Assembly (NCBI RefSeq): GCF_028532725.1
Contig: NZ_JAQKGU010000002.1
Coordinates: 248,001-312,000, forward strand
DNA from: Desulfovibrio sp. Fe33
GTDB lineage: Bacteria > Desulfobacterota > Desulfovibrionia > Desulfovibrionales > Desulfovibrionaceae
Length of the DNA stretch: 64,000 nt
Direction of reading: 5' to 3'
Below the pieces are notes generated by a model. That model was not told where the DNA came from and made no database searches. It saw only the letters and a list, made by a program, of their open reading frames with translations. A program made the translations under genes and the position numbers. Shown here one piece after another: positions 1-64,000 of this stretch (the stretch's first letter is position 1; each line of letters begins with the position of its first letter).

Positions 1-635
1 ACGGCGACGTGGGCAAGGGCTGCGCCCAGTCCATGCGCGGCTTCGGCGCCCGCGTTCTCATTACCGAGATCGACCCCATCTGCGCGCTCCAGGCCGCCAT
101 GGAGGGTTACGAAGTGACCACCATGGACGACGCCGCTTCCCGCGGCGACATCTTCGTCACCTGCACCGGCAACTATCACGTCGTCACCGGCGAGCACATG
201 GAACGGATGAAGGACGAGGCCATTCTTTGCAACATCGGACACTTCGACTCCGAGATCGAGATGATCTACCTGGAGAAGAATCCGGCCTGCACCAAGAAGA
301 CCGTCAAGCCGCAGGTGGACAAGTGGACCATGGAGTCCGGCCGTTCCATCATCATCCTGGCCGAAGGCCGACTGGTCAACCTCGGCTGCGCCACCGGCCA
401 TCCGAGCTTCGTCATGTCCAACTCCTTCACCAACCAGGCCCTGGCCCAGATCGATCTGGCCAAGAACGACTACGAGCCCAAGGTCATGATCCTGCCCAAG
501 AAGCTCGACGAGGAAGTGGCCCGTCTCCATCTGGCCCGCCTCGGCGTCAAGCTCGAAAAGCTCACCAAGGCGCAGGCGGATTACATCGGCGTGGATGTCG
601 AGGGCCCCTACAAGCCCGATCATTACCGCTACTAA
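1..635 (+). CDS. ahcY: Adenosylhomocysteinase, C-terminal part (5' truncated by window edge)
   Basis: S-adenosylhomocysteine hydrolase splits SAH into adenosine and homocysteine in the cytosolic methyl cycle, using bound NAD. The visible part begins inside the Rossmann NAD site (GDVGKG at the very start, codons in frame from base 3) and runs to the family's C-terminus, which ends in KPDHYRY as SAH hydrolases do. Also visible are the NIGHFDSEI and [21 protein letters not shown] blocks that line the active site. About 210 residues are present, so more than half of the protein lies left of the window. A strong terminator follows directly, so this is the end of its transcript. Confidence 0.97.
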
Positions 636-653
636 GCCCAACTGCATAAAAAT

Positions 654-690
654 GAAGAAGGGGAGTCCAAGGGACTCCCCTTCTTTTTTG
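654..690 (+). terminator. Rho-independent terminator of ahcY
   Basis: A perfect GC-rich stem (AAGAAGGGGAGTCC paired with GGACTCCCCTTCTT around a short loop) is followed by a T-run. It lies 20 bases after the ahcY stop codon. Confidence 0.9.
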
Positions 691-699
691 GGGAACTCT

Positions 700-824
700 C
701 CCTTTAACTTTCTGAAGACGAAAATCAGGTGTTGAAAGCCGCTTCGCGGTAATAGTCGGGTGATTTCGCCTCCGGCGGGCAAGGGGTCGCACCCTTGCAT
801 CCCCTGTATGCGCCTTCGGCGCGG
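700..824. repeat. Dispersed intergenic repeat, copy 1 (REP-like)
   Basis: About 125 bases match the segment at 19606-19732 at most positions, including the core GATTTCGCCTCCGGCGGGCA and a small terminal hairpin GCGCCTTCGGCGC. Both copies lie just after a strong terminator at the end of a + strand transcript, in the same orientation. This looks like a family of REP-type palindromic units. No gene is seen inside it. Confidence 0.75.
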
Positions 825-947
825 GCTGTTTTTCAGCCTGCGGCGGTTTCACGAGCTGTGTGTTCGGTTGCGGTTTGTCCATCCGTGGGGCGGCGAAGGG
901 TGGTTTTTCTGCGGGACTGCGGGCGGGCGGGTATGGTATGGGGGCTT

Positions 948-1913
948 ATGCCGCGATCCTGCCGACTATTCCTCCCGTCATTCGTTTTGCTTCTGGCCTT
1001 GTTCATGGGGCTTCTTTGGACCTGCCCCGCGTTCGCCCTGAACGTGAACGTGGCCGTATCCAGCTTCAAGGTGGACCTCGGGCTTGCGTATTTGCCCGAA
1101 AGGCTGATGGACGGCGACCCTTCCACGGCTTGGGCCGGAGGAAGCATATCCTCGGGCGAAGGGCAGTGGATGGAGTTCTCTTTCGACATGCCGGTGCGGG
1201 TCACGGGTCTGGGCGTGTACAACGGCAATCAGGGCGAGGGGCAGTTCGAAAAGTTCCGGCGCATCCGTTCGGGGAGAATCGTCTACCCCGACGGCTCGGA
1301 GTTCCCATTTTGGTTGCGCGATGAAAAAGGCGAACAGGTGATCCGTTGCCCGGGCAGGCCGTTCAAGTCCATTCGGATCGTGGTGGATTCCGTGTTCCCC
1401 CAGGGCGTGCCTCTGGCGCGCATGAAGCTGGCCGTGTCCGAGGTCAAGCTGTACCTGACGCTGATGACCGCGCCGGAGAGCGATGCCGCGACGGGGGAAG
1501 CGTTTGTGCCCCAGGTCCCTCCGGCGGACATGTCCAATCCGGTGCCTTCGGAGATGCAGGCGTTGCTCAGGGATTTCTACGTCAAGCAAGCGTCTCTGGA
1601 CGACGACTACCGGTTTTTGTTCGCGCCGCACGTACGCGACAAGTTCGATTTCCAGTTCGAGGTGTTCAAGGAAATCCAACGGCAGCGCGGGACGTTCAGC
1701 ATGTTCAGGGCGGCCAGGGTTGACCCGTCCGGGCTTGGTTTCGAACTGGTCTACATGGACAGGGACGTGGCCGAAATCCGGGTCTTCGGGACCTACCGGG
1801 TTCAGGTTGGCAAGCTCGACACGAACCTGGAAGAGGATTCCGTCTTCGTGCTTATGAAGGGAACGGAAGGCTGGAAGATTTACGAACTGGACGGACAGGA
1901 AGACAGTTTCTAA
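948..1913 (+). CDS. Exported protein with discoidin-like (NADase-type glycan-binding) N-terminal domain
   Basis: About 321 residues. The ATG at 948 is chosen because it starts a clear signal peptide (MPRS, a Leu/Phe-rich core, then CPAFA before LNV). In-frame starts further upstream would run through the intergenic repeat and give a non-hydrophobic N-terminus. Residues around 30-170 carry a jelly-roll pattern typical of discoidin/F5-8C-type domains (LMDGDPSTAWAGG, then GQWMEFSFDMPVRVTGLGVYNG). These domains bind glycans in secreted proteins. The C-terminal half (from about 220) matches no domain I recognise. Likely periplasmic. It is followed by the convergent moeA gene. Confidence 0.75.
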   Translation: MPRSCRLFLPSFVLLLALFMGLLWTCPAFALNVNVAVSSFKVDLGLAYLPERLMDGDPSTAWAGGSISSGEGQWMEFSFDMPVRVTGLGVYNGNQGEGQFEKFRRIRSGRIVYPDGSEFPFWLRDEKGEQVIRCPGRPFKSIRIVVDSVFPQGVPLARMKLAVSEVKLYLTLMTAPESDAATGEAFVPQVPPADMSNPVPSEMQALLRDFYVKQASLDDDYRFLFAPHVRDKFDFQFEVFKEIQRQRGTFSMFRAARVDPSGLGFELVYMDRDVAEIRVFGTYRVQVGKLDTNLEEDSVFVLMKGTEGWKIYELDGQEDSF

Positions 1914-1937
1914 TCAAAAGTCAACAACAGCAAGTTG

Positions 1938-3191
1938 TTAGACAATCCATACATCAATCAAATCATCGGCGTAGAGGCCTTCGGACTCGGCCGGGATCGT
2001 GGCGAGGCCATGGGCCTGGACAATGGTCCGCAGAAGGCCCGACTTGCCGAGCACGGGGTGTGCCAGGGGAAGTTCGCCGTCGCGTTCTTCCAGTCTGATG
2101 CGCACATAGTCCTCGCGGCCCGGCTTGGAGGCCACGTTGCGGGCGAGTTTCGCCTTGCGCAGGCAACGCCTGGAACGGGAAAAGGCGCTCGGATCGCCCT
2201 GAAGGTGGCGGATGAGCGGCAGGATCAGGACGTGGACCACCACCAGGGCCGATGTCACTTGGCCGGGCAGTCCCAGCACGGGCTTGCCGTTCACGTGGCC
2301 GAGAATGGTCGGCTTGCCGGGGCTTATGGCCACCCCGTGGGCCAGTATTTCGGCATCGTCCATGGCCTCGATGGCCTGGACCGTCAAATCCCGTACGCCG
2401 ATGGAGCTTCCCCCGGACAGAAGAACCGCGTCGTTTTCGGCCAGGGCCGTTTCCAGGGCGCGGCTCAGGCTTTCCAGGTCATCCTTGATGATGCCGTAGG
2501 GCGCGGGAATGCCGCCCGCCTGTTCCACAAGGGCGGCCACGGTGTGGGTGTTCACATCGCGCACCTGGCCCGGTTCCGGAGTCCGGCTCACGGGAATCAG
2601 TTCGTCGCCCGTTGACAGGATGCCCACCCTGGGGCGTTTGCGCAGGGAAAGCTTTTCAAAGCCCAGGGCCGCTGCGAGGCCGACTTCCTGCGGGCGCAGG
2701 GGCGTTCCCGCGGGCAGGGCGACGGCATCCTTGCGGGCGTCTTCGCCCCGCTGCATGACGTTGTCGAATGGAGCGACGCTCTTCCTGATTTCAATGGTTC
2801 CGCCCTCGTGCCCGTCCTGCATGGCCTGGGTGTGCTCGACCATGACCACGGCGTCCGCGCCCTCGGGCAGCACGCCGCCCGTGGCGATGCGCGCGCATTC
2901 CCCGGGATTGAGGACGATGTCCGGCAACTTGTCGATAGGCAAGGCGGCCACGCATTCCAGGTAGCCCGGGTTGGACTCTCCGGCCCCGAACGCATCGCGG
3001 GCGTTCACCGCGTAGCCGTCCATGCACGAGCGGTCGAGCAGGGGCCAGTCGTGCGGCGCGATCAGATCGTCGGCCAGGACGCGCCCCGTCGCGTGGGCAA
3101 GGTCTACGGTCTCGGCCGCGAGCGCGGGGAAGCCTCGCAGCAGCGTCTCGAATTCGATGCGCGGGATAATGGTGAAGAATCCGTGTTGCAT
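1938..3191 (-). CDS. moeA: Molybdopterin molybdenumtransferase MoeA
   Basis: 417 residues, the normal MoeA length. MoeA inserts molybdate into adenylylated molybdopterin to finish molybdenum cofactor. Visible MoeA blocks are the N-terminal DRSCMDGYAV segment, the GD-rich ATGGVLPEGADAVVMVE segment, the MoCF-binding-like LSTGDEL and LLSGGSSIGVRDL, and VAISPGKPTILG. It sits 3 bases downstream of argB on the same strand and is probably co-transcribed with it. A molybdate permease and a molybdenum-storage-like gene start about 1 kb away on the other strand, so this end of the window groups several molybdenum functions. The final step might also load tungsten. The sequence does not separate the two metals. 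Confidence 0.95.
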   Translation of the reverse strand: MQHGFFTIIPRIEFETLLRGFPALAAETVDLAHATGRVLADDLIAPHDWPLLDRSCMDGYAVNARDAFGAGESNPGYLECVAALPIDKLPDIVLNPGECARIATGGVLPEGADAVVMVEHTQAMQDGHEGGTIEIRKSVAPFDNVMQRGEDARKDAVALPAGTPLRPQEVGLAAALGFEKLSLRKRPRVGILSTGDELIPVSRTPEPGQVRDVNTHTVAALVEQAGGIPAPYGIIKDDLESLSRALETALAENDAVLLSGGSSIGVRDLTVQAIEAMDDAEILAHGVAISPGKPTILGHVNGKPVLGLPGQVTSALVVVHVLILPLIRHLQGDPSAFSRSRRCLRKAKLARNVASKPGREDYVRIRLEERDGELPLAHPVLGKSGLLRTIVQAHGLATIPAESEGLYADDLIDVWIV

Positions 3192-3194
3192 GAT

Positions 3195-4249
<1,055 letters not shown>

Positions 4250-4250
<1 letters not shown>

Positions 4251-5443
4251 TGAAAATTCGCTTCGACAGGATGGAATGGGCAGGGTCAATGGGCGACCTC
4301 GGCACGCTGCTGCCGCTGGCGTTCGGTATGATAATGATCAACGGGCTGTCGGCCACGGGATTGTTTCTGGCCGTGGGGCTCATGTATCTCGTGGGCGGGT
4401 CCTACTACCGCGTGCCCATAGCCGTACAGCCCATGAAGGTCATCTCGGCATACGGTATCGCCATGGCCCTTTCGCCCCAGGTCATCACCGCCTCGGGCAT
4501 CCTTCTGGCCGTCATGCTTCTCTTTCTCGGCGGCACAGGCCTGGTCGACAAGGTGGCCCGCCTCGTGCCCAAGCCGGTCATCCGGGGCGTGCAGCTTGCC
4601 ACCGGCATCCTGCTCCTCGCCAAGGGCGTCCATCTCATCGTGGGGCAGAATCCCCTCCAGGTCATGCGCGGCGCGGTTGAGCCTTTTCTCGCCGTCCAGT
4701 CCATCGGGCCGGTGCCCATGTCGGTGGTGACGGGCGTGATTTTCGGGCTGGCCGCGCTGTTGCTGTTGCGCAGCAGCCGTTTCCCGGCCGGGCTTGTGGT
4801 GGTCGTGGCCGGAGCCGTTTTCGGGGCCGTGTTCGGCGCATGGCGTGAACTGGCCGATATCCGGTTCGGTTTGCATTTCCCGGAAATTCTGCCTTTCGGC
4901 ATCCCGGCTCTGCCGGACTTCAGTTTCGCGCTGCTCGCCCTGGTTGCGCCCCAGATTCCCATGACCATGGGCAACGCGGTCATCGCCAACCGGGATCTCA
5001 GCTTCGAATACTTCGGCAATGAGAGCCGCCGGGTCACGGATCGGGCCCTGTGCATCTCCATGGGGCTGGCCAACGTCGTCTCGGCCCTGGTGGGCGGGAT
5101 GCCGCTTTGCCATGGAGCGGGCGGACTGGCCGCCCACTACGCCTTCGGGGCGCGCACTGCGGGTTCCAATCTCATCATCGGCGGGTTGTTCGTGGCCCTG
5201 GCCGTACTCCTCGGCTCCCAATCCATCAACGTCCTGCATCTGCTGCCCATGGGCGTACTCGGGATGCTCCTCTTCTTCGCCGGGGCGCAGTTGGCCCTGA
5301 CCATTCAGGATGTCCAGACCCGTTCGGGCCTGTTCGTCATGATGGTCATGCTCGGCATCACCATGGCCTCCAATCTGGCCTGGGCGTTCGGCGTGGGGTT
5401 GTGCCTTACCTGGGTCATAGACCGGGGCAAGATCAACATCTAG
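4250..5443 (+). CDS. MOT1-family molybdate permease (SulP-related)
   Basis: 397 residues, about ten hydrophobic segments, no STAS domain. The signature blocks of MOT1-type molybdate transporters are present: GDLGT at residues 15-19, VQPMK at 59-63 and PQIPMTMGNAV near 234. That pattern separates MOT1 from sulfate-type SulP proteins. The start at 4250 follows GGGAG by 8 bases; in-frame starts upstream lack hydrophobic or conserved sequence. The next gene, 100 bases downstream on the same strand, resembles molybdenum storage protein, and moeA is nearby, so molybdate is the likely substrate (inference from family and context). Tungstate or sulfate cannot be excluded. Confidence 0.85.
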
Positions 5444-5543
5444 GCATGATGCTCGATCGAGCCTGATTCCAGTTGGCTTGCCATTTTTCTCCCGGCAGGT
5501 ACAATGGCTTGAAATCCATAAACAGATCTCGGAGGAAAACCGC

Positions 5544-6395
5544 ATGGGCAAGCTGATAAAGGAACAGGATGAGAAGGGCAGGCTGCATATCGACACTCCG
5601 CTCATGGGCGAGTCGCTGGTGGACCGCAAACTGCTCAAAAGCACCGAGGCCGGCGAGTATTTTCGAATGCAGCCGGACGTGAACGTCATCAAGATTGGCG
5701 GCCAGTCCATCATGGACCGGGGCGCCAAGGCCCTGTTCCCCATCCTGGATGAACTGGTCAAGGCCAAGGAAAAACACAAGATTCTGCTCATGTGCGGCGG
5801 CGGCACCCGCGCCCGCCACGTCTACTCCATCGGCGTGGACCTGGGAATGCCCACCGGCGTACTGTCCAAGCTCGGCGACAAGGTCTCGGCCCAGAACGCG
5901 GAGATGCTTTCGGTGTTGCTCGCCAAGCACGGCGGGGCCATGATCGGGCACGGCGCGCACCTTGAGCAACTGCATATGTACTGCCAGCTCGGCTACCTGC
6001 CGATCACCACGGGCATTCCGCCCTACGGCTTCTTCGAGCACCCGGCCGAACACGGCTCCATCCCGCCCCATCGCACCGATTCCGGCGCGTTCCTGCTGGC
6101 GGAAAACATCGGGGCCAAGTCGCTCATTTATCTCAAGGACGAAAAGGGCATGTACGAGAGCGACCCCAAGAAGGCCAAGGATCGGGATGCTCTCAAATTC
6201 TACGACCGGATTCATGTGGACGACCTGCTCAAGCTCGATCTCGATGATCTCATCGTCGAACGTCCGGTCCTGACCTTCCTCAAGAACGCCAAGACCCTCA
6301 AGTCGTTCCAGATCATCGATGTGCTCAGGCATCCCGAACACCTTCACGCCGCCCTGGACGGCGAGCACGTGGGGACCATCGTGTACAAGGATTAG
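5544..6395 (+). CDS. Molybdenum storage protein-like subunit (MosA/MosB family, amino-acid-kinase fold)
   Basis: 283 residues. The protein resembles the Azotobacter MoSto subunits, UMP-kinase relatives that use ATP to pack polyoxomolybdate clusters inside a cytosolic cage. Shared landmarks: VIKIGGQS then MDRGAKAL (about 49-63), GGGTRARHVYSIG, IPPHRTDSGAFLLA, YESDPKKAKD and the C-terminal LDGEHVGTIV, the last nearly as in MosA/MosB. It is preceded by an excellent GGAGG site 8 bases before the ATG at 5544. Only one subunit gene is seen, whereas Azotobacter has an A3B3 pair, so a homohexamer is implied (inference). Position behind a MOT1 permease fits import followed by storage. An ordinary UMP kinase is less likely because of the extra N-terminal segment and the MoSto-type C-terminus. 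Confidence 0.8.
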   Translation: MGKLIKEQDEKGRLHIDTPLMGESLVDRKLLKSTEAGEYFRMQPDVNVIKIGGQSIMDRGAKALFPILDELVKAKEKHKILLMCGGGTRARHVYSIGVDLGMPTGVLSKLGDKVSAQNAEMLSVLLAKHGGAMIGHGAHLEQLHMYCQLGYLPITTGIPPYGFFEHPAEHGSIPPHRTDSGAFLLAENIGAKSLIYLKDEKGMYESDPKKAKDRDALKFYDRIHVDDLLKLDLDDLIVERPVLTFLKNAKTLKSFQIIDVLRHPEHLHAALDGEHVGTIVYKD

Positions 6396-6563
6396 CTGTC
6401 GCCGAAGCACGGACGGAAAAGGAAGGAAAGCGCATCGGCGCAGGCCGGTCACGGACCGCGCCCGTTCCGGGGCGGCCTGGAACCGTTGCCGTGCGGACAT
6501 GGCGAGCGGGCTTGATCGTCCGCCTCCCCCGCTTTTCGTTGCCGAATCTTCGACATGAAAAAG

Positions 6564-6600
6564 GCCCCGGCTCTATGATGAGCCGGGGCTTTTGCTTTTC
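6564..6600 (+). terminator. Rho-independent terminator after the storage-protein gene
   Basis: Perfect 10-bp stem GCCCCGGCTC/GAGCCGGGGC with a 6-base loop, followed by TTTTGCTTTT. Confidence 0.88.
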
Positions 6601-6713
6601 GAAACCTTGGCGAATAGCCGGTCAAAGCGTCCCGGATGCGCGCATCGGAGTCCAGCCTTCAGCGTGGGGAGCGAGGTCCCCGAAACAAGCTGGCGCGTAG
6701 ACGCCCCACGCCC

Positions 6714-6917
6714 CTAAGCGTTCTTGTTCGAGCCTTCTCCGTCGCGCGGGAGGTACACTATCTCGGCACCGGTCTGCTCGGCCAGCACGTTGAGCTCGCA
6801 CTTGCGCACCCGCTTGGCGTAAATCTTGAGATCGCCGCCCTGGACGCCGACCACGCGGAATCTGGGCCTTCTGGTTCCTTCCTCGGACCTCGAACGTTCA
6901 CGTACGAATATCTTCAT
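6714..6917 (-). CDS. Small conserved-looking basic protein of unknown function
   Basis: 67 residues with a very good AAGGAGG site 5 bases before the ATG at 6917, which supports translation. The sequence is rich in Arg/Lys with a beta-like core (FRVVGVQGGDLKIYAKRVRK) and a hydrophilic tail. There is no signal peptide or membrane segment. It is divergent from a PadR-type regulator gene, with a shared AT-rich 90-base control region between them, so PadR regulation is likely. Downstream, GCGTGGGG and CCCCACGC arms (about 6663-6711) can form a long hairpin that may end its transcript. I do not recognise a family. Confidence 0.65.
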   Translation of the reverse strand: MKIFVRERSRSEEGTRRPRFRVVGVQGGDLKIYAKRVRKCELNVLAEQTGAEIVYLPRDGEGSNKNA

Positions 6918-7008
6918 GTTGGCCTCCTTGGCTTGTGCCTTGATGGATAATGATCTATACTGAACATATATCCTTTAAACACATATAGTCAAGAAGGACT
7001 TTACAATA

Positions 7009-7353
7009 ATGTCGCAAAAAGTCGGCGGCTCCAAGCCGCAAAGATACGTGCAGCCTTCCCTGCTCATGGCGTTGCGGGGCGGGCCTTCCTATGGATACCA
7101 GCTTATCCAGTCCATTGGAGAGTATGGATTTTTACGGGAGGACGCGCCTCCGGGCATGATCTACCGGCACCTGCGCCAGATGGATGACGAGGGATTGGTT
7201 TCCTCCACCTGGGACGCGGAAGGGGACGGACCGGCCAAGCGGGTCTATTCGGTGACGGCGGAAGGCCTCGAAGTTTTGGAGGCGTGGATTCTGCACATGG
7301 AGCGTCAGCGCGGCAAGCTGGACGCCTTTATCCGGCGATACCGGGAGTCGTAG
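7009..7353 (+). CDS. PadR-family transcriptional regulator
   Basis: 114 residues: one winged helix-turn-helix domain with the PadR pattern (LLMALRGGPSYGYQLIQSI, then GMIYRHLRQMDDEGLVSS, then KRVYSVTAEGLEVLEAW) and a short C-terminal helix for dimerisation. PadR proteins usually repress neighbouring genes and respond to small aromatic or lipophilic molecules. The intergenic region to the divergent small gene holds two ACATATA direct repeats (about 6963-6986) that could be operator half-sites. Its last 26 bases overlap the 3' end of the convergent gene. Confidence 0.88.
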   Translation: MSQKVGGSKPQRYVQPSLLMALRGGPSYGYQLIQSIGEYGFLREDAPPGMIYRHLRQMDDEGLVSSTWDAEGDGPAKRVYSVTAEGLEVLEAWILHMERQRGKLDAFIRRYRES

Positions 7354-8098
7354 CCTCCATCTTGCGCATTCCCTGCCCATGGCCCGCCTTGGGGCGTTTG
7401 CCGTGGGCGGGTTCCCACACACCTGCTCCCGAGGCGCGAACCTGAAGCACGGGCCGTCCTCCCCACAGGGAGGGGCGCAGCCAGGCCGCGTTTTCAACGA
7501 TGTCGCCGGGCCGGGGGACCAGCGGATCGCGGTCCACGGAAACAACGTCGATACCTGTCGCGAAGAGGTCCCCCACGGTCAGGGGATTCGGCAGGTCCCG
7601 CAATTTACCGTATTCGATGAACCGGCCGCACCAACCGAAACGGGTCAGGCCCACCGCGGCCAATGCGCCGATGATTCCGTCGTTGGTTCCGCCCAGCCCG
7701 AGCAGTTCCACGGAGTGAGCCGAGTGCATGGCCTCGCCTTGGGTCAGTTTGGCGGCTGTGGCTTGCTTACCGAATTCGACGATTTCCGGCGTGACGGCTT
7801 CTTCCCGCGCCAGACACAGGCCCGGGTCGCTGCCAGGCGCGCAATGCGTGACGAGATGCCGTGTCGCCAGCTCCAGCAAGGTTTCCGTGGACATGCCGTC
7901 GTGCATGTCGATCAGGGCACAGGCCGAGCTGTTGTTGGAGGTGAAGGGGATGTCGCGCAGCCGTGGAAGCTGGTGTCGGACGATGCCCCGCAGGTCGAAT
8001 CCTTCGGGCAGCAGTTGGGCGAATTCACGTACCAGCCGCCCGGTTCCCATCGGCGAATCGTGATCGTCCGTGTCGTCGAAGCCTAAATATATCAGCAT
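7328..8098 (-). CDS. Stand-alone TiaS-like (tRNA-Ile2 agmatinylcytidine synthetase) kinase-domain protein
   Basis: 256 residues. The N-terminus reads LGFDDTDDHDSPMGTG, matching the DDTD nucleotide-binding motif of the TiaS kinase domain (DUF1743-type), which in archaea activates C34 of tRNA-Ile2. Other family-like blocks are the SNNSSACALID strand and the LGGTNDGIIGALAAVGL segment. Archaeal TiaS also has OB-fold and zinc-ribbon domains, which are absent here, and bacteria normally use TilS lysidine instead. The real substrate is therefore unknown; a role in tRNA or small-molecule phosphorylation is inference. It overlaps the 3' end of the padR gene tail to tail. The ATG at 8098 has an AGGGAC-type site upstream. 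Confidence 0.6.
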   Translation of the reverse strand: MLIYLGFDDTDDHDSPMGTGRLVREFAQLLPEGFDLRGIVRHQLPRLRDIPFTSNNSSACALIDMHDGMSTETLLELATRHLVTHCAPGSDPGLCLAREEAVTPEIVEFGKQATAAKLTQGEAMHSAHSVELLGLGGTNDGIIGALAAVGLTRFGWCGRFIEYGKLRDLPNPLTVGDLFATGIDVVSVDRDPLVPRPGDIVENAAWLRPSLWGGRPVLQVRASGAGVWEPAHGKRPKAGHGQGMRKMEATTPGIAG

Positions 8099-8348
8099 GT
8101 CCCTGTCCCTCTCTTATGCCGTTTAAAGCATAATGGCATGGGCTGTGGCGGCAGGCAAGGATTCGGAACCTACGGACGCATTGGCACCAGGAGGATCAGG
8201 AAAGGATATGGCGGTAGAGGGCGCGTTCCCAACAGTTTGAAACCAGGAAGGCGGTTTTATGGGCCATGCCCATGGAGCGGAGCCTGCAATAGACGTGCAG
8301 GGGGTTCAGGCGGTGTTGCAGGCGCGATCTGAATGAGGTCATGTTCTC

Positions 8349-9545
8349 TTATCGGTCTGAATTTACCGGAGGGTTAGAGGTCGGGACGGTGTTGACGATG
8401 CATAGCCTGGCCAGGACCAGAATGGCGACAGCGCAGACGAATCCGCCCCAGTAGACGGCGGACATGCCGGACAGGGCGTAGAGGCCGCCCATTATCATCG
8501 GCGCAATGGTTTGGGCGAGGCGCAGGAGCAGGCCGTTGGCGGCCATGAACGCTCCGCGCTGCTCCATGGGCGCGATGGTGGTCAGCATGGTCATGACGGT
8601 GGGGATGTTCAGCCCCTGGGCCAGGCCGAAGCAGATGACGGGCGGGATGGTCATGACGAGCGACGGGGCGTACGGCGTGAGCGCCATGGCCAATCCGTAG
8701 AGCACGGCGGCGGTCATGAGCAGGGAACGCTGGCCGAAACGCTGTGTCAGCTTGCCGAGTTGGAAAGAGGCGATGCCCGTGAAGCCCGAGGCGACCAGGA
8801 AGACCAGGCCGATGGTTGCGGGCGAGGCCGAGAACCTGTGGTTGAGCAGGATGGGCAGGTAGGTGACCAACGGCCCGTACAGGATGATGAAGGTCAGCAG
8901 GGTGGTGGCGAACAGGGCCATGGTCTCGCGCGTCTTCATCCGCCGGAAGGCGTCGGTGAAATATTCCTTGAGGCTGCCGGTCTTCTGGGGCTCGGGGGTG
9001 TTCATGAAAAAGAGGATGGACAGCCCGAGGGGAACGGCCAGCAGGGGAAGAAGGAAGGGGTAGTTCCAGCCGAGCAGGGCCAGGAATCCGCCCAGGGCGG
9101 GGTATCCGGCCGTGCCCATGGCCAGCACCGAGGCGTTGTACCCCATGGCCTGTCCGCGTTCCTGGCCGTGGTACAGGTCTCCGATCATGGTCGAATAGAG
9201 CACGCCCAGCGGAGCCGCGCCCACTCCCTGGAAGAAACGCAGGATCAGGAGCTGCTGCATGGTCTGGGCGAAGAAACAGGCGAAGCCGAAGCCGCTGAAT
9301 ATGAACAGCGAAGGCACCAGCAGCACCTTGCGGCCCATGCGGTCGGCCAGGATGCCGACAAGCGGGGAGAAGAGCACCCCCGGGAGGGTGAACGCGGAAA
9401 TGACCAGGCCTATCTGCACCGGCCCGAGGTGGAGGCCCTTCATGATGTCCGGCAGCGCGGGGATGATGGACGACACCCCGAGCACGGCCATGAGCGTGAC
9501 CCCGAATACGAATTGGAGGTTGCGGTCGAGATAGAGCCTGCGCAT
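8349..9545 (-). CDS. Major facilitator superfamily transporter, multidrug-efflux-like
   Basis: 398 residues, about 12 membrane helices. Between helices 2 and 3 is the MFS signature GILADRMGRKVLL. The pattern around LGVSSIIPALPDIMKGL at the N-terminus is typical of Bcr/CflA- or DHA1-type drug:proton antiporters. Its ATG shares one base with the proB stop codon, so it is translationally coupled to proB. The substrate cannot be read from the sequence. The 250 bases downstream (8099-8348) contain no gene. Confidence 0.88.
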   Translation of the reverse strand: MRRLYLDRNLQFVFGVTLMAVLGVSSIIPALPDIMKGLHLGPVQIGLVISAFTLPGVLFSPLVGILADRMGRKVLLVPSLFIFSGFGFACFFAQTMQQLLILRFFQGVGAAPLGVLYSTMIGDLYHGQERGQAMGYNASVLAMGTAGYPALGGFLALLGWNYPFLLPLLAVPLGLSILFFMNTPEPQKTGSLKEYFTDAFRRMKTRETMALFATTLLTFIILYGPLVTYLPILLNHRFSASPATIGLVFLVASGFTGIASFQLGKLTQRFGQRSLLMTAAVLYGLAMALTPYAPSLVMTIPPVICFGLAQGLNIPTVMTMLTTIAPMEQRGAFMAANGLLLRLAQTIAPMIMGGLYALSGMSAVYWGGFVCAVAILVLARLCIVNTVPTSNPPVNSDR

Positions 9546-10705
9546 CAGATGGCCGCGTCAAGGAGCATGTTGTCGCGGTGAACGGCCTCGTCGGAGACCG
9601 TGGGACCGATGACGGCAGCCAGCTCGTCGGTGCGTTTGCCTTTGATGCGGTTCAGTTCGTCCGCGGAGTAGTTGGTTTGGCCCACGCCGAGTTCGTTCCC
9701 GTCCGTGGTCTTGATGAAAATGAGCGCCCCACGGTCGAAACAGCCTTCGACTGCGGTGATGCCGATGGGCAGGAGCGAGGTCCCCTTGGTCATCAGGGCG
9801 TTGGCCGCGCCAGCGTCGACCAGGACTGCTCCGCATGGGTTATCGTGGTAGGCCAGCCAGAATTTTTTGCTGGAGACCACCCGGTCGTCGGGCAGGACGA
9901 GGGTTCCGCCCTCGCCGCCGTTCAACACCGCGAGGATGTCGAATTGGCCCTTGCCGGAAACGATCAGGGTGGGGACGCCCAACTGGGCCGCCCGCCGCGC
10001 CGCGCGAAGTTTGGAGTACATGCCGCCCGTGCCCACGTTGGTCTTGCCGTCGCACATGGCTTCGAGGTCCATGGATGCGATGTCCTCGATGAGCGGGATG
10101 GGCCTGGCGTCCGGGTTGCCGTCCGGGTTCCTGTCGAAGACGCCGTCGGCGGAGGTCAGGTTGATGAAGATGTCGGCGCAGACAAGCCCCAGGCACATGG
10201 CGCCGAGGGTGTCGTTGTCGCCGAATTCCAGCTCCCGGGTGGACACGGTGTCGTTTTCGTTGACGATGGGGATGACGCCCCATTCCAGAAGCCGCTCCAT
10301 GGTGTTGCGGGCGTTGAGGAACCGTTCGCGGAGCTTGAGTCCGCTACGGGTCAGCAAAACCTGGGCCGTGACCTTGCCGTGGCGGGCGAACGCCTCGTCG
10401 TAATCGTGCATCAGGCGTCCCTGGCCCACGGCGGAAGCGGCCTGCCGGGAGGCCATGTCCTTGCCGTTGTGCCGTTGCCTGCTGGTCCGTTCGAAGATGC
10501 GCTGCCTGCCTGCGGCCACCGCGCCCGACGTGACCAGGACCACGTCGAGGCCCCTGTCGGACAAGGCGGAAATCTGGTCCGCGAGCCGGTTGATTGCGGA
10601 ATTGTTCAGGCCGTCGCCGGTAGTGACCACTGCGGAGCCGACCTTGATTACCACACGCCGGACGTCGTCGAGGAGATTATCTCTGGTTATGCGCGATTTT
10701 GTCAT
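9545..10705 (-). CDS. proB: Glutamate 5-kinase
   Basis: 386 residues; first step of proline synthesis (ATP-dependent phosphorylation of glutamate, cytosol). Amino-acid-kinase domain with VVIKVGSAVV at the N-terminus, the SGAVAAG block, PIVNENDTVST, and FGDNDTLGAMC, followed by a C-terminal PUA domain (about residues 285-386) that bacterial ProB proteins often carry. The start at 10705 (MTKSRITRDN) is chosen because the longer reading frame only adds a Pro/Arg-rich, non-conserved leader running through a terminator hairpin. Gene order rplU-rpmA-obgE-proB is the widely conserved one. Confidence 0.96.
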   Translation of the reverse strand: MTKSRITRDNLLDDVRRVVIKVGSAVVTTGDGLNNSAINRLADQISALSDRGLDVVLVTSGAVAAGRQRIFERTSRQRHNGKDMASRQAASAVGQGRLMHDYDEAFARHGKVTAQVLLTRSGLKLRERFLNARNTMERLLEWGVIPIVNENDTVSTRELEFGDNDTLGAMCLGLVCADIFINLTSADGVFDRNPDGNPDARPIPLIEDIASMDLEAMCDGKTNVGTGGMYSKLRAARRAAQLGVPTLIVSGKGQFDILAVLNGGEGGTLVLPDDRVVSSKKFWLAYHDNPCGAVLVDAGAANALMTKGTSLLPIGITAVEGCFDRGALIFIKTTDGNELGVGQTNYSADELNRIKGKRTDELAAVIGPTVSDEAVHRDNMLLDAAI

Positions 10706-10799
10706 GGGGCGCACGGTACTCCAACTGGTTGCGGCCTGCAAGGAGGGACTTGCCGGGCCAGGACCCGTTCGGCGGCGGGAGGGCGTGTTTTTCCGGCCC

Positions 10800-10829
10800 A
10801 TAAAAGGAAGCCCCGGCATATCCGGGGCT
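10800..10829 (-). terminator. Terminator after obgE
   Basis: Stem AGCCCCGG/CCGGGGCT with a 5-base loop. On the minus strand it is followed by TCCTTTTAT. It lies between the obgE stop and the proB start, so proB may be read partly by read-through or from its own promoter. Confidence 0.7.
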
Positions 10830-10898
10830 GTGTATCGTCGAAAAGCCGCCCGTGCGGGCGGGGGAGGGCTGAGCGTACCGGCGTGACGCCGGGGAGGA

Positions 10899-11927
10899 CT
10901 AAGCTTCTTCGAGCAGGGCGAGTTGCCGCCACATTTCGGCAACCAGTTCGTCGATGCCTTCGCCGGTCAGGGCGGAGATGAAGAAGATGCGTTCGCCCGA
11001 TGCTTCGACCTTGGCCTTCATGTCGGCAAGCTCTTCCTCGGACAGGGTGTCGATCTTGTTGATGACCTTGATCTGCGGCTTGTCTCCCATCTCGGCGTTG
11101 TACTGGCGCAGCTCCTGATTGAGCATGGCGTAACCGCCTGCGGGGTCGTCACGGTTGACGTCCTCGGCTGCCAGGATATGGACCAGGAAACGGGTGCGTT
11201 CCACATGCTTGAGGAAGGTGATGCCCAGGCCGCGTCCCTCGCTGGCCCCTTCGATGAGTCCGGGGATATCGGCGATGACCATGCGGGTGAAGTCGTCGTT
11301 TTCGATGACGCCGAGGTTGGGCACCAGCGTGGTGAACGGGTAGGCCGCGATCTTGGGCCGGGCCGCGGACACCTTGGAGATAAAGGTGGACTTGCCTGCC
11401 GAGGGCAGGCCAAGCAGGCCCACGTCGGCCAGGATCTTCAGTTCCAGGCGGATCTGTTTTTCCTCTCCGGGGAAGCCGGGTTCGGCATAGCGCGGAGTGC
11501 GGTTGACGGAGGATTTGAAGTGCAGGTTGCCGCGTCCGCCTCGTCCGCCTTCGCAGATGACGATTTCAGTGCCGTCCTCAACCAGGTCGGCAATGAGTTC
11601 TTCTCGGGTGGCGCCGTCCTCATCTTCGATGATCTCGAAGACGAGAGTGCCCACGGGCAGATCTACGATCAGGTCTTCGGCGGCTTTGCCGTAACGGTCG
11701 CGGCCCATGCCGGGCTGGCCGTTTCTGGCCGCGTAGTGGCGTTTCAGGCGGAAGTCGTAAAGGGAAATCAGCCGTTCGGAGCCGCGAAAAATCACGTCGC
11801 CGCCCTTGCCGCCGTCGCCGCCGTCAGGCCCGCCCTTGGGCAGGTTGGCTTCGCGCCGCAGGCTGGCGCAACCGTTGCCGCCCTTGCCGGACGCCACTTT
11901 GATGGTCGCTTCGTCTACGAATTTCAT
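10899..11927 (-). CDS. obgE: GTPase ObgE/CgtA
   Basis: 342 residues. Ribosome-associated GTPase involved in 50S assembly and stress control. Residues 1-158 form the glycine-rich Obg domain (GKGGNGCASLRREANLPKGG and repeated GG pairs). The G domain follows with G1 GLPSAGKST, switch region FTTLVPNLG, G3 DIPGLIEGA and NKID. The C-terminal extension is short and acidic, as in many deltaproteobacteria, and the OCT domain of longer Obg proteins is absent. Start at 11927 has an AGAGGAAAA site. Confidence 0.97.
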   Translation of the reverse strand: MKFVDEATIKVASGKGGNGCASLRREANLPKGGPDGGDGGKGGDVIFRGSERLISLYDFRLKRHYAARNGQPGMGRDRYGKAAEDLIVDLPVGTLVFEIIEDEDGATREELIADLVEDGTEIVICEGGRGGRGNLHFKSSVNRTPRYAEPGFPGEEKQIRLELKILADVGLLGLPSAGKSTFISKVSAARPKIAAYPFTTLVPNLGVIENDDFTRMVIADIPGLIEGASEGRGLGITFLKHVERTRFLVHILAAEDVNRDDPAGGYAMLNQELRQYNAEMGDKPQIKVINKIDTLSEEELADMKAKVEASGERIFFISALTGEGIDELVAEMWRQLALLEEA

Positions 11928-11973
11928 GATTTTCCTCTTGCAGCCCTCGATAGGATACGCGTCATTTCAGCAC

Positions 11974-12009
11974 AAAAAACGGGCAGGGAGCAATTGAGCT
12001 CCCTGCCCG
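11974..12009 (-). terminator. Terminator after rpmA
   Basis: A 12-bp stem CGGGCAGGGAGC/GCTCCCTGCCCG followed on the minus strand by TTTTTTG, 26 bases after the rpmA stop. It separates the ribosomal protein pair from obgE. Confidence 0.9.
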
Positions 12010-12034
12010 GCAACTATGCTTGCGCAATCGGGAA

Positions 12035-12304
12035 CTATCCCTCGGCGGGCGTAACACTCACGCGAGTCTTGACGATCTTCTTGCGAGTGAACTTTTCAAA
12101 TTTGACAACGCCGTCGACCAGGGCGAACAGGGTGTAGTCCTTGCCCATGCCGACACCATCGCCGGGATGAAATTTGGTTCCGAGCTGACGCACGAGGATG
12201 TTTCCGGCGAGGACTTCCTGTCCGCCGAAACGCTTCACACCGCGCCGTTGTCCGGCACTGTCGCGACCGTTTCTGGAGCTACCACCAGCTTTCTTATGAG
12301 CCAT
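12035..12304 (-). CDS. rpmA: 50S ribosomal protein L27
   Basis: 89 residues, usual length. Begins [16 protein letters not shown] and contains [17 protein letters not shown] and [17 protein letters not shown], the standard L27 sequence near the peptidyl-transferase centre. No N-terminal extension that would need Prp cleavage is present. The start at 12304 is set by the conserved N-terminus and a GGGAGGA ribosome site. It lies 20 bases after rplU in the same operon. Confidence 0.98.
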
Positions 12305-12324
12305 TTTATCCTCCCTTCCAGGCC

Positions 12325-12636
12325 TTAGGCCTTGATGGAATTGACTTTCAGTTTGGTGTAATCCTGGCGGTGACCCTGAGTCTTGCGAGCGTCTTTCTTG
12401 GACAGCTTGTGGAAGACCACGACTTTTTCGCCGCGGAGGTGGCCCAGAACTTCGCACTCGACCTTCGCGCCCTCGACATAGGGGGCGCCGATCATGGTGT
12501 CGCCGTCCTTGTCAACCAGGAGAACGGAATCGATGCTCAGCGCGTCGCCGGCATCAGCCTTCAGCAAATCTACATTGAGTTCAAGACCTTCCTCAACGCG
12601 GTACTGTTTTCCGCCGGTCTCGATGATAGCGAACAT
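12325..12636 (-). CDS. rplU: 50S ribosomal protein L21
   Basis: 103 residues, the usual length. [17 protein letters not shown] at the N-terminus and [15 protein letters not shown] near the C-terminus are L21 signatures. A GGAGG sequence lies 7-11 bases before the ATG at 12636. An in-frame ATG 15 bases upstream overlaps that ribosome site and is therefore rejected. First gene of the rplU-rpmA operon. Confidence 0.98.
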
Positions 12637-12667
12637 AATAAAAACCTCCAATTCGTAAGAGGAGGCA

Positions 12668-12696
12668 AACTAGCCGCAATCCTCGGAGGAAGTCAA
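12668..12696 (-). promoter_or_regulatory. Sigma-70 promoter of rplU-rpmA
   Basis: On the minus strand TTGACT (12696-12691), a 17-base spacer and CTAGTT (12673-12668), about 30 bases before the rplU start. The -10 box is imperfect, and TAGTTT one base further along is equally possible. Confidence 0.5.
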
Positions 12697-12759
12697 GCCC
12701 CGCGTTGCATTATTTCGCAATTTTTTTATCGTATCACCGTGGGCCGCGTAATATCAACG

Positions 12760-13500
12760 CTATTCCCGGCTTGCGGAGTCGCGCTTTGTCCGGGCAAGGA
12801 CAAGAACGTCCACTCCGGCGCAGCCCGCGTGCAGGAGGGTTCGGGCGCATTCCCGCAGGGTTGACCCGGTCGTGTAGACATCGTCCACCAGGAGCACCCG
12901 CCTGCCTTCGACCCTGTCCGGGTTGGCGGCGAAGGCTCCTTTGATGTTGGTTTGACGCTCCTTGAAACCGAAGCTGGTTTGGGGCGGGGTGTTCCGGGTG
13001 CGTTCAAGGCCGTCGAGCAGAAGGGGGCGTTTCAGCCGCCGGGCCAGCCCCCGCGCGATTTCGGCGCTCTGGTTGAAGCCGCGCCAGGCGAGCCGCCTGC
13101 CGTGCAGGGGCACGGGAACCACTGCGTCGGGAGTGCGCGCCCGGCGCGCCTCGAAGGCCTCGATTCCCAGCGTGGCCAGGAGCCGGTTGCGGTCGTACCT
13201 GTTTCCGAATTTGTAGCCGATGATGAGTTCGCGCATCCGCCCCGCATAGGGACCGTGAAAATAGAGTTCGTCCCAGGGCGGCGGTTCCAGCCGGCAATCC
13301 GGGCACTGACAGGGCGGGTCGCTTTCCCGGCCGGACATGGTGCCGCATGTCGGGCACAGGCCGCCGATGCGCAAGGGCAGTGCCCCGGCGCAGGTTTCGC
13401 ACAGCGCGCGCGAGCCGTCCGCCATGACGGTGCCGCATACGGGGCAGCGTCCGGCCCCCAGGCCGAGTCCCCGGAAAAGGCGCAGGATTGTTTGGCGCAT
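12760..13500 (-). CDS. ComF-family phosphoribosyltransferase-like protein
   Basis: 246 residues. Two N-terminal zinc-binding cysteine clusters (CPVCGTVMADGSRALCETC, then CPTCG...CQCPDC) precede a C-terminal PRTase domain with the PRPP loop RVLLVDDVYTTGSTL. This is the ComF/GntX arrangement, linked in other bacteria to DNA uptake or macromolecule use; the actual reaction is not settled. It lies 7 bases after the flavodoxin-like gene and may be the last gene of that operon. Confidence 0.88.
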   Translation of the reverse strand: MRQTILRLFRGLGLGAGRCPVCGTVMADGSRALCETCAGALPLRIGGLCPTCGTMSGRESDPPCQCPDCRLEPPPWDELYFHGPYAGRMRELIIGYKFGNRYDRNRLLATLGIEAFEARRARTPDAVVPVPLHGRRLAWRGFNQSAEIARGLARRLKRPLLLDGLERTRNTPPQTSFGFKERQTNIKGAFAANPDRVEGRRVLLVDDVYTTGSTLRECARTLLHAGCAGVDVLVLARTKRDSASRE

Positions 13501-13507
13501 GGACTCG

Positions 13508-14119
13508 TCAGGCTTCTTCCAGGGCAGAAATCCAGGCCCGTTCGCCCAGCTCCGCGATGCGCCGTCCGGCGTCGGATTCGACGTGGAGGTCGTCGCGGGT
13601 GTCCAGTCCCCTGAACGTCAGGGGGGCGGCCAGGTCCATGTTGAAATTCTGCACGAAGTATTTGAGCGTCAGCCGCGCTCCCTCGAAGAGCTTTTCCCCG
13701 GAAGGCTGGCCTGCGACGAGGACAGCATGGGCCGTGCGCCGGGGCAGGTCCGCGATCCACGGCTCCTTGTCGAGTCTGGCCCGCCAGAACTGCTGGCCCC
13801 GGTCTATCCACACCTTGAGCCGGGACGGCAGGTGGTAGAAGTAGATGGGCGAGGCGAAGAGGATGGTCCGCGCGGTCAGACAGGGGGTGAACAGGTCCCA
13901 GGCCTGGTCCTTCGGTCCCAGGACGCATCGCTCGATTCCCTGCCGGTCGGCGACGTCGCAGTAGCCGCAGGCCAGGCAGGGAATGACCTCGTGGTTGCGT
14001 ACATAGTAGACATCGGCCTCGCCCCCGGCCCGGCGCACGCCTTCGGCCAGAAGTTCGGCGGCCCTGTCGGAGTTCCCTCCTCGGCGGTGGGAGCAGGCGA
14101 AGACGGCGGCTCGGGGCAT
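13508..14119 (-). CDS. Flavodoxin-fold NAD(P)H-dependent FMN reductase-like protein
   Basis: 203 residues. The N-terminus ACSHRRGGNSDRAAEL is an FMN phosphate-binding loop, followed by IPCLACGYCD with a Cys pair and then ILFASPIYFYHLPSRLKVWIDR, the usual second flavin-contact segment of this family. These proteins pass electrons through FMN, often to an iron-sulfur or disulfide partner. The ATG at 14119 directly follows the stop of the probable selenoprotein gene, and the operon also holds a nitroreductase and a metallo-hydrolase, so a shared redox or detoxification task is likely (inference). Confidence 0.85.
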   Translation of the reverse strand: MPRAAVFACSHRRGGNSDRAAELLAEGVRRAGGEADVYYVRNHEVIPCLACGYCDVADRQGIERCVLGPKDQAWDLFTPCLTARTILFASPIYFYHLPSRLKVWIDRGQQFWRARLDKEPWIADLPRRTAHAVLVAGQPSGEKLFEGARLTLKYFVQNFNMDLAAPLTFRGLDTRDDLHVESDAGRRIAELGERAWISALEEA

Positions 14120-14362
14120 TTACGGCTCCTTGTCGTATACCGGGTTCTTTCTGGTCATGACCGCCCTGGCGTGGTCCTCGAATTCTTCGATCTCGAAGGC
14201 CCAGTCCGGGAAGACATGTTCCTCGTGGCGGACCTGGGAGACTCCCCTGAGGGATATCAGGGCTTCAATCCTGTCGGTCCGGGCAAAACGGAGGTACCAA
14301 CCTACCTCCAGTCCCACCCCTCAACACTTGTCGCGGATGTCGATGCGTACGGGTTCGCTCAT
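14120..14362 (-). CDS. Probable small selenoprotein (UGA read as selenocysteine at codon 14), function unknown
   Basis: If the in-frame TGA at 14323-14321 is read as Sec, a continuous 80-residue protein begins MSEPVRIDIRDKC-U-G and runs without a stop to 14120. Its start is 2 bases after the metallo-hydrolase stop, and its end abuts the flavodoxin gene, so the gene exactly fills the gap in a tight operon. A perfect 7-bp hairpin (GGAGGTA/TACCTCC, loop GGTTGG) begins 11 bases after the TGA with its loop 18 bases from it, as expected for a bacterial SECIS element. The Cys-Sec pair suggests a redox centre. The rest (WYLRFARTDRIEAL, FPDWAFEIEEFEDHA) matches no family I know. An alternative GTG start right after the TGA lacks a properly spaced ribosome site. 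Confidence 0.65.
14290..14309 (-). promoter_or_regulatory. Candidate bacterial SECIS hairpin
   Basis: Perfect 7-bp stem with a GGTTGG loop, inside the coding region downstream of the in-frame TGA. Spacing of 18 bases from TGA to loop and G at the first loop positions fit published bSECIS rules (16-37 bases, G in the first two loop positions). The E. coli fdhF-type bulged U is not evident. Confidence 0.55.
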
Positions 14363-14364
14363 CG

Positions 14365-14985
14365 CTAGAATCCCCCGAAGAACGGGTTGTGGTTGCGCTC
14401 GTCCCCGACCGAGGTTTCCGGTCCGTGGCCGGACAGCAGCCGGGTCTCGGGCGGCATGGTGAATATGTGTTCGTTGACAGACCGCTTGAGCGCTTCGATG
14501 TCCCCGCCCGGGAAGTCGGTGCGGCCTATGGAGCGGTAGAAGATGAGGTCGCCCACGAAGGCGGCACCGGCGTCCGGGAAGTGGAATGTCAGGCTGCCCG
14601 GCGAATGCCCGGGCGTATGGAGGACGCGGCAGGCCGCTCCGGCGAAGACGGTTTCGCCCTGTTCGAGGTTTTGCCATTTGTAGGGAGCGATGGACGGCAG
14701 GCCCATGTCTCCGCCCGCGCCCAGCCAGTTGTCCAGAAGGTAGCCGTCCGCGTCGTTGGCCATGACGGGCGCGCCCGTGGCGTCGGAAAGAGCCTTGTTG
14801 CCCGCGGTGTGGTCGAAGTGCAGGTGCGTGTTCAGGATGACGGTCAGGGTCAGCCCCTCGTTTTCAAGGTGCCTGAGTACGGGCCCGGGATCGCCGCCGG
14901 GGTCCACGACCAGGGCTTCCTTGCCGTTGGCCAGCACGTAGCAGTTGGTTTGCAGGGGGCCCAGGGGGAAGGTGGCTATATTCAT
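14365..14985 (-). CDS. Metallo-beta-lactamase-fold hydrolase (glyoxalase II-like)
   Basis: 206 residues. Carries the binuclear metal motif NTHLHFDHTAG (HxHxDH), the later metal ligands in HTPGHSPGSL and FVGDLIF, and a C-terminal LLSGHGPET histidine. This is the YcbL-type short glyoxalase II-like group, cytosolic thioester or related hydrolases. The start at 14985 (MNIATFPLGPLQTNCYVL) shares one base with the nitroreductase stop. Longer in-frame upstream sequence is an antisense-type Arg/Pro-rich shadow of the nitroreductase and is rejected. Confidence 0.92.
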   Translation of the reverse strand: MNIATFPLGPLQTNCYVLANGKEALVVDPGGDPGPVLRHLENEGLTLTVILNTHLHFDHTAGNKALSDATGAPVMANDADGYLLDNWLGAGGDMGLPSIAPYKWQNLEQGETVFAGAACRVLHTPGHSPGSLTFHFPDAGAAFVGDLIFYRSIGRTDFPGGDIEALKRSVNEHIFTMPPETRLLSGHGPETSVGDERNHNPFFGGF

Positions 14986-15506
14986 TAAAAGTCCTCCAGC
15001 ATCAGTTCGGAGAGAGGTTTGCGGGTGGATTCGCCCTTCTGGTCGGGGCGTCCCAGGGCGATGACGGCCTGGAGTTCGAGTTCGGACTCGGAAAGCCCGA
15101 GGGCCGCCAGGGTCGTGGGCTGGTCGTTGACGATCTGGCCGAGCCAGACCGCGCCGAGCCCCAGGGCGTGAGCGGCGAGAAGCATGTTCTGGATGCACGC
15201 GCCCGCTCCCTGGTGGTCCTTCATCTCGCTGTACATGGCCGCCTTTTCGAGCAGCACGCATACGCAGGCGGCCGAAGAGCGGACGATGCGCGCGTATTTG
15301 GTGCATTCGGCCAGCTTATCATGGCGCGGGTCCTCGCGGGCGATTACCATGAATCGCCATGGCTGGTTGTTCAGGCCGCTGGGCGCCCACCGGCCCGCCT
15401 CAAGGATGGCTGCGAGCTCCTCACGGGCCACAGGATCGCCTGTGAACCGGCGGATGGAGCGGCGTTCGCGCATCGCATCGAGTACCGGGTTGTCATGTAA
15501 GTCCAC
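14985..15506 (-). CDS. Nitroreductase-family FMN oxidoreductase
   Basis: 173 residues, the compact form of the family. Visible: RRSIRRFTGDPV (FMN phosphate contacts), EAGRWAPSGLNNQPWRFMVI, and LGLGAVWLGQIVND near the C-terminus. Such enzymes reduce nitro compounds, quinones or flavins with NAD(P)H. It starts with GTG at 15506 behind AAAGGAG. First gene of a tight operon with the metallo-hydrolase, the probable selenoprotein and the flavodoxin-like protein. Confidence 0.92.
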   Translation of the reverse strand: MDLHDNPVLDAMRERRSIRRFTGDPVAREELAAILEAGRWAPSGLNNQPWRFMVIAREDPRHDKLAECTKYARIVRSSAACVCVLLEKAAMYSEMKDHQGAGACIQNMLLAAHALGLGAVWLGQIVNDQPTTLAALGLSESELELQAVIALGRPDQKGESTRKPLSELMLEDF

Positions 15507-15647
15507 GGTTGTTTTCTCCTTTGGTCTTCGTGTAGAGTTTTAGCCTAGTCCAAAACTCCGGGCAAGAGCCTGTGACTCGATGCGGCGCGGGGGCGTATAT
15601 GAAGGTGCAGATGAGTTGCGGGCCGTACAGGACTCGCCGGAAAGGAA

Positions 15648-16205
15648 ATGAAAGACAAGCGCGAAGCGGAAATCATACGGGAAATACTGCTGGGCGACGT
15701 TCATGCGTATGGCTCGCTGGTACGCGATTACCAGCGGCCTGTGTTTAATCTTATGCTTCGCATGACGGGCGACGAGGACATCGCCGCCGATCTCGCCCAG
15801 GATGCCTTTGTCCGGGCCTACGAGAAACTGGGCTCGTTCAATCAGCGTAGGCGGTTTTTCCCATGGCTGTACACGCTGGCGTTGAATGTGGCCCGGGACT
15901 GGCGCCGCCGGGAAGGCAGGGACAGGCATGTGTTCGTCGAGGATGCGGCGGTTCTCGTCCGCGAGCAGGACAGGCTTGACGAGCCGAAGGCCGTGAATGA
16001 CCGAATCGACGGGGCCAAGGCCTTCGAGGCCGTGATGGACCTTGATCCGAAATACCGCGAGGCGCTCATTCTCAGGTTTCGCCATGATTTTTCCATGCAG
16101 GAGATCGCGGAGACCCTGGGAATCGGAATCAGCGCCGCGAAGATGCGCCTGAGCAGGGGATTGGACCTGGTCAGGCGGCAGTTCGACGGGGGAGTTCATG
16201 ACTGA
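15648..16205 (+). CDS. ECF-type RNA polymerase sigma factor
   Basis: 185 residues. Region 2 (YQRPVFNLMLRMTGDEDIAADLAQDAFVRAYEKL with the later FFPWLYTLALNVARDWRRR) and region 4 (LDPKYREALILRFRHDFSMQEIAETLGIGISAAKMRLSRGL) are both complete. It overlaps the next gene by 8 bases; that gene encodes a single-pass membrane protein in the usual position of an anti-sigma factor. The ATG at 15648 follows GGAAAGGAA. The stimulus is unknown. Confidence 0.93.
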   Translation: MKDKREAEIIREILLGDVHAYGSLVRDYQRPVFNLMLRMTGDEDIAADLAQDAFVRAYEKLGSFNQRRRFFPWLYTLALNVARDWRRREGRDRHVFVEDAAVLVREQDRLDEPKAVNDRIDGAKAFEAVMDLDPKYREALILRFRHDFSMQEIAETLGIGISAAKMRLSRGLDLVRRQFDGGVHD

Positions 16206-16770
16206 AAAACAAGACAAAACCCATATGGAAGACATTATCCTCAACGCCGTGCGGAACGGCCCCGAGGTCGATCCTCCGGCTGATCTGACCCGCCGGATCA
16301 TGGGCAGACTGCACCCGAAGCGGCCGTCCGTTTGGACCCGGCTGCGGCTGTGGCTCCTGCAACCCTGGGTGGTGGCCGTCAGGCCCGTTACGGCCATTCC
16401 GGCCATGACGCTGGCGGTGGCCCTGCTTGTGCTGGGCTTCGCGGCCGTCCGCGAACCTGCGGGAAACGGCTTGCCCGGGCTCGCCCCGGTCAGGTTCATC
16501 CTGCATGATGCGGGGATGCACGCCCGCAACGTCTCGGTTGTAGGTTCTTTCAACCATTGGCAGGCCGATCGTTCGGTCATGTGGTACAGCCCGGAAGCAC
16601 GGGCCTGGGTGCTCGAAGCCCAGCTCCCTCCGGGCGATTACGAGTACCTTTTCCTGGTGAACGGGAACCAGTTCGTGCCCGATCCCAACGCCCCCATGTC
16701 CAGCGACGACGGGTTCGGCCACAAGAATTCCATAGTGTTCGTGAACGGCAAAAATGAACAAGCTCTGTAG
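16198..16770 (+). CDS. Membrane protein with C-terminal glycogen-binding (CBM48/AMPK-type) domain, probable anti-sigma partner
   Basis: 190 residues. The cytoplasmic N-terminal 60 residues (EDIILNAVRNGPEVDPPADLTRRIMGRL) look like a short anti-sigma-type segment. One membrane helix follows (about 62-83), then an extracytoplasmic domain with the CBM48 pattern: VRFILHDAGMHARNVSVVGSFNHW, then WVLEAQLPPGDYEYLFLVNG and VPDPNAP. CBM48 normally binds alpha-glucans, and Trp in FNHW is a typical sugar contact. Overlap with the sigma gene argues for coupled expression and control of sigma by a glucan or envelope signal (inference). No zinc-type ZAS motif is seen. Confidence 0.7.
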   Translation: MTEKQDKTHMEDIILNAVRNGPEVDPPADLTRRIMGRLHPKRPSVWTRLRLWLLQPWVVAVRPVTAIPAMTLAVALLVLGFAAVREPAGNGLPGLAPVRFILHDAGMHARNVSVVGSFNHWQADRSVMWYSPEARAWVLEAQLPPGDYEYLFLVNGNQFVPDPNAPMSSDDGFGHKNSIVFVNGKNEQAL

Positions 16771-17530
16771 CCTCCGTACCCTGGCTCTCCTGCTGGCGCT
16801 GTGCCTGTCCTTCCCGGCACGCCCGGCAGGTGCCGGGGATGAATTCGTCGCCATGTCGGAACGCGCGCTCGAATGCGGCGTCCATGCCGAAACGGTCGAA
16901 CGCGTTTACGCCGCCGTGGACTCCGGCGAGATCAACGGGCCTCAAGGAGCCGATCTGCTTCTGCCCCTCGTCGAGGCCTGCGACCTGGAACTTCCCCTGG
17001 CCCCCTTCGAGGACAAGCTGGAGGAAGGGCTGTCCAAACACGTCCGGCCCGAAGCCATCGCCCGCGCTCTTCAGGAGAAGGTCGAGGACTACGTCTTCGT
17101 CCGCAATCTCCTGCCCGAACCGAGGGAAAAGGTTGATCCCCGCGCTCTGGAGGCCCTGGCCGATGGAGTGGGCCGGGGAGTCCCGCGCGAGGACGTCGAG
17201 GCCTACGCCGCCGAGTTCGGCGGGGTTTCCGTGCAGCGGCGCATCCCGTTCCTGGTCGGAGCCGAGGTGGTTTCCCTGCTCGGCCAGGTCAGGTTCGATT
17301 ACGATCTGACCCGAACCATGCTGGAGGCCGGGTTCGCTTCGGATTCCCTGACCCCGGAGTGGAAGTACCTCATCCGTCTTGTGCTTCTCGCCCGGGAGCG
17401 GGGCATTAGAGACAAGCACGTCGCGGCACACGCCGTCATCGTGCTGTCCGACCGAGGTTCCCTGAGTGATCTCTACGCCCGTCTCGGCCTCACCGGCCGC
17501 AGCCTGACCGGGAGTCCTGGTTCCAATTAA
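16754..17530 (+). CDS. Exported protein of unknown function
   Basis: 258 residues, starting inside the end of the preceding gene (17-base overlap). A classical signal peptide is present (MNKLCSLRTLALLLALCLSFPARPAGA). The mature part is almost all helical, rich in Glu, Ala, Leu and Val, with repeated patterns such as ALECGVHAETVERVY and GVGRGVPREDVEAYA that hint at internal helical repeats. No catalytic motif is visible. Its operon position suggests it belongs to the sigma factor's envelope system. Confidence 0.7.
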   Translation: MNKLCSLRTLALLLALCLSFPARPAGAGDEFVAMSERALECGVHAETVERVYAAVDSGEINGPQGADLLLPLVEACDLELPLAPFEDKLEEGLSKHVRPEAIARALQEKVEDYVFVRNLLPEPREKVDPRALEALADGVGRGVPREDVEAYAAEFGGVSVQRRIPFLVGAEVVSLLGQVRFDYDLTRTMLEAGFASDSLTPEWKYLIRLVLLARERGIRDKHVAAHAVIVLSDRGSLSDLYARLGLTGRSLTGSPGSN

Positions 17531-17621
17531 CTTTTTTCGATTCGCATGTGACCTCGTGGTCACGTCCGCAGTATATCCGTTTGATGGGTCGCAAGGCCCG
17601 GAAACCCATGGGAGCCTTTGA

Positions 17622-18578
17622 GTGAAGAAGTTCATCGCGGTGCTGCTTGCCGCATCCGTTCTGGCCGCCGCCGGATGCGCCAAGGTGGTTGGGCCTTATT
17701 ACCTGCAGCAGGAAGAGTACAAGGAAGGAGTCAGGGTTATGGGCGAGCGCCTCAGGGAGAACCCGGAGGATGCCGATTCGGCCTATTATACGGGGCGGTA
17801 TTACCTGGCCCTGAACGAACCCCGGAAGGGCCTTGTCTATCTGGAAAAAGCGGTGGAGCTGGCCCCGGGCAACGCGGATTATGTCTTCTGGACCGGGGTG
17901 GCGTACTGGGCCTTGATGGATTTCGACCGGGAACGGGCCGCCTACGAAAAGGCCGTCAGCCTCGACCCGAATCATATTTCCGCCCACCTCTATCTGGGGC
18001 ACGGCTACGTGGACCGGGGGCAGTGGGCGCAGGCGCTTAAGGAGTACGACGTGGTTCTCGGACTGGATCCGTACAACCCGGAAGCCCTGTACAACAGGGC
18101 GCGCGTCCTTGGCGAACTTGACAGGAAGAGCGGCGAGATTGCGGCATGGAAGCGGTTCCTTGAGTATTATCCCGACGGGAGCATGGCCATGACGGCCACG
18201 GAGCAACTCAATCTGCAAGGGGACTTCTCCTACCGCAATCACATAATCGGGCGGCGCAACGTCACGTTGAAAAGCTTGACGTTCAAGCCCGGAACCAGCG
18301 TCCCGGATGCCGGCGGCAGGGACTCGCTGGCGGTGCTCGGCGCGATGATGAAGGTCAACAGCGACCTGACGGTGCACATAGTCGCCTACGTGAAGGGCGA
18401 CGCCACTCTCGCGAAGGCCCGCGCCGTGGCCTTGCGGGACTACATGCTCAACGGCAACCCGGGCATAGGCCGGGAAAGGCTGCCGCTGAGCTGGTTCGGA
18501 ACGGCTGAAAAGGTCGAAGTGGGCGGCGGCGTGGTCGCCCTGGACCAGGCGGTGAACTTCATTACCGAGGTTCGGTAA
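17622..18578 (+). CDS. TPR-repeat lipoprotein with OmpA-like C-terminal domain
   Basis: 318 residues, GTG start at 17622 with GGAG 7 bases upstream. Lipobox VLAAAGC puts the lipid-bearing Cys near residue 19. At least three tetratricopeptide repeats follow (about residues 35-190; for example YYTGRYYLALNEPRKGLVYLEKAVELAPG and the two after it). The C-terminal 100 residues (DLTVHIVAYVKGD, then AKARAVALRDYML) have the order of an OmpA-like peptidoglycan-contact domain. Likely an envelope scaffold. Confidence 0.82.
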   Translation: MKKFIAVLLAASVLAAAGCAKVVGPYYLQQEEYKEGVRVMGERLRENPEDADSAYYTGRYYLALNEPRKGLVYLEKAVELAPGNADYVFWTGVAYWALMDFDRERAAYEKAVSLDPNHISAHLYLGHGYVDRGQWAQALKEYDVVLGLDPYNPEALYNRARVLGELDRKSGEIAAWKRFLEYYPDGSMAMTATEQLNLQGDFSYRNHIIGRRNVTLKSLTFKPGTSVPDAGGRDSLAVLGAMMKVNSDLTVHIVAYVKGDATLAKARAVALRDYMLNGNPGIGRERLPLSWFGTAEKVEVGGGVVALDQAVNFITEVR

Positions 18579-18597
18579 TCAATCGGAGTAGAATACT

Positions 18598-19530
18598 ATG
18601 TCAATCATATGGAATAAAATTGGTTTTCTGGCCCTTATTTTGGTTCTCGCCCTTGCTGTCGCGGCTCCCCGCGCCATGGCGCAGACGGACGATCCGACCG
18701 CGGATACAGGCTCCCAGGTGACCGGCGACACGGGCGACACCGCTGATGCCGGCGACACTGGCGACACTGGCGATACTGCCGACACGGGCGATACCGGAGA
18801 AACCGGAGACGAGGCCGAGGCTCCGTCCTTCGCCAATCCGGCCCAGGCCGCCAAGGCCGAAGCGCTTGCCGAGGCCGTGGCCGAGGTTTCGGCCCGAAAC
18901 GTGGCCGAGGCCGAACAGGGCGTGACCGATGCGCAGACCGCCGTGGACGAAGCCGCCGCCGCGGTTGAAGCGGCCCGTCAGGCCGAGGATGCGGAGGCCG
19001 AGGCCCAGGCGCAGGCCCAGCTCGATGCGGCCATGGCCGATCTCCAGAAGGCGCAGGAGAATGCCGAACAGGCCATCTCCGACGCGGCGTCCGTGTCCGT
19101 TGAATCCATCGCGTCCATGCGCGCCCAGGATATGGGCTGGGGCGTGATCGCCCAGGAACTGGGTGTGCACCCGAGCACGCTTGGCCTCGGACACAAGAAC
19201 CGGCATCAGGACAAGACCCAGGCCCGGTCCAAAAACCGTGAGCACGGCCGGGCCATGACCGCCATGGCCGCCCAGCCCGACAACGCCACCGGCCGCAACC
19301 TCAAGGCCGGAGTGTCCCGGACCCCCGGCGTGAGCGGGGGCAAGGGCTCCAAGGCCGTGGGATTGAGTCGCGCCTCGGACAAGGCCAAGACCGGAGCCAT
19401 GAATTCCCAGTCCGCCAAGGGCAAGGATTCTTCAGGCCGCGGCAATTCGGGCAACTCCAACGCGGGCGGCAACGGCAAGGGCAAGGGCAACTCCAATGCG
19501 GGCGGCAACGGCAAGGGCAAGAGCCATTAG
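18598..19530 (+). CDS. Secreted low-complexity protein
   Basis: 310 residues with a signal peptide ending AVAAPRAMAQ. Mature order: a Thr-Gly-Asp tract (about residues 40-70) made of short TGD/AGD units, a long Ala/Glu/Gln helix likely to form a coiled coil (80-160), the segment MGWGVIAQELGVHPSTLGLGHK, which I have seen as a recurring motif in bacterial exported proteins of unknown role, and a Lys/Gly/Asn tail with two exact-type 36-base repeats. A terminator follows. Confidence 0.75.
   Translation: MSIIWNKIGFLALILVLALAVAAPRAMAQTDDPTADTGSQVTGDTGDTADAGDTGDTGDTADTGDTGETGDEAEAPSFANPAQAAKAEALAEAVAEVSARNVAEAEQGVTDAQTAVDEAAAAVEAARQAEDAEAEAQAQAQLDAAMADLQKAQENAEQAISDAASVSVESIASMRAQDMGWGVIAQELGVHPSTLGLGHKNRHQDKTQARSKNREHGRAMTAMAAQPDNATGRNLKAGVSRTPGVSGGKGSKAVGLSRASDKAKTGAMNSQSAKGKDSSGRGNSGNSNAGGNGKGKGNSNAGGNGKGKSH
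19450..19521 (+). repeat. Two tandem 36-base coding repeats
   Basis: Units 19450-19485 and 19486-19521 differ at one base and each encodes GNSNAGGNGKGK. The array forms the basic tail of the secreted protein and may vary in copy number between strains. Confidence 0.85.
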
Positions 19531-19555
19531 TCTTTCTTGAAACGGAATGCGACGA

Positions 19556-19591
19556 GGCGGGCCCCGGTTATCGGGGCCCGCCTTTTTTTTT
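19556..19591 (+). terminator. Rho-independent terminator after the envelope operon
   Basis: An 11-bp stem GGCGGGCCCCG/CGGGGCCCGCC with a 5-base loop is followed by nine T. Confidence 0.93.
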
Positions 19592-19605
19592 GGGGGGGGG
19601 ACTTT

Positions 19606-19732
19606 CTCCTTATCTCCCTGAAGAGGGAAATCAAACGTTGAAAGCCGCTTTGCGGCGATAGTCGAGTGATTTCGCCTCCGGCGGGCAAGGGTTCGCACCC
19701 TTGCATCCCTTGTGAGCGCCTTCGGCGCTGGT
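19606..19732. repeat. Dispersed intergenic repeat, copy 2 (REP-like)
   Basis: Aligns with 700-824 over its whole length, including the core GATTTCGCCTCCGGCGGGCA and the terminal GCGCCTTCGGCGC hairpin. Again it directly follows a terminator. The rest of the gap before the HD-GYP gene holds no gene. Confidence 0.75.
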
Positions 19733-19878
19733 TTTAACTTTGCGGTATTTTGCAGTAAAAGCGGTGGGTTAAATGTGGAGCTCTCCTTTTTGGGGGCCGC
19801 AGTCTTTCCTCGCTCTTCAAAACAGGGGGAAATCCGGGTATGGATCGGGTTCATGGCGAAACAAACCAAGGTGAATGC

Positions 19879-20874
19879 ATGGCGGAAAACATCGATTCAG
19901 CTTCCCTGTCAGAGACCTATCTCCAGATAAGCCCGAATATCCTGGCGAGCTTTCCCAAGTTCAGGCCGCCGGTTGATCTATATTTCTACGATCCGGACGT
20001 GGCCCGCACCGGCCGTTTCCATCGTGCCGGGGAACGCCTCTCCCGGGAGGGACAGGATGAGGTCGCCCGTTTCGCCGAAGAGGGACGGCTCTATCTGCTG
20101 CGGGACGATTACCGCGTCTATGCCGAGCACTTGAGCCGGGAACTCGGTCTGCTGCTTGTAGAGGAGGGCTTTCTGCCCCTGGAGGTGGCGGAAATATTCT
20201 TCATCGCCTTTCGGAACCGCATGAATGAGTTTCTGAACCGGCCGACGGAGGACACCTACGAAGCCTTGTGCAAGGATGTGAGCATCCTGGCGGAATATAT
20301 CTGGATCGACCCGAGCCGGGTGGATTTCCTGACCCATACCCTGGAGCGGGAGTATGACCTGTCGGTCCATTCGGTGAACACCATGTTCATCGGCCTCGCC
20401 CTGCACTTGCGCCGGACCGGCGGTCTGGTGGAAAAAGCCGGTCTCGTCAGCCTTGGCCTTGGCCTGTTGCTGCACGATCTCGGCATGGTCATGGTCCCGA
20501 AGTTCATCCGCGACAAGGAACAGTATCTGGTGCGCCGGGACCGCGAGTCCCTCGAACGGCATATAGAGGCCGGGCTGAACATGCTCAGGCGGCTCAAGAT
20601 CCGCGATCAGGTCATCCTTGATTGCGCCGAGCAGCACCATGAGCGGTTGGACGGCTCGGGCTATCCCGCACGCCGGTTTGACAAGGATATCTCCGCAGCG
20701 GGCAGGCTCTGCGCCGTTGCGGACTCCTTTTCGGCCATCATAGGAGACAGGCCCCATCGCTCGGCCCGGGACATGGCCGAGGCCGTGCGGATGCTGACGG
20801 ATGACGGCAGGCGCTACGATTCGGAGCTGACCGCGCTGCTGGCGGGGATCATGGCCGAGCGGGTCACAGAGTAA
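19879..20874 (+). CDS. HD-GYP domain phosphodiesterase-like protein
   Basis: About 331 residues. The start at 19879 (MAENIDSAS) has AAGGTG 6 bases upstream. N-terminal 170 residues form an unassigned regulatory region of the type often found before HD-GYP. The HD-GYP half has the HD pair in GLGLLLHDLGMV (near residue 197), HIEAGLNML, and HHERLDGSGYP near 252. These residues bind the di-iron or di-metal centre that hydrolyses cyclic-di-GMP. The GYP triplet is intact, so activity is expected. Cytosolic; no membrane segment. Confidence 0.88.
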   Translation: MAENIDSASLSETYLQISPNILASFPKFRPPVDLYFYDPDVARTGRFHRAGERLSREGQDEVARFAEEGRLYLLRDDYRVYAEHLSRELGLLLVEEGFLPLEVAEIFFIAFRNRMNEFLNRPTEDTYEALCKDVSILAEYIWIDPSRVDFLTHTLEREYDLSVHSVNTMFIGLALHLRRTGGLVEKAGLVSLGLGLLLHDLGMVMVPKFIRDKEQYLVRRDRESLERHIEAGLNMLRRLKIRDQVILDCAEQHHERLDGSGYPARRFDKDISAAGRLCAVADSFSAIIGDRPHRSARDMAEAVRMLTDDGRRYDSELTALLAGIMAERVTE

Positions 20875-21289
20875 TGTAGCCCTGCGCTGCCGACCGTTCG
20901 GGGTTTTCAAGGCGGGCCATGGCCGTGCGCATGGGGTTGAACCCGAAGCGGGCGTAGAACGGCTCCTTGCCCGGAACGGACCAGAGGACGACGTTGGGCG
21001 TGTTCAGCCGCTCCAGCATGGCCTCCATCATCCGCGTTCCCAGTCCTTGGCCCTGGCATTCCGGAATCATGCAAAGATCGTAGATCACCGAGTGCGCCAC
21101 GCCGTCGCTCAGGGCGCGTCCCAGGCCCACGAGAGTCTCTCCCCGCCAGGCGAAGCAGGTAAGGCCGCTGTTCTCGAAAGTCCGGCGCAACACATCCGGT
21201 TCGCGGGTGCCCAGCGGAGCTTTTTCGAAGACTTCCGCGGCATTGGTCCAATCCACGCCTTCGGTGTCGAATCGGAGGGCTATATTCAT
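20864..21289 (-). CDS. GNAT-family N-acetyltransferase
   Basis: 141 residues starting at MNIALRFDTEGVDW. Acetyl-CoA loop CMIPECQGQGLGTRMM and the later FYARFGFNPM pattern fit GNAT motif A and B. It begins 2 bases after the thioesterase stop and so is co-transcribed; the acceptor is unknown. Its 3' end overlaps the HD-GYP gene by 11 bases, tail to tail. Confidence 0.88.
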   Translation of the reverse strand: MNIALRFDTEGVDWTNAAEVFEKAPLGTREPDVLRRTFENSGLTCFAWRGETLVGLGRALSDGVAHSVIYDLCMIPECQGQGLGTRMMEAMLERLNTPNVVLWSVPGKEPFYARFGFNPMRTAMARLENPERSAAQGYITL

Positions 21290-21291
21290 GG

Positions 21292-22053
21292 TCACGGCTG
21301 TTTCCACCAGGAACGCATACGCACAATCTCCTTGTCGTCGGAAAGCCGGGTCAGGGTGTGCAGGAAGGTGTCCATTCCCTGGTCCGGGGCGTCCATGGTG
21401 CAGGCCGACACATACTCGTCGCCGGGAAAGGACTCGCTGCGGAACTGGATGTCCACTCCGTGGCAACGATTTTCGCGGAGCCATTCCATGGGCACGGCTT
21501 CAAAGCAGTATTCCAGATACTTCACATTGTTGACATGGCCATTGATATCCATGTCGGCGCGTCTGGCCGTCAGTTGCGCGGTGTGCTCGCCGTTTTTGAG
21601 CCGGGTCACGGATTTGGTCGGGAAGGCCAGGGCGTGCTCGCGTTCCGGAATATTCCTTTCATGGAGAACGGTGTCGGGCGGATCGGGACGGTGGGTCCGG
21701 GTGTTCAGCGTTACCCAGGATGTGGTGGCCGCTCCCATTTGCCCGTTCCCGTCGGAGATCACGAAGTCTCGCAGGGCCACCAGCCGTTCCTTGCCCGAAG
21801 GCCAGGTCAGGATAGAGGTGCGTTCGCCGAAGCCGGGCAGCCTGTCCACCATGAGGTGGAGGCGGGCGAGAATCCAGAAATGTCCGCTCTGCTCCAGGTC
21901 GTGGTAGCCGAAACCGAGCTTGTCGGCATGGCGCGAGGCGATGTCCTGGAGCTGGTCGCAAATGGCGGTGACGGACACGCGGCCGTCCGGGCGCGGCTCG
22001 TAGGAGCGGATGTCATAGCCGTGTTCGAAGGTGAATGCTGAATTGGTTGTCAT
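21292..22053 (-). CDS. Acyl-ACP thioesterase (double hotdog fold)
   Basis: 253 residues. Frees fatty acids from acyl carrier protein in the cytosol. Two hotdog halves are visible: the N-terminal YHDLEQSGHFWILARLHLMVDRLPG block and the C-terminal ADMDINGHVNNVKYLEYC block, whose Asn, His and downstream acidic residues match the active site of bacterial/plant acyl-ACP thioesterases. The ATG at 22053 is preferred over a TTG 9 bases upstream because AGGAA is then well placed. A perfect 10-bp inverted repeat overlaps this start. Confidence 0.85.
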   Translation of the reverse strand: MTTNSAFTFEHGYDIRSYEPRPDGRVSVTAICDQLQDIASRHADKLGFGYHDLEQSGHFWILARLHLMVDRLPGFGERTSILTWPSGKERLVALRDFVISDGNGQMGAATTSWVTLNTRTHRPDPPDTVLHERNIPEREHALAFPTKSVTRLKNGEHTAQLTARRADMDINGHVNNVKYLEYCFEAVPMEWLRENRCHGVDIQFRSESFPGDEYVSACTMDAPDQGMDTFLHTLTRLSDDKEIVRMRSWWKQP

Positions 22054-22065
22054 GGCAACCAATTC
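22040..22065. promoter_or_regulatory. Perfect inverted repeat across the thioesterase start codon (candidate operator)
   Basis: GAATTGGTTG (22040-22049), a 6-base spacer, CAACCAATTC (22056-22065). The start codon is in the centre. Two-fold symmetry of this length is what a dimeric repressor, for example a TetR- or GntR-type lipid regulator, would bind. It could also fold as RNA and hide the start. Confidence 0.5.
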
Positions 22066-22140
22066 CTATGGCAGATACGGCCCGGTGTAAAGGGGGGGCG
22101 AGCCCGCGCGTGTGGCGGGCGGCCCCATTACCCGGAGAAA

Positions 22141-22734
22141 TCAGGACAGGAAGTTGCGTACGCCCGCGAAGATGATCTGGGCGGCCATGGCCGAGAGGAC
22201 CAGACCGGTGATCTTGGTCAGCACGTTGATCCCCATCTTGCCGATGATGCGCATGGCCGTGGAGGCCATTATCAGAAGCAGGCCCACAGACAGGCAGGCG
22301 GAGATAAGGGCCGCCGCGCCGATCAGTTTCTGCTGGGTGGTGGACAGCTCCGCGCCGAGAATGAGCAGGGTACCGATGGACGCCGGGCCCACGGTGATGG
22401 GGATGGCCAGCGGCACCACGGCCACGTCCGATTCGTCGTCCGTTTCGGGCCGCTGGCGTTTGCCTGAGACCAGGGAGACGGCGGACAGGAACAGCAGCGC
22501 TCCGGCGCCCACCCGGAAGCCGTCCAGAGTGATGCCCAAGGTGGAGAAAATCGGGTTGCCTGCGAAATAGAGGGTCAACGCGATGACCAGCACCGCCGAG
22601 ATGGTCCGCAAGGCCAGCTTGCGTTGCTCCTTTTTTTCCATGCCTTCGGTCATGGACAAGAACACGGAAAGCACGAAAAACGGCGTCAGGAGGAAGAAAA
22701 GTTTGATATACAGGGAGATAAACAGGTTGCTCAC
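22141..22734 (-). CDS. MarC-family integral membrane protein
   Basis: 197 residues with six hydrophobic segments. MarC-type landmarks: LTPFFVLSVFLSMTEGM at the N-terminus, DGFRVGAGALLFLSAVSLV, and VVPLAIPITVGPASIGTLLIL. The function of this inner-membrane family is not settled; early links to antibiotic resistance were not upheld. It stands between recN and the thioesterase on the same strand, 70 bases after recN. Confidence 0.9.
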   Translation of the reverse strand: MSNLFISLYIKLFFLLTPFFVLSVFLSMTEGMEKKEQRKLALRTISAVLVIALTLYFAGNPIFSTLGITLDGFRVGAGALLFLSAVSLVSGKRQRPETDDESDVAVVPLAIPITVGPASIGTLLILGAELSTTQQKLIGAAALISACLSVGLLLIMASTAMRIIGKMGINVLTKITGLVLSAMAAQIIFAGVRNFLS

Positions 22735-22804
22735 GACATACCCCGCGCGATGCGCGTACTAAAAAGTTTCGGAGGAAGAGGGGATGGGGGTATGGGAGCC
22801 CCCT

Positions 22805-24418
22805 CTACCTGCACAGTTTCTCGGCCAGGGCCGCACCCTGTTCGCCGCCGCCGGCCATACGGGCCAGCTCGCATTTGATTTCACCGCCTTCAAGCCGTTC
22901 GCAACGGGTGTAGGTGGCGTTGTCGACGACTTCCTTCTTGATGAGGAAGTGCCGGTCGGCCATGCGGGCGAGCTGCGGCCAGTGGGTGATGAGCAGCATT
23001 TGCTGGCGGTCGGCCAGCGCGCGCAGCTTGTTGCCCACAGAGTTGAGCGTCAGTCCGCCGATGCCCGCGTCCACTTCGTCGAAGATGAGCGAAGGAGCGG
23101 CGTCGGCCTCTCCGCCGTCCTGGCCGCGCATGGTCACGAGCGCCAGCAGGAACCGGGAGAGTTCGCCGCCCGAGGCTATCTTGTCCAGGGGCTGAGCGGG
23201 CTGGCCGGGGTTCGGAACCCACATGAGGCGGCCGCGCATGTCGTCACAGCCCGGATAGAGTTCCCGGGCGTCGAAATCGAAGTGGACCTTGACGTGTTCC
23301 GAGAAGCCCAGGTCGGTCAGCTCGTCCACGATGCGGATGGCAAGCTCCCCCGCGGCCTTCTTGCGGGCGTGGTTGAGCTTGGCCAGGGTTTCCTTGAGAG
23401 CCGCAGCGGCCTCGCTCTCCTCATGGCCCAGATTCTTCATGTCCAGGGCGCAGGCGTCGAGGAAGGAGAGGCTATCGTCGATTTCGGACTTCATGTCAAC
23501 GATCTCGTCCAGGCCGCGCCTGAGTTTTCGCTTGAGCTTGGCCAGCTCGAAAAGGCGGGCCTCGATGTCGTCCAGGGACATGGGATCGTCGTCGTCGAAA
23601 TCCGTTGGGCCGCGTCGCAGCCGGGAGTCCAGGTCATGCAGCCGCATCCGCAGTTCCCCGATGGCTTCGCGGTCCTCGTCGAAGCCCGGAAAGAGCCGGG
23701 CGATGATCTCCATCTCGCGGCTGAGCAGGGTCATGGCGTCCAGCAGACCGATCTCGCCGTGCAGGACGTTCAGGGCGTTTTGCAGGCACTCGCCCGCCTG
23801 TTCGCGGTCCTTGAGGATTTTCTTGCGCTCTTCGAGCTCGTTTTCCTCGTCCGGCTGCGGGTCGACGGTTTCGATCTCCTTCTTCTGGTATTCCAGAAAT
23901 TCCCGCTGCTTTTGCAGATCATCGAATTTTTCGGAGAGCCGTTTCTTGCGTTCGAGCACGTCGTTGAGCGCGGCGAGCCGATCGTTTCGTTCCGCCGGGA
24001 GGGATTGGTCCGGCAGGAACGAGTCGAGAATTTCGGACTGGAAGGCCGGGGAGAGCAGCTTCTGCTGGCCGTGCTGCGACGTATGGATGACCAGCCTCGC
24101 GCCCATGTCGCGGATGGTCGGCTGGGAGGACAGGATATCGTTGACGTACACCCTGCTGCGCCCGGTTTCTGCGGAGAGCTCGCGCCGGATTACGGTTTCG
24201 CCTTCGGGCAGGACGAAGAGCGCCTCCACCGTGGCCTTGTCGGCGCCGGGGCGGACAAGCTTCTTGTCCATGCGCTCGCCCATGAGGAAGTCCACGGCCC
24301 GCAGGATGAAGGATTTGCCTGCGCCGGTTTCGCCGGTCAGAGTGTTCAGGCCGGGCGAGAATTCCAGTTCGGCGTCCTCAATGAGCGCCAGATTTCGGAT
24401 GCGCAGCAGTTCGAGCAT
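22805..24418 (-). CDS. recN: DNA repair protein RecN
   Basis: 537 residues. SMC-like ATPase of double-strand break repair. Walker A in NTLTGETGAGKSFILRAVDFLMGER near the N-terminus, long coiled coil (about 160-360), ABC signature KIASGGELSRFLLAL and Walker B LIFDEVDAGIGG. The start at 24418 (MLELLRIRNLALIED) is set by the conserved N-terminus; the longer frame only adds an Arg-rich leader. The 250 bases upstream (24419-24670) hold no gene. Confidence 0.96.
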   Translation of the reverse strand: MLELLRIRNLALIEDAELEFSPGLNTLTGETGAGKSFILRAVDFLMGERMDKKLVRPGADKATVEALFVLPEGETVIRRELSAETGRSRVYVNDILSSQPTIRDMGARLVIHTSQHGQQKLLSPAFQSEILDSFLPDQSLPAERNDRLAALNDVLERKKRLSEKFDDLQKQREFLEYQKKEIETVDPQPDEENELEERKKILKDREQAGECLQNALNVLHGEIGLLDAMTLLSREMEIIARLFPGFDEDREAIGELRMRLHDLDSRLRRGPTDFDDDDPMSLDDIEARLFELAKLKRKLRRGLDEIVDMKSEIDDSLSFLDACALDMKNLGHEESEAAAALKETLAKLNHARKKAAGELAIRIVDELTDLGFSEHVKVHFDFDARELYPGCDDMRGRLMWVPNPGQPAQPLDKIASGGELSRFLLALVTMRGQDGGEADAAPSLIFDEVDAGIGGLTLNSVGNKLRALADRQQMLLITHWPQLARMADRHFLIKKEVVDNATYTRCERLEGGEIKCELARMAGGGEQGAALAEKLCR

Positions 24419-24670
24419 GTGATGCCTCCGGCGGCCGGGGAGAAGGCGGAAAAGGTTCGTCCTTCTCCCGACCTCCATTCCCTTCCCTCGTTTGTCTTTG
24501 GCTGCTTGTCAGGGGAAAGGGGCGGTCGGTTGGTTCGTGTCAGTACGCAATGAAACACGGCTGCCTGGCGAGGCGGCCTCGTCCGGGCGAGCCGGATAAC
24601 GAGTGTCGTTATACACCAGAGCCGCGCGGCGGAAAAGGGGAACCTGCGCCCGGAAGGCGAAGCGTTCGGT

Positions 24671-25144
24671 TCAGGCGGCCGACAGCGATTTGACCAGACT
24701 GCATGTGTTTTCGCCGGGCATGTACTCGGCGGCATCGCGGGTCAGCGTCACACGAAAGCCCTTGCTTCGATAAAAGGCCAGCGCCTTTTTGTTCTTTTCG
24801 AAGCAGTCCAGGGTGAGCCTGTCGAATCCGTCTTTCGCGGCGCGTTCCTCCGCATGGGCGAGCAGCGCGGAACCGACGCCTTGTCCCATGAACTCGGGCC
24901 GGACCCACAAGTGGTCCACATAGTCGCCCTTGAGGAGCAGAATCCCGGCCGGGGTGCCGTTCGCCTCGGCCACGGTGAAGCGGGCCGCGTCGGTTCTCGC
25001 CACCTGGCCCGGCCTGTCCATGTCCAGAATCCTTTGGAAGCGGTGCGCGGGCAGGAACCGGGCGTAGCTGGCCAGCATGGAGGCGAGAATGATGTCCGCG
25101 ACGAGTTGCTCGTCCGCGTGCGTGGCCGGGCGCAGAACGATCAC
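24671..25144 (-). CDS. GNAT-family N-acetyltransferase
   Basis: 157 residues with a GTG start whose last bases overlap the dppC stop (GTGA), so it is translationally coupled to the peptide permease genes. Acetyl-CoA loop LWVRPEFMGQGVGSALLAHAEERA and the later LDCFEKNKKALAFYRSKGF pattern are clear. Substrate unknown. The frame extends far upstream without a proper start, as a shadow of dppC, and this is rejected. Confidence 0.88.
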   Translation of the reverse strand: MIVLRPATHADEQLVADIILASMLASYARFLPAHRFQRILDMDRPGQVARTDAARFTVAEANGTPAGILLLKGDYVDHLWVRPEFMGQGVGSALLAHAEERAAKDGFDRLTLDCFEKNKKALAFYRSKGFRVTLTRDAAEYMPGENTCSLVKSLSAA

Positions 25145-25983
25145 TGTTTGAGCCTCGGGTCGAGGAGGTCGCGCAGGGATTCGCCGAGCAGGTTGTAGCC
25201 GAGGACGGTCAGCAGGATGGCCAGGCCCGGGAAAACGGAAAGCCACCAGGCGATGCCCAGCACTTCCTTTCCTTCCATCAGGATATTGCCCCAGGAGGCG
25301 TCCGGCGGCTGCACGCCCAGTCCCAGGAAGGAGAGGGATGATTCCGTCAGAATGGCCCCGGCCACGCCCAGGGTGGCGGATACCAGCACCGGGGCCAAGG
25401 CGTTGGGCATGATGTGGCGGAAGATGATCCTTCCGGGTCCGGCTCCGGCGGCCCTGGCGGCCAGGACGTAGTCCCGTTCGCGGATGGACAGGGTCTCGGC
25501 CCGTACCAGTCGCGCCACGCCCATCCAGCCGGTCAGCCCGATGACGATCATGATGTTCGTCAGGCTCGGTTCCAGAAAGGCGATGACCGCCAGGATGAGA
25601 AAGAAGGACGGGAAGCAGAGCATGACGTCCACGCCGCGCATGATGATTTCGTCCACTACGCGGCCGAAGTAGCCTGCGACGAGTCCCAGCACGAGGCCGA
25701 TGGAGGTGGCGAGGCCCACGGCCACGAATCCGACCCAAAGGGATACGCGCCCGCCGAAGAGGATGCGTGAAAACACGTCGCGGCCCAGCGCATCCGTGCC
25801 CATGAGGTGGGCGGCGCTAGGCGGCAGGAGAAGGGCGTCCACGTTGATGAAATTCGGGTCGTAAGGCGCGATGAACGGGGCGAAGACGGCGCCGATGGAC
25901 ATGACGCCGACGATGAGCGTGCCGATCAGGAGCAGGGCGTGTCGCGCCCACGGCGGGACGCGTTTGAGCGGGCGGCGCTTCAT
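25141..25983 (-). CDS. dppC: Peptide/nickel ABC transporter permease (DppC-type)
   Basis: 280 residues, six membrane helices. N-terminal helix then HLMGTDALGRDVFSRILFGGRVSLWVG, typical of OppC/DppC, and the EAA-type coupling loop DYVLAARAAGAGPGRIIFRHIMPNAL. Overlaps dppB by ATGA. Inner membrane; pairs with DppB to form the channel. The ATPases and binding protein of the system are not in this window. Confidence 0.92.
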   Translation of the reverse strand: MKRRPLKRVPPWARHALLLIGTLIVGVMSIGAVFAPFIAPYDPNFINVDALLLPPSAAHLMGTDALGRDVFSRILFGGRVSLWVGFVAVGLATSIGLVLGLVAGYFGRVVDEIIMRGVDVMLCFPSFFLILAVIAFLEPSLTNIMIVIGLTGWMGVARLVRAETLSIRERDYVLAARAAGAGPGRIIFRHIMPNALAPVLVSATLGVAGAILTESSLSFLGLGVQPPDASWGNILMEGKEVLGIAWWLSVFPGLAILLTVLGYNLLGESLRDLLDPRLKQ

Positions 25984-26978
25984 CGGCTTCCTCCCTTGCC
26001 CAAGCGGATGCGCGGGTCGGCCAGGCCGTAGCCCACGTCGGCGAGCAGGTTGCCCGCCAGGGTCAAGACCGCGCCGAATACCAGGCTGCCCATTATCAGG
26101 GGGTAATCCCGGGCCATGACCGCCTGATAGAAAAGTTGTCCCAGGCCGGGCAGGGCGAAGATGGACTCGATGATGACCGAGCCGCCGATGAGGGCCGGGA
26201 CCGACAGGCCGAGGATGGTGATGACCGGCATGAGCGCGTTGCGCAAGGCGTGCTTGAACAGGACGACCCGGCTGGGCAGCCCCTTGGCCCTCGCCGTCAT
26301 GATGTAGTCCTGGCGCAGGACTTCGAGCATGGAGGAGCGCATGAACCGGGACATGCCCGCCCACGAGCCCGAAGTATAAATGAAGATGGGGAGGATCAGA
26401 TGTTTGGTCACGTCCCACCACTGCTCCGGGCCGGACATGGATTCGAAGCCCATGGAGGTCAGCCCCGAGATGGGCAGAATCGGCCAGGCGATGCCGAGCC
26501 AGAGCATGAGCAGGAGCGCCAGCCAGAAACCGGGCATGGCGAATCCGATGAAGACGATGACAGTGGAAATCTTGTCGAAGGCGCCGCCCCGCCACCAGGC
26601 GGCGGCCACGCCTATGGGCACGGCGATGAGAAGGGTCAGGATCATGGAGGCCACGTTCATGCCGAAGGTGAGCGGCAGCCGTTCACGAATCTTGTCCCAG
26701 ACGGGCCTGTGGTCGCCGGACATGGATTGGCCGAAGTCGAGATGGACAAGCCGGTTGAGCCAGTTCACGTATTGCACGTGCAGCGGCTGGTCGAGGCCGT
26801 AGAGCTTTTCGAGCTGCAACCGCGCCTCCACGCCCGCCTCGGGATTCAGCGTGGTCTGCAAATCCGTGGGCGACCCCGGAGCCAGATGAATGACCCAGAA
26901 ACTGATGACCGTGATCCCCAGAAAGACCACGCATACCCACAACAGTTTGATGAATATTTTCTTGAGGACCTGCCCCAT
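25980..26978 (-). CDS. dppB: Peptide/nickel ABC transporter permease (DppB-type)
   Basis: 332 residues. N-terminal helix WVCVVFLGITVISFWVIHLAPGSP followed by the long periplasmic loop with LYGLDQPLHVQYVNWL, and the coupling loop DYIMTARAKGLPSRVVLFKHALRNALMPV. This is the standard DppB layout. The start at 26978 is favoured by GGGAG 5 bases upstream; an earlier ATG lies 7 codons before it. It is the first gene of the run; the tRNA-Ala gene lies divergently upstream and no substrate-binding protein gene precedes it. Confidence 0.92.
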   Translation of the reverse strand: MGQVLKKIFIKLLWVCVVFLGITVISFWVIHLAPGSPTDLQTTLNPEAGVEARLQLEKLYGLDQPLHVQYVNWLNRLVHLDFGQSMSGDHRPVWDKIRERLPLTFGMNVASMILTLLIAVPIGVAAAWWRGGAFDKISTVIVFIGFAMPGFWLALLLMLWLGIAWPILPISGLTSMGFESMSGPEQWWDVTKHLILPIFIYTSGSWAGMSRFMRSSMLEVLRQDYIMTARAKGLPSRVVLFKHALRNALMPVITILGLSVPALIGGSVIIESIFALPGLGQLFYQAVMARDYPLIMGSLVFGAVLTLAGNLLADVGYGLADPRIRLGKGGSR

Positions 26979-27067
26979 GGATTCTCCCAATGATTCCAAC
27001 AGTCCTCATTTCTTACTGCAAGACCGCTCCCGAATCAATCAACAAGAGATTTCCATAATTTTTCCGG

Positions 27068-27096
27068 TTGACATCCATACGCCCCTTGGATAAATA
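27068..27096 (+). promoter_or_regulatory. Sigma-70 promoter of tRNA-Ala
   Basis: TTGACA (27068-27073), a 17-base spacer and TAAATA (27091-27096), ending 20 bases before the tRNA. Confidence 0.8.
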
Positions 27097-27115
27097 CCCC
27101 TCCACCCAACGACGT

Positions 27116-27191
<76 letters not shown>

Positions 27192-27203
27192 ATGATTATA
27201 AAG

Positions 27204-27234
27204 GCTTAGAAGGTTTTCCTTCTAAGCTTTTTTT
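27204..27234 (+). terminator. Terminator of tRNA-Ala, part of the attachment region
   Basis: A 10-bp stem GCTTAGAAGG/CCTTCTAAGC with a TTTT loop is followed by seven T. Closely related copies occur at 44960-44991 and 45609-45641. Confidence 0.9.
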
Positions 27235-27430
27235 CGTGGAATATACAAAAGAGTATACAAATTGAATTGGGGTGATTTTCAAAGCTAATAGGCGTAAGTC
27301 CTACGCGGGCCGGGAGTTTGGGCCTCGCCCGCTTTGCCTCCCAGAGAACTAGAACATAACTCATTTAGCTCAATCTATTTTTTGAATTGATTCATAGGTT
27401 GTTGATTGTCACTACAAAGGTATATGGTTA

Positions 27431-28453
27431 ATGGCGACTAATTATATTGTTTTAGACTCAACATGCTTTTTCAGCCAGCAACGGTTATTGTCATGCATAA
27501 ATAACCCAACTGATGATGTGTTAGTCATGTTGTGTCATGCTAACGATCATGTTTGGTTTAAAAATCAGATTCAAGAATTTTCTATTGGAATGCACAAATT
27601 GTATCCACAGCTTGGGACTCCATCTGTGCGAGACTTGGTGTCTTTGAAAAGTCCTGTTGCACGTGTGATTCTTAAGGAAGAAGAAAAAGTTTATAAAACG
27701 ATTGGTTACTTAAAAGAGCAAGGTCTGTTGAAGGTAATCGATTTTGATGGACTTTATGAGCCTCTAGAACCTCTAAGACGGTGTTTTGGCGACGCTGAAC
27801 TTCTTGATTTTGTCGAAAGTGACGAACTCATAAGAGCCGTCTACTTTGACACCAAACCTTGTGATATAATAGATCGTTTTGCGTACAAAGTTGAAGAGAG
27901 AATGATAGAAGTGAGTGTGCGCAATCTGAAGATAAAGGCTTTGTCGTTGCCTAGGGATAAGCAAGAAGAGTTGAAAACAGTCAATGCTGATTTGGATGCA
28001 GTTGCATATGGAATTGCAAATAAGATTCCTTACAAATCATATAACGAAAAAATTGAAGATGGGACTTTGGCTCGTCTCATAGGGCATAACAAGGTAGATT
28101 TACTGTCATATGTTATGGAGTTCCCGTCTGATATATCAGAGAATGATTTGACAGAATACCTTTGCGATCCAGATGGATATATACAAAGTAAATCAAAATC
28201 TAATACAAAATTGGTTTGTAAATTAGCTGTTTCTGGCACAAACACAGCTCTTAATTTTGTGCCAGGCATAGGTCAGATTAAAGCAGGAATTGAAGGTGTA
28301 CAGGATTTAGTGAAGATCTATAACGAGCATAAAAAAATGGAGGAACTTGCACTTATTCAAAATATGGGGAGGATGAATAAGGCCGCTAAAACTGTTATTG
28401 ATTGTTTTAATGAGTACCGTATGAATCCCATTAAACACACTAGAGATATGTGA
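27431..28453 (+). CDS. Island protein of unknown function
   Basis: 340 residues from an AT-rich gene. No signal peptide. The N-terminus (NYIVLDSTCFFSQQRLL) starts with a beta strand ending in Asp, reminiscent of PIN-like folds, but the remaining acidic catalytic residues are not convincing. Residues 250-300 contain a mildly hydrophobic stretch (TNTALNFVPGIGQIKAGIEGV) that might be a membrane or glycine-zipper element. It stands alone next to the left border. The function is not recognised. Confidence 0.6.
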   Translation: MATNYIVLDSTCFFSQQRLLSCINNPTDDVLVMLCHANDHVWFKNQIQEFSIGMHKLYPQLGTPSVRDLVSLKSPVARVILKEEEKVYKTIGYLKEQGLLKVIDFDGLYEPLEPLRRCFGDAELLDFVESDELIRAVYFDTKPCDIIDRFAYKVEERMIEVSVRNLKIKALSLPRDKQEELKTVNADLDAVAYGIANKIPYKSYNEKIEDGTLARLIGHNKVDLLSYVMEFPSDISENDLTEYLCDPDGYIQSKSKSNTKLVCKLAVSGTNTALNFVPGIGQIKAGIEGVQDLVKIYNEHKKMEELALIQNMGRMNKAAKTVIDCFNEYRMNPIKHTRDM

Positions 28454-28489
28454 TAAAGTGATGTGTTTAGAATTTACAAATGGGATTAA

Positions 28490-28626
28490 ATAAGGTCCAT
28501 TCGGTTAAAGCGTACTTGGATTCATGAATGCCCATGATCCTGAGCTTGAAAAACTCCGTATTCCGGTAACCGTTGCCTTCCGTTTCAGCGTTTTGATTTT
28601 GTTGTTTGTTTCTTCGATTGGTCCTG
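28490..28626 (-). pseudogene. ISL3-family transposase remnant (C-terminal end, frameshifted)
   Basis: Read on the minus strand, one frame gives GPIEETNNKIKTLKRKA and the next gives GYRNTEFFKLRIMGIHESKY. Together these match the conserved C-terminus of ISL3 transposases with a one-base shift between them. The rest of the transposase and the inverted repeats are missing. Confidence 0.7.
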
Positions 28627-28761
28627 AATTAGGTGGACACCATACCAATTCAATGAATAACCCACCATATTATCCTATGGAATTCATCTGAGTTGATACT
28701 GAGTCCGATTCTGGCTATCTGTGAGGACTCCCTCACCATCCAACGAGACGAGACCAGGAAT

Positions 28762-29292
28762 ATGCCTTACATCGGATGTACTCAAAAGCTCTTAAATGAG
28801 ATCAAGCCAGCACAAATCCTAGAGCCTATCAGTCAACGCGGGCTACAAGGTTGGCATGGCAACATCTTCCGATTCTTCCGTAGAAAATCCGTTCTTTTGG
28901 TCAACGATGAAACCCGGTTTGCCGTGTTCATGCCTGGATTGGTCAAGAAGGACTTCATGGACTTCGATAAGGTATTAATCAAATATTTCGAGATAGCTCT
29001 TCAGGGCATTGGGGCAACTTCAGCTCAAATAGCCCAAGCCAAATTGCTGCTTGGGCTATTCTCTTATGGCAAGACCCATAGTCGAAGTGTCCTTGGAACG
29101 ATGAACGATATGAAGTTCAACATGGAGTACATGCTGAAAAATCGTCTTGGTCATTTACCGAGGACTCGTAGTGAGATCCAATGGATTTCGGGGTTGCTCA
29201 ACGAAACACCCTATAGCGGCAAAGACATTGCTGGCTGTGTGTTTGCTGAGAGGGATATGTTGCGACTGATAGATGGAGCAGAGAAGTCGTGA
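28762..29292 (+). CDS. DUF6933-like protein of unknown function
   Basis: 176 residues from the ATG at 28762 (MPYIGCTQKLLNEIKP); a start 69 bases upstream is possible but adds a segment without conservation. The pattern IGCTQKLLNEI, then WHGNIFRFFRRKSVLLVNDETRFAVFMPGLVKKDF resembles DUF6933, a small domain found in many bacteria and on mobile DNA. No catalytic motif is known to me. AT-rich like the rest of the island. Confidence 0.6.
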   Translation: MPYIGCTQKLLNEIKPAQILEPISQRGLQGWHGNIFRFFRRKSVLLVNDETRFAVFMPGLVKKDFMDFDKVLIKYFEIALQGIGATSAQIAQAKLLLGLFSYGKTHSRSVLGTMNDMKFNMEYMLKNRLGHLPRTRSEIQWISGLLNETPYSGKDIAGCVFAERDMLRLIDGAEKS

Positions 29293-29409
29293 GATGGGTT
29301 TTTGTCAGGCTAGAAGCCCAGTTGTCTCGGTAATTTCTCGGAAAATTCGCGGGAAGTAAGCTGAAAATATTGAAAAATGATCGCTTGGTTGCTTTTGGTC
29401 AACTACCCG

Positions 29410-31545
29410 TTAGGCGAGTAAATACGACAGGTCATATTCTTCGAGAATTGGCATCAGTGAATCAATTACTTCTCCTGAATTAATGGCTAGGCTGGCGAAC
29501 TCGGCTACCCGAGTAAGCTCTTTTTTTAGCAGCGATCTTTCGTATTTGTTCGTTTCTTCGCTTGGATTAGGGAGTTTGACTATGAAGTCGTATATCTCAG
29601 CAAAATTTTTACCATGAGCCTTTCTTAAGATACGCCCCCTACGCTGTACCTGCTGGCGTGGATTTGTGCTGCTCGCCAAGATGTATGCTGTTCTGCAAGC
29701 CGGGACGTCGATGCCTTCATCAAGACACCTGATAGCGACTAAAGAGTCTATGACTCCAATTCTAAAATGGTTAAGCAATTGGCTTCTTGTCCAGTTTGGT
29801 TCATATGACGTAAAGCGCGATGTGCGCCAACCGTTCTTATATAGAAGCTCTGAGAGTTGCTCTATTTGGCGGTTCTCTTCGCCGGTTACTTCGTCTTCCA
29901 CGGTCCCATCTCCGCAGTAGAAAAGGGAAAAGGGAGCGGCTGAGCCTTGTCCTTGGATAAGTTGTTCTAATTCTACAAATTTATTTTTTGCACTGCCTAT
30001 GATCCGAGCACGTTGAAGTAAAAGGGACTGAAGCCTTTTCTCTTCTTTATCTTTCTTGTTTTTTTGTGAGAATAATTGTGCGATTTGAACGCTAACGTCC
30101 AGATATTTTTCCGTTTCGACCTCTGTAAATTCGACAGGTATCACGTGATACTTATATGGGGTAAGCACTTTGTCGCTTAGTGCCTGTTCCAACGTGTATT
30201 GGTATACTGAGTCGCTGTAATATTCAGTAAGCCTGGTATTGGCATCAAGATTCATGTGGTGCCAAGGTGTTGCGGATAGTCCTAGGCGAAGTCTCGCGTG
30301 TTTAGGTAAGCTCCCAAATGTGGAGGAAGACGAGTGATGGTGGCATTCATCACCAATGAACAACATGCTATCACCTGGCACATCATTTATCAGCCTTTGA
30401 AACACCTCAGTTGAAAGCGTTCGATTAACAACAACAGCGCATAGAAAGCTAACTGATCCTGTATTGAAAAGCGTTACTAGTTCACTAAAGCGTTGATGCC
30501 ATTGAGAGCGACCACCATAGCATTTGTGGGCATGGATATTGAATTGCTTAAGATCCTGGATCCATTGGTCAGCTAGGTTTTGGTATGGAACTGCGATGAT
30601 GCAAAACAGCCTGTGGGTTGCTTGGTAGGTCCTGACTGCTCCTGTTATGGCAGTCACAGTTTTACCCGCACCCGTAGCTAACTCAAGAATTCCTCTAAAA
30701 TCATTCCCTTTCCACGCATACAGAGCTTCCCTTTGGTGCTTGTATAGATCAAATGGATTTCCTTTAAAAAATTTGGGGATAACCGGCTCAGTGTTGAACT
30801 TTGGAGATATGTCTTCCTCAATACTGGGAGGTAGAGAAGCAAGCTCTACTTCTTCATTAACGAAAAATGGTCGAGCATGTTTAGATATTTTGATTAAGTT
30901 GTCTCGCAAAGCGTCCGGGAAAGGGGCAACGTATACATTCTTAGTTTTGCCTTCCCATAAGCGTTCAAACCCGTCTAGGTATGGCTTAAAGTGATCTTCT
31001 AGCTCTGGCCGCCAAGAAGAAAATACGTTAATCGATTCAAAGTTATACTCTGGAAGGAGAGCAAACCGTGTTTCGTTTGCAGAACCTTGAAAGATGAGTT
31101 TGTTATCTTCTCTATCCGTTAAGATACCAATCTTCTCGTGATACATCCCAATTGGTTTATATGCGATTTTTACGTCTAGTCGATCTGAGGCCACTAGCAA
31201 TGATAGTGCTTCAAGCCTTTTTTTGAAAAGATTATCGACTATTGAATCTATCTCCTTGACGATCATCTCTCCAAAGGCGTCTCCAAGATTTTTGACATTG
31301 TAGCCAGTCTCTATTGCCTCCATGTCTTCCAGGCTTAATTCTCCACCGACTACCAATCGCATTCGTCCGCCATTTTCAAGAAGGGCAGAGATCCCCTGAG
31401 CTGCTGAGAATAGTGAGGCGGCAGAAAAAAAACCAACTGCCCTGTCATAACTGATGGAGTGGGCAAGTGTTGGTAGATAGAAGTCTTCTAATATGTTGCA
31501 GCTGTCGGACCTGTATACAGCTTTTATTCCTAATTGTTTAAACAT
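29410..31545 (-). CDS. PLD-nuclease/SF2 helicase fusion, probable defence protein
   Basis: 711 residues. N-terminal phospholipase-D-type nuclease domain: YHEKIGIL (H136, K138) followed by QGSANETR (from about residue 153), a single HKD motif. Then a superfamily 2 helicase: Walker A ELATGAGKTVTAI (290-297), DECHHH, LGLSATPW, and motif VI RQQVQRRGRILRKAHG. Proteins of this build occur in anti-phage loci. It shares one base (TAATG) with the upstream small gene and is the last of a three-gene operon. The helicase and nuclease residues look intact, but the first gene of the operon is truncated, so the system may be inactive. Confidence 0.82.
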   Translation of the reverse strand: MFKQLGIKAVYRSDSCNILEDFYLPTLAHSISYDRAVGFFSAASLFSAAQGISALLENGGRMRLVVGGELSLEDMEAIETGYNVKNLGDAFGEMIVKEIDSIVDNLFKKRLEALSLLVASDRLDVKIAYKPIGMYHEKIGILTDREDNKLIFQGSANETRFALLPEYNFESINVFSSWRPELEDHFKPYLDGFERLWEGKTKNVYVAPFPDALRDNLIKISKHARPFFVNEEVELASLPPSIEEDISPKFNTEPVIPKFFKGNPFDLYKHQREALYAWKGNDFRGILELATGAGKTVTAITGAVRTYQATHRLFCIIAVPYQNLADQWIQDLKQFNIHAHKCYGGRSQWHQRFSELVTLFNTGSVSFLCAVVVNRTLSTEVFQRLINDVPGDSMLFIGDECHHHSSSSTFGSLPKHARLRLGLSATPWHHMNLDANTRLTEYYSDSVYQYTLEQALSDKVLTPYKYHVIPVEFTEVETEKYLDVSVQIAQLFSQKNKKDKEEKRLQSLLLQRARIIGSAKNKFVELEQLIQGQGSAAPFSLFYCGDGTVEDEVTGEENRQIEQLSELLYKNGWRTSRFTSYEPNWTRSQLLNHFRIGVIDSLVAIRCLDEGIDVPACRTAYILASSTNPRQQVQRRGRILRKAHGKNFAEIYDFIVKLPNPSEETNKYERSLLKKELTRVAEFASLAINSGEVIDSLMPILEEYDLSYLLA

Positions 31546-32015
31546 TAGAATTCGACTGATTCTGAAACGTCATCTATAGTGCTTGCTGCACGTTCATCAA
31601 TGTAGCCAAGTGTTGCAAGGCCATTTAGAATTGATTGATCTCCATATAAATCGTCAGGACGAGCTTTAAGCCACCTTTCTAAAATTTCGAAACCAGCTTG
31701 AGCGTATTCTTCGAATATTGTTATGAGTTGTTCGTCATCATCTGACAAGAAAATGTCCGATGATTTTGTTTCTGCCAATGCAAGCAGCAGCATAAGGTCA
31801 AAAGTTTGGTCATGCCTAGCGAAGGGACGGCCATCGCTTTCGTTAATATCTGAGTCAAGAGACTTCCTTTCACCCTGATCATAACCGAGGGTTGCGGCGA
31901 AACGCATCAATCCTCGGATTGTTGCAAAAATTGGTTTCCCCGTGTCGTAATGAGGCTGTTGATATAGAGTCTTGACCATGTCCTCAAACCGCGCGCTACG
32001 CTTTATTGGTCTCAT
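31545..32015 (-). CDS. Small protein resembling Dnd-system-associated protein 4
   Basis: 156 residues, acidic, helical. The order of features (FATIRGLMRFAATLGYDQGERKSL, then FDLMLLLALAETKSSDIFLSDDDEQLITIFEEYAQAGFEIL) resembles the small family annotated beside DNA phosphorothioation genes. This is recall without a search. It overlaps the SMC-like gene by ATGA and the helicase gene by one base, so the three act together. A role as regulator or assembly factor of an SMC-helicase defence complex is inference. Confidence 0.5.
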   Translation of the reverse strand: MRPIKRSARFEDMVKTLYQQPHYDTGKPIFATIRGLMRFAATLGYDQGERKSLDSDINESDGRPFARHDQTFDLMLLLALAETKSSDIFLSDDDEQLITIFEEYAQAGFEILERWLKARPDDLYGDQSILNGLATLGYIDERAASTIDDVSESVEF

Positions 32016-33511
32016 GCGTCTAACCTCACGATCTCCGTCATCTCAGTGTTTTGCGAGAAAAGTTTGGTCTGAATCGATTTCCCACCACGAATAAGCTCTG
32101 TGACTTTTTTGTTTCCTTGATCGCCCTCAGAATGAGATAATAAAACGTATTCGGCACCTATATATGGTTCTAATGCTTCAAGAACTTTTTCGTTACCTTG
32201 TGTGCTGGATAAGAATAAAACTAGTTGCGGAGCTAGTTTAGGCAAGTAGTTCGCCATTTCTGTTTGGTAAACCTTGTCCAATTGTCCAAAAGGAGAATCT
32301 AAAACTAGTGGGGCAACTGTGCCAGGTTTTAAGATTAAACTTTTGTCGTTCAATCGAGATGAAGCATACTTGATTAGAGATGCCATGAAGACTAAACTTA
32401 ATAGTTGGCTTTCTCCGCTACTTTTTGGAGTCGGGGTGCCATCGTACTTTGTCAGAGCGATTGAGAAGTTCTCATTAAAATGACATACCCTGTGGTTGTG
32501 GGCTACATACGATAAAATGTCGTTGATTTCTTTTTCGATAGACTCTCTAGCTTCATCTTCGTAGCTTTTAAGGAGTTCACTCAATTGTTCCCTTGCCTCT
32601 ACTACGAGGCTTCTGCGTGATAGTAGCTTGTTTGCCAGTTTGTTTTGGTGGCTTAACGTCCTGAATTCCCTCTCGGCTGCAGCTCTTTCATTTTTTGCGC
32701 GCTTTATCTCCGATTCATGCTCTCCAATTTTTTTGGTGTCAGAATGAATCTTTTGTTCCAGGTTTTTCCTGGCTCTTTCCTTGTCCTCAATCTCAGCGAT
32801 CTTGCTGTTTTCGATCCGCTCCCCAAGAGAAGCGATTTCAGATTCTATTGATGCTAGCTGTCCTTTAAGGACCCCTAAGTCCTTCTGTAGGTCGACCAGG
32901 TCATCATGGGCATCTTTTGAAACTTCTATAATCGAATTAATACGAGAGCGCGCTCTAGATATTCTGTTAACTAGGTCACTAGTAGCAGCATCCTTCAACA
33001 AATTGGCTATGGTTTGCCATTCTGTTGAGCCTGGGGGGAGCTCTCGCCCACAAATGCAGACCTTATCCGCAAGCAAGGAATTGACCAAATCTTCATTGTA
33101 GGGGCTAGGAATTTTTCTTCTTGTTTCGTCATCGTCAATGAATGCTTTGGTTTGTTCAGCAAGTCGTCTGCCGAGAAGAGAGGTGCCTGATTTGGATAAC
33201 CATTTTATAAGTTTTTCATTACACTTCTTAATTCGCAGTTCGAGATCTGCCTTTTCTCTTTCCTTATTTTCCCTTTTTTCTTGGATCTTCTTTACCGCCT
33301 TAGAATCTCTCAAAGATGCGATGATATTTGCGTTGAGGCGATCATTCGCTGAAATTTTAGCGCGAAGATTCTCAATTTTACCCTCAGTCTCTTCAATGAA
33401 TTCATCAGCCTTTTCAATAAATTCTGCAAGATCCTTCAGCCTTTCGCCAGAAGCCTTGGAGCCAATTTCTCTTTTTAGATCTTTATCAATATCTCCGGTA
33501 TTATGTAGTAT
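32012..33511 (-). pseudogene. SMC/Rad50-like ATPase, 5' end missing
   Basis: The open frame runs from 33511 to 32012 without a normal start. It encodes two coiled-coil arms, a zinc-hook-like CICGREL, the ABC signature SSGESQLLSLVFMASLI and Walker B LVLDSPFGQLD. The N-terminal half with Walker A is absent; at about 33505 the sequence changes abruptly into GC-rich DNA with unrelated genes. The gene was therefore cut by insertion or deletion. A TTG at 33313 could start a shortened product, but that would lack the ATP-binding lysine. Confidence 0.8.
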
Positions 33512-33563
33512 TCACACAAAGCCCCCCTTGCCCCGCATTTCCGTCGCAGCGTAGACTGCGGAC

Positions 33564-34049
33564 ATGAGCAAAAAACCCCATTCCCACACCACCGCGGCCC
33601 TGGCCAAGCGCCGGGCGGAACTGATCGCCGACAACCAAGCCATGCGGGAACGCATCCGGCTGAACGACGGCTACATCAAGTCCCTGGACACGGCCATGGG
33701 CCTGATGGACCCCGCCTTCGATCCCGGCACGGTCCTGCCCAAGCGCCAGTACACCAAGAAGTTCGACCGGGGCGAATTGAAGTCCCTGATCATCCGGACG
33801 CTGAAGGCGGCCGACGGCGGCCCGCTGTCCACCAGGGCCATCACCGACCAGGTCATGGAACACAAGGGCATGACCGATGACTGCCGGACGGAAGTCCGCC
33901 GGGCGCTGCTTCACTACGATGTCGTGGAAAAGGTCGACGGCGATCCTGACGACCATATGGAATATTGGGCCTTGGTGGGCTACGCCGCCACGACGAAGCA
34001 AGCCAACGACAAAGGGGACGAAGCAACCGACCTGCGTTTATTGAAATAG
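33564..34049 (+). CDS. Winged-helix-like DNA-binding protein on the GC-rich insert
   Basis: 161 residues. N-terminal helix (about residues 5-45) that may form a coiled coil, then a basic linker (LPKRQYTKKFDRGELKSLIIRTLKAADGGPLSTRAITDQVMEHKG), which has the helix spacing of a winged helix domain, and a hydrophilic tail. Codon use and GC content are like the host and unlike the AT-rich genes on its left. The ribosome site is weak. The family is not recognised by name. Confidence 0.6.
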   Translation: MSKKPHSHTTAALAKRRAELIADNQAMRERIRLNDGYIKSLDTAMGLMDPAFDPGTVLPKRQYTKKFDRGELKSLIIRTLKAADGGPLSTRAITDQVMEHKGMTDDCRTEVRRALLHYDVVEKVDGDPDDHMEYWALVGYAATTKQANDKGDEATDLRLLK

Positions 34050-34149
34050 GCCTGAATTAGCCAAGTCGGAAGGATCGTTGCCGATTGCGGAAAGTCGTCA
34101 ACTGGTTGAAGTAAGGTTTTCTTTTGGCCTGATCGTAAGGAAAAACCCA

Positions 34150-34986
34150 TTACAAGGGACGACGGCAAATAGGGTAAATCGGCCCCCATCCGAGATCTAT
34201 GGCTTGGGTGTCCAAATCCGGGAAATATTCATATCCATCGGAAACGATGACGGCCGGACATTCTCCCGCGGAGCTATATGTCATCACGTTTATCCAGCTT
34301 GCGGTACACCCATTGCTGGAAGAGGCCCAAAGGGTAAACCCATACTGGAGGTCAAGGGAGATGGCCGCACACTCGGCACACGCCCCACATACGGCCAATT
34401 CGGTCGCGTCGCCCGCGCACAGGGCCGCGTCGGCCGTCTGCCCGTCGCTGCGCAGGCAATCCCTGGTCCTGGTCTTCATGCCCATGCCACAACCGCCGTC
34501 CGTGCCGCCGGTACAACCGTCCCAGGCCGACCAGTCGCCAAAGACGTACGTACACGCCTCGGTCGAGACGCACGGTTCGCTGGAGGCCGGTTTCCCGCCG
34601 GGACACAGGGAATCGTCGACCACCGACCCGCCGGCGTCCTCGCACGTCACCACCCTGACCCTGGTGGAGGCCATGCCGCACTCGCCCGGACAAAAACCCC
34701 AGATGGACGTTGACCACGAATACGCCCGGGGTTTGACCGAATCAAGCGACACGGAGCCATCAACCACGTCCTGGTTGTCCTTGATCGTAAATGCGATGTC
34801 CGCCGCAACACCATTCATTATGACATAACTCGGGGAATCGAGAGTTCCGAAATTGAAGGCCTCGTGGCGATGATTGAAAGCCTTGTCCGACCTGACGTCG
34901 ATGAACAACCGGATTTGGTCCGAAGCCAAAGCGTACCCCGAAAGTAGACTAATCACGAGCAAGGTTGTAAAAAGATAGCGTATCAT
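34150..34986 (-). CDS. Secreted protein with two thrombospondin type 1-like repeats
   Basis: 278 residues. The start at 34986 has AGGAG 8 bases upstream and begins a signal peptide (MIRYLFTTLLVISLLSGYALA). Residues about 90-145 read WSTSIWGFCPGECGMASTRVRVVTC ... CPGGKPASSEPC ... C; residues 150-205 read WSAWDGCTGG ... CGMGMKTRTRDC ... C. Both follow the W-x-x-W/C-x-x-CG-x-G-x-x-x-R-x-x-x-C pattern of TSR domains, which are common in animals and rare in bacteria. The C-terminal 70 residues have four more Cys. It has about 20 Cys in all, suggesting many disulfides outside the cytoplasm. Confidence 0.7.
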   Translation of the reverse strand: MIRYLFTTLLVISLLSGYALASDQIRLFIDVRSDKAFNHRHEAFNFGTLDSPSYVIMNGVAADIAFTIKDNQDVVDGSVSLDSVKPRAYSWSTSIWGFCPGECGMASTRVRVVTCEDAGGSVVDDSLCPGGKPASSEPCVSTEACTYVFGDWSAWDGCTGGTDGGCGMGMKTRTRDCLRSDGQTADAALCAGDATELAVCGACAECAAISLDLQYGFTLWASSSNGCTASWINVMTYSSAGECPAVIVSDGYEYFPDLDTQAIDLGWGPIYPICRRPL

Positions 34987-35131
34987 TGGATTTTCTCCTG
35001 CCGCCAAGGGTGACGGCGTATCATCTGATGACGATAACGGCATGGGTATACATGTCGAATCGTCCTTGACTACTTGAACGATATTCGCGTGTCGGATCAC
35101 CGAGAGTCAAGATTGTGGAAAGGGATTTGCG

Positions 35132-36172
35132 TCAAGCCGCCGCGGCCAAGCCGGCCGGTTCGTCGTCGGTCGCTACGGCCGGACTGACGTTGGTCCGGGA
35201 CCAGTAGCCCCTGAAGGGCGATTCGCCATCAAGGGTCAGCATCCGCCGCATCATGTCGAAGGCGATCCTGCCGTTGTCCCAACGTCGGGTATCTTCCCGG
35301 TAGGCCACTTCGTTGGCGTAGTAGTTCAGGTAATCCGGGCTGACCTTGTGGATTTGCCCCTTGAGCATGCGGCGGAACCTGGCGAAGAATGATTCGGCCT
35401 GGTTGGTGTTCTCGCCATTGGGGCCGCAATAGCAAATCTTGTGGTTGACCCGGGTGTGCTTGAAATTGATCGCAAGGTTCCCGTAGGCCGGATGCTCGTC
35501 CGTGACCACGTTGGCGCCTCGCTGGACATTGTCCTCGACGTGATGCCGGATGTCCTTGGCGTTTTCGGTCGGGATCTTGTAGGTGAGCGTCCTGTTCGCG
35601 CCGTCCCCCTCCTCGCCGATCTGTCTGATGACCAGGATGCAGACCTTCTGCATGGACGACTTGATGTCCTTTTCGGGCCTGTCCTCGGCCTTGTTGGCGG
35701 GCCTGCTATATGGGTTCAGGTATGCCCCGTCCGCCTGGACCTCGCCCTTCATGGCGGGCTGGTCGTGCCGGGTCGCCAGCAGGGCGCTGCGCAGCTTGTG
35801 GTAGAGGGTGAAGGCGGTCTTGTACTGGACCCCCAGGTAACGCATGAGCTGGCAGGCGGAAATCCCCTTGGCCCCGTCGGCCAGCAAGGTGATGGCGAAC
35901 AGGATGGTCTTCAGGGGCAGGTTGGTGGAATGCAGCCAGGTGCCGCTGGTCACGGAATAGGTGTGGCCGCAGTCCTTGCACCGCCACTGCCGTCGCCGCT
36001 TGCTGAAATAATGGGCCACGCTACCGCACTGGGGGCAACACGGCTCCCCGCCCGTCTTCGCCCACCGCATGTCGCGGAAGGCCTTGAAGACGGTTTCCTC
36101 GTCCCATTCCGCGACTTGCGGAATGGACAGGCTGCGGGCTTTCGCCGAAAGCAGGAAGTGTTGTTCGTGCAT
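35132..36172 (-). CDS. IS1595-family (ISXO2-like) transposase
   Basis: 346 residues. N-terminal zinc ribbon (CCPQCGSVAHYFSKRRRQWRCKDCGHTYSVTSGTWLHST), then an ISXO2-like DDE domain with EVQADGAYL, VVTDEHPAYG and the Asn/Glu region NTNQAESFFARFRRMLKG. Length is normal and no stop interrupts it, so it may be active. Terminal inverted repeats could not be found by eye. IS1595 elements often carry passenger genes, so the two neighbouring GC-rich genes may belong to it. Confidence 0.9.
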   Translation of the reverse strand: MHEQHFLLSAKARSLSIPQVAEWDEETVFKAFRDMRWAKTGGEPCCPQCGSVAHYFSKRRRQWRCKDCGHTYSVTSGTWLHSTNLPLKTILFAITLLADGAKGISACQLMRYLGVQYKTAFTLYHKLRSALLATRHDQPAMKGEVQADGAYLNPYSRPANKAEDRPEKDIKSSMQKVCILVIRQIGEEGDGANRTLTYKIPTENAKDIRHHVEDNVQRGANVVTDEHPAYGNLAINFKHTRVNHKICYCGPNGENTNQAESFFARFRRMLKGQIHKVSPDYLNYYANEVAYREDTRRWDNGRIAFDMMRRMLTLDGESPFRGYWSRTNVSPAVATDDEPAGLAAAA

Positions 36173-36551
36173 GGTTCCCCTGGTCGAGGCGATGGGCGAG
36201 GAAGGGATTCCAGAACATCGCCGTGGCGGATTTCCCCTTCTGGGAAGGACCGCCGTGGTCAGTGACTCCGATGACCATCATATGACATAAAAGTTGAATA
36301 ATGTCAAGATGATAGATTGCACAGGCACGCCGTTGTGCAAATGGCGACACAACATCCTGAAAACCTTGTCGAAAAAGTCGAAAAAAGAGGTTATCTATTT
36401 CTTTTTCAATGAGTTATGTGCAAAATATGTCCCATAGGGGGACGTGAAATATTCATGTTCCCTATCGGCGACGTTGACTTGAGGCTTATGCCAAGGGTAC
36501 CACTCATGCAACCGCCTATAAAAGAATGAAAAGGACGCAAAGGAGACCTCG
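36173..36551. other. Gap with no gene between the transposase and the type ISP gene
   Basis: No coding sequence is seen. On the minus strand TTGACA (36307-36302) and CATATG (36284-36279), 17 bases apart, could be the transposase promoter. TGACAT and ATGTCA around 36284-36307 form an inverted repeat. The GC-to-AT change near 36280 may be the right edge of the nested insert. Confidence 0.4.
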
Positions 36552-39500
36552 ATGTCCACAACCATTCACGATATTTTGGAAGAGTTCAAAAACCGTTCCC
36601 TGAACATGCGGGACTTGGGCGACAAGTTCGAACGGCTGATGAAGGGATACTTCCGGACCGATCCCATGTATCGGGACAGATTCAGTGATGTCTGGATGTG
36701 GACGGAATGGCCCGATCACGACGGGGCGGATGACGGAATCGACTTGGTCGCCAAGGAAAAGGACGGAAGCGGCTATTGCGCCATCCAATGCAAGTTTTAT
36801 AATCCGGATCACCAACTGGCCAAGGGCGACATAGATTCCTTCTTCACCGCATCGGGAAAAAAGCCGTTTACCTCCCGTATCATTGTTTCCACCACCGACA
36901 AATGGTCGAGTACGGCCGAGAAGGCCCTGAAAGACCAAATCGTCCCCGTATCCCGCATTCGGGTCGGCGACCTTGAAAACAGCCCTGTCGATTGGTCGAA
37001 CTATCGCCTGGACAAGGATGTGGACTTGGGTCTGAAGGCCAAGAAACAACTTTTCAAACACCAGTCCAAGGCCCTTGATGAAGTCGAGAAAGGCTTCTCC
37101 GAATCGGACAGGGGCAAGATGATCATGGCCTGCGGAACGGGCAAGACCTACACGTCCCTGAAAATCGTCGAGCACATGCTTCCGGAAAGCGGCTTGGCCT
37201 TGTTCCTGGTCCCTTCCATCGCCTTGCTTTCCCAGACGTTGCGCGAATGGACAGCGGAAGCCGACAGGGATATTCACCCGTTCGCCGTGTGTTCCGACAC
37301 CAAGGTCGGGAAACGCAAGACGTCGGAGGATATCGAGGTCCACGATCTGCCGTTTCCCGCCACCACGGATGGAGTGCGGCTGGTATCCCAGGTGTCGTCC
37401 ATGTTGGACAAGCCGGGAATGACGATCGTCTTTTCGACATACCAGTCCATCCAGGCCATCCACGAAGCCCAGAAACTCGGATTGCCGAAGTTCGACATGA
37501 TCATTTGCGACGAGGCTCACCGAACGACCGGGGTGACGCTTGTAGACGAGGACGAATCCCATTTCGTGAAGGTTCACGACAATGAATATGTCCAGGCTGA
37601 CAGGCGCCTGTATATGACCGCCACCCCCAGGGTGTACGGGGATCAGTCCAAGACCAAGGCGCAAGATAACGATGCCTTGTTGTGCTCCATGGATGACGTT
37701 GACTTGTTTGGCCCGGAGTTCCATCGGCTGGGCTTCTCCAGCGCCGTGGGACAGGGTCTTCTTTGCGATTACAAGGTGCTGGTCCTGGCCGTGGACGAGG
37801 GGTCGGTGGATCGGGACTTCCAGTCCATGTTGGCCGACGAAAACCACGAGCTGCGGATGGAGGATGCCGCCAAGATCGTGGGGTGTTGGAACGGGCTTTC
37901 CAAGCGGTTCCTTTTCGATGACGAAACCGACGCGGCCAGCGAAGACGAAAACCCCATGCGTCGGGCGGTGGCCTTCTCCAACTCCATCAAGGATTCGGAA
38001 CGCATCACGAAGCTGTTCGCTGACGTCGTGGACCAATACCGGGACGAGGACGGCCTTACGTGCGAAATCAAGCACGTGGATGGCACGCAAAGCGTTCTGG
38101 AACGCAACGAGAAGCTGGATTGGTTGAAGGCATCGGCAGGCGACAACATGTGCCGCATCCTGTCGAACGCTAGGTGTTTGTCCGAGGGGGTCGATGTACC
38201 GTCCCTTGATGCCGTCATGTTCCTGAACCCCCGAGGTTCCGAGGTGGATATCGTCCAGTCCGTCGGACGTGTCATGCGCCGTTCCCCTGGAAAGAAGTTC
38301 GGGTACATCATCTTGCCGGTCAGCATCGCCGCCAACCTTACGCCAGAAGAGGCTTTGAAGGATCACAAGCGGTATGACGTGGTCTGGAAAGTTCTTCAGG
38401 CGCTTCGGTCCCACGACGATCGTTTCAATTCGACTATCAACAAGATCGACTTGAACAAGAACCGTCCCAAGCAGATTCAGTTGATCGGTGTTGGAGACAA
38501 GGATTCCGGGGAGGGCGCGGTACAACTCAGTCTCATGTCCTACCTTGGGGAATGGAAAGATGCCATCTTCGCCAAGATCGTCAAGAAGTGCGGGGATCGA
38601 AGGTATTGGGACAGTTGGGCAAAGGATGTCGCCGACATCGCAGGCCGTCACAAAACCCGCATCGAGAATTTGCTGGAAGACGAGGGACACCGAAAGGATT
38701 TCGACAAATTCCTAAAAGGGCTTCACCAAAACATCAATCCGTCCATATCGGAGGAGGAGGCCATCGAGATGCTTTCTCAGCATCTCATCACCAAACCGGT
38801 TTTCGATGCCCTTTTCGAGGGGTACGAGTTCACCAAGCAAAATCCGGTTTCCAAATCCATGCAGGCCGTCTTGGACCTGTTGGAAAACCAAGCCTTGGAA
38901 AAGGAAACCGAATCCCTTGAAAAGTTCTATGCTTCGGTCCGCGAAAGGGCATCGGGGATCGACAACGCCGAGGGAAAGCAGAAAATCATCCTCGAGCTTT
39001 ACGATACCTTCTTCAAGACGGCTTTTCCGAGGATGACCCAGCGTCTTGGTATCGTATATACGCCAGTTCAGGTTGTCGATTTTATCCTACACAGTGCCGA
39101 CTACGCATTAAAAAAAGAGTTTGGTCGGGGGCTTACCGATGAGAATGTTCATATCTTGGACCCCTTCACCGGGACCGGCACGTTTATGACCAGGCTGTTG
39201 CAAAGCGGATTGATAAAACCGGAAGATCTGGAACGCAAATACAAGAAAGAACTTCACGCCAACGAAATCGTCCTGCTGGCATATTATATAGCAGCCATCA
39301 ACATCGAAGAGACGTATCACGCTTTGGCACAGGCAGACTATGAATCGTTTGAGGGTATAGTCCTGACTGATACTTTCCAGATATATGAGGACCGTTCCGC
39401 AAAGACAAGCAAACAGGCCCCAGCCCTTGAAGGCATTTTCCCCGAGAACAGTGAACGGGTTAAGCGGCAACAACGGATGCCTATCGAAGTCATTATTGGC

Positions 39501-41315
39501 AACCCGCCGTATTCTGCTGGACAAACCAGCGAAAACGACGACAACCAAAACCTGAAATATCCTGTTTTGGATGCCAAGATAGAAAAGACCTATGTTGAAC
39601 GGTCAACGGCCACCCTGCGTAAAAACCTTTATGATTCTTACGTTAGGGCAATCCGTTGGGCCAGTGATCGCATCAAGAATCAAGGCATTGTTTGTTACGT
39701 CACAAATGGATCATTCATAGACGGCAATGCTATGGATGGCTTGCGAAAATGCTTGGCCGATGATTTCTCTAGCATTTATTGCTTCAACCTTCGTGGTAAT
39801 CAAAGGACTTCTGGCGAAATTTCCAGAAAAGAAGGTGGCAAAATATTCGGCTCTGGTAGCCGTGCTCCAATTGCCATCACGATCATGGTTAAGACCGGAG
39901 GCGTAGGGAAGTGTACTCTACATTACCATGATATCGGCGACTATCTTAGTCAAGAAGACAAGTTTTCCATCATTTCCGATTTTGCAAGTATTAGGGGAAT
40001 CGAGGTGGCAAACGGCTGGACAATAATAAAGCCCAACAAGCATGGGGACTGGATCAATCAGCGGGATGCATCTTTTGAAAAATTCATACCAATGGGTGAT
40101 AAGAAATCAAAAGGTAAAGAGGTGTTATTCACACTGTACTCCCAAGGAGTATTAACCTCCAGAGACGCATGGTCATACAATTTTTCAAAAAACGGCTTAG
40201 AATCGAACATGAGGAGCATGATAGATTTCTATTCTGCTCAAGTTCAAGAATACAAGGAAAAATCAAAGGCCAATCCCAGTTTAAAAATACAAGATGTTAT
40301 CGACAATGATAAAACAAAAATATCTTGGTCAGGACTGCTAAAAAACGATGCTGCGAAGGGAAGACAAAAGATTTTTCATCCACTTCATATTGTAGAGTGT
40401 GTGTATAGGCCATTCTGCAAACAGTGGTTATATTTCGACCGCAGCTTGATTGAGAGGGTATATCAGATGCCATCTATTTTCCCTTACCATGATTCGGAAA
40501 ATTTGGTTGTTGGCATGACTGGTCGAGGCGCAACGAAGGAGTTTTCTCCGTTTATAATGAATCGACTTCCTGATTATGAAAGTGTTTCCAAGGCACAATT
40601 TTTCCCATTATTCAGATACGAAAAAACATCTTCCAAGGGCCAGGGAAGTCTTATCCACACGGTGGAAAACGGCAACAAAGCGGTACGGAAAGACAATATA
40701 TCTGATGAAATGTTGTCTAGGTTTAAGAATATCTATCCAAAGGATGATTCCGCTTCTATTAAGAAAGAAGATATTTTCTATTATGTATACGGGCTACTCC
40801 ATTCAAAAGAATATCAAAGCAGGTTTGAAGCAGACTTAGGAAAAGGAATCCCCCGTATTCCTTTTGCCAAGGATTTTTGGGCATTTTCAAAGGCTGGCCG
40901 GGAGTTGGCCCATTGGCATCTGGACTACGAAGCCGTGGAGCCTTTCAACCTGGATGAAAGCGATGTGTCCAAGGATATCTCTGTTGATAAGGCTTACCGG
41001 GTCGAAAAGATGCGATACGGGAAAAAAGACAAGAAGACCGATACGGGGAAACTCGTTTACAACAAGCATGTAACCCTGTCCGGCATTCCCGAAGAAGCGC
41101 AACAATATATTGTCAACGGAAAGCCCGCCATTGACTGGCTGATTGACCGATACAAGGTTACTGTCGACAAACATTCCAAGATCAAGAACGACCCCAACAC
41201 CTGGTCCGACGATCCTAGATACATCATTGATTTGGTGAAGCGTGTGGTTCGGGTCAGCGTCGAGACGGTCAGGATCGTAAACGGCCTCCCTGCCATCGAA
41301 GAGTTGGACGTATAA
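36552..41315 (+). CDS. Type ISP restriction-modification enzyme (nuclease-helicase-methyltransferase fusion)
   Basis: 1587 residues, close to LlaGI/LlaBIII (about 1570-1580). Order: Mrr-like PD-(D/E)XK nuclease with GIDLVA (D64) and AIQCKFY (Q79, K81); SF2 translocase with MACGTGKT (193-199), CDEAH near 319, MTATPRVYG and SVGRVMRRSPGK; N6-adenine methyltransferase with LDPFTGTGTF near 869 and GNPPY near 982; then a C-terminal target-recognition region of about 550 residues. One chain cuts invading DNA after head-on translocation and methylates host DNA. The 3' third is more AT-rich than the 5' part, suggesting recombination of the recognition domain. All core motifs look intact. Confidence 0.93.
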   Translation: MSTTIHDILEEFKNRSLNMRDLGDKFERLMKGYFRTDPMYRDRFSDVWMWTEWPDHDGADDGIDLVAKEKDGSGYCAIQCKFYNPDHQLAKGDIDSFFTASGKKPFTSRIIVSTTDKWSSTAEKALKDQIVPVSRIRVGDLENSPVDWSNYRLDKDVDLGLKAKKQLFKHQSKALDEVEKGFSESDRGKMIMACGTGKTYTSLKIVEHMLPESGLALFLVPSIALLSQTLREWTAEADRDIHPFAVCSDTKVGKRKTSEDIEVHDLPFPATTDGVRLVSQVSSMLDKPGMTIVFSTYQSIQAIHEAQKLGLPKFDMIICDEAHRTTGVTLVDEDESHFVKVHDNEYVQADRRLYMTATPRVYGDQSKTKAQDNDALLCSMDDVDLFGPEFHRLGFSSAVGQGLLCDYKVLVLAVDEGSVDRDFQSMLADENHELRMEDAAKIVGCWNGLSKRFLFDDETDAASEDENPMRRAVAFSNSIKDSERITKLFADVVDQYRDEDGLTCEIKHVDGTQSVLERNEKLDWLKASAGDNMCRILSNARCLSEGVDVPSLDAVMFLNPRGSEVDIVQSVGRVMRRSPGKKFGYIILPVSIAANLTPEEALKDHKRYDVVWKVLQALRSHDDRFNSTINKIDLNKNRPKQIQLIGVGDKDSGEGAVQLSLMSYLGEWKDAIFAKIVKKCGDRRYWDSWAKDVADIAGRHKTRIENLLEDEGHRKDFDKFLKGLHQNINPSISEEEAIEMLSQHLITKPVFDALFEGYEFTKQNPVSKSMQAVLDLLENQALEKETESLEKFYASVRERASGIDNAEGKQKIILELYDTFFKTAFPRMTQRLGIVYTPVQVVDFILHSADYALKKEFGRGLTDENVHILDPFTGTGTFMTRLLQSGLIKPEDLERKYKKELHANEIVLLAYYIAAINIEETYHALAQADYESFEGIVLTDTFQIYEDRSAKTSKQAPALEGIFPENSERVKRQQRMPIEVIIGNPPYSAGQTSENDDNQNLKYPVLDAKIEKTYVERSTATLRKNLYDSYVRAIRWASDRIKNQGIVCYVTNGSFIDGNAMDGLRKCLADDFSSIYCFNLRGNQRTSGEISRKEGGKIFGSGSRAPIAITIMVKTGGVGKCTLHYHDIGDYLSQEDKFSIISDFASIRGIEVANGWTIIKPNKHGDWINQRDASFEKFIPMGDKKSKGKEVLFTLYSQGVLTSRDAWSYNFSKNGLESNMRSMIDFYSAQVQEYKEKSKANPSLKIQDVIDNDKTKISWSGLLKNDAAKGRQKIFHPLHIVECVYRPFCKQWLYFDRSLIERVYQMPSIFPYHDSENLVVGMTGRGATKEFSPFIMNRLPDYESVSKAQFFPLFRYEKTSSKGQGSLIHTVENGNKAVRKDNISDEMLSRFKNIYPKDDSASIKKEDIFYYVYGLLHSKEYQSRFEADLGKGIPRIPFAKDFWAFSKAGRELAHWHLDYEAVEPFNLDESDVSKDISVDKAYRVEKMRYGKKDKKTDTGKLVYNKHVTLSGIPEEAQQYIVNGKPAIDWLIDRYKVTVDKHSKIKNDPNTWSDDPRYIIDLVKRVVRVSVETVRIVNGLPAIEELDV

Positions 41316-41325
41316 AAAACCAAGA

Positions 41326-41355
41326 AGGCCGCATCAAGCGGCCTCCTTTTTTGGT
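41326..41355 (+). terminator. Terminator after the type ISP gene
   Basis: Stem AGGCCGC/GCGGCCT with a 5-base loop, followed by CCTTTTTT. Confidence 0.85.
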
Positions 41356-41465
41356 GGTCAAGAGTCCAATCCCGATCGCAAATCAGAGGTAACACCTCGG
41401 AATACAGAACCATTTGCCAAACAGATGGATCCGAGCGATGGTCCCTCCCAAACCAGGGAGAAACC

Positions 41466-41933
41466 ATGGACGTGATATGCGGATGCAAGGGCGTGGTCGA
41501 CCAAATGGACCTGCGATGGGCAAGCTCGCTCACCCTGCCCGACGTCTTGGAAGTACGGGGCAAGCTGGACGTGTCCGGCACCGACCTGGTTGCGTTGCCC
41601 GACGGGTTGGCGGCCGGCTATATCGATGCCCGGTATTGCGAGAACCTTTCAAGGATCGGTTCGGTCAAGGCCGGGAAACTGAACCTGCGGGGTTGCGTGA
41701 ACCTGACCGGCCTGCCATCCGGCCTGAAGGTGGCCGGGGATCTCGATTTGTCCATGACCCGGATCGACCGGCTCCCGGACGATCTGGAGGTCGATGGAGA
41801 CCTGTTCCTGCTCTGGATGCCCGGGCTGACCGCGATCCCGGACGGCGTGATCGTCCGCGGCACGGTCTACCTTGATCGCGCCCATGCCCTGACGCGCATC
41901 CCGAACCATATCAGGGTCGTGATCACCCGGTAA
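41466..41933 (+). CDS. Leucine-rich-repeat-like protein
   Basis: 155 residues, ATG at 41466 after GGGAG. Consists almost wholly of about six 20-23-residue units of the form L-x-V-x-G-x-L-x-V/L-x-x-T/N-x-L-x-x-L-P-D-x-L (for example LEVRGKLDVSGTDLVALPDGL and LKVAGDLDLSMTRIDRLPDDL), a solenoid of the bacterial LRR type. No signal peptide and no catalytic domain. GC-rich, unlike the integrase end of the island. Probably a protein-protein interaction module; its partner is unknown. Confidence 0.65.
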   Translation: MDVICGCKGVVDQMDLRWASSLTLPDVLEVRGKLDVSGTDLVALPDGLAAGYIDARYCENLSRIGSVKAGKLNLRGCVNLTGLPSGLKVAGDLDLSMTRIDRLPDDLEVDGDLFLLWMPGLTAIPDGVIVRGTVYLDRAHALTRIPNHIRVVITR

Positions 41934-42046
41934 TTGAATCGAACATTTGGGGTTGTAGGTGTTTGACTTTCGAATAGCTGAAGAGCGATCCCTGGGTATG
42001 AAAAATGACAGGCACCACTGAAAAAGAACCCCAAATAGGGATCCCC

Positions 42047-42403
42047 ATGTCTATCGCCAAAAACACCATTTGCTGGTTGATCTTGCTCGCTTTGTTTGTC
42101 CCTTCCGCATCTGCCATGGGAGAGGCAAAAACACTGCCTGTAACGATTGTCCATAAGCAATGTTCACAGCTTAGTCGAACAGCCGGGTTGATAATGCAAG
42201 CCCGACAGTTGAACATCTCCATGTCTAAATCAATGGAAACGGCCTTGATGGTCGAGGATGAAACGATTCGAACCATTCAAATGGAACTGGTCAAAGAAGC
42301 TTACAAAAAACCTGTTTACCCATCCGAACAATCCCGGCAAAAAGCAATCCGTGATTTCGAAAACAAATGGTACCTGACTTGTACAGAAGTGATGGGTGAA
42401 TAG
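42047..42403 (+). CDS. Small exported protein of unknown function
   Basis: 118 residues with signal peptide MSIAKNTICWLILLALFVPSASA. The mature part has two Cys (after VHKQ and near the C-terminus, LTCTEV), which could form a disulfide, and is otherwise helical and basic/acidic. The ATG at 42047 is chosen for the signal peptide. No family recognised. Confidence 0.6.
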   Translation: MSIAKNTICWLILLALFVPSASAMGEAKTLPVTIVHKQCSQLSRTAGLIMQARQLNISMSKSMETALMVEDETIRTIQMELVKEAYKKPVYPSEQSRQKAIRDFENKWYLTCTEVMGE

Positions 42404-42820
42404 GTTTTTATTTTTACTCGCTCGACTCTTTTTTCTGGCCGAGTTATGCTTGGTTCCAGGTGTGAAAATAGTACAAAAAAATACGGCAACCTGCCGTAAT
42501 CATTGATTTGTGTTAATCCTACATAATACCGATAAATACGGTGAAGGTCACTGTGAGTGTATTCAAGGTAAACTTATCGATGGAGTGTTTGGAACGCTTC
42601 ATGATCCAATGATGGATTTACTTGATATTTGACCATAGAATATCACTCCTTAGATTATTGTGGCCGAGACTTTTGTCTCGGCCTTTTTCGTTAGGCGACA
42701 GGATATGTTGGGAATATTTTCAAATTATCCATTTGAGGCGGTGTACACTTGAATTCTCTCCATATAAATAACTGTAACGTGGAGCAAAACATTGCTTCCA
42801 AAATCAAGGAGGACGTCTCT
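42404..42820. other. AT-rich gap without a convincing gene
   Basis: Contains a small hairpin ACGGCA/TGCCGT near 42482-42496, a 41-codon frame 42510-42632 without a ribosome site (weak), and the terminator at 42662-42690. No confident gene. Confidence 0.5.
42662..42690 (+). terminator. Rho-independent terminator
   Basis: A 9-bp stem GGCCGAGAC/GTCTCGGCC with a TTTT loop, followed by TTTTTCG. Confidence 0.9.
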
Positions 42821-42871
42821 ATGACGATTGAAAACCAAAATGTTGATGGCTTGAGCCGGATGCGTCAGTAG
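42821..42871 (+). CDS. Possible 16-residue leader peptide upstream of the excisionase gene
   Basis: An ATG frame of 16 codons (MTIENQNVDGLSRMRQ) stands behind a consensus AAGGAGG site with 7-base spacing, stronger than that of any nearby gene. It ends 31 bases before the excisionase-like gene. It may be a leader peptide or the remnant of a longer gene. Confidence 0.35.
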   Translation: MTIENQNVDGLSRMRQ

Positions 42872-42902
42872 CACAGCGCAGAGGGCTCCTTATGGACGAC
42901 AG

Positions 42903-43124
42903 ATGATCCGAACGGAATATCTTAACCTCAAAAATGCAGCAGCATATTGCGGGTATGGTCCGCGACACTTCGCCAGGATTACCGAAGGCTACCAACTTCC
43001 CAAATATGGGCCGAAGCTCAATCGTTACAAGATAACAGACCTCGATGACTTTATGGCTTCACCATCCGAGTTCGCTGTGAGAGCAGAGCGCAGGAGGGCG
43101 GGATTCATCCCGGTTGAAGTATGA
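42903..43124 (+). CDS. Excisionase-like helix-turn-helix protein
   Basis: 73 residues. YLNLKNAAAYCGYGPRHFARI then YQLPKYGPKLNRYKITDLDDFM has the MerR-like helix-turn-helix and wing pattern of phage/plasmid excisionases (HTH_17 type). Its stop overlaps the integrase start (ATGA). It likely directs excision of the island and controls the integrase gene. Confidence 0.75.
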   Translation: MIRTEYLNLKNAAAYCGYGPRHFARITEGYQLPKYGPKLNRYKITDLDDFMASPSEFAVRAERRRAGFIPVEV

Positions 43125-44152
43125 GTGTGGGCCAGATCAAATCAACGGGAGTTTGGTACTGTCAGTACAGGCTCCCCGGCAAGAAAAGCCCGGTTAAAGA
43201 ATACTTCGGCAGGGGGGAAGAGGGTAAGAAGAACGCCAAGCTTAGGGACCTCGAAGTCAAGAAATCAAAAATCAAGCAGACGCCCATTAACAGAGCAGAG
43301 GTCCACCTGGACGAGTTGGCGCAACTTTATATCAACCACGAGAAGCGTAAGAAGCGAGACCCCAGTTACCTGAACCTAGTCCGCGACAAGCTGAACAAAG
43401 AGTGGCTGCCCATTCTGGCTCCAAAGCCGATCTTCAAGCTTGGTCCCAAAGATTTTGAGAAGGTACATGCCTTGTACGATGGCAAAGCCGTTGCCACTCA
43501 AAATCGCTATATGGACTACCTCAATATCATCCTGAACTTTGGTGTGAGGATGGAGTACATACCAAGGAACCCCATGAAAAAGTGGTGGTCCGAGGTAAAG
43601 AAGCAGGAAAAACCGAGAGAACTGAATATGTCTCTTGATGACTTCCGTAGGCTGTATGATAACTCGTCTCCCCATCTCCAATTCGCCTTAGATGTCATGT
43701 GGGAGCTTGGGGCGAGGCCTGGGCCAAGTGAGCTGTTTGGGTTGCTTTGGAGGGACGTTGATTGGGAACGAAACCAAATCCGAGTAAGGGGAACCAAAAC
43801 TAAGTCTAGCGATAGATTTATTCCTATCAGCGATGAGTTTAAGGAAAGGCTTAAAGCGAAGTATACCGAAGCGAAGACAGACTATTTGATCGAGTATCGA
43901 GGCAAGCGAATTAAAAGCGCTAAGTCCGCATTTAGGGGAGCCAAGAAGAAAGCCAAGTTGGACAAGTCGGTCTGCATGTATACAATCAGGCATTTGTTTA
44001 CATCGATGACTCTGGCAAATGGGGCTGACGCAAAGGCAGTAGCCAATATCCTCGGACATACATCCCTTAGGATGATCATGAACACCTACTACCATGAGAC
44101 CGATGGAGAGAGACGAAGAGCTATCGAGTCCAAGCCGAAGCTGATTAAATAA
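43121..44152 (+). CDS. Tyrosine recombinase/integrase of the tRNA-Ala island
   Basis: 343 residues. Arm-binding and SAM-like domains at the N-terminus (to about residue 165), then the catalytic domain: Arg in GARPGPSELFGLLWRDVDW, beta-hairpin Lys in TKTKSSDRFIPI, box II YTIRHLFTSM, LGHTSLRMIMNTYYHET with the nucleophilic Tyr. The first His of the usual HxxR is Tyr here, a variation found in some active integrases. Placed at the right end of the island and oriented toward attR. A terminator follows at once. Confidence 0.92.
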   Translation: MSVGQIKSTGVWYCQYRLPGKKSPVKEYFGRGEEGKKNAKLRDLEVKKSKIKQTPINRAEVHLDELAQLYINHEKRKKRDPSYLNLVRDKLNKEWLPILAPKPIFKLGPKDFEKVHALYDGKAVATQNRYMDYLNIILNFGVRMEYIPRNPMKKWWSEVKKQEKPRELNMSLDDFRRLYDNSSPHLQFALDVMWELGARPGPSELFGLLWRDVDWERNQIRVRGTKTKSSDRFIPISDEFKERLKAKYTEAKTDYLIEYRGKRIKSAKSAFRGAKKKAKLDKSVCMYTIRHLFTSMTLANGADAKAVANILGHTSLRMIMNTYYHETDGERRRAIESKPKLIK

Positions 44153-44174
44153 GTCACCATAGGAAATGGTAAAA

Positions 44175-44209
44175 AGGCCTCTCAGAAAGCAACTGAGAGG
44201 CCTCTTTTT
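44175..44209 (+). terminator. Terminator after the integrase gene
   Basis: An 11-bp stem AGGCCTCTCAG/CTGAGAGGCCT with a 7-base loop, followed by CTTTTT. Confidence 0.9.
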
Positions 44210-44296
44210 ATGCGCTCTGAAATCCGACAAACCATTAGCCATAAGGGTGCGCTTGGTGTAGGGAAAAGTCATAAATACGCCATGTTGGAGGTGTCT

Positions 44297-44767
44297 ATGG
44301 CTACAAAGAAAAAGAAGATCGACCCGAGTAAAATCCATGCAGATTATGTGATCGACATGCGGGAAAATGCGAGTTGGTTTGCCGAGTTGCAATACTCATC
44401 GACGTTGAGCGGCCCGAAAGGACACAAACAAGTTAAGATGAGCAGCATTCCAACCTTTAACATTCGAGGGCATTTGTCTTTCACGCAGAGTAAAAAGGTC
44501 AAGGTTGGTAATCCGGTCGATGTCCGAATCTATGTTGATGAAGAAGGGCGGGTGCAAGAATTCATTGGAATTATCGACAAGTACAAAGAGGTGCTTCAAG
44601 TCGTCATGTGGTTGCCATGGGAGATCGTGAACCATATGCACATGACTTTTATATCAGGGAAAGCCGAGATGGTGACTGTCTTTGGGACAGAGCTTTATCG
44701 TCGCAGTGCTTCAGTGTGGGGGATTGATACGAAAGCAGAGTATGATGTACAGGACTATTTGGGGTAG
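44297..44767 (+). CDS. Island protein of unknown function
   Basis: 156 residues starting MATKKKKIDPSK with GGAGGT just upstream. Mostly beta-sheet pattern (FNIRGHLSFTQSKKVKVGNPVDVRIYVD, then VVMWLPWEIVNHMHMTFISGKAEMVTVFGTELYRR). No signal peptide. AT-rich. Lies between the integrase and attR. No family recognised. Confidence 0.65.
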   Translation: MATKKKKIDPSKIHADYVIDMRENASWFAELQYSSTLSGPKGHKQVKMSSIPTFNIRGHLSFTQSKKVKVGNPVDVRIYVDEEGRVQEFIGIIDKYKEVLQVVMWLPWEIVNHMHMTFISGKAEMVTVFGTELYRRSASVWGIDTKAEYDVQDYLG

Positions 44768-44790
44768 TGCATTTGTGTTGTAACTATCTG

Positions 44791-44852
44791 GATATACGTA
44801 TGATATACAAGAAATATACAATCGGTCCCAGAGTATACACTGCGCGTATACG
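44791..44852. promoter_or_regulatory. Candidate integrase arm-type sites near the right end of the island
   Basis: Repeated TATAC-centred motifs (GATATACG, GATATACAA, AATATACAA, GTATACAC, GTATACGG) lie within 62 bases, 50 bases before attR. Related motifs (AATATACAAAAG, GTATACAAATT at 27239-27263) stand just inside attL. Confidence 0.45.
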
Positions 44853-44901
44853 GGCATAGGTTTTAGGTAACAGATTTAAGAACTTAGACAGTGTGTTCAA
44901 A

Positions 44902-44947
44902 AATGGCATTCAAGAGGTCGTGGGTTCAATTCCCTCCAGCTCCACCA
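44902..44947. repeat. attR: duplicated 3' end of tRNA-Ala
   Basis: Matches 27146-27191 at 45 of 46 bases and is followed by the same terminator hairpin (44960-44991). This marks the right border of the island. It is not a full tRNA. Confidence 0.9.
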
Positions 44948-45228
44948 CACGAAAGTTAAGGCTTAGAAGGTTTTCCTTCTAAGCCTTTTTTCGTGGGATA
45001 CGCATAAGAAGATACAGATGATATTGGGTAACAATTAGTGAACTGAGTGGAACGGCTTTCTGCGCTGTCCCTGTGGGTATCCCCTAAATAATTTAGGGGA
45101 TTGAGCATTTGCAATGTCCTAGGTTTATTTTATGTAGGTTTACTATCATCCCGGAATGACGTAATGTTTTTTGCTCACAATAATGATGGGACTTCGCATT
45201 GAGGATCCTGCTGGGAGTGTTTAACGCA

Positions 45229-45543
45229 ATGAAATTTAGTCATTTAGGCGTACCGACATCTGACCATTTTGACGGTGAGATAGATTTACCTCATTTGAAA
45301 ATGACCGTATCAGATCACAGAAATAATCCCTATGGAATCCAATGGATGCGGTTCTGGGAGGATGCGGAGTACCCCGATTTAGTAAAGAATGTTCCTCACG
45401 TTGCCTTTGAAGTAGAGGTCATGGCGAAGGCTCTTGAGGGTAAAAAGGTCATCATAGAACCCAACTCACCAAGCGAGGGATTGCTGGTTGCATTCATCGA
45501 AGTTAATGGTGTGCCTATTGAGTTGATGGAGTATAAGATTTGA
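45229..45543 (+). CDS. VOC-family (glyoxalase/dioxygenase fold) protein
   Basis: 104 residues, one betaalphabetabetabeta-type module: FSHLGVPTSDHF at the start, VPHVAFEVEVMAKALEGK in the middle and VAFIEVNGVPIELMEY at the end, the usual VOC order. Metal ligands would be His near the N-terminus and Glu near the C-terminus. The ATG at 45229 follows GGGAG. It is the only gene in the 0.65-kb segment between two tRNA-Ala 3'-end copies, so it may be the sole cargo of a second, decayed element. Confidence 0.7.
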   Translation: MKFSHLGVPTSDHFDGEIDLPHLKMTVSDHRNNPYGIQWMRFWEDAEYPDLVKNVPHVAFEVEVMAKALEGKKVIIEPNSPSEGLLVAFIEVNGVPIELMEYKI

Positions 45544-45576
45544 TATGCGAAAACGGCATGTCGATTGTTTCACATT

Positions 45577-45641
45577 AATTCCCTCCATCTCCACCAATGA
45601 ATATTAAAGGCTTAGAAGGATTTCCTTCCAAGCCTTTTTTT
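45577..45641. repeat. Third, diverged copy of the tRNA-Ala 3' end with terminator
   Basis: AATTCCCTCCATCTCCACCA (one change from the tRNA) is followed by AATGAATATTAAAGG and a terminator hairpin (45609-45641) like the ones at 27204 and 44960; similarity continues into GATACAAAAGAATATACAAA. This suggests an older tandem insertion at the same site. Confidence 0.75.
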
Positions 45642-46050
45642 GCGGAAGATACAAAAGAATATACAAATGAAATCGGGTGGATGGCGATATTTTTTGTCAG
45701 AAGGCGTAGCTCGTAACACGTTTCATCCCCCTAAAAAACATTGTTTAGAGGAGCAACAACGTGCTCCCACGCTTTTAGTTGTTTGCAGTGTGTATGCAGT
45801 GCGTTGTTTTTGTTGGGTAACTTGTTAAAAGGCAAAAAGCTTTACTTCTTGGTGCGAATAGCTGATTATTAACCAACTCAGCGTGACTGGACGCACGATT
45901 ACTTCTTAGCCCCGCTTGGGCAACATACGTTCCACGTAAGTTCTAGATTTACTCCCCGTACCAGAGTCATCCAATTATCACCCCGGTGAACCCGGGATCG
46001 ACCGCTGTCACGCGTCGTCGATTTGTTCCATTTTTTTCTCCAAGGTTAAT
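45642..46050. other. Gap with no gene, end of the island region
   Basis: No coding sequence with a ribosome site is seen. Base composition returns to the host type toward the helicase gene. Probably the remains of the third element plus the promoter region of the next gene. Confidence 0.5.
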
Positions 46051-47277
46051 ATGACTTTTACAGATTTTTCTTTTGACCGCCGCATCGACGCCGGAATCAA
46101 GGCCTGTGGCTATGACACCCCGACCCCCATTCAACGTAAAGCCATTCCGCTGATCCGGAATGGGCATGATGTGATGGGATTGGCTCAGACGGGCACCGGC
46201 AAGACTGCCGCATTTGCACTGCCGATTTTGCAAAAGCTGCTTACCAGCACTTCTTCGAAACGGGGCGCGCGCGTGTTGGTTTTGGCGCCGACCCGGGAGT
46301 TGGCGATTCAGATCAACGAGAGTTTTACCTCTCTCGCCCGACAAACAGACATTACCAGCAGCGTCATCATCGGTGGCGTCGGTATGCAGCCGCAGATCAA
46401 TGCGTTTCGCACCTCGAATGTCATCGTTGCCTGCCCTGGGCGGCTTGTCCGGCTCATCGCGAGGGGAGCCGTCGATTTCAAAGCTGTTGAGGTCTTAGTC
46501 CTCGATGAGGCGGACAGGATGCTTGATATGGGGTTTCTGCCCGACATTAAGCGGGTTCTCGCTCAACTCCCGGCAAAGAGGCAGAATCTGCTCTTTTCCG
46601 CTACCATGCCGAAATCCATTCTGGATTTGACGAAGCGCATTCTGGTGAACCCCAAAACGGTTCAGATTAACGCCACTTCTCCAGTCTCCAGTGTCGAACA
46701 TGTTTTCTACAAGACGCAGCCGGGCGGGAAGACCGCTTTACTCAATGAGATTCTTTCCAGGTCAGAGCATCAGAGTATGCTGATCTTCACTCGGACCAAG
46801 CACAAGGCCAAGAATCTCTCCCGCACGCTGTGCAATAGCGGATACGATACGACGTTTCTGCAAGGCAACATGAGCCAGGCCCAGCGCGAAAGGGCTTTGA
46901 ATGGTTTTCGCGACGGCCGCTTCTCGATTCTGGTGGCAACGGATATTGTCGCCCGCGGCATTGACTGTGATCGTATAACGCACGTTGTCAATTTCGATAT
47001 GCCGGACTCTGTCGAGACCTACACGCATCGAATCGGCAGAACAGGCCGGGCAGGGCGGTCAGGCTGCGCAATAAGCCTGGTTACGGCCGATGACGTATCG
47101 CAACTGCGGGCCATTCAAAGAGTGATGGGCGTGTCGGTTGAACAAGAAGCTCACACCGATACCGGGGCAAAAATCAAAGAAGCGAAATCCGGAAGGCCGT
47201 CTTCGCTTTCCCCGGCGAAGAAAAATCCCCGGAGGCGGGGACGCAAACCTTCGGGGGCGGCGCGACAAGCGGCCTGA
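46051..47277 (+). CDS. rhlE: DEAD-box RNA helicase, RhlE type
   Basis: 408 residues. N-terminal FTDFSFDRRIDAGIKACGYDTPTPIQRKAIP (Q motif), AQTGTGKTAAF, PTRELAIQI, VLDEADRMLDMGF, SAT, then VATDIVARGID and HRIGRTGRAG in the second RecA domain, ending in a basic tail (GRPSSLSPAKKNPRRRGRK). These unwind RNA in ribosome assembly and mRNA decay. A weak AAGG site precedes the start. Gene-symbol level is by similarity of layout. Confidence 0.9.
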   Translation: MTFTDFSFDRRIDAGIKACGYDTPTPIQRKAIPLIRNGHDVMGLAQTGTGKTAAFALPILQKLLTSTSSKRGARVLVLAPTRELAIQINESFTSLARQTDITSSVIIGGVGMQPQINAFRTSNVIVACPGRLVRLIARGAVDFKAVEVLVLDEADRMLDMGFLPDIKRVLAQLPAKRQNLLFSATMPKSILDLTKRILVNPKTVQINATSPVSSVEHVFYKTQPGGKTALLNEILSRSEHQSMLIFTRTKHKAKNLSRTLCNSGYDTTFLQGNMSQAQRERALNGFRDGRFSILVATDIVARGIDCDRITHVVNFDMPDSVETYTHRIGRTGRAGRSGCAISLVTADDVSQLRAIQRVMGVSVEQEAHTDTGAKIKEAKSGRPSSLSPAKKNPRRRGRKPSGAARQAA

Positions 47278-47378
47278 TGAAATTCTATTCCCCGCCTGCC
47301 TTGTCAGGCGTTCCGGGATCGAATGGGGGGAGCTGCTCCCTGTGCGAACTGTGAGCTGACACTCAATCAGAGAAATTG

Positions 47379-47407
47379 GCCACGTAAGTTGAGAAAACTT
47401 GCGTGGC
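47379..47407 (+). terminator. Hairpin downstream of the helicase gene
   Basis: A 12-bp stem GCCACGTAAGTT/AACTTGCGTGGC (one G-T pair) with a 5-base loop, followed by a moderately T-rich stretch. It may act as the terminator. Confidence 0.5.
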
Positions 47408-47546
47408 TCATTTCTAGCTTTCCCATGGCGGAGCTCGTGTGTCGCCTGGCGGGAATATTTGTGGTGGTATTCCCCGGAGGTCCCGCTTTTTCCTCGGAGC
47501 AGCATCGTTTTTTCGAGGCCGTTGCGATGAGCGGCTTGCCTGGCTG

Positions 47547-48371
47547 TCACCAGCTCTTTTTCCGGGCGAAAAAGGGACGGCCGAGCAGCCAGTCTTCCAT
47601 GCAATTGCGCACGCCTTTTTCCGCGCCGCCCTCCAGAAGAAGGGAAACGGCGCGGGACATGAGAAGATAGCCCGCCTCCAGGCCCAAGTCGCTTGCTCCC
47701 CGCAGGACGCCTTTCTGCAGGCTGTCGGCTACCAGCCTCGTGACCGGATGATTTTCAATGAGCGTCAGGGCATTCTCGGACAGGTTGCTTTCCAGGCACA
47801 TGTTCACATCCACCGAATTCCAGCCGCGGCACGCCCAGGGGCGGGCAGGGTAGACCGAACAGTTGCCGTTTTCCAGGAACAGGCAGGGCAGCCTGTGCCG
47901 AGCCATGCCGATGTCCTGCCAGCTTTTCCCATTCAGGCTGCCAACCAGGGCCTCGGTCTTGGCGCTCAAGTCGTCAAGACGTTTGCTGTCGCGCGTTTCC
48001 AGTAAATGAAGCCCGAGAACCAAGGCTTCCGGCTCGGTCAGGGCAACCTGGTTGTAGCAGCAGTGTATGCAGCCGCTTTTGCAGGCTATGGGCGGGTCGA
48101 GGTCCAATTCGTCCAGCACTGTGTCGAAAATCGCATAGGACTCATGCACGACCTCGCGCAACGCCTGGATCCTTCGGTCCGACACTTCTCCCTGGCCTGC
48201 GTCGTCTGCTGGCCGCAGGGCCTCCCTGAATGCCTCGGTTCGCTCCAGAGAGAGCGCCGTGAGGGCTTCGTCGTGAACGGTTGATGGTGGGGAAAGGGAT
48301 GGGCCACCGCGAGCGGAGCATTTGGGGGAATGCTTTGCCCGACCCGCTTTGGAACGAGAACGAGCGGCCAT
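47547..48371 (-). CDS. YkgJ-family cysteine-cluster protein
   Basis: 274 residues; start at 48371 (MAARSRSKAGRAKHS) after GGAGGT. The YkgJ-like pattern is CKSGCIHCCYNQVALTEPE, then LPCLFLENGNCSVYPARPWACRGWNS, then a further Cys. The eight or so cysteines probably hold zinc or an iron-sulfur cluster. The N-terminal 90 residues are basic and probably flexible. Physiological role unknown. Confidence 0.85.
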   Translation of the reverse strand: MAARSRSKAGRAKHSPKCSARGGPSLSPPSTVHDEALTALSLERTEAFREALRPADDAGQGEVSDRRIQALREVVHESYAIFDTVLDELDLDPPIACKSGCIHCCYNQVALTEPEALVLGLHLLETRDSKRLDDLSAKTEALVGSLNGKSWQDIGMARHRLPCLFLENGNCSVYPARPWACRGWNSVDVNMCLESNLSENALTLIENHPVTRLVADSLQKGVLRGASDLGLEAGYLLMSRAVSLLLEGGAEKGVRNCMEDWLLGRPFFARKKSW

Positions 48372-48895
48372 TGAGTACCTCCGATGTCGATAGAGGGCAT
48401 GAAGGGAGATCGTCCATTTGAACATTCCGATTTCGGTGCCTTCGTTGTCAAGACAATGTTCGCGGCTACCCGGAAGCGGATTCGTTTTTCGGTCTCCGCC
48501 GATGCGGGCGGGCCCAAGTCCGTACGGCGGGCGGATTTCGGCAGGGGGAGGGGAAGTCAAATCTTCGCGACTCGCAGGGATTTGTAACATTTGTTGGCAT
48601 GTAACTTGCTAAAATGGCCTTCTGAATTGTGTGGCAAAACGCTTGGAATCTCGCCCGAATGCCGGGGAGGAATACCGCAAGCCGGAAGTTCAAAGCGCTG
48701 TTGCCGTGTCCCTTTGCAGGGAGCGCCATGGATAAACGCGTTTTGGCGCGGGCCGTCGCAAGTGTGCGGACGGTGCGCGTGCCGGCGATCCGAGAATGGC
48801 AGGAGGCTCCGTTGCTTGAAGCAGGCGGCGGAGCTGGATCATTTGAAAGGTTGTATTGTTACCGCTGTGACCCGGCGAGATTCAATGGGGAGACT
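48372..48895. other. Gap with no gene
   Basis: Longer reading frames cross it but none has a plausible start, ribosome site or domain. It holds the divergent promoter regions of the YkgJ-like gene and the cytidylate-kinase-like gene. Confidence 0.5.
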
Positions 48896-50437
48896 ATGAT
48901 TGCCATCACCTTGTTCAACGGTCTTTACTGTAACGCTCATCAAGTTGTTGAGAGGATCATGCACACCACGGGGTACCGTTTGGTGACCGATGGTGACGTC
49001 GTGGCTGAAGCCGCCAAACTGTCCGGCATGGACGAAGAGCGTTTGGCGGGCGTCTTCCCGATGGGTGTTTCCTCTGCGAGAGGCCTTGGGCCGGATTACG
49101 GCGAGGCCGTCGGCTGGCTGCGTCTGGCCATGGCGCAAATGCTCTCCGAAAGGCGTGACCTGATATTTCACGGGTATTCATCGCTTCTGCTGCCTCCCGG
49201 GTTGCGGCACGTCCTGCGGGTGTGCCTCGTGTCCGAGATGCGGGAGCGGATGCTGGAAGGCTCCAGAGTGGGGGAATGCCCCGAACAGGAGTTGCGCAGC
49301 CATATTTTTGCGGACGATCAAGCGCGGGCCGAGTGGGTGATAGCCCATACCGACTACAATGATCCGTGGGACAGGCGTCTTTACGATCTCGTCCTTCCCG
49401 TGCCGTCGCTGGGAATCAAGCAAAGCGCCTGCCGCATCGTCGAGCAGTTGTGCAACGCGGCCGTGCAGCACCCCGGCTCTTGCCGGGAAAGCCTTGATGA
49501 CTTCCTGCTGTCGGCCCGGGCCAGGGTGAAGTTGACCCGGTGGGGGAACTGCGTTTCCGTCTCCGCCAAACGAAAGGCGCTTACCCTGTGTCTTACCGAT
49601 CACAGGAAGGCCCTTGAGATGATGGTCGACGACCTGCGCGGCCTCGTGTCCGGCATCGAAGGCGTGAAACACGTATATGCCGGAACCAGCCGGGCGTATA
49701 GCGAGGTTGATGTCCACCACAGGCCGGTACGTCGTCCTTCTTCTCGAAATGACGTGGGAAGCGCGTTCGACGGTGAACGGTTCGATTCGTTTCCGTGTGA
49801 GCCGTCCGGCAAGCGGGAAGATGATGCCGCGCTGGCCGGCAAAGTGCAGGCCGTGCTGTCGCAAGAGGGATATCCCGTTTCCGTCTACGTTGATAACGGG
49901 TCGGTTTCATTGTCCCTTCTGAATCACGCAGCGATGTTGCAAATCGTTGCGCGAAAATTGTGCGATTTGGTTTCCGGCGTCGACGGCGTTGAAAGCGTTG
50001 ATGTCGGGGTCGCCCAGACATATCACCAGACGTCCGCGTATCTCAGATTGAGGCGGGACATGGCGTCCCGGATTCTGCGTGCGGACGACAGGGAATTCGT
50101 CCCGTTCACGTCCGAACGGCTGCGGAAGCGCGACAGTTTGTCCATCGCCGTTTATGACGGCGAAACGCCTCTTGAGGCCGAAACGGAACGCAAGTCTGAA
50201 GTCGTCCTGCTCGACACCGATCTGCCCGGACTCGACGAAGCCGAGGCCGTGCGGCGGGTGAGACGGGCCAACCCCGGAGCAAAGGTGCTCGTCCTTTTGG
50301 GCATCGGACTAGGGCGGGATCTCGTCGGCGATCAGGACATGGACGTTTCCGCCTACCTCCGCAAGCCCGTTACCGCCGCTGTGCTGGGGGCCGCCATCAG
50401 GGGCGCCACTGCGGATATCCCTTGCACCACATCCTGA
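48896..50437 (+). CDS. Cytidylate-kinase-like / BON-like / receiver-like multidomain protein
   Basis: 513 residues from the ATG at 48896 (GGGGAG 5 bases upstream). Residues 1-190 follow the cytidylate-kinase-like pattern (IAITLFNGLYCNAHQVVERI, GYRLVTDGDVVAEAAKLSG, and later VIAHTDYNDPWDRRLYDLVL), but the P-loop lacks its GxxGxGK glycine/lysine, so catalysis is doubtful. Two BON-like repeats follow (VKLTRWGNCVSVSAKRKALTLC ... GVKHVYAGTS and VSVYVDNGSVSLSLL ... GVESVDVGVA). The last 110 residues resemble a response-regulator receiver (VVLLDTDLPGLDEAEAV, then AYLRKPV). It precedes a SulP permease, suggesting control of anion transport (inference). Confidence 0.65.
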   Translation: MIAITLFNGLYCNAHQVVERIMHTTGYRLVTDGDVVAEAAKLSGMDEERLAGVFPMGVSSARGLGPDYGEAVGWLRLAMAQMLSERRDLIFHGYSSLLLPPGLRHVLRVCLVSEMRERMLEGSRVGECPEQELRSHIFADDQARAEWVIAHTDYNDPWDRRLYDLVLPVPSLGIKQSACRIVEQLCNAAVQHPGSCRESLDDFLLSARARVKLTRWGNCVSVSAKRKALTLCLTDHRKALEMMVDDLRGLVSGIEGVKHVYAGTSRAYSEVDVHHRPVRRPSSRNDVGSAFDGERFDSFPCEPSGKREDDAALAGKVQAVLSQEGYPVSVYVDNGSVSLSLLNHAAMLQIVARKLCDLVSGVDGVESVDVGVAQTYHQTSAYLRLRRDMASRILRADDREFVPFTSERLRKRDSLSIAVYDGETPLEAETERKSEVVLLDTDLPGLDEAEAVRRVRRANPGAKVLVLLGIGLGRDLVGDQDMDVSAYLRKPVTAAVLGAAIRGATADIPCTTS

Positions 50438-50619
50438 TGTAGTCGGCTACGGAGCCGCACGCACTCCGGAGTGGGGAGCCTTTGCCTCAGGGCATGGCTT
50501 CCCATGTCCGGGATAGGACATGCCCTGCGGCAAATCGCGGGCAGTCGATCCCGTGAATTGCGTGTGCCGGACAAGATCTGTCGCCATGCTTCTCAATCGT
50601 GTGGAAAAAGGAATTCAAG

Positions 50620-52278
50620 ATGAAATCGTCTATGTATGATATGAAGATATTTCGCGGGGATGTCCTTGGAGGGTTGACCGCCGGGATCGTAGCGTTGCCC
50701 CTTGCCCTGGCTTTCGGCGTGGCGTCCGGAGCCGGACCTGCCGCCGGTCTGTATGGGGCTATCGCCCTTGGCTTTTTCTCGGCCGTGTTCGGAGGCACCC
50801 AGACGCAGGTGTCCGGACCGACCGGTCCCATGACCATTGTCGCCGCCTCGGCCATCGCCGCGTATTCGTCGGACTGGCACTCTGTCGTGGCCGTATTCAT
50901 GGTGGCGGGCCTGGCGCAGGTCGTTCTCGGCGCAGCCCGCCTGGGCTCTTTTGTCCGTTTCATCCCGTACCCTGTGGTTTCGGGATTCATGAGCGGCATA
51001 GGCCTTATCATCATCCTTCTTCAGATACAGCCGTTGCTTGGGTTGCCGTCCGTCAATTCGCCCATGGCGGCGCTTCTCGGCCTGGCGGATGCCTTGGGCC
51101 AAGTCCATTGGCCCGCGCTGCTCTTGGGAGGGCTGACCATATGTGTGGTATTTCTTATTCCTCCCCAGGTGACGTGCATCATTCCGTCGCCTCTCGTCGC
51201 GCTGCTCCTCGGAACGGGGATTGCCTGGTGGTTCGGCCTGGACGTCGCCACGATCGGGGAGATTCCTTCGGCGCTTCCCGTTCCCATACTGCCGAGCTTC
51301 GCCACTTCCGAGGTCGGGCGGATCGTGGGGCTGGGGTTGGTCCTCGCCGTTCTGGGAACCATCGATTCGCTTCTCACATCCATTGTCGCGGACTCGCTGA
51401 CGCGGAAAAAACATAATTCTAATCGGGAGCTTATAGGACAAGGCATCGGCAACATGGTGGCGGCGGTGTTCGGAGGGCTTCCGGGCGCGGGCGCGACCAT
51501 GCGAACCGTCGTGAATATCAAGGCGGGCGGCTCCACGCGCGTTTCCGGCATGGTGCATTCCCTCTTTCTCCTGGCCGTATTGCTGGGCCTCGGTCCGCTG
51601 GCGTCGCGCATTCCCCTGGCCGTTCTTGCCGGTATTCTCGTGAAAGTGGGCGTGGATATCGTCGACTACAAGCTGCTTTCGCTGGCGAGGAAAGCGCCCC
51701 GCGCCGATTTGCTGATAATGGCCGTCGTCTTTTGCGTGACGGTTTTCGTGGACCTTATCGTCGCCGTCGGCGTCGGAATGACCCTCGCGGCGGTGATGGT
51801 CGCCGTGCGCACCGCCAAACAGTGCAGCGTGAGCATCACGGAAGTCGAGAACTGTTCCGGCGTTGTCGAAGCCGAGGACACCATCCAGCGCGAGACGGAC
51901 TACCGCATCCAGGTCGTGACCATACGCGGGCCCTTCTTTTTCGGCACCACCGCCAACATGCAGGACAAGCTCGCTTCGATGCTTGGAACGCGGGTTGTGG
52001 TGGTCAACTGCCTGGATGTCCCGTTCATGGACCTTTCCGCGGTGTTCGCCCTGGGCGAGACTGTGGAGAAGTTGCAATCCGCGAATGTGCGCGTCCTGCT
52101 AGCCGTCAGGGACGAGCAGCGCGACAAGCTGCAACAGCTCGGAATGGGGAAGTACCTTGGCAGGGATGCCTATTACGGGAGCCACGAGTCGGTGCTGGCC
52201 GCCGCACGCTCCATTCTGGACCCGCAACGGCTGGGAGCCGTTATGGACGGCGACAACCGGCGTCAAACCGTCTGTTAA
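50620..52278 (+). CDS. SulP-family anion permease with STAS domain
   Basis: 552 residues. Membrane part with GDVLGGLTAGIVALPLALAFGVASGAGPAAGLYGAI, SGPTGPMTIV and GTIDSLLTSIVADSL, the SulP core motifs, then a cytosolic STAS domain (about 430-540; TTANMQDKL, VVVNCLDVPFMDLSAVFALGETVEKL). It imports sulfate, bicarbonate or another anion; the sequence does not decide which. The start at 50620 follows AAAAGGA by 7 bases. Lies 180 bases after the cytidylate-kinase-like gene on the same strand. Confidence 0.92.
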   Translation: MKSSMYDMKIFRGDVLGGLTAGIVALPLALAFGVASGAGPAAGLYGAIALGFFSAVFGGTQTQVSGPTGPMTIVAASAIAAYSSDWHSVVAVFMVAGLAQVVLGAARLGSFVRFIPYPVVSGFMSGIGLIIILLQIQPLLGLPSVNSPMAALLGLADALGQVHWPALLLGGLTICVVFLIPPQVTCIIPSPLVALLLGTGIAWWFGLDVATIGEIPSALPVPILPSFATSEVGRIVGLGLVLAVLGTIDSLLTSIVADSLTRKKHNSNRELIGQGIGNMVAAVFGGLPGAGATMRTVVNIKAGGSTRVSGMVHSLFLLAVLLGLGPLASRIPLAVLAGILVKVGVDIVDYKLLSLARKAPRADLLIMAVVFCVTVFVDLIVAVGVGMTLAAVMVAVRTAKQCSVSITEVENCSGVVEAEDTIQRETDYRIQVVTIRGPFFFGTTANMQDKLASMLGTRVVVVNCLDVPFMDLSAVFALGETVEKLQSANVRVLLAVRDEQRDKLQQLGMGKYLGRDAYYGSHESVLAAARSILDPQRLGAVMDGDNRRQTVC

Positions 52279-52667
52279 AAATAGTCAATAAAAACAAATT
52301 GAAAGCGCCAGTCGTGGCGCGCCTTGTCCTGGGGGGAAGGGTACATTCGGCGGCTTGAGAATCGTGCGGTACTTTTCTCCCCAGTGGCACCTTTTGTATC
52401 TTTTGCTGTTTTATATTTGAAAAACAGTGTGTTGTGACACTTATCCTGACGCGGAAGCGATAATGATGGGGTACTACGCCCCATTTGCGTCCTTGATTTT
52501 TGAGGCCGTTGTACGCCTTTTCCTCTGAAAAAGGGGGCCTGTTTCATTGAAGCAGGCGTGAAAAGCTGTTTTCAGCAAATCGATGAGAATTCCACTCGGC
52601 GCGAGGACGGGGACTCGGTTCCCGGAAGCGCTGTGGGTGCTTTCAGGAATAGCCGATTCAATTGCCC

Positions 52668-52697
52668 CACGCCTTCAGATTCGAATCTGAAGGCGTG
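52668..52697. repeat. Perfect 30-base palindrome
   Basis: CACGCCTTCAGATTC followed directly by its reverse complement. It has no T-run, so it is an operator, a cruciform or part of an RNA rather than a terminator. Confidence 0.75.
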
Positions 52698-52752
52698 AGG
52701 AGGGAAGTTCGTTGATACGCAAGGCAGGGGGACACTGCCGTCCTGGCTAAAT

Positions 52753-52788
52753 GCCGCCTTCGTCCGGTTTCGCCCGGGCGGCCTTTTT
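52753..52788 (+). terminator. Rho-independent terminator (+ strand) with no obvious gene before it
   Basis: Stem GCCGCC/GGCGGC with internal pairs, followed by CTTTTT. It is 475 bases after the SulP stop and faces the 3' end of the minus-strand secretion genes. Confidence 0.6.
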
Positions 52789-52805
52789 CCCTGACAGGGC
52801 TGCCC

Positions 52806-54146
52806 CTATCGCTCCTTGAAGGCCATGGTCTTGGCGAGATGGATGGGCTTGAGGAGGCATCCCAGGAGGGTCTTGGTCCCGGTCTTGATGTCTGCGGTCA
52901 GCGTCATGCCGGAGAATATCTGGAATGTTTTCCCGCCCGCCTCGATGGTGTTGTTGTCGAGGTGGATGATGCCTTCGTAGTAGGGTTCCCGGTTCTCAGG
53001 GACGAAGGCCGACGGGGATATGTTGGTCAGTTCGCCCTTGACCACTCCGTAGCGTCGCGGGTCGTAGGTCGTGATACGCATAACGGCTTCCTGTCCTATC
53101 TGGACGTGCCCGATATCCTTGGAGGATATCTTGACCTTGGCGACGAGGGGACGTTCAATGGGGATCAGGGACAGAAGCACCTCGCCGGGTTGGACGATTT
53201 CACCCGCCGAATGGATGTTGATGTTCTGGACAATGCCGTCGACAGGGGCCTTCACGTCCAAATCCTCGATGCCGCTGCTTGAAATGCTGATTTTCTTTTC
53301 GAGGGCAAGCAGCCTGGTGTTCACCTCGGCCAGCTCATTCGTCCACTTGTTCAAGGCCTTTGCCTCAAGATTGGCGAGCGTGGTGGTCAACTCGGCCTTG
53401 CGCTCGACCAGTTTCGCAATGCTGGTCGGGACTTGCTGCAATCTGGACACCGCGTCGTTGTGTTCCTTCTCCAATTGAAGAAGGGTGATTCGCGTGTTGA
53501 GCCCCTTCTTTTCCAGCTTTCTCCGGATGGTCAGCTCCTCCTGAACCAGGTCCACGGTCCGCTTGAGGCTGCTTTGCGATTGCCGGAGCAGAACAATCTC
53601 GTTGTCCAACTGCTTCATCTGGCTGCGGATGACCAATTCCTCGGCTTCCAGCGCCTTTTTGATGTGCCCGTACACCCTGGCCTGGGTTTCCCGCACCAAC
53701 GTATCCTGGACGGGTGAAAAGTCCGGCGTTTGGTTGGTTATGAGCGCTTCGAGGCGGATTCTTTCCGCTTCGGCGACGGTCTTCTCGACCTCTATGGATT
53801 CCAGCTCCAACTGCGAGACATCGGGGTCGAGGCGAATCAGCGGTTGGCCTTTTTTCACGATGGCGCTGTTCCTGACCAGGATCTGCGTCACGGTCCCGCC
53901 CACCATGTGCCTGAGCTTCACCTCATCGCCCTCATGGACCATTTCGCCGGTTGTGAAGGCGACCTCGTCCAGTTCCAGATAGTTCGCCCAGACCACGAAT
54001 ATGAGGAGGATCAGGACGATCGCCATGGCGATTTTTTTCAGGACGACGGAACTGCCTGCCTCTTTCAGCAGGATGGACCTGTCGATGTATCGGTTCTGCG
54101 GCTTTCCCGGATAATTTTGCGCGCTGTTTTCGTTCTTGCCTTTCAT
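52806..54146 (-). CDS. Type I secretion membrane-fusion protein (HlyD family)
   Basis: 446 residues; start at 54146 (MKGKNENSAQN) after GGGAG. One N-terminal membrane helix (KIAMAIVLILLIFVVWANYLEL, about 37-58), a lipoyl-like half (HMVGGTVTQILVRNSAIVKKGQPLIRLDP), a long coiled coil (about 110-290) and the second lipoyl half (VDGIVQNINIHSAGEIVQPGEVLLSLIP), with a C-terminal beta domain. It bridges inner-membrane ABC proteins and TolC. Downstream partner of the two ABC genes in the same direction. Confidence 0.93.
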   Translation of the reverse strand: MKGKNENSAQNYPGKPQNRYIDRSILLKEAGSSVVLKKIAMAIVLILLIFVVWANYLELDEVAFTTGEMVHEGDEVKLRHMVGGTVTQILVRNSAIVKKGQPLIRLDPDVSQLELESIEVEKTVAEAERIRLEALITNQTPDFSPVQDTLVRETQARVYGHIKKALEAEELVIRSQMKQLDNEIVLLRQSQSSLKRTVDLVQEELTIRRKLEKKGLNTRITLLQLEKEHNDAVSRLQQVPTSIAKLVERKAELTTTLANLEAKALNKWTNELAEVNTRLLALEKKISISSSGIEDLDVKAPVDGIVQNINIHSAGEIVQPGEVLLSLIPIERPLVAKVKISSKDIGHVQIGQEAVMRITTYDPRRYGVVKGELTNISPSAFVPENREPYYEGIIHLDNNTIEAGGKTFQIFSGMTLTADIKTGTKTLLGCLLKPIHLAKTMAFKER

Positions 54147-54171
54147 GCTGGATCTCCCTTCGACAGACAGG

Positions 54172-56319
54172 CTATTGCCGTCCGGCACTGCGGACTTCAG
54201 GGGTTTCGACCACGTCTTGCATCAGCTTCGCTCCTGCCGGTGCGTCTTCCTCCTCCGTTGCCGGGACGCTCACGTCGACGATCTTCCCCATGTCGAGGGT
54301 GACGATCTTGTCCGCAAGCGGCAGGAAAACGGAATTGTTGCTGACGAGGATGACGGTTTTCGATTGTTTGAAGGCCCGCAGCACGTCGAGGAGCTTCACG
54401 ACGTCTTCCCGCTGGAGGCCTCTGGTTGGTTCGTCCAAGAGGACAACGTCCGCATCGTTCAGCAGTGCGCGGGCGAGGCAGAGGCGTCTGGTGAGGGAGA
54501 CGTCGTCACCTTCGGCTCGTCCCTTCCATATTTCCGAATCGAGCTTGTCCGGCATCGCCTGGATTTCCTCCCACAGCCCCACCGCCCGCAAAGCCTTCTC
54601 CATGTCGTCGTCATCCGCGGTCGGAGAATAATATTGCAGGTTTTGCCGTATGCTGACGTGAAACAACGTGTCTTCCTGGGGCAGGTACATGATGGACCGG
54701 CGAAGCCGGGTCGGGGCGAGTTGCTGAATATTGAAGCTGTCGATGGCCACTTTCCCTGCCTGGGGTTTGTACATTCCGAGGATGAGCTTGAGCAGCGAGG
54801 ATTTGCCCGCGCCGTCATGCCCCCTGATGACGGCGAATTCCCCTGTGTCGATGGTGAGGTCGATTCCGAGAAGGGCCGGGTGGTAGTCCTGCTTGTACTT
54901 GAGGGAGACTCCCTTGAACTCGATTGGTCCGCGAAGGCGGATTTCGGCCATATCCGAGGTCGTTTGTTCAAGCGGGATAACCATGAATCGGTTGAGCTGG
55001 TCGATTGACTTCCTGATGTGGATGGATTGGGAGAAAATGGAGAATCCCGATGTGAGCGGGGCCATTATCTTCCAGACCAGCAGCATTGCGGCGATGAGCA
55101 CCGCGCTGCTGTACTGGCCGTTCAATACGCCGAGGACGCCCATGCCGATGGTCACTATCCCGGCGAGCTGGACAGCCCCCTGGGAAACGCAGGTGATGAC
55201 GGTGGAGATGTTGGCGGACGCGAGGGACCCCAGCGCGGCGTTGGCCGACAGCGTCTCGAAGTGCCGTTTCCAGCGGTGGGCCAGCCCGCTCATCCTGATC
55301 GCTTGAAATTCCGTGAAGAATTCGATCATGAACGATTGCAGCTTGCTGACGTGTTCGCTGGCCTCCAAGGTGGCTTTTCGGGAAAAGGGCATGGCGATCA
55401 CGGAAAAGATGATGAGCAGGATGGCCGCGACCAGCGGGATGTAGGCCAGTGAACCGCCCATGAGGACCAAACCGACGAAAAGGATGATGATGAAGGGAAG
55501 TTCCAGGAGCGCGACCAGGCCCGGCCCCTCGATGAAGTTCCTGACCGAGGCGAAATCACGCATCCGTATGATCTGCGTCCCGATGGGCGCGTTCTCGGTC
55601 GAGGTCGGGCTGAAATACAGTATTCTCCTGAAAACTTGCGTGGATATAAGGTAGTCCAGCCTTGCGCCGAGAAACGTCACTATCCGATAGCGGAACAGCC
55701 TGAAGAAGAAGTCGACGAGCAGGAGGCCCAGGACGCCGATGCCGATTCCCCAGAATCCGGTCAGTGATTCGGCCGTGTCTATCTGCGAGTAGATGCCCAT
55801 GACGATGAACGGCACCATCAGCGTAGTGAAGGTCAACAGAAAGGAGATGAAGAGGGCGACGGCGCCGATTCCCTTGAATCGGGTCATGATGTTGGAGAAC
55901 CAGTGTTGTTGCGGGTTCTCCAGATTGGATATGGAGTCTTCCATGGCCTCGAAGAAGAAAAAGGTCCCTTTCTCCGAGTTGGGCTGGATTTCCTTGAACT
56001 GGGCGGCCCAACTGTCGTAGCCGAGGAACCGGCCGTTTTCAAAATTGAGCAGCACAAGAGGATTCTGGTTCCGGTCGAGATAAAGGCAGGGCAGCATCCG
56101 CCCATCAAGTCCCCTGAGGGTGCCGGACGTCTTATTGACCTTGAATCCGAGCGAGGCGATGGTGTTAACCAAGTCGTCCAGCTCGAGCCGGTTCAGATCG
56201 TAGGGCATGGCGTTGAGGAACATCCGCTTGTCGCCCTTCCAGCCCAGGGCGTCCAGAAGCGGGAATATGACTCTGCCAAGCTTGCCCGCGGCCCGTTCTC
56301 TTTTCACTGATACGCTCAT
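54172..56319 (-). CDS. Type I secretion ABC transporter with intact Walker motifs
   Basis: 715 residues. An N-terminal C39-peptidase-like domain (about 1-140, no catalytic Cys seen, so CLD-type), six membrane helices (about 150-440) and a nucleotide-binding domain with Walker A RGHDGAGKSS near 497 and Walker B VVLLDEPTRG. The signature loop reads DDVSLTRRLCLARALL instead of LSGGQ, which is unusual. Located between the HlyD gene and the triple-hemerythrin gene. Paired with the degenerate ABC gene at 57649-59385, it probably forms a heterodimeric exporter in which one ATP site works (inference). Confidence 0.88.
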   Translation of the reverse strand: MSVSVKRERAAGKLGRVIFPLLDALGWKGDKRMFLNAMPYDLNRLELDDLVNTIASLGFKVNKTSGTLRGLDGRMLPCLYLDRNQNPLVLLNFENGRFLGYDSWAAQFKEIQPNSEKGTFFFFEAMEDSISNLENPQQHWFSNIMTRFKGIGAVALFISFLLTFTTLMVPFIVMGIYSQIDTAESLTGFWGIGIGVLGLLLVDFFFRLFRYRIVTFLGARLDYLISTQVFRRILYFSPTSTENAPIGTQIIRMRDFASVRNFIEGPGLVALLELPFIIILFVGLVLMGGSLAYIPLVAAILLIIFSVIAMPFSRKATLEASEHVSKLQSFMIEFFTEFQAIRMSGLAHRWKRHFETLSANAALGSLASANISTVITCVSQGAVQLAGIVTIGMGVLGVLNGQYSSAVLIAAMLLVWKIMAPLTSGFSIFSQSIHIRKSIDQLNRFMVIPLEQTTSDMAEIRLRGPIEFKGVSLKYKQDYHPALLGIDLTIDTGEFAVIRGHDGAGKSSLLKLILGMYKPQAGKVAIDSFNIQQLAPTRLRRSIMYLPQEDTLFHVSIRQNLQYYSPTADDDDMEKALRAVGLWEEIQAMPDKLDSEIWKGRAEGDDVSLTRRLCLARALLNDADVVLLDEPTRGLQREDVVKLLDVLRAFKQSKTVILVSNNSVFLPLADKIVTLDMGKIVDVSVPATEEEDAPAGAKLMQDVVETPEVRSAGRQ

Positions 56320-56335
56320 CTTTTTTTCCCCTGGA

Positions 56336-57652
56336 TCAGCTCCTGTTCAGGATAAACGTCTCGTAATCCATGCCGTTGGTGTGGGACACCCACCAGTTCA
56401 TCAGCCGTTTGCACAGCGAGGGGGACACCAGGGCCTTGCCCAGCACGGCATGGGTCATGCCGTCGCCTATGTTGGCCGAGATGCGGCGGTGAGCCTCCCG
56501 GTGTATTTCCAGCTCCCGGATGTCCATGTCCCGCATTATTTTCTCTTCATGAGCGAAGTGCAGGTTCACGAACTCCAGGAGATCTCCCAGGGCCTTGCGG
56601 GGATCGAACGATTTTTCGTCCTGTCGCTTTTGGGCGGGCATCTCCATCAGCATGTTGATCATCTGGGCATGTTCGGAATCGATCTGGTCGACGCCGGTCT
56701 TCCTGATGAGCCATGTGAAATCGTCGGACGTTTCGGCCTGTTTGAAGATGGGGGCCGCGAGCCGCGAGAAATGGAAGTCCAGATAGTCCCTTCCATTGAT
56801 GTGCTTGACCCACCAGGAGAGCAGAAATTCGACCACTTCCTTCATGGATGAAAAGTCTCCCCGGCGCATCCTGCCGAGAATCCTGTCCATTTCTCCCGTG
56901 AAAAACGCATGGGGGGAGTCCTGGGTGTCCGTGGGGATGGCGTACCGCTTCAGGAAATCGATTTCATGGGCGAAGTGGTTCTTCGTGAAGTCCTGTATTC
57001 CCTCGGTCATCTCCAGGGTCTTTTCCTTTTTGCCCTGCGTGTCGGCCTCGAAATCCGTTTCGGAGAGGTAGGTGTTGAGGTCGATGATGAGCTGCGTCAG
57101 TATCTGGTGCTCCTCGTCGACAAAGGGAACTCCCGTGGACTTGATGATCTCTGAGATGTCCGCCCATGAACGGGCTCTCATCAGCGCCGGCAGGAAATTG
57201 TCCAGGGCGAAGGTCTTGGAATCGATGCCGTTGATGTGCTCTATGAGATGGGGCAGCACTTCCCCCTTCATCTCCTGGTAGAAGGACAGCACCCCGGAGT
57301 TGAAGTCCTCGATGATGGCCTCGGAGCCCGCCAGGAAGGATTCGTGGTGGGAGAGTTGTTCCTCCCGGCCCGGAAGGGCGTAGCGGCTCATGAAAGCCTC
57401 TTCCGTCTCATAGTGTCGTTTGAGCGTGTTGAGGAATCTTTCGAAGGTCAGTTTTTGGTTTTCGATGAGCCGCGAGGTGGAACGTCGGCCCGTATCGGCA
57501 CGAGGCGACTCTTCCATGGCGAGAATGTATTCGAGCAGCCGCTGGTGGTCATGGTCGATCCTTTCGATTCCCGTCGCGCGGACGACGTCTTCGATGTCTT
57601 CCCATCTCGAAGCCGTCTGGATCACGTACTTTCCCCATTTCGACTTGTTCAT
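56336..57652 (-). CDS. Triple-hemerythrin-domain protein
   Basis: 438 residues, three hemerythrin-like units in a row (about 20-150, 155-300, 305-438). Each has the iron ligands in order: an early His (DHDHQRLLEY, DEEHQILTQL, DSEHAQMINM), HxxxE (HYETEEAF, HFAHEIDF, HFAHEEKI), a following His, and the closing HxNGxD (HINGID, HINGRD, HTNGMD). A di-iron centre that binds O2 is expected in all three. No signal peptide or membrane segment, so cytosolic. Its ATG overlaps the stop of the upstream ABC gene (ATGA), locking it into the secretion operon. An oxygen sensor or scavenger for biofilm control is inference. Confidence 0.88.
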   Translation of the reverse strand: MNKSKWGKYVIQTASRWEDIEDVVRATGIERIDHDHQRLLEYILAMEESPRADTGRRSTSRLIENQKLTFERFLNTLKRHYETEEAFMSRYALPGREEQLSHHESFLAGSEAIIEDFNSGVLSFYQEMKGEVLPHLIEHINGIDSKTFALDNFLPALMRARSWADISEIIKSTGVPFVDEEHQILTQLIIDLNTYLSETDFEADTQGKKEKTLEMTEGIQDFTKNHFAHEIDFLKRYAIPTDTQDSPHAFFTGEMDRILGRMRRGDFSSMKEVVEFLLSWWVKHINGRDYLDFHFSRLAAPIFKQAETSDDFTWLIRKTGVDQIDSEHAQMINMLMEMPAQKRQDEKSFDPRKALGDLLEFVNLHFAHEEKIMRDMDIRELEIHREAHRRISANIGDGMTHAVLGKALVSPSLCKRLMNWWVSHTNGMDYETFILNRS

Positions 57653-59385
57653 ATGCTTCCCCCGGCGGTCTGCTTCGAGGTTTGGACGGTCAGTTTGTCC
57701 GGCGCGCAGTGGATCACGTCGTCGACATCCATGAAGAACTCTCCGTAGTCCGCCACCAGGAAGATCGTGCATTTCCCTCTCAGTTTTTTCAGGACCTCCA
57801 GGGTGATTCCCAGGGTGTCATGGTCCAGGCTGTTGAAAAGCCGGTCCAATATGAGCACCCTCGGGCCGGTGACGAGAGCCCGCGCTATGCATGTCCGCTG
57901 GATCAGTCCCAACGGCAGCGAGTGGTTGGAGCGTTGGTCCACCTCGGTTTCGTAGCCGTTGGGCAGGTTGGCCACGAACTCGTCCATTCCCAGGAGCGAG
58001 GCCGCATTCAGCGCGCAGGCCTTTCGCGCGGGGTCGAACATGGCGATATTGTCCAGGATGGTCCCCTGGAAGAGCCGCCCCCTTTTGGGAAGGTAGACCA
58101 CCCGCCCGTTGAAATGGGAGTGGTCCATGCTGGAAATGAGATATTCGTCGATGTGGACCGAGCCGGTTGTCGGCTTGTACATGCCGCACAGCAGCAGCAT
58201 GAGCGACGTGGTCTGCCGGGGGTCCGGTCCGGCCACGCCGATGACGTCTCCGGCGGGGAAGACCGCGCTGAACTGCGGGATGACGGTGTTGCCGTCCGCG
58301 TCGGCGAGGCTTGTCTTTTCGAAAAAGACGTTTCCTTCCACATCCTTGATGGCGGGGATGTCCGCTTCCCGGGGCGAGGAACTGAGCCCGACGATTTTGC
58401 CGACGCCCTCACGGGCGATGTCGACTTCGGAAAACCGCAGGAAGAATCCGGCGAATCTGATGATGGGTTGTATTCCCCTGGTGGCCAGCATCGTGCAGGC
58501 GGTCATGGCGCCGATCGTCAGGTTTCCCCTGATGACGAGATCCGCCCCCAGAAAGATGATGCCCAGGGTGTTCAACTGCGTGATGAACTGGGCGCTGTTG
58601 GCCGGGACCGACTTCCAGCGGTTGGCCTTGAGGCTGTTCTCCGCGCTTCTGCCCTGGATGTTCTCGAATTTCCTTATGAGCCGGTCTTCCATGTTCAGGG
58701 ATTTCAGCGTGTGGATGCCGCCCAGCGATTCGAGCAGGAAATCCAGCTTCTCGTTGTTCAAGGCCACCTGTTGCGTGTTCTGCCTTTTGAAGCGGGCCTT
58801 GTAGAAAAGGGTAATCGCGAAAAAAACGGCCAGGCACAGCAGGGAATAGTAGCACAGCGGTCCGCCTATGTAATACAGCAGGCCGAGATACAGGGCCGCG
58901 AAGGGCAGATCGAGCAGCACGGTGAGGACCTGTCCGGACAGATACGACTTGATGACCCCGATGGCGTTGAACCGTTCGAAATGAACGCCGGGCTTGTCTT
59001 TCTCATAGCTGTTCAATTGCGACGAAAGGAATCGGTCCATGGCCTCGTTCTTGAGGATGTGCTCCAACCGGGCCGAAAGCCAGTTCGATATGAACCCCCG
59101 GACGATCTTGAGGGCGGTCTCGAAGACTATGGCCGTGGATACGCCTATGACGAGCCATCCGAGGGTGGCGAAACTGGAATTGGGGATGATGCGGTCGTAG
59201 ACCTGCATTAGGGCCAGGGGGAGAGCCAGGGCAAGCAGGTTTATGGCTATGGTCACGAACGCGAGGGTTCCCGCGTCGGGACCGAAGGCGGGGATCGAAC
59301 GCATGAGGTCCGGCCAGCGCTCGGTACTGGTGGCCAGAGTCAGCGGGGAGTCACTCTTCACACCTTTTTGCGCCGATGCGCTCAT
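57649..59385 (-). CDS. Type I secretion ABC protein with degenerate nucleotide-binding domain
   Basis: 578 residues. Six membrane helices (about 45-330) with the DRIIPNSSFATLGWLV segment usual in T1SS ABC proteins. The NBD has lost its motor residues: Walker A reads GVAGPDPRQTTS (near 381, no Lys), the signature is LPLGLIQRTCIAR, and Walker B is LILDRLFNSLD (Arg for catalytic Glu). No N-terminal C39-like domain. The fold is kept and the gene is uninterrupted, so it is likely a structural, non-hydrolysing half of a heterodimer with the other ABC protein. Confidence 0.85.
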   Translation of the reverse strand: MSASAQKGVKSDSPLTLATSTERWPDLMRSIPAFGPDAGTLAFVTIAINLLALALPLALMQVYDRIIPNSSFATLGWLVIGVSTAIVFETALKIVRGFISNWLSARLEHILKNEAMDRFLSSQLNSYEKDKPGVHFERFNAIGVIKSYLSGQVLTVLLDLPFAALYLGLLYYIGGPLCYYSLLCLAVFFAITLFYKARFKRQNTQQVALNNEKLDFLLESLGGIHTLKSLNMEDRLIRKFENIQGRSAENSLKANRWKSVPANSAQFITQLNTLGIIFLGADLVIRGNLTIGAMTACTMLATRGIQPIIRFAGFFLRFSEVDIAREGVGKIVGLSSSPREADIPAIKDVEGNVFFEKTSLADADGNTVIPQFSAVFPAGDVIGVAGPDPRQTTSLMLLLCGMYKPTTGSVHIDEYLISSMDHSHFNGRVVYLPKRGRLFQGTILDNIAMFDPARKACALNAASLLGMDEFVANLPNGYETEVDQRSNHSLPLGLIQRTCIARALVTGPRVLILDRLFNSLDHDTLGITLEVLKKLRGKCTIFLVADYGEFFMDVDDVIHCAPDKLTVQTSKQTAGGSI

Positions 59386-59404
59386 AGTCCGGCCTCCGGA
59401 AGAT

Positions 59405-60703
59405 TTAATTGGTGTTCACGGCATCCTCTACGGTTACGGGCAGTATACCTAGTGCGTATAGGTAATCCATTATAAATGTGAAACCTTCTTCCTGGACCAC
59501 CGTGAGCTGGAGGCGCGCGTCAATCATCGCCGACTGCGCCAGGAAGACGTCCATGGAGGTCCGGGTGCCCAGCTTGAACTCCTCCTGCATCCATTCAAGA
59601 GTTCTTTCGGCGTATTCCACCTGAAGGCGCGCGGTTTCCATTTCATCCATGTTCACCGAGTAATTCGTCCGGGCGGTGTTAAGATCCCGCACCAGTCTGT
59701 CGTGTAGGTCCCTTATCCTCGCGAGCAGGCTGCCTTGCGCGGATTGCGCCCTGTCGGTGGAGTAGTAGACGCTCCCGCCGCTGAATATAGGGATCTCGAC
59801 CACAAGCCCGATGGTGCTTTCGTTGTAGGGATATCTCGCGGAGGCGTATTCTCCGCTCGTCTGATGCGAAACCGAGGACTCCAGCCCCATGGTGGGCAAG
59901 TGCCCTGCCCGCTGCCGCTTGACGTCCATTTTGCTCGCTTCCAGTTGGTTCTTGAGGGGGCGGATGGACGGGTGGTCCGACACGGCCTGCTCGTCGTCGG
60001 GCAGTGAGTAGCTGTTGATGTCGATGTCGGGGAGGGCGATGTCGGGGGGCGCCGGAGCAAGCATTATCTGCCTGTAATTGTCCCGGGCGGCGGCGATGTT
60101 CCGAAGAAACCTGTTCCGTTGGGAGAGGGCCGCCTCGTATCGCGTCTTGGCCAGTTGCACGTCGGCCAAGGTCAGTTCTCCCGCTTCGTATCTGAGCTCC
60201 GTTCCCTCGACAAAGGAGGCCAGGATCGACACGTTTTCATCGTTGACTTCCAGTTGGCGCAGCGTTCTCCAATAAGCGCCCCATATTTTCGCGGCCGCGA
60301 GCAGGACGGTCTGCTTCCTGTTTTCCAGCTCGGCCTTGGCGACGTCCACTTCGGATTCGGCTTTCTTAATGCTGTAATACTTGGAAACGTCGACGATCTC
60401 CTGGGACAGGTGAAGGCTGGCGATCGTCTCCTCATACGTGTCCGAGGAGTCCGAGTAGTCTTCCGTGATGGAGCCGGTCCTGAGCAGGCCGGACAACTGG
60501 GGGAGGTATTCGGCGACGACGACCTTGAACTGGCTTTCGGCGATTTGTACGTCCTTGCGGGCGGCCTCGATCTCCGGCGACTCGTTCAGGGTGAGCTTTA
60601 CGGCCGTTTGAAAGTCTGTCGCTCCCGCCATGGAGGGCAAAAGGGCGATGCAGAAAATACAGGCGCAGAATGCGCAACCGACGGAACTCCTGCCATGGAA
60701 CAT
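59405..60703 (-). CDS. TolC-family outer-membrane channel protein
   Basis: 432 residues; start at 60703 (MFHGRSSVGC) with GGGAGG 7 bases upstream and a signal peptide ending SMAGA. Two alternating halves of long helices and short beta strands, with LTLNESPEIEAARKDVQIAESQFKVVVAEYLPQL at the start of the mature protein, typical for TolC/LapE. First gene of the T1SS operon; 20 bases to the next. Divergent from the adhesin gene. Confidence 0.92.
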   Translation of the reverse strand: MFHGRSSVGCAFCACIFCIALLPSMAGATDFQTAVKLTLNESPEIEAARKDVQIAESQFKVVVAEYLPQLSGLLRTGSITEDYSDSSDTYEETIASLHLSQEIVDVSKYYSIKKAESEVDVAKAELENRKQTVLLAAAKIWGAYWRTLRQLEVNDENVSILASFVEGTELRYEAGELTLADVQLAKTRYEAALSQRNRFLRNIAAARDNYRQIMLAPAPPDIALPDIDINSYSLPDDEQAVSDHPSIRPLKNQLEASKMDVKRQRAGHLPTMGLESSVSHQTSGEYASARYPYNESTIGLVVEIPIFSGGSVYYSTDRAQSAQGSLLARIRDLHDRLVRDLNTARTNYSVNMDEMETARLQVEYAERTLEWMQEEFKLGTRTSMDVFLAQSAMIDARLQLTVVQEEGFTFIMDYLYALGILPVTVEDAVNTN

Positions 60704-61308
60704 ACAAAGCCTCCCATGTAGATAACTTGTTGGGCTATATGCGTACATGATTATTCCAACAAATCAATACAGCAAAGCAAGTTTTTAAATAAGTTTCCCG
60801 TTCCTGTGCGCATCTCGCCGCATGATTTCGCAACTCGTCCTGTCCGCTGACGATATCCGATCGGTTCCCGGCAGCAGGCGTTTTGACGGTTCGATGCCTG
60901 GGACAGGCCGCGGCAGGCTCAAGCGGATTCCTCAACCGTCTTTTCTAATCTGGTCGTGTAAAGCTTTATCGTTTTGCGTTGTTACAACCAATCATTCAAT
61001 TATTTTTTTACGAACGCCCGTTCCCGCCGCAGCCATGCCGGATGCCGTCCGGCGGCCGTTGGGGAGCAAGCCGCCGTGTGGCGCGCCCTTTTCCGATTTC
61101 GAATCCTCCGGTGGCGCTTTTCGAGGGTGTCTGGCCGTTAATATGTTGTGTTCATTGGTGTTTTTGCGGCGTTCGGCGCCGGTCGCATATGGTTATAATT
61201 GACTGGTCGTTATCTCATTGTAATTTTTATAACGGATAACAAGCCTTGCGGCAAAGTGCCTCCGGCAACGGACCTACCATCGCGCAAGGCATCGCCAAGG
61301 AGTACGCC
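60704..61308. other. Control region between the T1SS operon and the adhesin gene
   Basis: 605 bases without a gene; the last third is AT-rich. GTTATAA (61192-61198) and TTATAAC (61227-61233) form an inverted pair, with TTGACT between, plausible promoter or operator elements for the adhesin. This is where shared regulation of secretion genes and substrate would be expected. Confidence 0.4.
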
Positions 61309-64000
61309 ATGACCGAAGAATACGTCGACCAGACTGGGAACAATGCGCCTTTGTCCCCCGAAAGCCGGGACGAGTCGCTCTACAAGGCTAAGATTTTCGG
61401 AGTCATCGAACTTCCCGTTCACGATACGATCCATATCAAGGACGTGAACGCGATTGTGCCGGAAGCTGGCGCACTGGAGCAGGAAACCCAGGCCGCCCGG
61501 TCCGTGGCGGAACAGCGGATCGAGGAAAAGACTCCGCGTGAGACGGTGGAGCCTTCGCCGGACGCCGGGCTGCCTCAATTGGCCGCCAAGGCGTATTTCC
61601 ATGCTCCGGACGCTCCCGCAGTCATCAGGGCGGAAGCTATCGAGCATGTCCTTTTTGCCGAGACTGGCGTGCGGTACAAAACCGTTGACGTCGATGTCGC
61701 CGAAGAGGTGGGTATTGTCGAGCGGCAGGATGACGGTTCGTTTCTGTTTATTCCGCGTCAACCTGGGGGGCGGGAAGTCGAGGTGCCGGTGGAGGTCACT
61801 GTCTCGGACGGGGATGGTGTCGAGGAAAAGCGGGTCAACCTTGTTCCGGAGATAACCGGGGCCGTCGAATTCGAGATGAATGAGGATGGCTCCATCCTGA
61901 TCGGCCAGAAACAGCTCCTGGACAACGCCCTCGACGCCCAAGGGGACGCGCTGAACGTCCTCAACGTGCAGGCGGACGGCGGGACCCTGGTTCAAAACGG
62001 CGACGGGACATGGACGTTCATCCCGGACGAGCATTTCTACGGCGAGATAACGCTCCGTTATATGGTCACGGACGGCGTGCATACCGTTCCCGCAGTCGGC
62101 GTCATCCGCATTGCGGAGGTGAATGACGCCCCTGTGATGGCCGATCCGGCTGCGGCGGATGTCGTCGAAGGCGGCGTCCTTTTATCTGACCGGCTGGAAT
62201 CCAGCGACGTGGACGACAACGAGGTCGCGGTCTTCAGCGTGTCGGAAGGGCATACGGCCCCTCCGGGCTTCGTCCTCGAAGCCGACGGCGCGTACAGTTT
62301 CGACGCGACGGTGTCCGCTTATGACCATCTGAACGTGGGGGACTCCGTTGTCCTGACCATCCCGGTGACGGTCACGGACAGGGCCGGGGCCACGGATGAC
62401 ACTTTGGTGCGCATCACGGTCAACGGGACCAACGATACGCCGGTGGCCGGGGCCGAGGTCCTGGCGGCCGCCGACGAAGGTGCGGCCGTGGTGAACGGGC
62501 GGCTCACAGCCTTTGACGCGGATGACGGCGCGGTCCTGATTTTCACGGTGAGCGAGGGGGCCGCAACGCCCGCCGGGTTCACCCTGAACCCTGACGGCTC
62601 TTTCTCGTTCGATCCTGCGGACGCGGCCTATGAACATTTGGCCGTGGGCGATTCCGCTACCCTGACCGTGCCGGTGACGGTCACGGACGAGCACGGTGCC
62701 ACGGACGACACCCTGGTGCGCATCACAGTCAACGGGACCAACGATACGCCGGTGGCCGGGGCCGAGGTCCTGGCCGCTGCGGACGAGGGCGCGGCCGTTG
62801 TGAACGGGCGGCTCACGGCCGTTGACGCGGATGACGGCGCGATCCTGACCTTCTCGGTGAGCGAAGGCGTTGCCGCGCCCGCCGGGTTCACCCTGAACCC
62901 TGACGGCTCTTTCTCGTTCGATCCCGCGGACGCGGCCTACGAGCACCTGGCCGTGGGCGATTCCGTGACCCTGACCGTGCCGGTGACGGTCACGGACGAG
63001 CACGGTGCCGCCGACGTTTCTCAGGTGCGCATCACGGTCAACGGGACCAACGATACGCCGGTGGCCGGGGCCGAGGTCCTGGCCGCTGCGGACGAGGGCG
63101 CGGCCGTGGTGAACGGGCGGCTCACGGCCGTTGACGCGGACGACGGCGCGGCTCTGACCTTCACGGTGAGCGAAGGCGTTGCCGCACCCGCCGGGTTCAC
63201 CCTGAACCCGGACGGCTCTTTTGTGTTCGATCCCGCGGACGCGGCCTATGAACATCTGGCCGTGGGCGATTCCGTGACCCTGACCGTGCCGGTGACGGTC
63301 ACGGACGAGCATGGGGCCGTGGACGTTTCGCAGGTGCGCATCACGGTCAACGGGACCAACGACGCGCCGGTGGCGAGTGAATCCCTCGCCTTCGCCATCA
63401 GTGAAGATTCGACCCTGCTTCTTGTCGCAGATCAGCTTTTGGCCAACGTCACCGATATCGACGGGGATGATCTGAGCGTCAGGAATCTTGTCGTGGAAAA
63501 CGGCACGGTTGCCGACAACGGCAACGGCACGTGGACCTATACTCCGGACGAACATTTCAGCGGAGAGGTCGCACTTTCCTTCGACGTGTTTGACGGAACA
63601 GCATCCACACGCGTCGGCGGGACGGTCTCCATCGAGGCCGTCGCCGACGGGGCGGCTATCATTCTCGAAGGCGTTTCCGGAGAGTCCCTAGCTTCCTTCG
63701 GCGATGAGAACATCATCGGAAGCGGCGGCCAGGCGACATTGAGCGGTTGGGAAACGGACAATGTCGGCGGTTACATCGAATCACACAACGACACGGTTTA
63801 CGGGGTCGGGGACGGCAGGGGGATGGTGGTCGAGCTGGAGAGAAATTCCGGCGACGCCAGCAACATCTATCAGTACGTGGACGTCGAGGCGGGCGACACC
63901 GTAAGGTTGACGTTCGATTTGTCGGCCCGGGCGGGAAGGGGCGGAGAGGACTCCGCCGTGGACGTCATGTGGGAAGGTGTGGTGGTCGATACCATCGTTC
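61309..64000 (+). CDS. Large VCBS-repeat adhesin (RTX/LapA-like), 3' end outside the window
   Basis: 897 residues visible, open at the right edge. No Sec signal; residues 1-115 are an acidic head (a retention-module-like region of T1SS adhesins), then a cadherin/VCBS series. Repeat units of about 103 residues contain VRITVNGTNDTPVAGAEV, LAAADEGAAVVNGRLTA and LNPDGSFSFDPADAAYEHLA; three are nearly identical at DNA level. A different domain begins near residue 790 (SGGQATLSGWETDNVGGYIE), likely a carbohydrate-binding beta sandwich. The divergent T1SS operon should export it. It would hold the cell to surfaces or to other cells. The gene starts with ATG behind AAGGAG. Confidence 0.9.
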   Translation, partial: MTEEYVDQTGNNAPLSPESRDESLYKAKIFGVIELPVHDTIHIKDVNAIVPEAGALEQETQAARSVAEQRIEEKTPRETVEPSPDAGLPQLAAKAYFHAPDAPAVIRAEAIEHVLFAETGVRYKTVDVDVAEEVGIVERQDDGSFLFIPRQPGGREVEVPVEVTVSDGDGVEEKRVNLVPEITGAVEFEMNEDGSILIGQKQLLDNALDAQGDALNVLNVQADGGTLVQNGDGTWTFIPDEHFYGEITLRYMVTDGVHTVPAVGVIRIAEVNDAPVMADPAAADVVEGGVLLSDRLESSDVDDNEVAVFSVSEGHTAPPGFVLEADGAYSFDATVSAYDHLNVGDSVVLTIPVTVTDRAGATDDTLVRITVNGTNDTPVAGAEVLAAADEGAAVVNGRLTAFDADDGAVLIFTVSEGAATPAGFTLNPDGSFSFDPADAAYEHLAVGDSATLTVPVTVTDEHGATDDTLVRITVNGTNDTPVAGAEVLAAADEGAAVVNGRLTAVDADDGAILTFSVSEGVAAPAGFTLNPDGSFSFDPADAAYEHLAVGDSVTLTVPVTVTDEHGAADVSQVRITVNGTNDTPVAGAEVLAAADEGAAVVNGRLTAVDADDGAALTFTVSEGVAAPAGFTLNPDGSFVFDPADAAYEHLAVGDSVTLTVPVTVTDEHGAVDVSQVRITVNGTNDAPVASESLAFAISEDSTLLLVADQLLANVTDIDGDDLSVRNLVVENGTVADNGNGTWTYTPDEHFSGEVALSFDVFDGTASTRVGGTVSIEAVADGAAIILEGVSGESLASFGDENIIGSGGQATLSGWETDNVGGYIESHNDTVYGVGDGRGMVVELERNSGDASNIYQYVDVEAGDTVRLTFDLSARAGRGGEDSAVDVMWEGVVVDTIV
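62410..63336 (+). repeat. Three near-identical 309-base VCBS repeats
   Basis: The unit boundary CGCATCAC(G/A)GTCAACGGGA recurs at 62410, 62719, 63028 and 63337, exactly 309 bases apart each time. Units differ at scattered third positions and a few codons. A more diverged unit precedes them. Confidence 0.92.

Follow-up and report, generated by a model that had tools for sequence, protein, structure and literature searches.

The described proteins closest to the one studied here are TusA/SirA/YhhP (PF01206; PDB entries 3lvj, 3hz7 and 1dcj) and TsuB/YeeD (PDB entry 8k1r), which have the same size and predicted topology. Features in common with the TusA-type carriers are an acidic-x-Arg motif near the active site and, probably, the placement of the reactive chalcogen residue in the loop preceding helix α1. 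Unlike TusA, the present protein has selenocysteine (Sec) instead of cysteine and Cys-Sec-Gly instead of Cys-Pro-x-Pro, contains a strongly conserved Trp54 and mostly a Trp22, matches no Pfam family and is encoded in a different operon.

With the CU-motif selenoproteins CopZ-like form 2, SaoC, KCU-star and MbdU, as described in the catalogue of PMC13188914, the protein shares the Cys-Sec pair and bacterial Sec insertion, but these belong to different families; three of the four have NCBIfam accessions, to which no significant match is observed here. The Sec-containing DsrE-like and YeeE/YedE proteins of the same catalogue likewise place selenium in sulfur-traffic proteins, but their domains differ (PF02635 and PF04143). 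Table 1 of this 2026 review comprises 119 prokaryotic selenoprotein families, including families from papers by Haft cited there, and none of the entries is TusA-like; families without an NCBIfam model were compared with the selenoprotein by name and motif only. Relative to this catalogue, the family described below would be the first selenoprotein family with a TusA-like fold. The sections consulted of PMC1794560 give eight D. vulgaris selenoproteins, none of them TusA-like, and those of PMC9312934, PMC1914089 and PMC11124144 contain no TusA-like protein with Sec; literature searches for a Sec TusA protein returned none among their listings. According to the available sections of the deep-Sep paper (PMC12013277), families lacking Cys homologues may escape its method, and Desulfomicrobium orale is given with 0 new and six 'known' selenoproteins. 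Nearly all-Sec families are a blind spot that methods depending on Cys homologues can miss.

Identification of the gene

The window, i.e. the whole stretch of 64,000 nucleotides of Desulfovibrio sp. Fe33 DNA that was analysed, contains on the minus strand an 80-residue open reading frame (14362 to 14120) with a single in-frame TGA at codon 14. The frame consists of an ATG (14362–14360) followed by 12 codons, the TGA (14323–14321), 66 codons and a TAA stop codon (14122–14120), and translates as MSEPVRIDIRDKCUGVGLEVGWYLRF...YDKEP, with Sec as residue 14 directly after Cys13. It starts 2 bases after the end of the upstream gene (14365) and runs right up to the downstream gene, whose ATG (14119) directly follows the stop codon. 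An initial annotation, made from the sequence itself, had proposed that reading the lone TGA as Sec gives a full 80-residue protein, starting 2 bases after one gene and ending directly before the next; the reading frame bears this out and the coordinates agree, while the strand is added here. Because of the stop codon inside, the gene is easily overlooked. It almost certainly encodes a small selenium-containing protein that is common to many sulfate-reducing bacteria, and on the comparative sequence evidence below its status as a genuine selenoprotein is near certain in silico.

The annotation had also recognised no known family for the protein, in agreement with searches of Pfam, NCBIfam and PDB sequences, which assign the window protein to no family, and with the 119-family table. 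A profile of 53 members gives two chance matches in the PDB (E 0.9), scans of members against Pfam give scattered matches at E 0.006 or worse, which were taken as chance, and NCBIfam contains no significant match for any of 73 members (best chance matches at E 0.06 or higher).

Conservation of the TGA codon

Homologues are present in 35 of the 36 genomes of the same genus, and all 35 contain an internal TGA, a degree of conservation that places the Sec reading beyond chance. The genome without a detectable homologue is G013. With a profile built from 28 genus sequences, matches are found in 83 of 149 genomes of the family and in 136 of 247 genomes of the class, the genus, family and class sets being overlapping; a TGA lies inside the best match in 83/83 and 135/136 of these, respectively. 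The profile is not biased towards TGA, since it has Cys at the Sec position. These counts refer to a TGA anywhere inside the match, and its exact place was read in fetched loci: 30 from the genus, 34 far loci picked for diversity among TGA-bearing matches, and 36 named loci, with some genomes represented twice. When the part after the TGA was used alone as query in a scan of the genome collection, 43 stretches matched and 36 loci were confirmed, every one of which (36/36) has a TGA immediately before the match. Named carriers include Pseudodesulfovibrio, Solidesulfovibrio, Nitratidesulfovibrio, Humidesulfovibrio and Desulfonatronovibrio. In a phylum-wide search of 297 genomes the genus profile matched four, each belonging to the same family.

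The sequences on both sides of the TGA evolve as protein-coding DNA. Comparison of 28 genus loci with the window reveals 119 third-position substitutions before the TGA, against 64 and 27 at the other two codon positions, and 690 after it, against 402 and 287. The usual motif is C-U-G-V/L-G, in which the Cys13-Sec14 pair is almost invariant (one member, L117, has Gly instead of Cys13). Homologues ending at the TGA would have spoken against the initial proposal; the 100 sequences compared all run on as a conserved protein, where these represent 71 distinct 39-mers with duplicates between sets and a bare 13-residue homologue is undetectable by such searches. At 21 of the 30 genus loci the reading frame is itself terminated by a TGA; a single mRNA would there contain UGA in both meanings, as Sec codon and as stop codon.

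The hairpin downstream of the TGA codon

A bSECIS-like hairpin, GGAGGTA-GGTTGG-TACCTCC, is located on the minus strand at positions 14290–14309, with a 7 bp stem and a 6 nt loop (14302–14297) that begins 18 nt after the TGA. When the 54 nt from the TGA onward are folded, only 1 of 200 dinucleotide shuffles is as good (z = −2.38). The seven stem pairs are formed in 70, 64, 71, 64, 70, 67 and 53 of the 71 distinct 39-mers. For 26 chosen sequences 97.8% of the cells are paired and the covariation score is 0.200, compared to 0.111 for shuffled alignments, none of 500 being as high. Alignments in which the hairpin is slid are all lower in pairing and covariation score, one of them showing more pair types than the hairpin itself (4 versus 3). 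Two of the five covariation measures for the 26 sequences do not exceed the shuffles, namely pairs changed on both sides (305/500 as high) and further pair types (500/500), because five of the seven pairs never vary. The perfect hairpin at bSECIS distance noted in the initial annotation thus recurs in the 71 distinct sequences and covaries.

At the Val/Ile position encoded within the stem, 66 of the 100 sequences (duplicates included) use GTA or ATA; in six window genes these are minority codons (GTA 10 of 93 Val codons, ATA 7 of 77 Ile codons). A hairpin with G/U in the loop directly downstream of the TGA holds for the Desulfovibrionia-type members, and in those with a CUH motif (L100, L102, L105 and L106) the stem is less regular. 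An Rfam scan of positions 13900–14500 at E ≤ 5 returned a sub-threshold Actino-pnp match alone, which was discarded.

Selenocysteine machinery and cysteine-containing forms

The window genome encodes SelB (389 bits), SelA (610 bits), SelD (333 bits) and a tRNA-Sec with anticodon tca (79.6 bits), so that selA, selB, selD and the tRNA gene, whose presence the initial proposal implied, are all there. The SelD match (G000:C1:315169-316098) contains one in-frame TGA, and for this reason SelD is probably itself a selenoprotein.

Cysteine at the Sec position is confined to divergent paralogues. Two of these (L082 and L086) read D-L-R-D/E-V-C-C-G-L-V-P and two others (L083 and L085) retain the second Cys only; when the Cys paralogues and the Sec family are aligned as profiles (hhalign), the probability is 98.8%, the alignment spans the entire domain and Cys falls on Sec. 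The window genome carries such a paralogue (T-C-G-L-V-P; G000:C8:13477-13725, L191 and L216) directly downstream of mnmE, an arrangement present in two of eight genomes checked (the window genome and G054, L083). Homologues with neither Sec nor Cys at position 14 had been named as a point against the initial proposal. The divergent paralogues keep Cys there, but one of the 136 class genomes departs from the expectation: L081 (G273; 2190-1975, minus strand) lies in the usual operon and has Cys-Pro-Cys in place of Cys-Sec-Gly. Judged from its sequence, L081 is a natural loss of Sec, with Cys one residue later.

Occurrence in a second class of Desulfobacterota

A wider profile (53 rows) matches eight of 395 phylum genomes, six of which are of the same family. 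The other two are G554, which reads I-D-S-R-K-D-C-TGA, and G323, a match without TGA that appears to be due to chance. Although G554 was found through one weak match (E 0.002, wide profile), 22 of the 46 genomes in its class match and 22/22 have the TGA; the search profile includes the G554 match itself, and its E-values lean that way. C-U is read in all 20 second-class loci fetched. Alignment of the second-class profile (A9) with that of the window family (A2, from which L098 and L102 among the 34 far loci L087–L120 were left out) by hhalign gives a probability of 96.5%, with Cys-Sec aligned on Cys-Sec. Together with the TGA in all 22 genomes, this supports membership of the second class independently of the biased profile. 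With 35 of the 36 genus genomes and a second class, the bacterial selenoproteome gains one family.

The second-class hairpin is of a different type, GCGTA-GGNC-TACGC, and for one member (L212) the folding of the 60-nt hairpin region is not distinguishable from that of shuffles (z −0.59, 60/200 as good). At the 20 loci (L218–L237) no match to the neighbour genes of the window is found, the flavoprotein included; in flanks of ∼1.5 kb a dus-type gene is near 17 and an agmatinase-type gene near 14 of them. Several second-class members appear by eye to have a lipoprotein-like in-frame leader upstream.

Predicted structure and relation to TusA

An AF2 model was calculated from an alignment of the window protein with 34 of the 36 named loci (alignment A5, with L128 and L146 left out and four long tails cut), and has a pLDDT of 93.7 and a pTM of 0.82. 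The predicted topology is β-α-β-α-β-β, with strands at residues 5–9, 31–36, 54–60 and 65–71 and helices at residues 16–26 and 38–50. In VIA-align, which re-aligns the top 1000 chains of Foldseek, the best row is the SirA-like protein 3hz7 (Z 9.7, rmsd 2.0, 69 aligned residues), followed by TsuB (8k1r and 8j4c; Z 9.5 and 9.2) and TusA (3lvj and 3lvk; Z 8.6 and 8.2). After these five TusA/SirA rows come Smr as the first other fold (Z 7.9) and the TusA protein YhhP (Z 7.8). The margin is modest, as the tool's own remark puts the best Z of models without a clear match typically at 7–8. Foldseek itself gives no match at E ≤ 0.001, with SpoVS first (E 0.011) and TusA at rank 11. On the basis of the model, a TusA/SirA-like fold is very likely.

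At the sequence level the links to TusA are weak. With the HMMER filters applying, Pfam TusA (PF01206) matches 0/53 and 0/20 members at E ≤ 10, and the Cys-Pro-x-Pro motif is not found in the family, the Cys paralogues having C-G-L-V-P. Aligned with TusA by hhalign, the window family reaches a probability of 11%, the second class 1.4% and the Cys paralogues 36%, the last of these alignments having the reactive residues in register. A four-row Cys-paralogue profile run on the 395 phylum genomes gives 10 weak matches that are neither paralogues nor Sec proteins (E 1.5e-4 to 8e-3), of which eight contain DARGLxCPxPV, the motif of TusA; of the other two, one is unrelated and the second has a truncated flank. 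Within the range aligned by VIA-align (model 1 on TusA 6), Sec14 would, if ungapped, fall on Cys19 of E. coli TusA, which we take to be the number of its active cysteine. Topology, aligned range and this weak profile bridge together make it probable that Sec occupies the position of the TusA active cysteine. The selenoprotein probably works in the manner of TusA and may be a distant relative, but we do not assign it to the TusA family.

Gene neighbourhood

The genes around the Sec gene, all on the minus strand, are those of a compact run. Its first gene (14985–15506) encodes a nitroreductase-family protein (Pfam Nitroreductase over cut-off) and the next (14365–14985) an MBL-fold hydrolase of the glyoxalase II/persulfide dioxygenase superfamily (Pfam Lactamase_B over cut-off; the best NCBIfam models, GloB and Blh, are each below their own cut-off). 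Downstream of the Sec gene lies a flavodoxin-fold FMN reductase of the iron-sulfur-flavoprotein type (13508–14119; Pfam FMN_red over cut-off, no NCBIfam match), the likely partner, in which the four cysteines of the motif CX2CX2CX(7-11)C are invariant in 29/29 aligned sequences and Cys9 is present in 26/29. It is followed by a ComF-type phosphoribosyltransferase-like protein (12760–13500; Pfam Pribosyltran over cut-off, NCBIfam comF below cut-off), probably a bystander. These Pfam matches agree with the order given in the initial annotation, i.e., between a metallo-hydrolase and a flavodoxin-like reductase, after a nitroreductase.

Neighbours were counted if they lay on the same strand and no more than 2.5 kb away; loci whose flanks were too short are omitted from the denominators. 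For 30 loci out of the 35 genus matches the counts are 28/29 for nitroreductase, 30/30 for MBL, 30/30 for flavoprotein and 30/30 for ComF, the former two upstream and the latter two downstream of the Sec gene. For 33 far loci (L117 was dropped, its Sec gene being undetected by BLAST) the corresponding counts are 16/32, 27/33, 28/33 and 27/33, and for the 36 named loci 17/33, 22/34, 28/36 and 25/32. The flavoprotein is not near the Sec gene in eight named loci, five of the 33 far loci and the 20 second-class loci. The operon is thus not universal, and the flavoprotein may not be an obligate partner.

Proposed function and alternative explanations

The comparative evidence suggests that SelB would read the UGA at codon 14 as selenocysteine by means of the hairpin just downstream. 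The product would be a small single-domain, presumably cytoplasmic protein with the predicted TusA/SirA-like fold, in which strand β1 and helix α1 flank the Cys13-Sec14 pair, probably at the site of the TusA active cysteine. The selenol could act as a nucleophile, taking up sulfane sulfur (Se-S) or forming a selenosulfide, and the iron-sulfur-type flavoprotein encoded next to it could supply the electrons that restore it; the MBL-fold hydrolase and the nitroreductase are putative pathway partners. Such a protein may serve sulfate reducers as a sulfane-sulfur or redox shuttle, and would offer a testable entry into selenium use in their sulfur traffic. We assign a probability of about 55% to this explanation as a whole, that is, to a TusA-like selenoprotein acting as sulfane-sulfur or redox carrier with the flavoprotein. 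Cooperation of the carrier with the flavoprotein, taken by itself, is tentative and somewhat short of even odds; we infer it from gene order, and the link is missing in two groups. The selenium-dependent redox step suggested in the initial annotation is a plausible hypothesis. An unlikely variant is a selenium-based chalcogen carrier: in sulfide-rich cells, which have to distinguish selenium from sulfur, the TusA-like protein would bear sulfane sulfur or selenium on its Sec (Se-S/Se-Se) and hand it to the Fe-S-type flavoprotein or to SelD, in the latter case possibly filling the vacant role of physiological selenium donor.

Several other readings of the locus can be compared with the proposed carrier. 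The protein could be a plain thiol/selenol redox enzyme acting through its vicinal Cys-Sec pair, for which the TusA-like fold is a mere scaffold and sulfur carriage plays no role. The near invariance of Cys13-Sec14 fits such an enzyme, but vicinal Cys-Sec rings are strained, and Cys13 is replaced in L117 and in two of the four aligned Cys paralogues, which keep the Sec-equivalent Cys; the pair is thus not strictly needed. As flavin and probable Fe-S neighbours are also in its favour, and most uncharacterised selenoproteins are likely redox proteins according to the sections consulted of PMC13188914, this enzyme is a substantial contender, if clearly below even odds. A chaperone that binds a soft metal ion or selenium at the Cys-Sec pair and passes it to, e.g., SelD or the flavoprotein would parallel the CU motifs of HgcA, SaoL and MbdU in the table of that review, but is improbable, as none of those flanking ORFs that could be assigned is a metal-transport or sel gene.

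The absence of read-through, with a leader ending at the TGA and a second ORF restarting downstream, is the least probable of these readings, with hardly any weight left to it. A GTG at 14317 would indeed open a frame of 65 aa in the window, and 23 of the 29 other genus loci likewise have GTG at this codon. However, 18 of the 100 sequences have no ATG, GTG or TTG in the nine codons after the TGA, protein conservation extends to the residues ahead of the TGA, the hairpin is conserved, and the Cys paralogues run through the Sec position. Re-initiation and pseudogene readings were rejected on the third-position substitution bias on both sides of the TGA and on these missing start codons.

Variation among family members

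Members of the Nitratidesulfovibrio type (L146, L148, L149, L152 and L154) have a Gly/His-rich C-terminal tail such as GGGRHTGGHGKE, which is possibly metal-binding. Named loci without MBL, flavoprotein and nitroreductase neighbours (L136–L139, L141, L142, L150 and L151) are mostly from Solidesulfovibrio. At five of these (L138, L139, L142, L150 and L151) a protein of 90 aa, MDWKL...VAELGDKTQLA, presumably UPF0016-like, is encoded just upstream of the Sec gene instead.
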